Positions 1-33,800 of a stretch of 33,800 nt of DNA are shown here, piece after piece. The position numbers and the translations under genes were made by a program. The stretch lies in IMG/VR virus record IMGVR_UViG_3300042860_003466, positions 1 to 33,800 of that record; one strand, 5' to 3'. How positions within the stretch are numbered: the stretch's first letter is position 1; each line of letters opens with the position of its first letter. The DNA comes from a virus. Under the pieces are notes generated by a model, which made no database searches, had not been told where the DNA came from, and worked only from the letters and a program-made list of their open reading frames with translations.

Positions 1-241
1 CAGTCAACACAGGGACGATTTTGATGTCCTGCAGGCCGGTGGGCTCGTGCAGTTGATCGAGGGTTAGATCTTCGCTGCCGACAGTGACGCGGTAATGCTG
101 GTCCGCCATGTGTTTTTCAACGGCGGGAAAGTTAGCCACCAAAAAACGCAGGGCTTCGGCGGCGCTGGCAACATCTGCCTGCAGCACACGCTTGCCGATG
201 AACTGAGCCAGCAGTCCGTAGAGCTTGATCTTACGGAGCAT
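1..241 (-). CDS. Tail assembly protein, lambda gpI-like (partial)
   Basis: The reading frame starts at an ATG at 241 and is open to the left edge, so only the N-terminal 80 residues are present. It begins [17 protein letters not shown] and continues with an [15 protein letters not shown] segment, the pattern of the lambda gpI family of tail assembly proteins, which act with gpK, gpL and gpJ at the tail tip. It follows the K-like gene with an 11-base overlap, as in lambda, where the order is M-L-K-I-J. A J-like central tail-tip gene should lie just outside the window. Identity rests on motif plus order; I am fairly sure of the family. Confidence 0.75.
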
Positions 242-932
242 GGCGCAACCTCCTTCCTGTACATTTTAAGAGCCAGCCACCGTATAAGTCACGAGTCGAT
301 AAGCGATTTTGCAGGTGATGCAGCAGCATCCCGTCGCCCAAATACACGCCGCAGTGGTTGAGGCTGGGCGATCCAATCGACAAAAGCAGTAGGTCGCCGC
401 GCTCCAGTGATTCGTCGTCTTGGAGCTGCCGGAAACCTGTCGCAGCCCAACATCCCTCAAACATGGGTGCAGCTAAAAATTCCGTGGGATCCAATGGGCG
501 GTCCCAGTCGCGGAGTTCGATCCCGTTTTCGGCGTACCAATCACGCGCCAACGTCCAACAATCCTGCACAGCCCACACCCATTGACGGCCGATCAGTGGT
601 GCCTTGTATCCATTGGGTGTGTAGGTGCTCCAAGCATTGGTTTTGGGATTGACGATGTGCCAAGGCAGGTCAGTTTTTTCGGCTGCTACCTTGTCCACCT
701 CGCTAGCGATGGCTGGTGTGATCGGATGGCTGTGGACGATGGCAACAATCTCGCCGGCATCTTCGGCGGCGGCGTAGTCGTCTGGTGCCAGCACAAACAT
801 CTGTTCGGCGTGGGTAGCGAGGTTGCTGCATGGCCAGTAATGCTCCTTACCTTTCACCACCACCACCAAGCCGCAGGCTTCTTTGGGATCCTCGGCCTGC
901 GCGTGGGCTAAAGCAGCATCACGCCAGCTCAT
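231..932 (-). CDS. Tail tip assembly protein K-like: JAMM peptidase plus NlpC/P60
   Basis: This 233-residue protein has two hydrolase domains, as lambda gpK does. The N-terminal half is an MPN/JAMM metallopeptidase: Glu18 and the HxHx10D motif with His67, His69 and Asp80 are intact. The C-terminal half is an NlpC/P60 cysteine peptidase with Cys125 in QDCW, His193 in NHCGVYLG and His205. In this family the protein helps build the tail tip and may cleave peptidoglycan or process other tail proteins during entry. It lies between the L-like and I-like genes and overlaps both by a few bases. Confidence 0.9.
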
Positions 933-1762
933 GCGAAATAGGTGCCGATGCCGGGGTAACCACCAAAAGGCAATTCAGCGTTCTGACCAAAGCGCAGTTT
1001 GCAACTATCGACGCGCTTGCCGCAAACGTCTTGGCTGGCGTTCAGAACCACCTCGTCGTTTTCGTTGTAATAGTTGGTGCCGGCATAGCTGCATTCAGCA
1101 GAGCGGTAAACCCACTGGCACCGTGTCACGCATTGCCGCTTTGGTGCTCGCACACCAGCAAGATCAAACGCGGAGGCCAGTTCAAACTCAACAACATCGC
1201 GGGTTTCGGCTGACTTTCGATCAACGAAATAAATCTCGCGTGGCCACTCGGCGTAGGGGTCGGCGGTTGCATTCGTGGGCTCAAGATATATGGACGTTCC
1301 ATCCTCATACAACAGCACAAAACCATCTTCCAAAAGCAGTACATCAGAAGACGGAAAATTTTCCTCGTCAAGAAATCGCCTCAGCGTGCGGATGCGCGTA
1401 ACTTTGGCGCCTTCTAAACCTTCTGGCAAAGTGGCAAGGATCGCGGTAATTGAGCCCAGCAGGTTGGATGCACGCAGTTTTGGGCGCGGCAGTTGGCCGT
1501 TGCCGTTGTACTCGAAACCCTCTGCCTCGATTGGCAGTGCTTGGTACGCCTGCGAGTTCCAAATGATGTCTGTCAAAACTTCGTTGAAACCAGCGTGAAA
1601 GTAATACGTCTGGTCAACGCCGTGCTGGGCAGCATTCAATTCGAGCTGAAATAGCTCGATGACTGCACCAGGAGCGATCTCCTGTAATGCGGCAGTGAGG
1701 CTGGCTTGGCTGTCGCTGGTGACGTAACCAGCATCCCAGTAGCCGGTTACAACGTAGGCCAT
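929..1762 (-). CDS. Minor tail protein L-like, tail-tip Fe-S protein
   Basis: A 277-residue protein of the lambda gpL family, which forms part of the tail tip next to the last tube ring. The C-terminal quarter contains the cysteine cluster typical of the family (CVTRC, then SAEC, DVC and DSC near residues 205-250). In lambda gpL four such cysteines bind an iron-sulphur cluster; one or more extra cysteines are present here. The gene overlaps the K-like gene by four bases and follows the 140-residue structural gene by three bases. The ATG at 1762 gives a typical family N-terminus. Confidence 0.85.
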
Positions 1763-1765
1763 GCG

Positions 1766-2188
1766 TTATGCCGTGACAGCTTTAATGACGGCAAAACCAA
1801 TAATGATTGCCTCGGACAACGAGCCGGCAGTGATATTACGGACGTTGATCGAAGCAGAACCTGCACCGGCTTGAGCGTTAAGAAGATAGGCGCCTGCCGT
1901 TCCAGCACTGACGTGGTTGAGTACCAGCAGATCAGTGGAGGCAATGGTGCTGTTGGTTAGCGTGAACGACACCGTGGTCGCTGCTGCCAAAGCGGCGCCG
2001 TTCAGGGTGATTTGGCCGCAACGCTTGTTGAGCGTCACGCCAGTGCTTTTACTGGTGGCTTGGGTGACCGTGCCGCCTTCTCCGGTGATGTAACCAGCCT
2101 TGTCGGTATTCAGGTTGGTGAAATTGGCGTCCAGCTCGGTGTGGGTCAGTGGGCTGCCTTTGCCGGCGCGGGTGACGATGGTGCTCAT
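1766..2188 (-). CDS. Small virion protein of unknown role, probably tail-associated
   Basis: A 140-residue protein starting MSTIVTRAGKGSPLTHTELD. The opening LTHTELDANFTNLN motif is common at the N-terminus of phage fibre and collar proteins. The rest is rich in Ala, Thr, Ser and Gly, fitting a beta-structured virion protein. It sits between the M-like and L-like tail genes, where lambda has no gene, so it may be an extra tail-tip decoration. I cannot assign a precise function. Confidence 0.6.
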   Translation of the reverse strand: MSTIVTRAGKGSPLTHTELDANFTNLNTDKAGYITGEGGTVTQATSKSTGVTLNKRCGQITLNGAALAAATTVSFTLTNSTIASTDLLVLNHVSAGTAGAYLLNAQAGAGSASINVRNITAGSLSEAIIIGFAVIKAVTA

Positions 2189-2211
2189 GGAAAGTCTCCT
2201 GTACTAGCAGT

Positions 2212-2556
2212 TTAAGGCTCAAAGACCTGGCGGAATGTAGCCGTGATGGTGGCGCGGTTGTTATACGTGATCGTTTTATTCCATTGCGGGCAAATCCACT
2301 TATACGACGTTGCCTCGTCAGGTGGGGTCCAATCAAAGCTGGCGTTATCAGCAGCGCGGTTGTTCAGGAAGGTTTCGATGGTGTCAGCGTTAGTTTCGGT
2401 GATGTTCTGCCACGTCAGATCCCAACTCTTCGGATTTTGATTGATGCCGTACGTAAGTCTTTGCTGGTAGCCGTCTCCAAATTGCACTGTGCGAACAACA
2501 GGCTGATTGTTCTTTGTGGCGCCGTAGGTGGCCGTGATAGCGGGGAAAGTAGCCAT
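2212..2556 (-). CDS. Minor tail protein M-like
   Basis: A 114-residue protein of the lambda gpM type. The motif VRTVQFGDGYQQR near residues 21-33 and the segment WDLTWQNIT, followed by FLNNRAADNASFDWTPP, are characteristic of this family, which forms a distal tail tube/tip ring between the tape measure and gpL. The stop codon of the tape measure gene overlaps its start by one base, implying coupled translation. Order and motifs agree, so the call is firm. Confidence 0.85.
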   Translation of the reverse strand: MATFPAITATYGATKNNQPVVRTVQFGDGYQQRLTYGINQNPKSWDLTWQNITETNADTIETFLNNRAADNASFDWTPPDEATSYKWICPQWNKTITYNNRATITATFRQVFEP

Positions 2557-4682
2557 TAGGCGAGCAAGCCTCCGGGACGCTTCTGTTTGATCAATTCTTG
2601 TTGAACGGCAATACCAATGACCTTACCGAGTGCATTGGCCTGTGCGCCGTCGCCCTGCACATTACTGCCACCAGCATCGACATTCACCACGATATTTCCG
2701 AGGCCCCCGAAGGTACCTGCGGGGGCGATGCCGCCACTACGACCCGGCATGAACAGCTCAGGCCCCTTCTCGCCCACGAGATAGCCCTGTCCTGCCATCA
2801 CTGAGCCACCCATCGCACGCTGCGGGATGCCATAGTTAGGTCCGAAGGTGCCATACCTGCCGACTGATCCTCCACCAGCACCAAATGGCGTGGCTGGATT
2901 GAAAGGGGTCAAGAAGCTGCGGATCGAGTTGATCGCCTGCTCGATCACAAAAATTCTGAGCAGCTGATTGGCGATGTCGACAAGCACGCCAGATGCGATC
3001 TGCTGCAGGCTTTGCTGCCAGTTTTGAGAACCCTGAATGAGCAGATCGAAGGTGCCAGTTAAACCCTGACCCAACGTGCCTGCAATGCCGTCTGCCAATG
3101 CTTTTTGCTGCTGGACAGCAGTGTTGAGCTCGTACTGCTGCTCGATGTGCTTTTTCAGCGCATCCATGTGGTCTTGATCCTGCTGCCGCTGGATCTCGGC
3201 CAGATTGCGTTCTTTTTCGCGCTGATTTGTGATCAGATCAGTGTTGCCTAGAAGAATAATGGCCTGCTGGGCACGCAATTTGTCTTCGGCGGCGAGCTGT
3301 TGTGCATACTTGTATTGCAGATCGACCTCTCGCTGCAAGCTCTGCAGACGTGCCACTTCCATCGGATCACGGGCAGCCTGAGCTGCGGCGATCTTGTCCT
3401 GCAGATCAGAATTGATGCGCAAAATCGCAGCTTCTGCGGTACGATCACGCACGACATCTGCAACACGCTGTCTTTCCTTGGCCGCGGCCTCAGCGGCGCG
3501 TTCGGCATCTGATTTGCCCTTGCGGCCACCCTTGCCATCCTTGGCGCCACCCAATGCCGGGATATCGAAGGCTTTGGTCGCAGCGCCAGTCTGCTTGTTG
3601 AGAGTTTTTTGAGCCTCGATATTCTGGTTGATTTTCTGAAGGATGACGCCTTGCAGCTGCACAGCGCGGTCGCTGTTGGGATCCTCAGGTGCAATCGATT
3701 GCAAAAGGCGCTGATACTGTTGCAGGGCCTGCAAATTCTGGGCAATGCCGGCTTTGTTTGATTGCGACGTGATCTGACTGATACCTTTTGCAATGTTGTC
3801 TACTGCCTGACTGGTTGCCCCGCCTGTAATGAATCCCCTTGCACCTATGACACTTCGCGTGAATCCAGCCCCACGTCCAGCGGCTATGGCTTGATTGACC
3901 GCATCAACAACAGCAATGGCCTGCGAAAAGATGGCTTTAAGTGCTGGTGTGAGAGCCTGACCAATACGGCGCGCCAGAGCATCCACACCATCCTGCAATG
4001 TGCTGAGCTTGCCTGAGAGCGTGTCAGACTGGGCAACCGCACCGTTGGCATATTTGCCGCCCACATCAGTGAGCCTTTGGAATGCGATTTCAACGGCGCG
4101 AGCACTGATCTGCCCCTTACTCAGTGCCTTCTGCAGCTCTTCGCCTGAGAGCTTGTACATCTTTTGCAGCTCTTGCTGCAGGCCAACGCCGCGCTCCTGG
4201 AATTGCAGAAGTTCTTCGCCCTGCAGGCGTCCCTTGGCGACAACCTGACCATATGCTGTGACCAGGCCCTGCAGCTCGGCGCCAGTCGCGCCGGATGCAT
4301 CGGCCAGCCTTCGAGTGACCTCGACGACCTGATTACCAGCTACGCCAAAAGCTTGGAGACGCTTGGCAGCATCGATGAGCTCAGTGCTCGTGAATGGCGT
4401 AACAGCACCTAGCTGCTGCAGCTCTTGGATGATCTGCTTGGCTTGCTGAACACTGCCGGTCAGCACCTGCAGGCTTTTTGTCTGTGTCTCGATCTCTGCC
4501 GTTTTGGCAAAAACGAACCGAACTGCCTGAATTGCTGCAAAAGAGCCTGCCAGTTTGGTGACTGCATTCTGCAGCCCACCGATGCTTGTTTGGGCTGCTT
4601 TAGACGCAGTATTGACCTGCTGCAGATTGCGTACAGCGCTCTGGCTATTAACCTGTACGTCTACAACAGCAACAGCAGGCAC
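2556..4682 (-). CDS. Tape measure protein
   Basis: This 708-residue protein is the longest in the tail module. It has long Gln/Ala-rich helices, the N-terminal tape-measure domain (ALTGSVQQAKQ-like region, roughly residues 70-220), a coiled-coil stretch with many charged residues near 380-520, and a hydrophobic C-terminal part. Such proteins set tail length and pass into the host cell at infection. At about 0.15 nm per residue it would specify a tail near 106 nm, an inference. It starts at a GTG and directly follows the G/GT chaperone gene, as expected. No strong ribosome binding site is seen. Confidence 0.92.
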   Translation of the reverse strand: MPAVAVVDVQVNSQSAVRNLQQVNTASKAAQTSIGGLQNAVTKLAGSFAAIQAVRFVFAKTAEIETQTKSLQVLTGSVQQAKQIIQELQQLGAVTPFTSTELIDAAKRLQAFGVAGNQVVEVTRRLADASGATGAELQGLVTAYGQVVAKGRLQGEELLQFQERGVGLQQELQKMYKLSGEELQKALSKGQISARAVEIAFQRLTDVGGKYANGAVAQSDTLSGKLSTLQDGVDALARRIGQALTPALKAIFSQAIAVVDAVNQAIAAGRGAGFTRSVIGARGFITGGATSQAVDNIAKGISQITSQSNKAGIAQNLQALQQYQRLLQSIAPEDPNSDRAVQLQGVILQKINQNIEAQKTLNKQTGAATKAFDIPALGGAKDGKGGRKGKSDAERAAEAAAKERQRVADVVRDRTAEAAILRINSDLQDKIAAAQAARDPMEVARLQSLQREVDLQYKYAQQLAAEDKLRAQQAIILLGNTDLITNQREKERNLAEIQRQQDQDHMDALKKHIEQQYELNTAVQQQKALADGIAGTLGQGLTGTFDLLIQGSQNWQQSLQQIASGVLVDIANQLLRIFVIEQAINSIRSFLTPFNPATPFGAGGGSVGRYGTFGPNYGIPQRAMGGSVMAGQGYLVGEKGPELFMPGRSGGIAPAGTFGGLGNIVVNVDAGGSNVQGDGAQANALGKVIGIAVQQELIKQKRPGGLLA

Positions 4683-4708
4683 AGCGCTCGACCTATCTTG
4701 AGTTCAGT

Positions 4709-5247
4709 CTACCTGCGTTGACGCGCTTTGGCTTTGTCCATCTCTTCTTTCTCTCGCTTGCCCTTAACTTCGTAGTAGGCGGCGAACATCATGAATTCGG
4801 CCTCGGTGAGCTGCTGCCTTAGCTCGCTCACCGTCTTGCCAAGCTCGGTTGCAAGGAAGAGCTCAAAGAATAGCCATGAGTCTTCCTCTACTCGTTTTTT
4901 GCTTCTTCAAGCGAGGGTGCATCACCCAGACCAAACAGGAACAGCTCAAGCTCGTTGAGAACGTCTTCTGGCAGTTCGCGTTGCAATTTGGCGGCGTCAG
5001 CAGCGGCAAATGCCTTGGTGCCGTCTTCAAGCTCAGCCATCTGGCAGAGCATCTGCGTGCTGATCTCCAAGGCCTCATCGGTGCCTGCCATCGCGGTTGC
5101 ACGCTTGCGATCGGCGCGGGTGATGGGCTTGAAATACAGCGACAAGACAACAGCGCCATCGGCTCCTTTGATATCAAACCGACGACGCTGGTTCAGGTCA
5201 AACGCCCCGGTGAGCAGGTCAACAGGGCGCTGATTTGCGGCGGGCAT
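4709..5247 (-). CDS. Tail assembly chaperone GT, -1 frameshift fusion product
   Basis: The G-like frame (4888-5247) ends in GCA AAA AAC GAG TAG. If ribosomes slip back one base on A AAA AAC, they enter the -1 frame, which is open to a TAG at 4709-4711 and adds about 60 residues (RVEEDSWLFFELFLATELGK... ending ARQRR). That extension resembles the T part of lambda gpGT and other tail chaperones: a short helical segment, then a charged tail. No separate start codon with a good ribosome site precedes it. The fusion is expected to bind the tape measure protein and recruit tail tube subunits. Confidence 0.8.
4888..5247 (-). CDS. Tail assembly chaperone G-like (unshifted product)
   Basis: A 119-residue protein between the tail tube genes and the tape measure gene, the universal position of the siphovirus tail chaperone. 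It starts MPAANQRPVDLL and contains a tail-protein-like YFKPITRADRKRA segment. It ends DAPSLEEAKNE. In lambda the major product gpG and the minor frameshift product gpGT are needed in a set ratio for tail assembly but are absent from the virion. The last codons hold the slippery heptamer at 4894-4900. The start overlaps the stop of the second tube gene. Confidence 0.82.
   Translation of the reverse strand: MPAANQRPVDLLTGAFDLNQRRRFDIKGADGAVVLSLYFKPITRADRKRATAMAGTDEALEISTQMLCQMAELEDGTKAFAAADAAKLQRELPEDVLNELELFLFGLGDAPSLEEAKNE
4894..4900 (-). promoter_or_regulatory. Programmed -1 ribosomal frameshift site A AAA AAC
   Basis: The heptamer A AAA AAC lies in the correct phase (GCA AAA AAC) four codons before the end of the G-like frame. 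It fits X XXY YYZ, one of the most efficient bacterial -1 slippery sequences. The -1 frame downstream is open for about 60 codons and encodes a T-like extension. A weak GAGT/ACTC stem could form directly after it; no strong pseudoknot was recognised by eye. Confidence 0.8.
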
Positions 5248-5666
5248 TAGATGCTTAAGGTCAGAGTTCCGCTAGAAACGAAATTGATAGTAACAATCTC
5301 GATCTCACCCACTGTAGCAGAATATTCACTGCTTGTCACCACGATGGTGCCCGTGATCTTTTTGCCGCCGGTTTCGTCCAAGTACAGCTCAACAGCTGCA
5401 TCGGCTTCATCGGTGGTTTGGTTGGCATCCTTGATCAGATCAAGTTTGTCACCAGAGCCGGGAGCGTCATACATGACTTCAATGGTGCCCGATCCGCTAA
5501 TCAGACCACCAACATTGGCGCGATAGGTAGCACCTTGGGAGGTCACGTCGTACGACTCTTTTTCCACGGTCATGGACCAAGAGCGCACAGCAGCAATCTC
5601 TGAAAGACCGCCGCTACCAGCTTTATCAAAAAAGACGGTGCCTTGTTGGCCGCGATAAAAAGCCAT
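5247..5666 (-). CDS. Major tail tube protein, copy 2
   Basis: A 139-residue tail tube protein starting MAFYRGQQGTVFFDKAG. It is clearly paralogous to its upstream neighbour (5669-6085): both share MAFYRGQQG, TVEKES, GATYRANVGGLISGSG and the C-terminal EYSATVGEIEI stretch, and well over half the residues match by eye. Tube proteins of this fold stack into rings forming the tail lumen. Which copy is the main tube subunit cannot be told from sequence. It is followed immediately by the tail chaperone gene. Confidence 0.82.
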   Translation of the reverse strand: MAFYRGQQGTVFFDKAGSGGLSEIAAVRSWSMTVEKESYDVTSQGATYRANVGGLISGSGTIEVMYDAPGSGDKLDLIKDANQTTDEADAAVELYLDETGGKKITGTIVVTSSEYSATVGEIEIVTINFVSSGTLTLSI

Positions 5667-5668
5667 GA

Positions 5669-6085
5669 TCAGATGTCCAGAGTGATGGTGCCGTTGGTCA
5701 CGAAATTGAGAGTGATGATCTCGATTTCGCCCACGGTAGCGGAATACTCAGCGGAAGTGATGACACCATCAAAACTGATTTTCTTGGTGCCGGTAGTGTC
5801 AAGGAACAGTTCAAAAAGCGCGAGTCCTTCATCGTTGGCCGAATTGACCATCTCGATGAAAGCGTTGGTTTCATCGGAGCTGCTAGCAGTGTATAGAACC
5901 TCGCAGGATCCAGAACCGCTGATCAGCCCGCCGACATTTGCCCGGTAGGTAGCGCCAAGGGCGGTGGTGTCTAGTGATTCTTTCTCAACGGTCAAAGACC
6001 ACGAGCGGGTGCTGGTGATGGTTGCAGCAGTGGTGCCCGCGTCATCGAATTTGACGGAGCCTTGCTGTCCACGGTAAAACGCCAT
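5669..6085 (-). CDS. Major tail tube protein, copy 1
   Basis: A 138-residue tail tube protein with the same fold signature as the next gene: MAFYRGQQG start, SWSLTVEKES, GATYRANVGGLISGSG and a conserved beta-strand-rich end. It lies right after the tail terminator-like gene and two bases before copy 2, an arrangement produced by tandem duplication. The two copies differ mostly in the middle (residues 65-105), which probably forms the loop exposed on the ring. Role: hollow tail tube through which DNA passes. Confidence 0.82.
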   Translation of the reverse strand: MAFYRGQQGSVKFDDAGTTAATITSTRSWSLTVEKESLDTTALGATYRANVGGLISGSGSCEVLYTASSSDETNAFIEMVNSANDEGLALFELFLDTTGTKKISFDGVITSAEYSATVGEIEIITLNFVTNGTITLDI

Positions 6086-6087
6086 GG

Positions 6088-6513
6088 TTACAGATCCTCG
6101 AAGGTTTCAAAGGTCAATCTGACCCGTGTTTGGAAGAAACCCTCTGGAGATGGCGAAGCCACTACCTCGGGCCCTGTTGGGGGATCGAAATGAACCCCAC
6201 TTACAACGATTCTATTGTAGAGATCCCGAATGCGTTTTCCAACGGTCAGGTTGGCGCCAGGGCCCACACCCTTGGCAGAGAATATATTGATCACCACGAC
6301 ACCAAGCATATTGTTGCTACTGCCGGTCGTTCCACCCATGGTCAGGTAGGTGTTGGCGCCAAAAGACACCAAGCATTGAACCCAGGTGTCATTATTCACC
6401 GGGTTGTATGGCATGTTGTGGAAGACCACCGGTATCGCAGGCGCTAATGCAAGCTCGGTGGCGAGGCGACCTTCAATCGTGGCCCTAACAGTATTGAGAT
6501 TGATTGATGCCAT
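6088..6513 (-). CDS. Tail terminator-like protein
   Basis: A 141-residue protein with the motif TIEGRLATELA near the N-terminus and GKRIRDLYNRIVVSG near residue 92, the pattern of lambda gpU-type and DUF4128-type tail terminators. These form a hexameric ring that ends tail-tube growth and joins the tail to the head. It sits just upstream of the tube genes, the expected place. Start overlaps the stop of the preceding gene by one base. Confidence 0.7.
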   Translation of the reverse strand: MASINLNTVRATIEGRLATELALAPAIPVVFHNMPYNPVNNDTWVQCLVSFGANTYLTMGGTTGSSNNMLGVVVINIFSAKGVGPGANLTVGKRIRDLYNRIVVSGVHFDPPTGPEVVASPSPEGFFQTRVRLTFETFEDL

Positions 6514-6953
6514 CAGGATGACCTGGCGATGTTCTCGGCGCTTGCCCGCACGCTAGCTGTGATCTCAGCAGCGATCAGGTCCACCCAGCCTGGCGGGTTT
6601 TTAGAACTGCCATTGACGCCGGCTGCTTCCCACGATGGTGGCAGGTTGGTTCCATAGCACAATGCCTCTGCATAGGGCAGACTGTTTGATATGTGATAGA
6701 CACCGCCAAGCTTTTCTTTTTGATAATTTTGTCTGTTGATAGGCTTCACTTCTTTAGATATCTGTGTTCCTTCCGCCTCAAATTCGGTTACATTGCTTTC
6801 GGAAACTACCCAGCTCGATCTGAACCTGCCCGTGCGGACCGGACTTTCATCTTTCAGTTTGTAGTCGGTGTTGAGCACCGTCACGCGCAGCAACTTCTCG
6901 AATTGGTCAGCGGCGTAATCACCAGTCTGTGCCAAATTGATTCGTCGTGCCAT
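6513..6953 (-). CDS. Head-tail joining/minor tail protein, HK97 gp10-like
   Basis: A 146-residue protein starting MARRINLAQTGDYAADQFEK. The segment DESPVRTGRFRSSW near residues 36-49 is the classic SPVDTGRLRNS motif of HK97 gp10/tail-completion family proteins. Position between the stopper-like gene and the terminator-like gene supports a neck or tail-completion role. It ends with a one-base overlap with the next gene. Confidence 0.75.
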   Translation of the reverse strand: MARRINLAQTGDYAADQFEKLLRVTVLNTDYKLKDESPVRTGRFRSSWVVSESNVTEFEAEGTQISKEVKPINRQNYQKEKLGGVYHISNSLPYAEALCYGTNLPPSWEAAGVNGSSKNPPGWVDLIAAEITASVRASAENIARSS

Positions 6954-6954
6954 G

Positions 6955-7311
6955 TCAGACCCTCAAAAAGAGCTCAACAGCGATTGCGGTGTTGTCTTGC
7001 TCGATCACATTGATGCGCACGATCTGGTGCACAACGTTGCTGATGACCACACGATCGGCCAGATTGGGCGTGATCGTCAGATCCGCCGCAGCAATAGTCA
7101 ATTTTTTATCGGATTCCTGCACCAGTTCATTGACCTCTATTTTGCGCACATTTTCAAGCACGCCTTTGATAGTGGTGTTCGTTTCTGTCTCGGCTATTGC
7201 ACCTGTCGATGTGTTGTAAGCAGCCGTTGAGACTTGTCTGTATGTGACTGTGCCACCGAATTGTCTAACCAGATTGCTGGCAACTTTCCGTAGCGAAGTC
7301 GCAAGTGCCAT
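6955..7311 (-). CDS. Head-tail stopper-like protein
   Basis: A 118-residue protein that begins MALATSLRKVASNLVRQFG and has an all-beta character afterwards, with LADRVVISNVVHQIVRINVIEQD near the C-terminus. Small proteins of this size and place, between the connector adaptor and HK97 gp10-like gene, are usually head-tail stoppers (SPP1 gp16/lambda FII type). The family assignment is by position and general sequence character, not by a diagnostic motif. Confidence 0.6.
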   Translation of the reverse strand: MALATSLRKVASNLVRQFGGTVTYRQVSTAAYNTSTGAIAETETNTTIKGVLENVRKIEVNELVQESDKKLTIAAADLTITPNLADRVVISNVVHQIVRINVIEQDNTAIAVELFLRV

Positions 7312-7559
7312 CAGATTTTATATGCGACGCAGTGACCGTTCTGCAGTTTGATGCTGGTGAATACGCCGTACAGGGTTGTTGAAGCACTCATCGATTGCCC
7401 GGACAATGTAGAGCCGTCGTAGTTTTGCGCCGTTATTGCATCTATGTGAGTGTTGGTTGTGAAGTGGATTGCCCCCCAACGCCCCGTGCGAGTTGCTGTA
7501 TCACTGATGAAGGTTGCCCCCACCGAGTAATCAATGCCGTAAACGTTGGAGTCGCTCAT
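7311..7559 (-). CDS. Small virion protein, paralogue of the adjacent gene
   Basis: An 82-residue protein related to the 78-residue protein encoded next to it. Both share an ISDTA...GR(W/F) segment near the N-terminus, a TxQNxxG centre, and a GVFTSxxLxxGxxxAYKI C-terminus. They look like small beta-rich proteins, perhaps head or neck decoration or fibre-base proteins. Its start overlaps nothing but lies two bases from the stop of its paralogue. Function unknown. Confidence 0.65.
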   Translation of the reverse strand: MSDSNVYGIDYSVGATFISDTATRTGRWGAIHFTTNTHIDAITAQNYDGSTLSGQSMSASTTLYGVFTSIKLQNGHCVAYKI

Positions 7560-7561
7560 TG

Positions 7562-7798
7562 TCAGATCTTGTAAGCGATGATTTTGCCGCTAGTCAGTGT
7601 CACGCTGGTGAAGACACCCTCGATCTCATCGCCATGATTCAGCGGTACCGAGCTGAAAGTGTTGCCGCTGGCGTTTTGGACTGTGGCCGTGCTGATCACG
7701 GCGTCGGCCACGGCATATAACTTCCAAAACCGACCGGGATGGGCTGCAGTGTCGCTGATGTATTCAAAGCCAATATTGTAGGTGTCGTTTTCAGCCAT
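7562..7798 (-). CDS. Small virion protein, paralogue of the adjacent gene
   Basis: A 78-residue protein starting MAENDTYNIGFEYISDTAAH. It is the second member of a tandem pair with the 82-residue product of 7311-7559, sharing the SDTA, GR, QN and GVFTS...GKIIAYKI motifs. It lies between the connector-adaptor gene and the stopper gene. The conserved AYKI ending suggests an assembly contact at the C-terminus. Function unknown; a structural role is inferred from location. Confidence 0.65.
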   Translation of the reverse strand: MAENDTYNIGFEYISDTAAHPGRFWKLYAVADAVISTATVQNASGNTFSSVPLNHGDEIEGVFTSVTLTSGKIIAYKI

Positions 7799-7800
7799 TG

Positions 7801-8367
7801 TCAGCTCCTGCGGATCGAAAAATTGCCTGGTCCACTGATTCTAAGGCCTGTCAGATACCTTTCAAAAATCGGTGGCACACGATCAGCGCCCGTGGCTGGG
7901 CTGCTGGCTCCAGCGGTGGTCACACTCAGACTGCCGATGCTCACGCTCTTGTAATCTTCCAGCCCGCTTAAAGCAAGTCCGTCTTTGTTGCTATTAAGAT
8001 ATACGGCCAGGACGCACTGGGCTTTTTTGACCTGATCCGGAATTTCAGTGTCTGTGTAATAATCCGTGGTGATGCGGAACGGAAAACCAACGGCGTAGGT
8101 GTTGATATAGGTATCAGGCTTGCGCACGCCGGTGCGTGGCCATTGCAGGGCTTGAGTATCGGTAACCCGCGCACCAAGGAACCGTTCACGATCAAGACGT
8201 TGGGTAGCAGTATAGAGTGCCCGGTTTTTTTGATCTGTCGTTGCAGTGGCCCAGGCCGTTACATCATCATCCTGGACAAATCCTTCAATCACCAGTTCCG
8301 CCGCTGCCAGCGTCAGGTAACTGTTGGCGTTTGCGCCGCCCACTGTTGCGTCGATTGTTATTGCCAT
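7801..8367 (-). CDS. Head-tail connector adaptor (Ad1-like)
   Basis: A 188-residue protein starting MAITIDATVGGANANSYLTLAAAE. The NSYLTLAAAELVIEGF opening, the helix with RALYTATQRLDRERFLG and the LQWPRTGV motif are the signature of phage head-completion adaptors that databases sometimes label DnaT-like. It would bind below the portal and connect it to the neck. Its position after the capsid and decoration genes fits. The downstream coding of the 68-residue frame overlaps its first 83 bases. Confidence 0.8.
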   Translation of the reverse strand: MAITIDATVGGANANSYLTLAAAELVIEGFVQDDDVTAWATATTDQKNRALYTATQRLDRERFLGARVTDTQALQWPRTGVRKPDTYINTYAVGFPFRITTDYYTDTEIPDQVKKAQCVLAVYLNSNKDGLALSGLEDYKSVSIGSLSVTTAGASSPATGADRVPPIFERYLTGLRISGPGNFSIRRS

Positions 8368-8491
8368 CTGTGGACAGCGGTTGGTCTTTGATTACATCAA
8401 GTTTAGGTTCGGGCTCCGCCATAGAAAAAGAGGCTCCAGCCGTAGCCAGAGCCTCCCGTTCACGCAGTCGCCGGAAAGCGAACAGCCCCAT
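8285..8491 (-). CDS. Small basic protein, possible head gene
   Basis: A 68-residue frame starting MGLFAFRRLREREA. Its ATG overlaps the stop of the decoration gene (TGATG), which argues for real, coupled translation, and small MGLF-RRxREREA proteins are found at this place in other phages. Its last 27 codons overlap the connector gene in another frame. A terminator-like hairpin lies inside its first third. It may be real with transcription partly terminating within it, or spurious. Confidence 0.45.
   Translation of the reverse strand: MGLFAFRRLREREALATAGASFSMAEPEPKLDVIKDQPLSTDGNNNRRNSGRRKRQQLPDAGSGGTGD
8423..8455 (-). terminator. Intrinsic terminator after the capsid genes
   Basis: On the minus strand a perfect 7-bp stem GAGGCTC/GAGCCTC (8449-8455 with 8430-8436) encloses a 12-base loop and is followed at once by a TTTTT run (8425-8429). 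It lies just downstream of the decoration and major capsid genes, where partial termination would make the abundant capsid transcripts outnumber those of the tail genes. It falls inside the 68-residue frame. Confidence 0.65.
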
Positions 8492-8910
8492 CAGACGCGC
8501 TTCAGCAGCACATTGAGGATCACACCAGCCAGAGTGGTGGTGGTACCAGTCACATCAAGAGACAGGCGGTCGCCAGCCTCGAGGATGAGATGGGCTGCGG
8601 TGCTGGTCAGTTCACCAGAATCAGCCGCATCGAACTTCTGCTCGGTCAGAGCAGTGCCCTTGAGGTTGATCTTGGTGGTGCCAAGCAGATCGTCACCGGC
8701 GGTGGCGGCTTCAGTGCCCTGGCAACGACGAATCGTGGCGGTGACATCAGAAGCATCGTTACCAGCAGTAGCGTGCACTTCGCGGATGCTGACCACCTCG
8801 CACTTCACCGGAGCGGTGAAGAACTGCACATCGGCCACAGAAGAGGCGATGAAATGATTGGCAACGATGTACTGCTCAGAAGACAGTTCAAACTGGGAAG
8901 GTTGTGCCAT
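8491..8910 (-). CDS. Capsid decoration or head protein
   Basis: A 139-residue protein starting MAQPSQFELSSEQYIVANHF, encoded 11 bases after the major capsid gene. It contains IRRCQGTEAATAGDDLLGT near the middle and a beta-rich, Thr/Ala-rich remainder. The size, place next to the capsid gene and composition fit a decoration (head stabilisation) protein, which binds the outer face of the mature capsid. I know similar proteins from cyanophage virions but cannot name a family with certainty. Confidence 0.65.
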   Translation of the reverse strand: MAQPSQFELSSEQYIVANHFIASSVADVQFFTAPVKCEVVSIREVHATAGNDASDVTATIRRCQGTEAATAGDDLLGTTKINLKGTALTEQKFDAADSGELTSTAAHLILEAGDRLSLDVTGTTTTLAGVILNVLLKRV

Positions 8911-8921
8911 GATTAGTTACC

Positions 8922-9953
8922 TCAATCCATGTTGGAGGTATTGGTGGCGCGCACGATGCCGAGGTTCTTCAACTCGTACACCTTCGACCAGTTGCCCACG
9001 GTCTCCAGTTGAGCGCGGGTGGGGTTGGTGGTGGTCACCCCCCATTTTGCGCCAACGGGGTGGTAGCAATAGTGCAGGTCGATCGACATGGCATCGCTCT
9101 TGGCGAGGATGTCACGGTCGGTCTCAGTCTGCATTGCCATCTGCTCGCCACTGGCAACAGCGCCAGCAGTGAAGAAGTAGGTGGCATACTCGGTCGAGGA
9201 ACCGCTGCCATCGGTCTGCACATCGTCAGACACGATCACACGCAGGCCCATGTAGGTGGGCACGCTGACCGGACCGTATGCGGGGGCAATGCTGCCACCC
9301 ACAAAATCGGTCACGCTGGAGGTGAGACGGGCGTCGGTCTCGGTCACGTAGTCGATCGCCTTGCGCTCAACCAGGTCGTAGTAGACCTTTGAGTGCATGG
9401 CAACGGCAGCCAGCTTGTCGCCCTGGTCGCCCAGGAGCGCGCGGGCTTCAGCCACATGACGGGGGCTCAGCACGGTCGGGGTGTCACCCGATTCACCGTC
9501 GATGGTCAGACCAAAGAAAGCGGCAGAGCTGCTGGTAGCGCCCAGGCTGCCGAACACACCGCCGAGGCAGGACAGCAGGTCCTTCTGGCGCTGGTTGGCA
9601 ACATAGTCGGCAATTTTGGCACCGATGGCGGCCATGGGGTCAGCGCCTGCTGCCAGGGCAGCAAGGTCGCGGGCCTCGAAGGCACGACCGCGGTGCAGGA
9701 TCACGCCGACTTGCTTGTCAGCAGTGATTTTGCCCGGGGTCAGACTGGTGCTGTCAGACAGCACTTCGAAGTCGCCGGAAAGATTGGCTTTCCAGAAAGG
9801 CACGTTGATAAAATCACCGCCCTCCGTGGCATTCAGCTCAGCCATCGGCTGCACCACACCGGAAGCCAGGAAGGCATCACGCTGGGTGGTCTGCTCGATG
9901 ACGTACGGCGTAAATACCTCGGGGATGATGATGTCAGAGCGAAGAGTCGCCAC
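8922..9953 (-). CDS. Major capsid protein
   Basis: A 343-residue protein with the HK97-fold capsid features of the group that begins with SDIIIPEVFTPYV and continues QRDAFLASGVV, GGDFINVPFW and a VGVILHRGRAFEARDLA segment. The start is a GTG (at 9953) with a good GAGGA ribosome site eight bases before it; no nearby ATG gives the family N-terminus. It follows a scaffold-like gene and precedes the decoration gene, the normal head order. Forms the icosahedral shell. Confidence 0.88.
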   Translation of the reverse strand: MATLRSDIIIPEVFTPYVIEQTTQRDAFLASGVVQPMAELNATEGGDFINVPFWKANLSGDFEVLSDSTSLTPGKITADKQVGVILHRGRAFEARDLAALAAGADPMAAIGAKIADYVANQRQKDLLSCLGGVFGSLGATSSSAAFFGLTIDGESGDTPTVLSPRHVAEARALLGDQGDKLAAVAMHSKVYYDLVERKAIDYVTETDARLTSSVTDFVGGSIAPAYGPVSVPTYMGLRVIVSDDVQTDGSGSSTEYATYFFTAGAVASGEQMAMQTETDRDILAKSDAMSIDLHYCYHPVGAKWGVTTTNPTRAQLETVGNWSKVYELKNLGIVRATNTSNMD

Positions 9954-9984
9954 GACAAATCCTCAAGATTGGTTTACGGTTGTG

Positions 9985-10012
9985 GGCGTAGCCCCAGCGG
10001 CTCGGCGTAGCC
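9985..10012. repeat. Direct repeat GGCGTAGCC x2 in the capsid leader
   Basis: The 9-mer GGCGTAGCC occurs at 9985-9993 and 10004-10012, separated by 10 bases, in the 80-base gap before the capsid gene. It is the only notable structure in that gap. It could be a protein-binding site or part of the leader RNA of the capsid mRNA; no promoter match was recognised beside it. Confidence 0.45.
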
Positions 10013-10033
10013 TTGCGCACTTACAGCTTCATC

Positions 10034-10714
10034 TTACATCGATTTGGCTGCAGCTTTCATTCTCTCATACAGATCGCGGTCGGTCCGGAATAATCGCGAT
10101 TGCTCAGTGAGGTTGAAATGCTCGGGCGTGAAAGGATTCTTCAGGCCAGTCGGCATTTCGCTCGAGCCACGGTTGGTCGGTGCCCCGCTGCCCTGAGGCT
10201 TGGGTTGTTTCTGCATCCATGCGGGCAGCGTCTTTGCCCATTCCTGCACCGGAATGCGCTGGTAGCCGTCCACTACCACGACTGTGCCATCCTGCTCACG
10301 CTCGATCTTGTCGGCGCTGAGCTTGGTCTTGAGGATCAAGTCCGGATCATGTACAACATCTGCCAGCGCAGACACGGCAGGACTGACAAGCTCCAGCTCC
10401 TTGACGCGAGCTTCGAGCTCAGAGATCCGCTTGTCTTTTTCAGACGTGACATCGCGGAATTGCTGCTCTAATGCCTGACGAGCTTCGCTGTACTTGCCTT
10501 GGCTTTCGAGCTCTTCCTGCTCTTTGCGACGCTTGAACTCGAGCAGTTCGTTGACATCGACGCCATCCGGCACGGGCGGCGTCTTGGATTTAAGGTCCTT
10601 GATCTTACCGATCAATTCGTGGTTTTTGCGCTCAAGCGCCTCGATGCTGCGCTTCAGGCCAGTGAGATCTTCACTATCAGTCGCCGTAGGCTCCTGAATG
10701 ATTTCGTCAGACAT
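10034..10714 (-). CDS. Capsid scaffolding protein
   Basis: A 226-residue, highly charged protein rich in Glu and Lys, with predicted coiled coil over residues 20-115 (SIEALERKNHELIGKIKDLKSK, then a KRRKEQEELESQGKYSEA segment) and a more basic C-terminal quarter ending LYERMKAAAKSM. This composition and the place immediately upstream of the capsid gene are typical of scaffolding proteins, which guide procapsid assembly and are then removed. A PTGLKNPFTPEHFNLTEQ segment near the end may be the capsid-binding part. Confidence 0.82.
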   Translation of the reverse strand: MSDEIIQEPTATDSEDLTGLKRSIEALERKNHELIGKIKDLKSKTPPVPDGVDVNELLEFKRRKEQEELESQGKYSEARQALEQQFRDVTSEKDKRISELEARVKELELVSPAVSALADVVHDPDLILKTKLSADKIEREQDGTVVVVDGYQRIPVQEWAKTLPAWMQKQPKPQGSGAPTNRGSSEMPTGLKNPFTPEHFNLTEQSRLFRTDRDLYERMKAAAKSM

Positions 10715-10753
10715 GAATGACCCGTAGGGCTATTTCAGACGCATCTTAACTGA

Positions 10754-10942
10754 TCACTTTTTGCCGCGCTTGCCTTTTTTAGGCACGCCAGCTTGGCGCA
10801 GTGCAATCGCAAGTGCCTGTTTCCTGCTCTTGACGGTCGGTCCTTTGCCTGGCCCAGGCTTGCCGCTGTGCAGTTGACCGGCCTTGAACTCAGACATCAC
10901 TTTGCCGATTTTGGCTTGCTTTTTGCTCATATCCTTAGGCAT
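10754..10942 (-). CDS. Small basic protein, DUF6496-like
   Basis: A 62-residue Lys-rich protein with the pattern KVMSEFKAGQLHSG followed by KSRKQALAIALRQAG and a GKRGKK tail. This closely fits the small DUF6496-type proteins found in bacteria and phages, whose function is unknown. It lies between the MuF-type head gene and the scaffold gene; its first bases overlap the end of the MuF gene. It may bind nucleic acid, a guess from charge alone. Confidence 0.7.
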   Translation of the reverse strand: MPKDMSKKQAKIGKVMSEFKAGQLHSGKPGPGKGPTVKSRKQALAIALRQAGVPKKGKRGKK

Positions 10943-12146
10943 CGATCTTGCCGTAACGGCGACGCAACTGATCCAAGGTTAATTCTGACCCGTCATCACG
11001 TACCAACTTCGCCATCGCATTGTCGGCTCCATACTCTTGAGTCAATTTGTCGAAGTATGCGACCTTCGATTTACCCAGCACATCGGCCTTGACTGATGCA
11101 GGCTGATCGTAGAGCCATTTGCCATACGTGGTGTTGGCAGGCACTGGCCCATCCATACTTGCCCTGCGACCTGCCGCTGGTGGCACGAAGTCGTATCCGG
11201 CCTCCTTCAGGCCTTCATAATCCACGATCGGCACTGTGGTGCTGCGGCAGTTGAAGTGCTGCGGCGGCATCGGCCCCTTGCCATATTCAAACTCTTTGCC
11301 ATCTAGGGCACGGCAGATCGGTGACGTCTTGGTGTCGAGCGTGGCTACATACTTGTACTTTTTGGTGATATCTTGGTTGGCCTCATACACCTGCTGGCTG
11401 GCTGTGTTCGCCACTTGGTTGATACTGGTTCTGACCAGCGTCATGATCTGATTGTCTGCGATGGCAGTTGACTGACCACCGGCTGCGATCAGCTGCCGCA
11501 CGGATTTGGCCTCTTCGCCAAACTGCAGAGAGCCAATCAGCTTCTTTGCAATCTGCGGCGTCGTCTCGCCCGACAGGAGCCCCGTCCGCACCGTTTGACT
11601 GAATCTCTCGGCCTGATCTACCGCCAAGCCCCGGAAGGCCTTCTCGATGGTCTTTCCGTTGGGCAGCGTGATCGTCGTGCCTTGTGATGCAGTCAGGCTG
11701 AATGTTTGCGGCGCGCCCTGGACTGCAGCTATTAAGTCATCGCTCAGTGTCACCACATTGATCTGCGTGGGGTCGGTAGTGACCACGGATTCTGCGAATT
11801 GCGGGCTGATCTCGACTGTGTTGACCAGTCTGCGCGCATCTTTGGGCAGAGCCTTGCGCAGCTGCTCAGCTACGAACTCAGACTGCAACTCGGCCAGCCC
11901 CTGCAGCTCACTGGTGGCCAGTTCTGTGCTGTCGCCTGCCCAAGTTCCGAGGCTCTCTTTGAGCTGTTGCAAGATTCCACGCAGCCTTGCTGCCTTATTG
12001 GGCGCTGACAGCTCATCGATAGTGCGCAGTTGGTCTACGGCATTGATGATCATGTCGTTGTAGGTGTTGATGATGCGCCTGGCCACGCTGTTGCTGTAGC
12101 GATTCAGATCGATCGCGTTTCGATACAGCGCTGCCGGTACGACCAT
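10935..12146 (-). CDS. MuF-type minor head protein
   Basis: About 403 residues, from an ATG at 12146 that overlaps the stop of the previous gene (TGATG). The C-terminal third has the MuF/SPP1 gp7 signature: an RTSINQVANTASQQVYEAN helix, TLDTKTSPICRALDGKEF, and PPQHFNCRST near residues 285-305. Such proteins bind the portal and are packaged in the capsid, sometimes with ejected activities. It lies next to the portal gene, as usual. An alternative TTG three bases upstream is unlikely. Confidence 0.85.
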   Translation of the reverse strand: MVVPAALYRNAIDLNRYSNSVARRIINTYNDMIINAVDQLRTIDELSAPNKAARLRGILQQLKESLGTWAGDSTELATSELQGLAELQSEFVAEQLRKALPKDARRLVNTVEISPQFAESVVTTDPTQINVVTLSDDLIAAVQGAPQTFSLTASQGTTITLPNGKTIEKAFRGLAVDQAERFSQTVRTGLLSGETTPQIAKKLIGSLQFGEEAKSVRQLIAAGGQSTAIADNQIMTLVRTSINQVANTASQQVYEANQDITKKYKYVATLDTKTSPICRALDGKEFEYGKGPMPPQHFNCRSTTVPIVDYEGLKEAGYDFVPPAAGRRASMDGPVPANTTYGKWLYDQPASVKADVLGKSKVAYFDKLTQEYGADNAMAKLVRDDGSELTLDQLRRRYGKIDA

Positions 12147-12433
12147 CAATCAAGCCCAAACTCTGCAGGGTCTAAATCACACATCACGGTCACATCAGCG
12201 CCACATTGGATGGCCTGTGTGACTGCGGCCATGAACGCTTCATAGCTGTTGTTGGTGCGCTCAACGATTTGAAATTCATCTACCTCCTGAGGCCTGCCCT
12301 CTTTAAACCAGCTGAGCCGCACCACAGCGAAGATGTGATCAGGCAATGGTTTGCGGCTGTATCCCAGCGTCTGGCGCCGTGGTGGCCGCGGCTCCAAGGG
12401 ATCTGTGACGTCCACAATGTGGTCTGTCATCAT
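12146..12433 (-). CDS. Hypothetical protein between portal and MuF genes
   Basis: A 95-residue acidic protein starting MMTDHIVDVTDPLEPRPP. It has a FKEGRPQEVDEFQIVE segment and ends CDLDPAEFGLD. No family recognised. It overlaps the portal stop by four bases and the MuF start by one, so it belongs to the head operon and is probably translated with it. An ATG three bases further downstream is also possible. Confidence 0.65.
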   Translation of the reverse strand: MMTDHIVDVTDPLEPRPPRRQTLGYSRKPLPDHIFAVVRLSWFKEGRPQEVDEFQIVERTNNSYEAFMAAVTQAIQCGADVTVMCDLDPAEFGLD

Positions 12434-13854
12434 TCTTCGATCGGCGGCATCTCTTCTTCGATGCTGGGCGGTTCAACCGCTGGGCCCTCCATCTCAATCA
12501 GACCACCCGATTGAGTGGCCATAATCTCTTCATCAGTGTCAAAATCGTCGCCCAAGACTTCACCCTGAGCGAGTTGATCGAGCAGCGTCTTCTGGGTGAT
12601 CGTGCCTGCGGTATAGAGCTGCAAAAGTGCCAGCTGCTCTGCGGGGTCAAGCTTGGTGCCCACAAAATCGCGGTTGACCAGACAGCTGCCAGCCTGCGTG
12701 ATATTCAAATAATCGGCATGGAACTGCAGACAATTGTCGATCAGATCTTGCACCTGCTGAGCGATCACCATCATGGTGCTGTCGCCTTGACTTCGGTCAA
12801 TCCGCTTGGCTTCGGCAGTCTCTGCTGACAACTTCTGACCAAGCACTGCAGACAGACCCAGCTCGTTGATCTGTTTCTCGAGCTGCTCCATGCGGCGGAA
12901 CTGAGAATCGAAACTCGACCCGCCGGGCTCGATGTATTCGGCGCGCCCTTCGGCTGGAAATGCGATCGCCTCGCCAGGACCTGCTGACACCTCTTCAGCT
13001 GCGGATGGGAATCCGAAAAATGCCAGCATCGGCACTGCCGAAATGTGCAGCTGGTTGTCAAGATCGCTCTGCACCTGGTACATCTTCAGGTTCAGCTCTG
13101 CGATGTCCTCGAGCGGCGGCCTCGAGTCCATGAACCCAACGCGGTTGGCATAGGCCACTGTGAATGGGATCTCGGGCAGACTGGTGCCACCCTGCTCAGT
13201 GCGTGCCCACTCAGATTTTTCGTTGCGCTGCCAGATCTCGTATTCGCCAGGCTTGAGCACGCGCACCTGGTCTACCTGTTTCTCGCCCCAGTCACCATCG
13301 GGCAGAATCACAGATTCGCGCAGACGTAGCTGGGTCAGGCGCTGCGAGCCATTGGCCTGCTCAGTGCGCCACCCGAGAATGTCTCGCGGCGTGTAGGTAA
13401 CCCAATAAGGACGACCCTCACCACCCTGCGGCGCGTCCACCAGTACACCGACGTGTCCGTATCTGACCAGCTTGCGGGCTGTTTCGTAGGTCCACACGTT
13501 CAGGTCGTGGCCCTGCAGGTCAACATCAAACAGGTGCTCACGCATGATGTCCTCGACATTTTCGAGCCGCACCGGCTTGCGGGTGAGCATGCCTGCAAGC
13601 ATCCGCTCGAGCCGCTGATAGTACGGCGGGCACACGCTGCGTGCCAGGCGGTTGTCGTAACTTTCGTCAAGTTCCCTGGGTTCTTGGGGAAGATATCTAC
13701 GATGCTTCCTGCGCATGCCGTAGGTGCCCTGCATCAGGTCTTCGATCAGCACCCAATGCGGCTCTTGAGCAGCCCAGGTTGAGTTCGTGTCCCCGACATT
13801 CGCGACCCTGCTGAACACGGCACGGTCGTAGAACCTGTATCCGGTGTAAGTCAT
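12430..13854 (-). CDS. Portal protein (DUF4055-like)
   Basis: A 474-residue portal. Diagnostic parts are YLPQEPRELDESYDNRLARSV near residues 54-74, YYQRLERMLAGMLTRKPV, the ARKLVRYGHVGVLVDAPQ stretch with YWVTYTPRDILGWR, and QLEKQINELGLSAVLGQK in the stem/wing region, all as in DUF4055-type phage portals. The dodecameric portal sits at one capsid vertex, threads DNA in packaging and docks the neck. It lies between terminase and MuF genes. The acidic Glu-rich C-terminus is typical. Confidence 0.88.
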   Translation of the reverse strand: MTYTGYRFYDRAVFSRVANVGDTNSTWAAQEPHWVLIEDLMQGTYGMRRKHRRYLPQEPRELDESYDNRLARSVCPPYYQRLERMLAGMLTRKPVRLENVEDIMREHLFDVDLQGHDLNVWTYETARKLVRYGHVGVLVDAPQGGEGRPYWVTYTPRDILGWRTEQANGSQRLTQLRLRESVILPDGDWGEKQVDQVRVLKPGEYEIWQRNEKSEWARTEQGGTSLPEIPFTVAYANRVGFMDSRPPLEDIAELNLKMYQVQSDLDNQLHISAVPMLAFFGFPSAAEEVSAGPGEAIAFPAEGRAEYIEPGGSSFDSQFRRMEQLEKQINELGLSAVLGQKLSAETAEAKRIDRSQGDSTMMVIAQQVQDLIDNCLQFHADYLNITQAGSCLVNRDFVGTKLDPAEQLALLQLYTAGTITQKTLLDQLAQGEVLGDDFDTDEEIMATQSGGLIEMEGPAVEPPSIEEEMPPIEE

Positions 13855-13890
13855 CCGTCGCGGCTGGGCTTTCTGCGATTCTACGTGAAA

Positions 13891-15231
13891 TCAGTAAAGC
13901 CTGATTCCGGTGCCGCGTCCGGCATTTACGTGGAGTGGGTTGAACTCGCGCCAGACCAGGTATCCCAGCGCGTCATTCATGTGGTCGAATCCGGCGTCCT
14001 TATCTGGCTCGCCCTTGTCTGTGTAGCTTTGCAGCTCCAGAGATTCGATCAGCCGAACACACTTATCGAGAATCTGGATCCTTGTTTCTCCACGCCCATT
14101 CTCCAAAAGAGCCTGAACAGCAGCCACCCGATCGCGTATGGGGGGATTACTCCGTGGGGATTGATTTTTAAACCCGTAAGATTCCAGGATCGCGATGTCC
14201 GTCTGCGTGGCATTGGTGCTGCGATTCCCACCCGAAGCATCTGGGTACATGTAGACCGGATGTGCAGGATATCTGGCCCTGATCTCTTTGGCAATTGCAT
14301 CGGTGTCGTGTGCCCCGCTGACTTCATCTACGACGAGCAGCTCATTGCCACGGCGCACGGCGATGATAGCTGACATATTGCCCACGTTGAAGTCGATGCC
14401 TACGCGCAGAGGCTCCACAGCTGCGCTGTCGTACGGCACCTGGGTGGCATGCTTGGCCCGGTTGAACCGGTCGTAGACCTGGCCGGTGTTGAGGTTGACA
14501 AATTGCCCGTCGAGGTATGCCCGAATCAGCTGCTCGGGATAATTGGCCATCAAAGAGTCGATAAACCCTTCTGGCAGGTGTGGGTTGTCCTGGGTGCGCG
14601 CACGGATCAGGTGCCTGTCGGGTGCGGTGTTCTTCTCGAATGTCTCCCAGGCCCATCCGAAGCCTTCCGGCGTGGTTGCCACATAGAACTGCTGCACATT
14701 GCCCGAGCGCAGACGGGCAAGTGCCATTCGAGCCGCCTGTTCGGCAACGCGGCGGTTGGCCGTGTCTACCTCGTCAAAGCCGATCGCACACAGGTTCTGG
14801 CCCCTGATGCGGTTCCAGGTCTCCATGGTCCGCAGCAGGATCGTGTGATCACCCTCCCTGAAATGCAGCACGTATTCGGGCAGCGGGCTGACCCTGAAAT
14901 CAAATGGCAGGCCAAGCCACTCGAGCATGTCATCCAAAGAGCGCATCAGGATGTCGCGCAGCATCGGCGCAACAGGCTCAAACAGGGCAGACACGTAGCC
15001 GATGTTGGCCGCGGCGATATTGATTGCCTTTGCACACAGACCATATGTTTTGCCTGCGCCAAATCCACTGACCAGCCCTAGGATCCGATGATCGATGTTG
15101 CTGCAAAACTGCGCCTGATGTGGTAGCAGTGTGCTGTTGAGCTTATCGAGGATCTCAGCTGAGCTTGGCCCGCTGTGACTGGGCCCGGCGAGGATACTGC
15201 CACCGGCGACACAATTCAAGATGCCGGGCAT
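13891..15231 (-). CDS. terL: Terminase large subunit
   Basis: A 446-residue DNA-packaging motor. The ATPase has Walker A SGFGAGKT at residues 55-62, Walker B IGFDEVD with Asp153 and Glu154, and coupling motif ATTPEG near 185-190. The nuclease domain has the expected acidic residues: Asp280 in GIDFNVG, Asp331 in PDASGGN and Asp420 in HMNDALGYLVW. Role: drives DNA into the prohead through the portal and cuts the concatemer. It starts the head module and diverges from the sigma gene at 15273 across 41 bases. Confidence 0.93.
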   Translation of the reverse strand: MPGILNCVAGGSILAGPSHSGPSSAEILDKLNSTLLPHQAQFCSNIDHRILGLVSGFGAGKTYGLCAKAINIAAANIGYVSALFEPVAPMLRDILMRSLDDMLEWLGLPFDFRVSPLPEYVLHFREGDHTILLRTMETWNRIRGQNLCAIGFDEVDTANRRVAEQAARMALARLRSGNVQQFYVATTPEGFGWAWETFEKNTAPDRHLIRARTQDNPHLPEGFIDSLMANYPEQLIRAYLDGQFVNLNTGQVYDRFNRAKHATQVPYDSAAVEPLRVGIDFNVGNMSAIIAVRRGNELLVVDEVSGAHDTDAIAKEIRARYPAHPVYMYPDASGGNRSTNATQTDIAILESYGFKNQSPRSNPPIRDRVAAVQALLENGRGETRIQILDKCVRLIESLELQSYTDKGEPDKDAGFDHMNDALGYLVWREFNPLHVNAGRGTGIRLY

Positions 15232-15272
15232 TGTGTTCTGCGCTGTAATGGCTGTGATCTTAATTTAGGATC

Positions 15273-15848
15273 ATGTCTGACATGTCTGATGTGAAAGAAT
15301 TCATCGACATGGCAGCGCGATATCCGCTGTTGACCCAACAGCAAGAGATCGAGCTTGGGCGGCGCATCCAACTGTGGCTGAAGCATCCTGATCCCCCGCG
15401 GGGCCTGGTCAGGTCGGGTCGGCGCGCCCGTGATCAGTTCGTGTGCTGCAACCTGCGCCTCGTAGTGGCAGTTGCTAAGAAGTACCTCAGGCGCATTTCG
15501 GGCACGAGCATCACTTTTGCCGACCTGCTCCAGGAAGGCACGATCGGCCTGCAGCGTGCAGCTGAAAAATATGACCCCGAGTGTGGTTACAAGATGTCCA
15601 CCTACGCATACTGGTGGATCCGCCAGTCGATCACCAGGTCGATCGATATGAAAACCGGCATGATCCGGATTTCCAGTGGCGCCAAACGCAAACTGCAAAA
15701 ATTCCGTGAAGCAGCAGCGGAAGGTGGCACGGTTGAACAGATCCTTGACCGGGCTGGGCTGACTCAGCGTGATTTGAAAATCGTCGAGCAGGCCAGCATC
15801 TGCTACAAGGTGACCTGCTTGGACGGGCTGGATCTCAACGCAATCTGA
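15273..15848 (+). CDS. Short sigma-70-type factor lacking region 4
   Basis: A 191-residue sigma factor. It has region 1.2 (YPLLTQQQEIELGRRI), region 2.1-2.2 (NLRLVVAVAKKYL, DLLQEGTIGLQRAAEKYD) and region 2.3-2.4 (GYKMSTYAYWWIRQSITRSI), the last close to cyanobacterial sigma factors. After a region-3-like helical part it stops, so the -35-binding region 4 is absent; nothing downstream restores it. Phe is replaced by Met at the position of E. coli F427. Ribosome site AGGA precedes the ATG. It stands between the late genes and a small-gene cluster and could be a late or lysogeny-specific regulator. Confidence 0.85.
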   Translation: MSDMSDVKEFIDMAARYPLLTQQQEIELGRRIQLWLKHPDPPRGLVRSGRRARDQFVCCNLRLVVAVAKKYLRRISGTSITFADLLQEGTIGLQRAAEKYDPECGYKMSTYAYWWIRQSITRSIDMKTGMIRISSGAKRKLQKFREAAAEGGTVEQILDRAGLTQRDLKIVEQASICYKVTCLDGLDLNAI

Positions 15849-16112
15849 TCAGAACAACTTGGACAGCGTGTTGCGGGTGCGCTCACGCCCAGCCTTGCTG
15901 CGGCGCATCGATTTGACAGCAGATGTGTTGGCCGCGGCGCGCTGTTGCAGAGGACCTTTGCCAGCTTTGGCAGCTGTTTTGGCAGCTGCTTTGGGTTGCT
16001 TTTTGAGCACCGTGTCCATCACGGGTGATTTGGTTTTGATCACCCGGCCACGACCTGCGCCACTTGCGCCACCACCGGCATAACGACCCCTGGAATCTCT
16101 ACGTTGTGTCAT
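15849..16112 (-). CDS. Small Lys/Arg/Ala-rich basic protein
   Basis: About 87 residues from the ATG at 16112 (overlapping the previous stop, TGATG). It is extremely basic, with RDSRGRYAGGG at the start, KAAAKTAAKAGK in the middle and MRRSKAGRERTRNT near the end. It resembles histone-H1-like, DNA-coating proteins in composition. It abuts the sigma gene stop tail to tail. A nucleic-acid-binding role is inferred from charge only. Confidence 0.6.
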   Translation of the reverse strand: MTQRRDSRGRYAGGGASGAGRGRVIKTKSPVMDTVLKKQPKAAAKTAAKAGKGPLQQRAAANTSAVKSMRRSKAGRERTRNTLSKLF

Positions 16113-16363
16113 CACTCGAAAGCCTCTGACTCCAGCTTAGACCACTCGGCCTCCCAGGCTTCAGGATCCTGATCACGCTCGAGCAGCACGCAGCAGATGT
16201 AGTTGCGCTGCTTTGGTGTCAGCTTGTGCAGCTCATAGACAGCGGCGCCAAGCGGGATCTTGTCGTCAAAGCCAGTCAGAGTCAGCACGATGTCGAGCAT
16301 CTTGGTGTCTTCAAGTTTGAAGTTGAAGGCGTCGCTGAAAAAATCGTGGGTGATTTCAAACAT
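16112..16363 (-). CDS. Hypothetical protein, probably phage accessory
   Basis: An 83-residue protein starting MFEITHDFFSDAFNFKLEDTK from the ATG at 16363, preceded by a TGAGG ribosome site. The upstream extension of the frame to 16498 lacks coding character. It is acidic and helical, with LHKLTPKQRNYICCVLLERDQDPEAWE in the second half. Its reading frame overlaps the next genes by a few bases on both sides. No family recognised. Confidence 0.6.
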   Translation of the reverse strand: MFEITHDFFSDAFNFKLEDTKMLDIVLTLTGFDDKIPLGAAVYELHKLTPKQRNYICCVLLERDQDPEAWEAEWSKLESEAFE

Positions 16364-16517
16364 TGGGATCCTCAGAGAGTACGCGTTTTTCAAGCTTGGC
16401 TGCTCGCTTGGCCCATAACTGGGCTTTGTCGATATCGCCACAACGTTGGTAAAAGAATTGCCAATCCAGCGCCTTGATCCAAGCGCTGGAGATGGCATGC
16501 CGCTCTTCGTAATTCAT
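16356..16517 (-). CDS. Hypothetical small protein
   Basis: A 53-residue helical protein starting MNYEERHAISSAWIKALDWQ from the ATG at 16517, with 4-8 base overlaps to both neighbours. Charged C-terminal half (AKRAAKLEKRVLSED). No family recognised; part of the four-gene cluster behind the 16709-16738 promoter. Confidence 0.5.
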   Translation of the reverse strand: MNYEERHAISSAWIKALDWQFFYQRCGDIDKAQLWAKRAAKLEKRVLSEDPNV

Positions 16518-16684
16518 ACGATCCTCATGCCGGCTGGATTGATGCTGACCTGCAGGATGCGGCCACGGTGCCAATAGGCCTCAGCTTTCCAGCCTTCACC
16601 TGCATCCCAACAAACGGTGCCGGTGAAGGTCTTGTCGCCTTCCAGGAAGCTGATTGCCTCGCGGTAGCTGTTGTGAGTGAACAT
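16514..16684 (-). CDS. Hypothetical small protein, first gene of the cluster
   Basis: A 56-residue protein starting MFTHNSYREAISFLEGDKT. The ATG at 16684 is chosen because a strong GGGAGG ribosome site lies 6-8 bases before it; the longer frame to 16708 would start inside the likely 5' leader. Content is mixed, with a Trp-rich centre (VCWDAGEGWKAEAYW). It is the first gene after the strong minus-strand promoter, so it may be an early or lysogenic product. No family recognised. Confidence 0.55.
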   Translation of the reverse strand: MFTHNSYREAISFLEGDKTFTGTVCWDAGEGWKAEAYWHRGRILQVSINPAGMRIV

Positions 16685-16708
16685 CGGTTCCTCCCGATCT
16701 GTAAACAT

Positions 16709-16738
16709 ATCATATCAGGACCGATCACGAAATGTCAA
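16709..16738 (-). promoter_or_regulatory. Strong minus-strand promoter for the small-gene cluster
   Basis: Minus strand: perfect -35 TTGACA (16733-16738), 18-bp spacer, and -10 TATGAT (16709-16714) with a TG extended -10 element just upstream. Start would fall near 16702, giving an 18-base leader with a good ribosome site for the gene at 16684. The -35 lies in the left arm of the dyad at 16730-16754, so a repressor could block it. Confidence 0.65.
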
Positions 16739-16754
16739 GCATTTTGTGACATTT
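16730..16754. promoter_or_regulatory. Dyad operator AAATGTCA-N9-TGACATTT
   Basis: A perfect 8-bp inverted repeat with a 9-base spacer sits between two divergent strong promoters. The left arm covers the -35 of the minus promoter. A further TGACAT at 16776-16781 overlaps the -35 of the plus promoter. Because TTGACA(T) is itself the -35 consensus, part of this resemblance may be chance, but the paired arms are not needed for promoter function. Confidence 0.5.
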
Positions 16755-16774
16755 TTTGAGATGGTTGAAGTCGA

Positions 16775-16802
16775 TTGACATGCTTGATGCCTGTGATATT
16801 AA
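16775..16802 (+). promoter_or_regulatory. Strong plus-strand promoter for the lone gene at 16845
   Basis: Perfect -35 TTGACA (16775-16780), 16-bp spacer and -10 TATTAA (16797-16802) with TGA just before it, i.e. an extended -10. Start near 16810 leaves about 35 bases of leader. An AAGGGG stretch lies in the leader but is far (about 25-30 bases) from the ATG. Confidence 0.6.
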
Positions 16803-16844
16803 ATAGTTTCAAGGGGTGAGACGCCCTGATCCCACGACTTTTAA

Positions 16845-17366
16845 ATGATGACCACTTTTTCCGTTGTCGACTTTGCCAAGCACGGCATCCGCAAATCGGG
16901 CAAGTTCTACTACAAAGATGGCAAGCGCATCTCGACTGCCGAAGTGTGGAGTCTGATCGACACCTGCAGCAACGAAGAAGCCCAGCAAAATATCGCAGAG
17001 ACCGTACCTACGATGGTCGCCAACACGATCGAAGCAATCGACAACGGCACCTACTGGCAAGCCGATGAACAGCCTGCACCCGTGGCCGCCCCGGTGTTGG
17101 CCTCAACCGGCGATTCCTGGACCTTTGACAAGCTCAACGCAGCAACCCAGGCTTTTTTCTTCCAGCTTTGTGAGCAGCTTCAAGAAGCCACCAAAGATGC
17201 GTCGATGATCACAGGTGCCAAGATCGGCAAAGACCTGCCGAATATCGGCCTGGCCAATGCACCACGCCTGACCAATCTCAAGAAAGCTGGCGTTTTCGAG
17301 CACGGCGGCAAGGGCTGGTTGCAACTGACCGAGCGTGGCCGTGCGATCTTTCTGGCTACCGTCTGA
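16845..17366 (+). CDS. Lone gene with winged-helix-like C-terminus, candidate regulator
   Basis: A 173-residue protein, or 172 from the second ATG. The N-terminal part (FSVVDFAKHGIRKSGKFYYK, WSLIDTCSNEEAQQ) matches no family I know. A Pro/Ala-rich linker near residues 78-90 separates it from the C-terminal part, which ends APRLTNLKKAGVFEHGGKG and WLQLTERGRAIF; this helix-turn-wing pattern resembles MarR/ArsR-type winged helices. It is transcribed alone from a strong promoter, divergent from a small-gene cluster across a dyad, and followed by a strong terminator. That isolation is typical of repressors or lysogeny-maintenance genes. DNA binding is an inference. Confidence 0.7.
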   Translation: MMTTFSVVDFAKHGIRKSGKFYYKDGKRISTAEVWSLIDTCSNEEAQQNIAETVPTMVANTIEAIDNGTYWQADEQPAPVAAPVLASTGDSWTFDKLNAATQAFFFQLCEQLQEATKDASMITGAKIGKDLPNIGLANAPRLTNLKKAGVFEHGGKGWLQLTERGRAIFLATV

Positions 17367-17379
17367 ATCGGAAAGCCTC

Positions 17380-17403
17380 AAGCCCCCGCAATGGGGGCTT
17401 TTC
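17380..17403 (+). terminator. Intrinsic terminator of the lone plus-strand gene
   Basis: A perfect 7-bp stem AGCCCCC (17381-17387) / GGGGGCT (17393-17399) with a 5-base loop, followed by TTTTC. It lies 15 bases after the stop of the gene at 17366. On the minus strand there is only a weak T tract, so it acts mainly for plus-strand transcripts. Confidence 0.85.
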
Positions 17404-17410
17404 TGTATCT

Positions 17411-17435
17411 GGCCTTCCGTGGCCTTCCGTGGCCG
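17411..17435. repeat. Tandem 10-mer GGCCTTCCGT x2 in a short gap
   Basis: Two and a half copies of GGCCTTCCGT follow the terminator. The gap 17404-17517 holds nothing else I can recognise: no ORF, no promoter match. The repeat may be a protein site or a slippage product. Confidence 0.4.
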
Positions 17436-17517
17436 TTCTGAGTGCTCTCCGGTACTCAGTGCCGGACAACCGATCTAAGGCACCTTCCCGAGGCTTTCAG
17501 ACGCCACTCCGTGCACA

Positions 17518-17841
17518 TCAGCGCTGGGCGTGCAGTCCTATGAGCAGGTGCATCTCCTTGTAGGCACCTAGGGCGACACCCAGATTGCCATCTTCCTGGG
17601 CCTTGGTTGCCAGAGCTTCGAGCCTGATGAGCTGCTGGGTCATAAATTCACTGCGCTCGATTGTGAGCTCTTGTTGCTGCTCGTGCCTGATCTCCTGAAT
17701 CAGCTCATCCGCAGTCTCTGGGTTGATATCGAGCTGCTCATTGCAGGCGGCATTAATCCGCCAGCGCGGCCAGCCCATATCCATCCACAGCCGCAACTGC
17801 GTCTTGAGCTCTTTACGGCGCTTGGGTGATAGGGCTGGCAT
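17518..17841 (-). CDS. Small terminase subunit candidate
   Basis: A 107-residue, mostly helical protein. It starts MPALSPKRRKELKTQLRLWM with a basic DNA-binding-like segment (MGWPRWRINAACNEQL) and ends RLEALATKAQEDGNLGVALGAYKEMHLLIGL. That C-terminal pattern (helix with an LxxALGxYxxxxxLxGL ending) is usual in small terminase subunits, which oligomerise and recognise the packaging site. It lies on the same strand as terL but 2.3 kb upstream, separated by the lone plus gene and small genes. Position and C-terminus support the call; I am moderately sure. Confidence 0.55.
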   Translation of the reverse strand: MPALSPKRRKELKTQLRLWMDMGWPRWRINAACNEQLDINPETADELIQEIRHEQQQELTIERSEFMTQQLIRLEALATKAQEDGNLGVALGAYKEMHLLIGLHAQR

Positions 17842-17860
17842 GCTTGAAGTCTACCGACCT

Positions 17861-17992
17861 TACTACATACATACTGGTTCCTTTTTTTCCCCTAAAAACC
17901 CCCCTTCTTCCCCCTTTTTTCCAAAAATATTATTTAGTAAGTTGTAAAAACAGGTAAACGGCCAATCGGGACGGGCAGATTGCTACTACATA
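17861..17992. repeat. Gap with 9-mer direct repeats, pyrimidine mirror tract and AT-rich segment
   Basis: The 162-base gap 17842-18003 has no gene. It contains TACTACATA at 17861-17869 and again at 17984-17992. Between them lie a pyrimidine-rich tract on the plus strand, 17881-17922, with blocks of T7, C4, C6, C5 and T6 that read as a rough mirror repeat, and an AT-rich segment at 17923-17950. Such features occur at replication origins and can form triplex DNA. It lies between the primase-helicase and small-terminase genes, a plausible place for an origin or packaging site. No function is shown. Confidence 0.45.
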
Positions 17993-18003
17993 TCCTTACA
18001 GGC

Positions 18004-19914
18004 TCATACTGATTGTCTCCATATTGTCTTAAACTCTCCCGATAGATCCTTACGTGTCTTGTAGTATCCGAGCGATCTCAGGATCCGATTCACCCTTGTA
18101 AGTGTTGTATGGTTTTGCCGCTCCAACGGAATCTCCAGACAGTTAGTCAGAATATCGCTGCTCAGGACATATTCAAAGCGCCGCACAACCAGCCACGTGG
18201 ATATCTTGTCGCGCCAGGCATCCTCCGCATACATGCCTCGGTTGCGGGCATTGTTGACCTCCGTTTCCTGCTCATCAAGGAACCATTTCGCCCCCGCCAG
18301 ATAATCACGACGAGCGCTGCTCCAGATCCTGTCGCGCAGGTCCTCGATCTTTTCGGAATCGATCTTCTTCTCCACCGTGTAGATCACGAACCGGCGGTTG
18401 CCGGTCTCATCCGAGAAGAAGCCATCATGCTTGTTGGTCGTGCCGCAGAGCACGAACTGCCGCGGCCTCTCCTGATGCCCTTTGCCATATGCCTCGCGCA
18501 CAAGATCGGTCTTGCGGGTGATGAAGTTTTTCAGCCCAGCTGACTCGTGGTTCTTGATCCCACCGTCCAGTTCGCCCCATTCCGCGATCCAGCGCATGTG
18601 CAGGCCCACGATGTCGTCCGCATCCTTGTTGGACTTGATGAAGCCCTCGTAGAACCAGGGCTCACTGGCCAAGGTGTTGTAGAAGCGAGTCTTGTGCAGG
18701 TGCTGGTCACCGGCCAGGATGTGCACGAAGCCGCACGGGCAGCCGGGCTCATAGATCCGAGCCACAGCAAAGATCAACCATTTGCGCAGAGCGCTGTTAT
18801 CGAAGTCGTGAGCATCGCCACCGAGGAGTTCGCCCGCAATATTCGCCCACACCCCGTCAGGCAGCGGATCTGTGCAGGTGTCCAGATACTGCCGGATCGG
18901 GTGATAGGGACGGTCGCAGGCCGCACGCAGCAGCGCATCTTGCGCAGTCTGCGTCTGCACATCGATGCCACTGTGCTGCAGGTCGATGTAGGCCAGGCGC
19001 AGCGCAGTCTCGTCCATGCAGGTGCCGTCGATCTCGATGGCACGTTTCAAGGTGTTGAACCGCAGGGCACCACCAAGGCCGTTGTCGATGATGTGCTTGA
19101 GCTCCAGCCCGCGGGGCTTGACCAAACGACCAGTGTCTGTGTGGTGCTGCCCCAGGCGCTCGTACCAGGGCAGCTGCGGCAGTGTGGGACCCTCCATCCG
19201 CACGGCACCGCGCAGGGCATCCTTGGTGGCACCGTCTGCGATCCAATCTGCGATGTCATATCCGTCGCACGGGTCATCCCAAGCATCGGTATTTGAGGAC
19301 TGCGGCCAGAGCCACCTGGACCCAGGGAACGCCGCGGCCAGACGCTGCATGAGCTCGATCCCAGGGCGGTCCCTGTCCGGGCAGAGGATCAGGCGGTTGG
19401 CAGCAAACTTGGGCAGGCCGGGCATCTTGGACTTCCAAGAGCCGCTGCCGTTGGGCACAGATGTGACGTGCAGGTCCATCGCCCGCAGAGCCTCGGCGCA
19501 GGTCTCGCCCTCGACCACAAACACCGTGGCACCAGACTCGGGCAGATTCTCATACCACAGCGGCAGCAGGTCATCAGTCTTTGTGCCCTTGGACCAGGAC
19601 ACATCCTTGGGGCCATACGTGTAGTCGATGCGGCGGTGCAGGCTGCGCTTGCCCGCGGGGGTGAAATATTCCCACTGCCTGGTGCGGACAATCTCGCGCT
19701 CGGTGTGGCGCTTGAATGTCACGCACTCTGCGTCATCGTTGATCTTCACGCATGCCCAGCCATCTGCCACGATCTCACCCACCTTCAGGTGCGGGTGGCG
19801 CTGCATCGGGCTGCAGGAATTGCCGATGCGGCAATAGAGCAGGTCATCCTCCCATTTGCAGCCACCCGACGTGCGGCCACAGACAGGACAGGGCGTTCTC
19901 GTGCTCGAGAGCAT
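18004..19914 (-). CDS. Primase-helicase: zinc finger, TOPRIM and VapE/VirE-type ATPase
   Basis: About 636 residues from ATG 19914; a GTG at 19962 would add 16 residues. Near the N-terminus is a zinc-finger-like CPVCGR...CKW...CRIGNSC. A TOPRIM-type domain follows with VVEGETCAEAL and the acidic CPDRDRPG motif. The C-terminal half is a VapE/VirE-like ATPase with RPYHPIRQYLD, WIAEWGELDG (Walker B-like), FITRKTD and LCGTTNKHDGF (sensor-like). The Walker A position reads GDQHLHKTRF, so the usual Gly before Lys is His. Expected role: primer synthesis and unwinding at the phage fork. No ribosome site decides the start. Confidence 0.82.
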   Translation of the reverse strand: MLSSTRTPCPVCGRTSGGCKWEDDLLYCRIGNSCSPMQRHPHLKVGEIVADGWACVKINDDAECVTFKRHTEREIVRTRQWEYFTPAGKRSLHRRIDYTYGPKDVSWSKGTKTDDLLPLWYENLPESGATVFVVEGETCAEALRAMDLHVTSVPNGSGSWKSKMPGLPKFAANRLILCPDRDRPGIELMQRLAAAFPGSRWLWPQSSNTDAWDDPCDGYDIADWIADGATKDALRGAVRMEGPTLPQLPWYERLGQHHTDTGRLVKPRGLELKHIIDNGLGGALRFNTLKRAIEIDGTCMDETALRLAYIDLQHSGIDVQTQTAQDALLRAACDRPYHPIRQYLDTCTDPLPDGVWANIAGELLGGDAHDFDNSALRKWLIFAVARIYEPGCPCGFVHILAGDQHLHKTRFYNTLASEPWFYEGFIKSNKDADDIVGLHMRWIAEWGELDGGIKNHESAGLKNFITRKTDLVREAYGKGHQERPRQFVLCGTTNKHDGFFSDETGNRRFVIYTVEKKIDSEKIEDLRDRIWSSARRDYLAGAKWFLDEQETEVNNARNRGMYAEDAWRDKISTWLVVRRFEYVLSSDILTNCLEIPLERQNHTTLTRVNRILRSLGYYKTRKDLSGEFKTIWRQSV

Positions 19915-19971
19915 GGTAAAATAATTCGAAGAGCAGGATTCGACCCCGGCTTGGGCTGGCACCCACCGGGG

Positions 19972-20352
19972 TCATTCCGTATATGACACGGTAACACGAT
20001 CCGAAAGGAGCGTCACAGCATCTTCAACGGAACGTGCCACGCCTGCAACACCACCGGCGCAGCGCAGGCGATCCAAAAAATGCAGCTGGTCCTCACGGAC
20101 CTTGCCTGTGGGCGTCTTGATCTCGATGCCGCAGAAGACGGCCACCTTGGATCCAACCATATCGGGCGTGATCTCTACGGTCTTCCAGCCCACAAGATCG
20201 GGCGAGCCTGGGTGCAGGCCAAACTGCACCATCCGACCGTTGGCATCACGCAGAGCGCCGCAATGATTCCGAAAAATCGTGGAGCCTAGGCATTTAGCCG
20301 AGAGCGCCAGGCGAATTTCGTTTTGCAGGACAGTCTCTGGCTGTGCACCCAT
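19972..20352 (-). CDS. VRR-NUC domain nuclease
   Basis: A 126-residue nuclease of the VRR-NUC family (PD-(D/E)XK superfamily). The core is visible: GSPDLVGW (Asp of the PD motif) near residues 49-56, then CGIEIKTPTGKVREDQLHFLD with the ExK motif in EIK and the conserved GxxxxxQ. Phage VRR-NUC proteins are thought to cut branched or flapped DNA during replication or recombination. It lies next to the primase-helicase gene. Complete length for the single-domain type. Confidence 0.88.
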   Translation of the reverse strand: MGAQPETVLQNEIRLALSAKCLGSTIFRNHCGALRDANGRMVQFGLHPGSPDLVGWKTVEITPDMVGSKVAVFCGIEIKTPTGKVREDQLHFLDRLRCAGGVAGVARSVEDAVTLLSDRVTVSYTE

Positions 20353-20461
20353 AGCTCAAGTTCTCGGCAGCTTGATTAACTGCCCAGACGGCGGCAGCAC
20401 GCTGCACACTATAGGCGTGAGAAAGCTGATGCACAACAATCAGCAGTTCGTCCTTAGTCAT
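20294..20461 (-). CDS. Hypothetical small protein
   Basis: A 55-residue protein starting MTKDELLIVVHQLSHAYSVQ from the ATG at 20461, which overlaps the previous stop (ATGACTAA). The frame continues upstream to 20557 without stops, so longer starts are possible. Helical first half with an RAAAVWAVNQAAENL segment; the last 19 codons overlap the VRR-NUC gene. Similar short proteins occur in cyanophages. Function unknown. Confidence 0.5.
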   Translation of the reverse strand: MTKDELLIVVHQLSHAYSVQRAAAVWAVNQAAENLSYGCTARDCPAKRNSPGALG

Positions 20462-20657
20462 AGTATCCGCGGCGCGGCGGATCCTCTCCATAAAAAGATC
20501 GGTCGAAATCGATGGCTGAATCGAGCTCATAGCACCATTCCAAGAAATCGACCGCATCGATGTCGTCGGTGTACTCCGACTCTAGGTAGGTCACAGCCAC
20601 GTTGACATCAGGTCGTCGTGAGAGCAAAAAAAGAAGCAGTTTGGTAAACCAAGTCAT
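20454..20657 (-). CDS. Hypothetical small acidic protein
   Basis: A 67-residue protein starting MTWFTKLLLFLLSRRPDVNV from the ATG at 20657, coupled to the previous gene by an ATGA overlap. It has a short hydrophobic N-terminus that may be a membrane anchor and an acidic remainder (LESEYTDDIDAVDFLEW, then ELDSAIDFD). No family recognised. Negative charge plus small size would suit a DNA mimic, but that is only a guess. Confidence 0.5.
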   Translation of the reverse strand: MTWFTKLLLFLLSRRPDVNVAVTYLESEYTDDIDAVDFLEWCYELDSAIDFDRSFYGEDPPRRGYYD

Positions 20658-20821
20658 GACGGTTTGATGTTGCGTAGATCGTAGACAGTCACAAGGCGGT
20701 GGGTAAGTTGCACGCAAACGTAGGAGGAATTGCAGACGCGCACAGAACCGCGCTGCCAATCCGCACCCATATAGACCTTGACCGGCGTGCCAACACGAAT
20801 CACACCAAAGCTAGGAAACAT
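20654..20821 (-). CDS. Hypothetical small protein
   Basis: A 55-residue protein starting MFPSFGVIRVGTPVKVYMGA. Two cysteine-containing beta-like segments (RVCNSSYVCVQLTHRL) and the length suggest a small beta domain. It has four-base and 11-base overlaps with its neighbours, consistent with a coupled operon. No family recognised. Confidence 0.5.
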   Translation of the reverse strand: MFPSFGVIRVGTPVKVYMGADWQRGSVRVCNSSYVCVQLTHRLVTVYDLRNIKPS

Positions 20822-21029
20822 CGGTCAAAATCAAACGACGTAGGCGCACGCGCTCAGCCCAGGCTGTGTATTCGACAAGCGAGGCATCGGCAGCAGGCTC
20901 AGGCTCGACGGGCACCACAGCATTTGCAACGGCGAGCAGCACACACTCCATCCGGCAGGATGAATCGATGATGCACTCGTTGTGACGGGGGTGCCAATAT
21001 TCGGCCAGACAATCCGCGGGCAGGGTCAT
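20811..21029 (-). CDS. Hypothetical small protein
   Basis: A 72-residue protein starting MTLPADCLAEYWHPRHNECI from the ATG at 21029. Its first third has several Cys and His residues (NECIIDSSCRMEC), a pattern that could bind a metal; the rest is Ala/Glu-rich. It overlaps the next gene by 11 bases. No family recognised. Confidence 0.5.
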   Translation of the reverse strand: MTLPADCLAEYWHPRHNECIIDSSCRMECVLLAVANAVVPVEPEPAADASLVEYTAWAERVRLRRLILTDVS

Positions 21030-21103
21030 CGCAAAGACAAGAACATGAAGCCCAAAAGCAATGCACCTGCGATGCACAACAGCAAGGTGCATTGGTCCTC
21101 CAT
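21026..21103 (-). CDS. Tiny membrane peptide
   Basis: A 25-residue frame starting MEDQCTLLLCIAGALLLGF with one obvious membrane span. The start overlaps the stop of the 51-residue gene (TGATG), and its stop overlaps the next start (ATGA), so its translation would be coupled at both ends. Very short, so it may be chance. Confidence 0.35.
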   Translation of the reverse strand: MEDQCTLLLCIAGALLLGFMFLSLR

Positions 21104-21258
21104 CAGCGCTGTGCCTGTGGGGATTCCAGATTCAGCACAAACAGTGCAAAAGCGGCGTGAGTGCGGATCGCGTGCGGGCCTGGAGGGGCCATGGGGTAAG
21201 ACTCTGCCCACCACTTGATGAACAGTTCTTCGAGCTCGGGGTAGCTAGGGGTTTCCAT
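21103..21258 (-). CDS. Hypothetical small protein
   Basis: A 51-residue frame starting METPSYPELEELFIKWWAES, with two Trp, a Pro-rich middle (YPMAPPGPHAIRTH) and a helical end (FALFVLNLESPQAQR). It lies in the tight chain of tiny genes. The N-terminal YPELEELFIKWW stretch looks like real protein sequence. No family recognised. Confidence 0.45.
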   Translation of the reverse strand: METPSYPELEELFIKWWAESYPMAPPGPHAIRTHAAFALFVLNLESPQAQR

Positions 21259-21451
21259 CTGAGAAAAACAGGTTGAGACCGCGGATAGAAAATGTACCTA
21301 AATAGTCGGTGCCGTGATGCACGTCATAGAGCACCAAACCGCATCTGCGATATGGTTTGCAAGCCTTCGTGATCGTCAGACCACGAGCTGCAGCCACTTC
21401 AGCGATGCGTTTGAAGCTGATGTTGAGTGCAAACATGGCGTCCAGTGTCAT
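21245..21451 (-). CDS. Hypothetical small protein
   Basis: A 68-residue frame from the ATG at 21451 (a second ATG at 21436 is equally possible). The core FKRIAEVAAARGLTITKACK looks like a helix-turn-helix-like or KH-like segment, followed by a beta-rich end (LVLYDVHHGTDYLGTF). It could be a small regulator; I do not recognise a family. Confidence 0.5.
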   Translation of the reverse strand: MTLDAMFALNISFKRIAEVAAARGLTITKACKPYRRCGLVLYDVHHGTDYLGTFSIRGLNLFFSDGNP

Positions 21452-21515
21452 AGGCCATCGCCCACACACCGAAGATGATGGCGAAGATGGCGAAGCGGTT
21501 GATCCAGGGGTTCAT
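21399..21515 (-). CDS. Small membrane protein
   Basis: A 38-residue frame starting MNPWINRFAIFAIIFGVWAM with one clear membrane span, then a polar tail with His and Cys. It overlaps the next gene's start. Membrane location is visible; role unknown. Confidence 0.45.
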   Translation of the reverse strand: MNPWINRFAIFAIIFGVWAMAYDTGRHVCTQHQLQTHR

Positions 21516-21550
21516 GAATCTAAACGCGAAGGTCAGAAAGAGGGCCAGCT

Positions 21551-21772
21551 TCAGGCGGCCAGCGCCGTCAGATCGGTTTTCACGTCGGCGGCTTTGTAAA
21601 AGGCAATGGCCTTGTCGAGTGAACCGAAGTGGCGCCCCATAGAAAGGCTGCCGCAGGCGCTTTGGATATAGACGCTGACACGGCCGGGGATGCCAAAGCA
21701 CACGCCGATCTCTTTGCCCTTAGGGCTGGTCAGGGTGAAGTAGGTGGCGGTTTCTTGTTGGATGAGGGTCAT
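21551..21772 (-). CDS. Hypothetical small protein, first of the tiny-gene chain
   Basis: A 73-residue protein starting MTLIQQETATYFTLTSPKGK, beta-rich in the first part (GVCFGIPGRVSVYIQS), helical at the end (LDKAIAFYKAADVKTDLTAL). It is preceded by a 99-base gap with a candidate promoter and hairpin. No family recognised. Confidence 0.6.
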   Translation of the reverse strand: MTLIQQETATYFTLTSPKGKEIGVCFGIPGRVSVYIQSACGSLSMGRHFGSLDKAIAFYKAADVKTDLTALAA

Positions 21773-21787
21773 GATTTGGTGAGCGGT

Positions 21788-21837
21788 GGGGGCTCTTTGC
21801 CCCCGATTTACATATCAAAACACTTCAAAAAAATCAA
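21788..21837 (-). promoter_or_regulatory. Candidate promoter and GC hairpin before the tiny-gene chain
   Basis: In the gap 21773-21871, minus strand: -35-like TTGATT (21832-21837), 17-bp spacer, -10-like TATGTA (21809-21814). Just downstream is a 6-bp GGGGGC/GCCCCC hairpin (21788-21793 with 21799-21804, 5-base loop) that would fall at the 5' end of the transcript. There is no T tract, so it is not a standard terminator; it may protect the mRNA end. Promoter match is moderate. Confidence 0.4.
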
Positions 21838-21871
21838 AGCAATCATCAATATACAGCTTGTAACATGTCTA

Positions 21872-23239
21872 TCATTTGCGCGACTTCATCACCGCGTAGG
21901 CCCAGCCCGGCTTATACCCGCGGTCTTTGGCGATCTGCAGCAACTCCTCGAGGGTGCGTGCTTTGCCCACCTCCTTGCGCTTGTCCTTTGCAGCGGCTCT
22001 TTCCTCGGCTGCAGCACGGCGGGTGTCCACCTCCACGAGGTCCGCTTGAACCTCCTTGGGCATCTCACGGGCCACAGCGTGCACATGCCCGCAAAAAGGA
22101 CAAACGGCAGCAGGACGGTGGACCCCATAGCACGACGGGCAGATGCGCACAGCCACGGCGCGCAGGTCGCTGCGGCTCTTGGGCGCGATGCCCTGCAGGC
22201 TCCAGGGGCGCACGTCACAAGGCAATCCATGCGTCTGGGAATTGCCTGCACAGTCCAAAATCACGGCCTCACGGTCTGAGGGTCGCAGGGCGCGCCCGAC
22301 TTGCTGCAAATACACGCTGAGCGATGCCGTAGGGCGCAGCAAGATGGCGCAGTCGCAGGCAGGTACATCGAAGCCTTCGGAAATCAGGTCTACAGAAACC
22401 AGCACCCGCACATCGCCAGATTTGAAAGCATCAAGCCTGGCAGCACGCTCGGCGGCAGACAGGGTGCCATCGACGGAGGCCGCGGCCACCCCAGCTTCGT
22501 TGAATGCACCGCAGGTGAGCTCGGCATGCTTGATCGACGTACAGAATGCGATCGCACGGCGATCAGGCGCATACTTTTTGAAATTCTGCACAGCGCTATA
22601 GAGCACCCGCGATTCGATCATGCGCTCTTCGATCTGCTCGACCCTGTAGTCACCAGCCCGTTTCGACAGACCAGACAGATCGGCGCCCGTAGGTGGTGCG
22701 TAGAGCTTGTAGCGCGACAGATGACCCATCTCCATGAGCCTGGTCACAGACGGACCCTCGACCAACGCATCAAAAGAATCCGACAGGCCTTTGCCGTCCA
22801 GCCGCTGCGGTGTGGCTGTCCAGCCCAGCACATGGGCATTGGAGTAGCCATCGAGCACCTGCTTCCAAGACCGCGCCGCACAATGGTGTGCCTCATCGAC
22901 GATCAATAGGTTGGGCGACCAGGGAAATGCTTTTAGGCGGCGCGCTGCCGAATGGATCGACGCGACCTGTACCTGCGCGTGCACGACAGGATGGCCCGGC
23001 GCGATCACACCGTGTGGCACATCCATGGCCGTGAGCCGCGCAGACGTCTGGGCAATCAGCTCACTGCGGTGCACCAGGATGAGCACATTGTGGTTACGGT
23101 ATGTGCTCAGCTGGGCGATGGTGCAGAACGTGTGCGTCTTGCCGGCACCCGTTGGCAGTACCGCCAGGATCCGCCGGTGCTCCTGCAGTTCGGCACGAAT
23201 TTGGTCGATCAAATCAATTTGGTACGTGCGCAGGCCCAT
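21872..23239 (-). CDS. SF2 DEAH-box helicase
   Basis: About 455 residues from the ATG at 23239 (a GTG precedes it by three bases). Motifs run in order: Q-like LRTYQ, Walker A PTGAGKT (residues 30-36 region), HRSEL (Ia), VDEAHH (II), GWTATP (III), SVDLISEGFDVP (V) and QQVGRALRP (VI), as in ResIII-type superfamily 2 helicases. A C-terminal CPSCYG...CPFCG zinc ribbon and a charged tail follow. Likely a replication or recombination helicase working with the nearby primase-helicase and nuclease. Full length for this family. Confidence 0.9.
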   Translation of the reverse strand: MGLRTYQIDLIDQIRAELQEHRRILAVLPTGAGKTHTFCTIAQLSTYRNHNVLILVHRSELIAQTSARLTAMDVPHGVIAPGHPVVHAQVQVASIHSAARRLKAFPWSPNLLIVDEAHHCAARSWKQVLDGYSNAHVLGWTATPQRLDGKGLSDSFDALVEGPSVTRLMEMGHLSRYKLYAPPTGADLSGLSKRAGDYRVEQIEERMIESRVLYSAVQNFKKYAPDRRAIAFCTSIKHAELTCGAFNEAGVAAASVDGTLSAAERAARLDAFKSGDVRVLVSVDLISEGFDVPACDCAILLRPTASLSVYLQQVGRALRPSDREAVILDCAGNSQTHGLPCDVRPWSLQGIAPKSRSDLRAVAVRICPSCYGVHRPAAVCPFCGHVHAVAREMPKEVQADLVEVDTRRAAAEERAAAKDKRKEVGKARTLEELLQIAKDRGYKPGWAYAVMKSRK

Positions 23240-23275
23240 CACCGCAAATCCCCAAACAACGTGTCTTTTGCTGAG

Positions 23276-23572
23276 CTAGTCATTGAGCTGCTCCACCGCT
23301 CGCCGCAAAAGGTCAAAATCTGCCATCATTTGATTTGCAGTTGTGTGTGCGTTGGTATGGAAACGACCGAGTGCTTGCAATGCTTGCTCTTTCAAACTGC
23401 CCGAGTATGCATTACGTATCTGCTGAGTCACAGCAGCATGAATACCGGCGCCCAGTTCAAGCCTCTCGATTCTGTCGCGCAGCTCGAGGATGCAGGCGGA
23501 TCCGCCGCTGTCCTTAGATGACCAAAAGAGCACCTCTGCCCACTGCTTTTCAGTTGCTTTGAATTCAGACAT
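23276..23572 (-). CDS. Hypothetical helical protein
   Basis: A 98-residue protein starting MSEFKATEKQWAEVLFWSS, helical throughout, with LELRDRIERLELG and a C-terminal DFDLLRRAVEQLND. It sits between dCTP deaminase and the SF2 helicase, with a one-base overlap to the former. The last 20 residues may form a coiled coil. No family recognised. Confidence 0.6.
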   Translation of the reverse strand: MSEFKATEKQWAEVLFWSSKDSGGSACILELRDRIERLELGAGIHAAVTQQIRNAYSGSLKEQALQALGRFHTNAHTTANQMMADFDLLRRAVEQLND

Positions 23573-24147
23573 CAGACGATCGGCAGGGTGACTTGTTCTT
23601 GTTGGCCTTGATATTTACCACAGCGGTCTTGGTAGGTGGTGTCGCAGGGCTCACCCTCGAGGAATAGCAGCTGGCAGACGCCTTCATTCGCGTAGATGCG
23701 GCAGTCGGCACCGCTGGAGTTGCTGAATTCCAGGGTCAGGTGGCCACTCCAGCCAGCCTCAGCGGGGGTCACATTCACGATGATGCCCATGCGGGCGTAG
23801 GTGGATTTGCCAACGCAGATCGCCGTGACATTGCCTGGCATCTGCAGGCGTTCCAGGGCCACGCCCAGGCCATAACTGTGGGCGGGCAGCACAAACCACA
23901 TGCCTTCTGTGTCGGCGTGCAGCTTGACCTGCTCAAGATTCTGTGGATTGAACCGCTTGGGGTCCATCACGGTGCCAGGCACGTGGCGGAAGATCTTGAA
24001 ATCTTTGGGCGACAGGCGCAGGTCATATCCGTAGCTGCTGCAGCCGTAGCTGAGTGCCGGGATGACTCCGATGTGCCGCTCTAGCTGCGGGACCAGCGGG
24101 GTAATCAGGCCGGGCGTGCTGCGGATCCAGGCGTCGTTTTTGAGCAT
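23572..24147 (-). CDS. dcd: dCTP deaminase
   Basis: A 191-residue member of the Dcd/dUTPase fold. Visible motifs are GCSSYGYDLRL (strand lining the active site), GKSTYARMGI, and NVTPAEAGWSGHLTLEFSN with the catalytic Glu of the TPAEAGW stretch. It converts dCTP to dUTP, feeding dTTP synthesis. In a phage predicted to remake its nucleotide pool this supplies thymidine precursors. The length matches bacterial Dcd. It is the first gene of the leftward replication block and diverges from the early operon across 91 bases. Confidence 0.9.
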   Translation of the reverse strand: MLKNDAWIRSTPGLITPLVPQLERHIGVIPALSYGCSSYGYDLRLSPKDFKIFRHVPGTVMDPKRFNPQNLEQVKLHADTEGMWFVLPAHSYGLGVALERLQMPGNVTAICVGKSTYARMGIIVNVTPAEAGWSGHLTLEFSNSSGADCRIYANEGVCQLLFLEGEPCDTTYQDRCGKYQGQQEQVTLPIV

Positions 24148-24167
24148 GAAGTGAATGCGACCGTTTT

Positions 24168-24173
24168 ATCATA
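24168..24173 (-). promoter_or_regulatory. Candidate -10 element for dcd operon
   Basis: Minus strand TATGAT, 21 bases before the dcd ATG; the -35 at 17 bp spacing (GCGTCA) is poor. The transcript would have a leader of only about 13 bases with no ribosome site. A phage sigma factor could account for the poor -35. Confidence 0.35.
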
Positions 24174-24189
24174 ACAGATCTTGCAATAC

Positions 24190-24218
24190 TTGACGCATCT
24201 GATCGATCGTGATTTACT
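24190..24218 (+). promoter_or_regulatory. Promoter for the rightward early operon
   Basis: TTGACG (24190-24195), 17-bp spacer, TTTACT (24213-24218), followed by the ATG at 24239. It matches a sigma-70 promoter at five of six and four of six positions, so host RNA polymerase could use it at once after entry. It lies in the divergent gap with dcd. Confidence 0.45.
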
Positions 24219-24238
24219 ACATCAGTCCGCTTTTTCAC

Positions 24239-25051
24239 ATGGACATCATCGACTACCACGCCCACAGCGGCGTATCCAAATCCAAACTCGACTCGATCGC
24301 CAAATCACCACTCCACTACTGGAGCCGGTGGTGCGATCCCAACAAACTCGAGCCTGCACCGACACCTGCAATGGAGCGTGGCACCGCCGTGCATATGGCT
24401 GTGCTCGAACCCGAAAAGTTCGCTGCGACGTATGCCCAGGCGCCGGATGTCAGCCGCACCACCAAAGCAGGCAAGCTCGAATGGGAGCTAGCTGCAGCGG
24501 ATGGCAAGAAGCTCCTAAAAAAGGATGACTGGGACACCGTGCAGTACATGCTGCGCTCTGTGATCGAACATCCAATGGCACACAAGATCTTGGCCGCCCC
24601 AGGCCGTGCAGAGGAATCATTCTTTGCCAAGTGCCCCAACACCGGCCTCGAGCTCAAGTGCCGCCCTGATTGGCTGACAGACTCCGGTTGGCTGGTCGAT
24701 CTGAAGACCACACAGGATGCCTCGCTCAAGGGCTTCCAGAAGGCGGTTGCCACTTACCGCTACCACGTGCAGGCGGCGCACTATCTGAATGTGTTCAAGC
24801 TCGCCACTGGTACGCAGCCCCGCGGTTTCATCTTCATCGCGGTGGAAAGCACCGACCCTTGGGCGGTTCAAGTCTTCGAAGCATCACCGCTGCTGATCGA
24901 AGCAGGTGCCCTCGAAGTCAACCGCAATCTGCAGGCGCTCGCGCATGCAGCATCAACCTACCCACTCGGATTGCCATGGCCAGGATACAGTCAGCACGTA
25001 ACAACGCTGGACCCGCCGACGTGGATGAGCCCACGCCTGCCGGAAATGTGA
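24239..25051 (+). CDS. PD-(D/E)XK exonuclease, RecE/YqaJ-like
   Basis: About 270 residues from the ATG at 24239 (a GTG at 24209 would add ten). The nuclease core is visible: SKSKLDSIAKSPLHYW, ERGTAVHMAVLEP, CRPDWLTD and LVDLKTTQDAS, i.e. the G.A.H, D and DLKT(T) motifs of RecE/PDDEXK_1-type DNA exonucleases. It would resect double-stranded DNA 5' ends for annealing. Its stop overlaps the start of the ERF annealing protein gene, the usual partner. Confidence 0.88.
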   Translation: MDIIDYHAHSGVSKSKLDSIAKSPLHYWSRWCDPNKLEPAPTPAMERGTAVHMAVLEPEKFAATYAQAPDVSRTTKAGKLEWELAAADGKKLLKKDDWDTVQYMLRSVIEHPMAHKILAAPGRAEESFFAKCPNTGLELKCRPDWLTDSGWLVDLKTTQDASLKGFQKAVATYRYHVQAAHYLNVFKLATGTQPRGFIFIAVESTDPWAVQVFEASPLLIEAGALEVNRNLQALAHAASTYPLGLPWPGYSQHVTTLDPPTWMSPRLPEM

Positions 25052-25470
25052 TGGAGAACCTTGCACAGGCGCTGGCCGCTTTCCAAGCCACACATCACAG
25101 CGCCAGCCGGTCAGGCCGCGGCAATTATGGGCAATACGTCACCTTGGCAGATGCCCTGCAAGCCGTCCAGCCTGCCACAGCATTTGGTCTGGCGCATGCC
25201 CAGACTATGCACTACCTAGGCGAGGGGCTGATGTCGATCCGCACCACGCTGATGCATGTCTGCGGCGAGAGCATTGAATCTGACCTGCCAATCCCGGTCA
25301 GATTCGAAGGTGGGCGCGGCAATGCCATGCAGCAGCTTGGCTCAGCGCTCACCTATGCCCGCCGTTATGGTCTCTTGTCGATCTACGGATTGGCTGGAGA
25401 TGATGATGATGATGCTGAATCAACCTTTGTTAAAAAACAGACTGATCATGATGCAAAAGATTTCTTCTGA
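25051..25470 (+). CDS. erf: ERF-family ssDNA annealing protein
   Basis: A 139-residue protein starting MENLAQALAAFQATHHSASR from an ATG overlapping the exonuclease stop; longer starts exist but lie inside the exonuclease. The ERF signature is clear: GNYGQYVTLADALQAVQPA, then GSALTYARRYGLLSIYGLAG followed by an acidic DDDDD run. It anneals complementary single strands in phage recombination and genome circularisation. Shorter than the typical 200 residues, lacking an N-terminal part. Works with the exonuclease. Confidence 0.88.
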   Translation: MENLAQALAAFQATHHSASRSGRGNYGQYVTLADALQAVQPATAFGLAHAQTMHYLGEGLMSIRTTLMHVCGESIESDLPIPVRFEGGRGNAMQQLGSALTYARRYGLLSIYGLAGDDDDDAESTFVKKQTDHDAKDFF

Positions 25471-25538
25471 TGCTTTAATGGGTCTGCCTGCTCAAGATGC
25501 ATCAGCATCTGTCTTAATCATTCAGGAACAGACTCACC

Positions 25539-25766
25539 ATGTCGCCCGATCTTGACCGGAGCAATCTTCTGACCCCCAGCGAGCTTGTCAAACGTTGGGA
25601 ACAGTCCTTGTACCCCGTCTCGAATGTCACTCTTAGCAGGTGGCGCCGAGATGAGAAAGGTCCAAATTTTATCAAGATCGGCGCAGCCGGTCGCGTGTTC
25701 TACCTCCTCGATTCCGTGAAGGAATTCGAAGCCACCCACAACATTGGAGTTACCATCCGTGCCTAA
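25539..25766 (+). CDS. Small HTH protein, excisionase-like
   Basis: A 75-residue protein starting MSPDLDRSNLLTPSELVKRW. The LTPSELVKRWEQ and VTLSRWRRDEKGPNFIKIGAAGRVFY segments resemble MerR/AlpA/Xis-type winged helices of 60-80 residues. With an integrase on the same genome it may be the excisionase; it could equally be an early regulator. The 68-base gap before it holds an AGGA ribosome site about 12 bases before the ATG. Confidence 0.7.
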   Translation: MSPDLDRSNLLTPSELVKRWEQSLYPVSNVTLSRWRRDEKGPNFIKIGAAGRVFYLLDSVKEFEATHNIGVTIRA

Positions 25767-26055
25767 TCCCGCCATCAATGCCTCGCTGTTCAAAAACGAG
25801 CGCAAGGAGCAAGACAACCAACCGGATTTCACCGGTCCTGGCACCGTCACTCCCGAGAATCTCAAGGCCATCTACGAGGCCGCCGTCTCCGACAAAGCGG
25901 TGTTCGATGACAACGGCGCTATCAAAGTGCGTGTTGCCGGTTGGCGCAAAGAGTCTGCCAAAGGCACCACCTACATCTCGTTGTCGATCCAGCTTGAGCA
26001 GCCGCGGCCAGATGCCAAGCCTGCCGCCAAGGCCAGCAGCGGAGACTTGTTCTGA
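25759..26055 (+). CDS. DUF736-like small protein
   Basis: A 98-residue protein. The start is a GTG at 25759, preceded by GGAG nine bases upstream; it overlaps the previous stop by eight bases. The ASLFKNERKEQDNQPDFTGPG opening matches the LFKN-KKE-xNxPDxTG pattern of DUF736-like proteins, and the centre IKVRVAGWRKES follows the family pattern too. Function unknown; a single-stranded-DNA- or replication-associated role has been suspected for relatives. The Pro/Ala-rich C-terminus ends in an acidic GDLF, like single-strand-binding tails. Confidence 0.65.
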   Translation: MPNPAINASLFKNERKEQDNQPDFTGPGTVTPENLKAIYEAAVSDKAVFDDNGAIKVRVAGWRKESAKGTTYISLSIQLEQPRPDAKPAAKASSGDLF

Positions 26056-26282
26056 TGGCCTTTTACGAAGCAGATGAGCTGCGCCGTATTGCCGATCTGA
26101 TCGACCGGTTCCCAAAGTTCATCCGGCGCGATAAGGGCAAAGTGTCTGTGCACGAAGCCATTAGCGGCATCCTCAATCGGCACCACATTTACAACGCGGC
26201 GCTCGAGATCGAGCTTGAACAGCTCACTGAGGACTACCGCCAGACCATCGCCAATTACTACGAACGCCAATTCGGAGCATGA
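26055..26282 (+). CDS. Hypothetical protein just upstream of purZ
   Basis: A 75-residue helical protein starting MAFYEADELRRIADLIDRFP. It overlaps the previous stop (TGATG) and ends with an ATGA overlap with purZ, so it is tightly coupled to purZ translation. The ELEQLTEDYRQTIANYYER end is a charged helix. No family recognised. Its position makes it a candidate Z-pathway accessory. Confidence 0.65.
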   Translation: MAFYEADELRRIADLIDRFPKFIRRDKGKVSVHEAISGILNRHHIYNAALEIELEQLTEDYRQTIANYYERQFGA

Positions 26283-27370
26283 GATCCGTCGAAGTCATCA
26301 TGGATGGCCAGTACGGATCGACCGGCAAGGGCCTCTTTGCCGGTTATCTGGCATCCAAGCACAATCCCGAAGTTCTGGCCTGCGCGCTTTCGCCCAACGC
26401 TGGACACACCCTGATCCTCGAAGACGGCACCAAACTGGTGCACCGGATGTTGCCCCTTGGCATAGTGTCAGACAGCCTGCACACAATCGTGCTCGGCCCT
26501 GGCAGCCTGATCGATCTCGATGCCCTCTGGGAAGAGATCCAGAATGCTGAGATGCTTGGCCTGCTGTCTGAATCTGTGCGCATCTGCGTGCACCAGAACG
26601 CAGCAGTGGTGACAAATCATCACCGCGATGCAGAGTCAGATGGTGGCACTGCGCCAGGCTCTACCCGCAAAGGGGTCGGCGCGGCTCAGATAGAGCGGAT
26701 TCGCCGCAAACCCGATGAAAACAACATCATCGGGCTGATGCAGCCGGTGCACCCGGTCTTTGACCGCATCTCACTGGCGAGCACCCATGAGTTGCAGCGC
26801 ATCTACCTGGAGGCCAACCGCATCCAGGTGGAAGGGTGCCAAGGCTACAGCCTGAGCATCTATCACGGTCAGTATCCGTATGTCACTTGCCGCGATGTGT
26901 CCACCTACAGCCTGCTCGCAGACTGTGGCATGCCGTACATGCGCTGGTCTGCAGTGACTGTCTATGGCGTATTCCGCACGTACCCCATTCGCGTGGCCAA
27001 CCGACCCACTTCTGGCGAGTGGAGCGGCCCGACATACCCAGACTCGCAGGAAACCACCTTCGAGGCGATCGGACAGGCCCAGGAGCTCACCACGGTGACT
27101 CAGCTCCCACGGCGCATCTTCACATTCAGCCACCAACAGGCAATCGAATCCTGTGTGCAGAACAAGGTCGATTTCATCTTCTTGAACTTCGCACAGTATT
27201 GCACCAGTTGGAAGGATCTGCGCGATCTGTGGCTCAGGCTCAATGAATGCTCGATGGTCTCGTACCTCGGCTTCGGTCCCAAAATCGACGACATCGTGCG
27301 CGTCGGCTCACCCAACATCACAGAAGAACATGTCCGAGAAATCTACGAGCGTGCACGAGCTGCAGGCTGA
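26279..27370 (+). CDS. purZ: PurZ, 2-aminoadenine pathway adenylosuccinate synthetase paralogue
   Basis: A 363-residue PurA homologue. The P-loop reads GQYGSTGKG at residues 10-18; PurA has GQWGDEGKG, so the catalytic Asp is Ser14, the known mark of phage PurZ. Conserved: PNAGHT (His43), GSTRKGVGAAQ (128-137), VEGCQGYSL, YHGQYPYVT and GFGPKIDD. PurZ joins dGMP and aspartate to make ADGMP using ATP or dATP, the step committing to dZTP; host enzymes finish it. It lies in an operon with mazZ and datZ. Shorter than PurA (about 430) as PurZ proteins are. Confidence 0.93.
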   Translation: MRSVEVIMDGQYGSTGKGLFAGYLASKHNPEVLACALSPNAGHTLILEDGTKLVHRMLPLGIVSDSLHTIVLGPGSLIDLDALWEEIQNAEMLGLLSESVRICVHQNAAVVTNHHRDAESDGGTAPGSTRKGVGAAQIERIRRKPDENNIIGLMQPVHPVFDRISLASTHELQRIYLEANRIQVEGCQGYSLSIYHGQYPYVTCRDVSTYSLLADCGMPYMRWSAVTVYGVFRTYPIRVANRPTSGEWSGPTYPDSQETTFEAIGQAQELTTVTQLPRRIFTFSHQQAIESCVQNKVDFIFLNFAQYCTSWKDLRDLWLRLNECSMVSYLGFGPKIDDIVRVGSPNITEEHVREIYERARAAG

Positions 27371-27635
27371 CATCGCCGAATGGGCAGACAAGCTCAATCC
27401 GCACCGCACCGCACTCAGCATCATTGCCAAGATGCTCGAGGAGCTGGGCGAGCTCATCGCCTCAGACAGGCAGGATGACCCGCTAGAACTGGCCGATGTG
27501 CTAATTCTGGCGCTGGACCTGGCACACATCAAGGGGATCGACCTGACTGATGCCGTTCAGCGCAAAATGCGAGTCAACCGCAACCGCGTGTGGCGCATCG
27601 CAGACAATGGAGCCATGAAGCATGTCTCAGCTTGA
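27330..27635 (+). CDS. mazZ: MazZ, MazG-type (d)GTP pyrophosphohydrolase
   Basis: A 101-residue protein starting MSEKSTSVHELQADIAEW from the ATG at 27330, inside the end of purZ. The MazG EXXE...EXXD metal site is complete: EELGE (Glu38, Glu41) and ELAD (Glu53, Asp56). In phage S-2L MazZ turns dGTP and GTP into dGMP/GMP, giving PurZ its substrate. The longer upstream frame to 27243 lies within purZ coding and is unlikely. A 14-base overlap leads into datZ. Confidence 0.87.
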   Translation: MSEKSTSVHELQADIAEWADKLNPHRTALSIIAKMLEELGELIASDRQDDPLELADVLILALDLAHIKGIDLTDAVQRKMRVNRNRVWRIADNGAMKHVSA

Positions 27636-28152
27636 GCTGCGAACCACCGCAGAGTTTCTGCGCGCCAGTCACATCACCCGGTGGGGAATCGTCCAGACTG
27701 CGGTTCCGCAAAACATCGCGGAGCACATGTACCGCGTGTGGCTGCTTGTGCGTGCCTGGGGTCCGATCGTCGGTCTCACCGCCGATGAGCAGTTTTTGGC
27801 CGAGCAACTTGCCTTGATGCACGATCTGCCAGAGATCCGCACCGGCGATGCACCGACGCCACACAAGACTACAGAGCTTAAAGCACATCTAGCGCGAGTT
27901 GAGCAGGAGATTTATCCTGAGCTTCGTGCGTTGGAGGAGCAGGCACCTGCAAAGGTGCACGCTCTGGTCAAGCACTGTGACACCGCCGAAGCGGTGCTCT
28001 TTCTCGAAGTGAATGGGCTAGGCAAGCACGCGGCAGATGTAAAAGCACTGCTGCGCCAGCAAATGCTGGATCGATTGGCCATGTCGCCATTCGATCCTGC
28101 AATCCAAGTCGCACTCATCAACGCGTTCCATTCCACATTGCACAGCACATGA
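27622..28152 (+). CDS. datZ: DatZ, HD-domain dATP triphosphohydrolase
   Basis: A 176-residue HD-domain protein. The metal site is intact: His35 (IAEHMYR), His67-Asp68 (LMHDLPE) and Asp120 (KHCDTAE); the TRW motif (residues 19-21) and the EIRTGDAPTP stretch also fit the family. In S-2L DatZ removes dATP, leaving dZTP to pair with T. Length and residue spacing match that enzyme closely. It overlaps mazZ, completing the purZ-mazZ-datZ set. A generic YfbR-type 5'-nucleotidase is the main alternative, but neighbourhood makes DatZ far more likely. Confidence 0.88.
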   Translation: MSQLELRTTAEFLRASHITRWGIVQTAVPQNIAEHMYRVWLLVRAWGPIVGLTADEQFLAEQLALMHDLPEIRTGDAPTPHKTTELKAHLARVEQEIYPELRALEEQAPAKVHALVKHCDTAEAVLFLEVNGLGKHAADVKALLRQQMLDRLAMSPFDPAIQVALINAFHSTLHST

Positions 28153-28400
28153 CCGAGCTTCAGCACAAAGAGATCCTCGAGCTCAAGCAGCGAGGCTACT
28201 CCAACCTCTACATCTCGGCCTGCGTCGACGGTGTGAGCTATCGAGAGATCGAAAACATGCTCGGTCCCATGCCTCACCCCGAAGACCGGATGCCGCCCAA
28301 GCTGCGCGAGTGGTGGATGCAACAGCCCTGGGTGTGGCGCCCTGACAACAAAGAGCCCATCGAAGCACCCTGGGAGCGCGTCAGCCGTGAATGGTTCTGA
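28149..28400 (+). CDS. Hypothetical protein in the Z operon
   Basis: An 83-residue protein starting MTELQHKEILELKQRGYSNL, with an ATGA overlap to datZ. The first part (KEILELKQRGYSNLYISACVDGVSYREIEN) looks like a helix-turn-helix recognising repeated DNA, as in small resolvase- or homeodomain-type HTHs; the end is Trp- and Pro-rich (LREWWMQQPWVW). Could be a transcription regulator. No family certain. Confidence 0.6.
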   Translation: MTELQHKEILELKQRGYSNLYISACVDGVSYREIENMLGPMPHPEDRMPPKLREWWMQQPWVWRPDNKEPIEAPWERVSREWF

Positions 28401-28716
28401 ATTCAAGCTGCTGCTGACCCAAACAGCTGAGCATCTGTGGGCGCTGACCGAGAGCAAGGGTGCAGAATATGCACACGATGCCGATCAGCTCGCCAATTTC
28501 AAACGACTGGGTGGTCAGTTGCGTTTGCAGCCCACCACGGTGCTGCTGGTGTACATGCAAAAGCACCTCGATGCCATTGCTGAGTATGTCAGCGCTATCC
28601 AGGATGAGCGCATGCCGGTGCTGTCTGAGTCTATCGACGGACGCATCGATGACGCGATCCTCTATCTGATTCTCCTCAAAGCACTTATCGCAGATCTCTC
28701 ACTGCCAAACGCATGA
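28387..28716 (+). CDS. DUF1599-like nucleotide-modification-associated protein
   Basis: A 109-residue protein from a GTG at 28387 overlapping the previous gene by 14 bases. The pattern KGAEYAHDADQLANFKR, then YMQKHLDAIAEYV and GRIDDAILYLILLKALI, resembles the DUF1599 family, which databases call nucleotide-modification-associated domain 1 because it clusters with modified-base genes in phages. Its place three genes after purZ, in the same operon, fits. Biochemical role unknown. Confidence 0.65.
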   Translation: MNGSEFKLLLTQTAEHLWALTESKGAEYAHDADQLANFKRLGGQLRLQPTTVLLVYMQKHLDAIAEYVSAIQDERMPVLSESIDGRIDDAILYLILLKALIADLSLPNA

Positions 28717-28922
28717 CCCGCACACGCACCCGTTTTTTGATCACCGTTGGTGATTTGTATCTGGCTGACCCTGCGCCGGACGACAGCGGCATCAGGCTGA
28801 CAAGCAATGAGCTTGCCGCTTTAAAATTTGTGACATTCGAACGCGCATGTCATGTCGCCAAAGTGGCAGCTGCGCGCACCGAATTTGAGCCACGCGTTCT
28901 CAGCTGCGAATTCGACTACTGA
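28713..28922 (+). CDS. Hypothetical small protein
   Basis: A 69-residue protein starting MTRTRTRFLITVGDLYLADP, with coupled overlaps to both neighbours (ATGA and TGATG). It appears alpha/beta with FERACHVAKVAAARTEF near the end. Similar short proteins occur next to sigma or regulatory genes in cyanophages. No family recognised. Confidence 0.55.
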   Translation: MTRTRTRFLITVGDLYLADPAPDDSGIRLTSNELAALKFVTFERACHVAKVAAARTEFEPRVLSCEFDY

Positions 28923-29791
28923 TGTCTACCGCATTTGACGACTTCCTCGAGAATATCGGCAAGTATCCGTTGCTCACCCCAACGGAAGAGATTGAGCTTG
29001 CCAGGCTAATTCAAGCTTGGTTGCCGTTGCGCAAGCGGACCAAACTGAGCAGATCTGAACGGCGCACTGCGACGATCGGGCGCCGTGCATATGACAAATT
29101 CTTTTGTGCCAATCTGCGGCTGGTGGTCTTCGCTGCCAAGCGCTACATGATCAAATCAAAGTCGATGACCATCGATGATCTGGTGCAAGAGGGTTGCATG
29201 GGCCTCGCACGCAGCATCGAGAAGTTCGACCCTGAAAGAGGCTATAAATTCAGCACTTATGCCTACTGGTGGATCAGACAGTCTATTGCCAGGGGGCTCG
29301 AGGCATATGACCGCATGATCAAGCTGCCTGTGGTTGGTGTCCAGACGCTGGGCAAGCTGCGCAAATTCACCTTGGAGTTCTATCGAGACAATGGCAGATA
29401 CCCGAGCAAATCTGAATGCATCGAGCACTGCGATGTGTCCATTCATTTATTCAATGCATACATCGCGCATGCAGATGGTTGCTCTTCGCTTAATGCCAAA
29501 TGCAACAGCGAAAATCATGCAAGTGAGCTTATAGATTTGGTCATCGATGACGATCGCTCGTTAGGGGAATCCATCGAGCGCAGCATGATGCACGAGCATC
29601 TGCAGCGTTGGATGCTATCTCTGAGCCACGAAGAAAGAGACCTGCTTACCAAACATTACGGCTTGGATAATTCATCACCGATGTCACTGCAGGATATCGG
29701 CACCGGGATGTATTTGAGCCGTGAAGCAATCAGGCATAAAGAAAATGTGATCATTAATAAGCTGCGCATTAAGGCCAGAGCCTATCAGTAA
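28922..29791 (+). CDS. Full-length sigma-70-type factor
   Basis: A 289-residue sigma factor: region 1.2 (YPLLTPTEEIELARLI), region 2 (NLRLVVFAAKRYM, DLVQEGCMGLARSIEKFD, GYKFSTYAYWWIRQSIARGLE), region 3 (LRKFTLEFYRDNGRYPSK) and region 4 (LSHEERDLLTKHYGLDN, then an HTH around LQDIGTGMYLSREAIRHKE). The residue at E. coli T440, which helps read position -12, is Ala here. It is the last gene of the early operon, so it is well placed to switch RNA polymerase to middle or late promoters. Its stop overlaps the endolysin gene tail to tail. Confidence 0.9.
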   Translation: MSTAFDDFLENIGKYPLLTPTEEIELARLIQAWLPLRKRTKLSRSERRTATIGRRAYDKFFCANLRLVVFAAKRYMIKSKSMTIDDLVQEGCMGLARSIEKFDPERGYKFSTYAYWWIRQSIARGLEAYDRMIKLPVVGVQTLGKLRKFTLEFYRDNGRYPSKSECIEHCDVSIHLFNAYIAHADGCSSLNAKCNSENHASELIDLVIDDDRSLGESIERSMMHEHLQRWMLSLSHEERDLLTKHYGLDNSSPMSLQDIGTGMYLSREAIRHKENVIINKLRIKARAYQ

Positions 29792-30855
29792 TCCCAGCGC
29801 ACGCGTGGTTTACCAGCACGCATGCCCAGGTGCACAAAGCCCTTTTTAGCCCCATACCCCAGGCTGAAGGGCCAGTGCTTGTCGCACCAGTCTTGAACTG
29901 CATAGATATCGGCACCTTGGATATACCAATCCACAGCGCCCACATCGGGTGCGTTGTACAGATGTTCTGAGTTACTAGCGCCGCCGACAGACTTGTTGAT
30001 CGCTGGCGGCCTGTAACCGGATGTGATGATCACCGGTTTGCCACCGAATTCAGTGCGTGCGCGTTCTATGAATTCGGCCAGTCTTTGAGTTGTGTGGCAC
30101 TGGTATTGATGATCGAACCTTCTGGCCTCTTGCTCCAGGGCGAATTCGCCATAGGTGACGTGCGGCGTGATTTTCAAAGCGAAACTGGAATTGGGCATGA
30201 ACACCTGCTGCTGCATCGGGGTGCCAGCCCAGACGCGTCCTTCTGCTTCACGACGGCGCCGGAGACCGGCTTCGACATTGGTGCCGGGGTTGCGGTACAG
30301 GAGCATGGCCGCAGGCACCTCCGACCAGCTCCGACCGGCCAGACGCTTCGAGATGGTCTCAAACCCTGCCGAGCCGTAGAAGCCCGATCCCAGGTTGTAG
30401 GCAAAGCTGATCAGTGCGCATTTTTGGCCATCATTCATTTCGCGCCAGTGGGGCACAGTCGATGCAAGTTTTTCAGCGATCCGATCAACCTCGAGCCGCA
30501 ACAGCATGTCGGCCTCGATGACGTTGATTTTGTCACCACGCTTCACCGGCACGCCACCGCTATAGCGGGTGGTGCCATAGCCAATCGTCCACGGATCGCC
30601 ACCGCTGAGCGGATCTGGATAGGCAGTTAAATGGCAGCCTTCAAAATCCTTAATCAGCTTGATTGCCTCAGACAAATCGGTCTGCTTGCCATTTTGGCTC
30701 CAGGCTTCAAACCAAGGCCGATCGCGCCGCATTGCAGCTTTGTAGCCGTTTGCGGCAAGATCTTGCTCGAGCAGGCTGATCGCCGCGGTTTGATGTGGCA
30801 ATCCTTTGTAGTATCTAAACAGCGTTTGCAGCGTGATCGCGGCTGCGTTGCCCAT
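29785..30855 (-). CDS. Bifunctional endolysin: lysozyme plus M15 peptidase
   Basis: A 356-residue lysis enzyme. After about 60 residues of unknown role, a T4/P22-type lysozyme domain has catalytic Glu72 (DFEG), Asp81 (YPDP) and Thr90 (PWTIGYGTT). The C-terminal third is an M15 D-Ala-D-Ala peptidase-like domain: TSGYRPPAINKSVGG, His298 (SEHL), Asp309 (VGAVDW) and His342 (FVHLGMR) as zinc ligands. It would cut both glycan and peptide bonds of the cell wall. Tandem small membrane proteins lie just upstream. Both active sites look intact. Confidence 0.92.
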   Translation of the reverse strand: MGNAAAITLQTLFRYYKGLPHQTAAISLLEQDLAANGYKAAMRRDRPWFEAWSQNGKQTDLSEAIKLIKDFEGCHLTAYPDPLSGGDPWTIGYGTTRYSGGVPVKRGDKINVIEADMLLRLEVDRIAEKLASTVPHWREMNDGQKCALISFAYNLGSGFYGSAGFETISKRLAGRSWSEVPAAMLLYRNPGTNVEAGLRRRREAEGRVWAGTPMQQQVFMPNSSFALKITPHVTYGEFALEQEARRFDHQYQCHTTQRLAEFIERARTEFGGKPVIITSGYRPPAINKSVGGASNSEHLYNAPDVGAVDWYIQGADIYAVQDWCDKHWPFSLGYGAKKGFVHLGMRAGKPRVRWDY

Positions 30856-30856
30856 A

Positions 30857-30994
30857 TCAGCGCTTGGGGAATAGAAGCTTTAACACGCGAACCAGCAGCT
30901 GCACCCAGCTGTTCTGGCGGATCGGCAGCAGGGCGATGATCTCGGAGCCAGCTGCAACGATGATCGCGATAGTGGCGAGTGTGGTGGGGTCCAT
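30857..30994 (-). CDS. Small membrane protein, holin candidate
   Basis: A 45-residue protein starting MDPTTLATIAIIVAAGSEII with one strong membrane span and a basic end (RVLKLLFPKR). It overlaps the preceding stop (TGATG) and ends one base before the endolysin start. Size, span and tail charge fit a small holin or holin partner, but one-span proteins are hard to assign. Confidence 0.55.
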   Translation of the reverse strand: MDPTTLATIAIIVAAGSEIIALLPIRQNSWVQLLVRVLKLLFPKR

Positions 30995-31248
30995 CAGGTT
31001 TGGCAATTAGGCCTTGCTTCCAGCTTAGAGATTCTCTGCTCGACACCGCTGATCCGGTTGAAGGTCTCGCGCCTGTCCTCCTTCATGTCTACGTGCAAAA
31101 CTTCAAGCTGGGTGGCGATATGCTCGACGGCGGTGGTGAGACGTACCACAGCTTCGCGACCCTCTTCATTCCTTCTCGAGAATCCCATGAAGCTCATAGC
31201 GCCGATCGAGATCGAAGCACCAGTTATGGCAGCCCAGATCTCAATCAT
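30994..31248 (-). CDS. Membrane protein with coiled coil, lysis-associated
   Basis: An 84-residue protein starting MIEIWAAITGASISIGAMSF: an N-terminal membrane span, a basic cluster (FSRRNEEGREAVV) and a long amphipathic helix (TQLEVLHVDMKEDRRETFNR...). This layout resembles XhlA-type haemolysin-like lysis proteins that help holins or endolysins at the membrane. It is first in the three-gene lysis cassette on this strand. Confidence 0.6.
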   Translation of the reverse strand: MIEIWAAITGASISIGAMSFMGFSRRNEEGREAVVRLTTAVEHIATQLEVLHVDMKEDRRETFNRISGVEQRISKLEARPNCQT

Positions 31249-31411
31249 GATTCAAAGAACTCCCACCCAGTCTAAGTAGGTCCGGAATTCCAGGATCGCT
31301 GCCCGTGCGGACGATGGCCACAGCGCGTGAATACATGTAGTTATCTGTTTTGCCTGCTTGCTCCAAGGCCTCTTTGACCTTGCGCCAATTCTCGCGTGTT
31401 TTGACATCCAC
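31241..31411 (-). CDS. Small hypothetical protein, GTG start
   Basis: A 56-residue frame starting with GTG at 31411, overlapping the previous stop (TAGTG), and ending eight bases inside the next gene. It reads MDVKTRENWRKVKEALEQAG then a KTDNYMYSRAVAIVRTGSDP stretch, with the look of genuine protein. The frame is open upstream to a TAA without another start codon. Function unknown. Confidence 0.5.
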   Translation of the reverse strand: MDVKTRENWRKVKEALEQAGKTDNYMYSRAVAIVRTGSDPGIPDLLRLGGSSLNHD

Positions 31412-31548
31412 TATCTGCCTTGCCCACGCATCGGTTTGCGCCCTCTGCGCCGCGGCCTGGAGTGCTGGCCATAGCCCTGTCGAGTGGTCTTAGGCGGCCC
31501 TGGCTTGTGCTCGATGCGAGAAACGCCAGTTTTTGCCCTGACCACCAT
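31411..31548 (-). CDS. Small very basic protein ending RGQGR
   Basis: A 45-residue protein starting MVVRAKTGVSRIEHKPGPPK, then RRRGRKPMRGQGR. Short basic proteins ending in RGQG(R/K) with a KTG-SRIE-KPGPPK start occur in cyanophages; function unknown, perhaps DNA binding. The alternative 71-residue frame in this stretch has poor coding character. Confidence 0.55.
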   Translation of the reverse strand: MVVRAKTGVSRIEHKPGPPKTTRQGYGQHSRPRRRGRKPMRGQGR

Positions 31549-31557
31549 GATGTCATA

Positions 31558-32442
31558 TCATAATACAGGCATTGTATATTCCTGAGTCACATTCGCATAG
31601 TGTTTCCAGATGATCTCACTCGTGTTGCCTGCCCATTTTGCGGCCTGCATGACAGGAATTCCAGATTCGATCCAGCGACTGATCGCGACGTGCCGCAGGT
31701 CATACGGACGGTAGTACTCTTCGATCAGACCAGCGTCGTGCAGCTCGGTCATCCGCTTTGCAAAATACGACTGGAATGCCAAGCGATTCCAGGGGAAGAT
31801 GTATTCTGAATCCTTGGGTAGTGAGTCCAGGATCTCGCCAAAGCGATCATTAATGGGCACCCACCGCGGCTTGTTGGTTTTGGTGGTCGATTTGTAGCCA
31901 TGCGTCAACGTGTAATTCGCATGTACCAAAATGCGATCATTTTTGATGTCTTGCCATCGCAGCGCACGAACCTCGCCCGTCCGCATTGCCGTTTGCAGCA
32001 TGGTTTCTGCGTAGAGCGACCAGTCGATGCTCTTGTGGTGGAATTTATGTGACAGCGCCGCCAAAATCAGCTGGATTTTGTCACGCGGTATGATCATGAT
32101 CTCGCAGCGATGCTGAGATTGCTTGGGCATGCGAAAGTTGGCCACAGGATTCTTCTCCAGCATGCCAATATCTTCAGACGCTGCCCATTTGCACATGCTG
32201 CGAATGTACATGACCACCTTGCGAGCCGATGGCGCAGGCTCTTGCTGCAGCATCCAAATGCAAATCTGTCTGGCCTGATCCAGATCCTGAATGGGGCTGC
32301 GTTTAAGCCAGTTCGTTACTTGTCGATAATCTGTGCCCATGCTGGTAGGGCACACGGTGATGCTGCGTTCAGCCTTGAAGGCTTCCCAGACATCCATGAG
32401 TTGAGGCATCGTGATAAAGCGTGACAGGTCACAGCCTATCAT
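31558..32442 (-). CDS. int: Tyrosine recombinase (phage integrase)
   Basis: A 294-residue integrase with an N-terminal arm/SAM-like domain and a catalytic domain. Active-site residues visible: Arg154 (RTGEVRALRW), Lys in the KTNKPRW beta-hairpin, Arg250 (DLRH), His251 and nucleophile Tyr282 (WKHYAN). The His of HxxR is Tyr247 and the later His/Trp position is Asn273; such swaps occur in this family. Catalyses site-specific insertion at a host attB. Start M1 or M12 cannot be decided. It follows two small genes and precedes a fibre/edge region. Confidence 0.88.
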   Translation of the reverse strand: MIGCDLSRFITMPQLMDVWEAFKAERSITVCPTSMGTDYRQVTNWLKRSPIQDLDQARQICIWMLQQEPAPSARKVVMYIRSMCKWAASEDIGMLEKNPVANFRMPKQSQHRCEIMIIPRDKIQLILAALSHKFHHKSIDWSLYAETMLQTAMRTGEVRALRWQDIKNDRILVHANYTLTHGYKSTTKTNKPRWVPINDRFGEILDSLPKDSEYIFPWNRLAFQSYFAKRMTELHDAGLIEEYYRPYDLRHVAISRWIESGIPVMQAAKWAGNTSEIIWKHYANVTQEYTMPVL

Positions 32443-32459
32443 GCCTGATCAGTCGATTG

Positions 32460-32699
32460 TCAACACCCGTCTCTAAGCTGCTGCATCAGGTATTCGCGCA
32501 GTGCCTTGTCGCTGGCAGACTTGTCACTTTTTAAATCAAGCTCAAAAATGCGGTCTCGCAGCGACTGTTTGCGAGCCTGGCAGAACTGCTGCTGCACCTC
32601 GGCAGATTTGGCATACCGCGAATCGATCGCGACGGTCGTGCCAATCACTGCGGTTAGCAGCGCCAATAGACCGCCGATGATCGAGGCGTGGTTGGTCAC
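32460..32699 (-). CDS. Small membrane-anchored protein
   Basis: A 79-residue protein from a GTG at 32699 (four-base GTGA overlap with the upstream gene). It has an N-terminal membrane span (GGLLALLTAVIGTTVAI) and a charged helical tail (FCQARKQSLRDRIFELDLKS). The layout is like Rz/spanin or holin-accessory proteins, but the gene is away from the endolysin; I assign no function. Confidence 0.55.
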   Translation of the reverse strand: MTNHASIIGGLLALLTAVIGTTVAIDSRYAKSAEVQQQFCQARKQSLRDRIFELDLKSDKSASDKALREYLMQQLRDGC

Positions 32700-33028
32700 G
32701 ACCAGGGCACGCCCGCAGCTTTGCTCGGATGGCGCTGTTCGTCGATCTGATTCTGCAGGGCAGCCATAATTTCAGCCACCTTCTCGGCGCCAAAGGCATT
32801 TTTGACCCAGCCAATCACCATCTCTTCGGTGAGGTCGGCAAAAGGAATCAGCTTGTCAGGACGCTCAAAACCAAGGCTGCCGTAAGCACCACTACTGTAG
32901 GTGCCGTCTTCAGCATTGATCGTATAGTGTGCCGTCATCACGAAACCATCTTCGGTTTCGCGCTCCAGGTTGGCAATGCGCCAGGTGAAGACCGTGGGGG
33001 GTGCTTCGGGTGCAGCAGCTTTGGCCAT
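32696..33028 (-). CDS. Hypothetical protein of cyanophage type
   Basis: A 110-residue protein starting MAKAAAPEAPPTVFTWRIAN from the ATG at 33028 (a GTG at 33037 would add three residues). The centre, FVMTAHYTINAEDGTYSSGAYGSLGFERPD, then DLTEEMVIGWVKNAFG, is a pattern I know from small proteins next to tail-fibre genes in cyanophages. Function unknown; perhaps a fibre-associated or structural protein. Confidence 0.6.
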   Translation of the reverse strand: MAKAAAPEAPPTVFTWRIANLERETEDGFVMTAHYTINAEDGTYSSGAYGSLGFERPDKLIPFADLTEEMVIGWVKNAFGAEKVAEIMAALQNQIDEQRHPSKAAGVPWS

Positions 33029-33120
33029 GATGATCACTGGTTCTGTGGGAGTTTAATGGTGGTGCAATCTGTTGGGAATGGCCGGTTGCCCGCCTTTTGA
33101 AGGTGATTAGAGAGTAGGAC

Positions 33121-33800
33121 TTAGATGCCTGCCGCAGTTAAACGAGCCTCCAAGGTTTCGATCTTGGCGAGAGCTTCCTGCAGCGCAGCGGTCAGCAATG
33201 GCACCAGCTTGGACTGGTCGATGCCTTGGTAGACAGGGTTGCCGTCAGCATCTACTTCATCCTTGGTGCCAGTAACGCACTCAGGGACAACGACTTGCGC
33301 TTCGTGGGCAATGAAACCGTCGACTGCCTTATCAGGGTCAGCAATAAAGTTAAATCGGTAAACCTGAAGTTCGTTTAAGCGATCAATGGCGCCCGTGAGC
33401 GGAACGACGTTTTCCTTGAGTCGGTAGTCAGATGAGGTGTTGTAGGCAGTTGCAGTATTTGAATAAACGACGGTTCCAACCTGGGTGCCACCATTCTTGA
33501 AATTAAACGCAGTTGTACCTCCCGTTGTTGAAGCCCTATTCCATACAGCTTGGGCACCCCCGTTACTGTTATTTGGGTAGATCGTAATGCTGCCATTTGT
33601 CTCTGCGGCGCCACCGCCAATCATTGTTATCCCAGCGTTATCAATCCTCATCCGCTCCGTCGGGCTGCTCGCACCATCGGCGGTAGTGGAGAACTCTAGT
33701 CTTGTTGGGAGGTCGCCTGATCCAGGCGTTCCGTCAACCTTTGCTTCAACAAGTGCGCCAACAGAGAAGTCTCCAACACCATCGGATCCACTGAATCGAA
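33121..33800 (-). CDS. Tail fibre with C-terminal S74 intramolecular chaperone (partial)
   Basis: The frame is open to the right edge, so at least 226 residues are seen and the N-terminus lies outside. The C-terminal part has the endosialidase-type chaperone signature: SDYRLKENVVPL (cleavage site at the Ser-Asp step), FIAHEAQ, DQSKLVPLLTAALQEA and a LEARL coiled-coil end. S74 chaperones fold trimeric fibres and then cut themselves off. The upstream part is rich in Gly, Thr and Asn, as in fibre shafts. This is the probable receptor-binding protein. Confidence 0.88.
   Translation of the reverse strand, partial: RFSGSDGVGDFSVGALVEAKVDGTPGSGDLPTRLEFSTTADGASSPTERMRIDNAGITMIGGGAAETNGSITIYPNNSNGGAQAVWNRASTTGGTTAFNFKNGGTQVGTVVYSNTATAYNTSSDYRLKENVVPLTGAIDRLNELQVYRFNFIADPDKAVDGFIAHEAQVVVPECVTGTKDEVDADGNPVYQGIDQSKLVPLLTAALQEALAKIETLEARLTAAGI

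Follow-up and report, generated by a model that had tools for sequence, protein, structure and literature searches.

How does a virus that carries the genes for replacing adenine by 2-aminoadenine (Z) copy its genome, when no DNA polymerase of the known families is found in it? In the Z-phages of the accessible literature, the polymerase is a Z-preferring Pol A (DpoZ) or, in the case of cyanophage S-2L, a PrimPol. In the present study, we analysed positions 1-33,800 of the IMG/VR record IMGVR_UViG_3300042860_003466 (33,800 bp, GC 56%), which is called the window here and in which no tRNA genes were found. Its major capsid protein is 82-88% identical to those of KBS-S-2A and S-H1, phages of Synechococcus WH7803, and this points to a picocyanobacterium as the probable host. 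We consider, with a joint probability of about 0.72, that the window covers the greater part of the genome of an uncultured cyanosiphovirus, which has a Z-cluster of the S-2L type, and that its Z genome is copied by the host replicative polymerase while phage enzymes swap dATP for dZTP in the pool.

Results

The Z-cluster consists of three genes, with the following predicted products and the evidence for each in brackets.

26279-27370, + strand: purZ, dGMP-dependent succino-aminodeoxyadenylate synthetase, 363 aa (NF038379, phrog_1211, PDB 7odx, residues)
27330-27635, + strand: mazZ, MazZ-1 type (d)GTP pyrophosphohydrolase, 101 aa (PDB 7ody, PF04447, PF03819, residues)
27622-28152, + strand: datZ, HD-domain dATP triphosphohydrolase, 176 aa (PDB 6zpa, phrog_7076 dATP triphosphohydrolase, residues)

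A sequence-only reading of this DNA had proposed overlapping frames for PurZ, MazZ and DatZ at 26279-28152, and the frames were confirmed there, with the S-2L crystal structures as the best PDB matches of PurZ (7odx, 1.8e-110), MazZ (7ody, 1.3e-32) and DatZ (6zpa, 1.1e-53), all far from what chance would give. PurZ scores 316 bits against the NCBI PurZ model NF038379 (cut-off 300) and stays below every PurA cut-off. By BLAST, the identity to the S-2L orthologues is 54% for PurZ, 60% for MazZ and 56% for DatZ. The mazZ gene lies between purZ and datZ, as in S-2L-type Z-clusters, and overlaps them by 41 nt and 14 nt, respectively; purZ also shares 4 nt with the preceding gene (26055-26282), and datZ shares 4 nt with the next one (from 28149). 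The overlaps within the triad recur in S-2L, and co-translation of the three genes, as the same reading had suggested, is plausible from this arrangement. With the same order and overlaps and with the substrate-selecting residues kept, the three are true orthologues of the S-2L triad, which supports the interpretation given in that reading.

The residues named in the S-2L structure papers (PMC8342488, PMC8065100) were located in an alignment of the window proteins with those of S-2L and of IMG/VR relatives, in which the window MazZ was taken from an upstream in-frame start, so that its numbering there is +29 relative to the 101-aa form. PurZ keeps 27 of the 28 listed residues, including S-2L S23, V241 and Q308; the sole exception is C204, which is V in the window and is variable across the clade. 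Its P-loop serine, noted earlier as Ser14, is indeed the equivalent of S-2L Ser23 and replaces the catalytic Asp of PurA, and the residues of the dGMP pocket are kept (substrate-selecting positions in the window S14/N40/T129/Q188/V239/T271/Q306). All the listed MazZ residues (E34, E35, E38, E50, D53, I56, D60 and R83 in S-2L numbering) are kept. The guanine-selecting I56/D60 are I59/D63 in the window, and the predicted EXXE/EXXD motif is present as E37/E38/E41 and E53/D56. The H, HD, D metal site expected for DatZ was found as H35, H67-D68 and D120, and 15/15 key residues of this protein are kept, including the selectivity residues I22, W20 and P79 (S-2L numbers), of which I22 bars the 2-amino group (PMC8342488, PMC8065100); the substrate-selecting positions in the window are R20/W21/I23/P80/K82/K117. 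The active sites are conserved in 24-25 relatives. Furthermore, the dN/dS of the triad is 0.03-0.09 against the relative G004 and 0.05-0.08 against G005, values which indicate that purifying selection on it is strong. Because the active-site residues are kept and dN/dS is low, the triad is considered to be maintained.

The Z-cluster stands in a run of + strand genes, most of which overlap. The exonuclease and the annealing protein (24209-25470) open this run, and an RpoD-like sigma factor (28922-29791) closes it. The replication and nucleotide genes of the - strand lie before it.

18004-19962, - strand: zinc finger and TOPRIM primase fused to a VapE-like helicase, likely start 19914; in place of the S-2L AEP PrimPol
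19972-20352, - strand: VRR-NUC endonuclease, homologue of S-2L S2L_31 (PF08774; 44% to S-2L)
21872-23242, - strand: SF2 DNA helicase, homologue of S-2L S2L_30 (phrog_16; 46% to S-2L)
23572-24147, - strand: dCTP deaminase (TIGR02274, 123.9, above the cut-off of 92.8)
24209-25051, + strand: exonuclease VIII-like PD-(D/E)XK nuclease, homologue of S2L_27 (phrog_412, PF12684; 37% to S-2L)
25075-25470, + strand: ERF-type single-strand annealing protein, homologue of S-2L S2L_26 (PF04404)
25759-26055, + strand: small protein, weakly SSB-like, homologue of S2L_25 (phrog_7364, E 0.0012)
28922-29791, + strand: cyanobacterial RpoD-type sigma factor (TIGR02997, 1.2e-71), ending the Z-cluster gene run

S-2L has a single polymerase, PrimPol, in which an AEP domain is joined to a helicase (PMC8065100). 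Residues 258-591 of the window primase-helicase are 47% identical to residues 332-663 of this protein, which is its helicase half, and a VapE domain was found; for the AEP half of S-2L there is no match in the window protein. Instead, the front half has zinc-finger cysteines C9, C12, C19 and C28 (CPxCGR...GC...YCRIG), a TOPRIM Glu at E135/E137 (EGE) and a DxD at D180 and D182 (CPDRD, CPDRDRPG), all invariant in 10 sequences. This half matches the primase/helicase family phrog_239 at 1.7e-12. Foldseek on a predicted structure of the front half, which is of moderate quality (pLDDT 72, pTM 0.52), gave Twinkle and DnaG at E <= 0.001 and then the TOPRIM of RNase M5. None of the Pfam TOPRIM models passes its own cut-off on the front half, and a profile search of the PDB sequences gave no match to it, so that the TOPRIM assignment rests on the motifs, phrog_239 and the fold. 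These argue for a TOPRIM primase like those of DnaG, Twinkle and T7 gp4, with a predicted TOPRIM and not AEP fold, which by homology should be a maker of primers and no genome polymerase. The polymerase half of S-2L PrimPol is thus swapped for a TOPRIM primase in the window's lineage, and the helicase half is kept. The view that the S-2L set is complete here therefore stands for the triad and fails for the writing of the genome. The gene at 18004-19962 is absent from that earlier reading.

IMG/VR was queried with the primase, independently of the Z-cluster, and contigs were kept when their primase was at least 62% identical and they were long enough to reach the distance of the Z-cluster. Besides the window, 12/12 such TOPRIM contigs carry purZ, and those that continue have mazZ and then datZ after it; none of these 12 was without the Z-cluster. 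A total of 31 IMG/VR loci were found, with PurZ in most of them 52-100% identical to that of the window, and the lineage is therefore much bigger than the single isolate S-2L. In three members of the same clade, G006, G017 and G018, an AEP Prim-Pol takes the place of the TOPRIM primase. The one in G006 (locus L024, 3908-6040) occupies the corresponding position and is joined to the VapE-like helicase, and the PurZ of this genome, at 78% identity, marks it as a close relative of the window, which is evidence for module exchange. Three state changes are needed to place the TOPRIM lineages on the PurZ tree, at least two of them forced by well-supported branches, and a single TOPRIM clade is rejected (AU p about 1e-13, to be read with caution as some branches are long). 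The primase/polymerase modules were thus exchanged, at least twice on this tree, around a Z-cluster that stayed in place.

The search for a phage DNA polymerase was made with models of the Pol A, Prim-Pol, Pol III alpha and Pol B families (PF00476, PF09250, PF07733, PF00136). No match was obtained in the window, G001-G004, G009, G010, G014 and G016, where the Prim-Pol result is to be read with the fact that this Pfam model fails to detect even the AEP of S-2L; for Pol A (PF00476), the negative result covers the window, G001-G004, G014 and G016. In sum, no Pol A/B/C or Prim-Pol family member was found in the window, a complete 39.5-kb relative and two further contigs of about 40 kb. Relatives also supplied the tail-tip region, which lies outside the window, and G004 (IMGVR_UViG_3300042452_001105) was taken as complete on the basis of its direct terminal repeat of 99 bp. 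In 11/11 isolated PurZ phages of other hosts that were tested as a control, the search for Pol A did give a match. As far as the known polymerase families go, a DNA polymerase gene seems to be missing from the whole TOPRIM lineage.

Discussion

From the genes and their residues we infer, with good support, that the window's virus has Z-DNA; the enzyme activities, Z in the virion and the use of a host polymerase are inferred with it. MazZ would convert (d)GTP to dGMP, and PurZ would condense dGMP with aspartate using (d)ATP, after which host enzymes and kinases would complete dZTP. DatZ would degrade dATP and spare dZTP, and the pool would then offer Z and not A opposite T. The phage primase-helicase would load the host replicative polymerase, which would copy the Z genome, with A kept out by DatZ alone. 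For S-2L, it has been demonstrated that dZTP is made by MazZ, PurZ and host kinases and that DatZ removes dATP (PMC8342488, PMC8065100). Klenow does not discriminate between A and Z, and it has been remarked that hosts might in principle make ZTGC-DNA during infection (PMC8342488). A host polymerase could write Z-DNA because it is DatZ, and not the polymerase, that excludes adenine in S-2L, and because Klenow is unselective. The dCTP deaminase has a probable role in dUMP/dTMP supply and may boost dTTP for Z:T pairing. This gene is conserved in the closest clade of the window, and the S-2L annotation is without one.

The strongest competitor, which we still regard as unlikely, is a mixed A/Z genome, with the substitution partial or incidental and used mainly against restriction. 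An unselective host polymerase would be expected to give such DNA, and the S-2L triad alone in E. coli placed Z at only 12% of the A positions of a plasmid and 4% of those of the chromosome (PMC8342488), so that host copying might yield partial and not full substitution. However, the PrimPol of S-2L is equally unselective and prefers A, and the DNA of this phage is nevertheless fully Z thanks to DatZ (PMC8065100), whose selectivity residues are all kept in the window.

It is less probable again, and in our opinion doubtful, that Z-DNA is polymerised, in the way of S-2L PrimPol, by the product of a divergent and unrecognised phage gene or by the TOPRIM-VapE protein. Many small genes have no assignment, and very divergent polymerases escape profile searches, as the AEP of S-2L escapes the Prim-Pol model. 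In G004, however, every protein of at least 250 aa has an assignment other than polymerase (head, tail, lysis, sigma, PurZ, helicase, primase-helicase or terminase) and the remaining ones are small; the modelled fold of the primase front domain, TOPRIM and not AEP, also speaks against it. A decayed or repurposed cluster, whose enzymes merely break down the host pool or, like PurA, produce adenine nucleotides, is highly improbable given the serine in place of the PurA catalytic Asp, the failed PurA cut-offs, the low dN/dS against near relatives and a triad that is intact in every relative spanning the region.

Copying of a Z genome by the host polymerase thus remains our preferred explanation, and it can be extended. 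Genomes may be fully Z without a phage polymerase, in that host Pol III, an enzyme selected for A-T, writes and copies Z-T DNA and the pool enzymes alone exclude adenine, and integrase-bearing members could alternate, with the prophage in A form and the virion in Z form; to this extended proposal we give an even chance. The gene in question is as follows.

31558-32442, - strand: tyrosine integrase (PF00589, phrog_1), 61% to the integrase of Synechococcus phage S-LBS1

Three lineages carry an integrase. The gene occurs in the window and in G001, G005 and G007, and is absent from G002 and the complete G004. A temperate lifestyle of the integrase-bearing Z-phages is possible. For S-LBS1, integration was not demonstrated (PMC6157547), and pattern scans for close relatives of PurZ and the integrase in 84,980 GTDB species genomes found no prophage or host. 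The 'integrase' annotated beside purZ in phiVC8 and BUCT555 was considered as a precedent for temperate Z-phages and rejected, as these genes of about 2.3 kb, which lie upstream of purZ, have the size and position of the gene annotated as DNA primase in ZP6 and K300; they are probably misannotated.

Compared with cyanophage S-2L (MW334946), the window has the same order and overlaps of purZ-mazZ-datZ at 54-60% identity, no Pol A, and the exonuclease, annealing protein, helicase, VRR-NUC and VapE-like helicase nearby. It differs in the zinc finger and TOPRIM domain before the helicase, where S-2L has AEP PrimPol, in having the dCTP deaminase and the integrase, in head and tail genes that are only distantly related, and in GC content (56% against 69%). 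Phages of the phiVC8 / SH-Ab 15497 type (PurZ, MazZ-2 or DUF550, DatZ, DpoZ) share the functions of the Z-cluster, with PurZ about 36-46% identical, but all 11 tested encode a Pol A, and the window has none. The cyanosiphoviruses KBS-S-2A, S-H1 and MED4-117 have a major capsid protein 67-88% identical to that of the window, but their replication genes are other ones and they are absent among the PurZ matches listed. A lambda O-like initiator in KBS-S-2A and a DnaG-type primase in S-H1 suggest that these two rely on the host replisome; such reliance is not unusual for cyanosiphoviruses and odd for a Z-phage. S-LBS1 resembles the window in its integrase and in a cyanobacterial RpoD-type sigma factor, but has an annotated PrimPol and no annotated Z-cluster.

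The Z-cluster itself is ordinary, one more member of the S-2L kind. New are the replication swap and the apparent lack of a polymerase across an uncultured clade, of which we found no description in the open literature, with subscription papers covered in part. If the proposed copying is true, this natural and repeatedly evolved lineage, with the pool enzymes and without the polymerase, would show that control of the pool alone suffices and that the normal replisome of a cell is able to write a Z genome, which bears directly on the building of Z-DNA cells.

Some minor observations concern transcription and a small gene. Scans for promoters and terminators gave counts no higher than in shuffled sequence. 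Two sigma-70-type genes are present, one at 15273-15848 (65% identical to S-2L S2L_15) and the full RpoD-like one at 28922-29791. A tie of the sigma factor to Z-promoters was rejected, as similar sigma factors occur in the non-Z cyanosiphoviruses S-LBS1 and KBS-S-2A. The gene at 16845-17366 codes for a 173-aa protein that has an S-2L homologue (S2L_14), and its sole family match is a weak one to Mrr_N (E 0.007).
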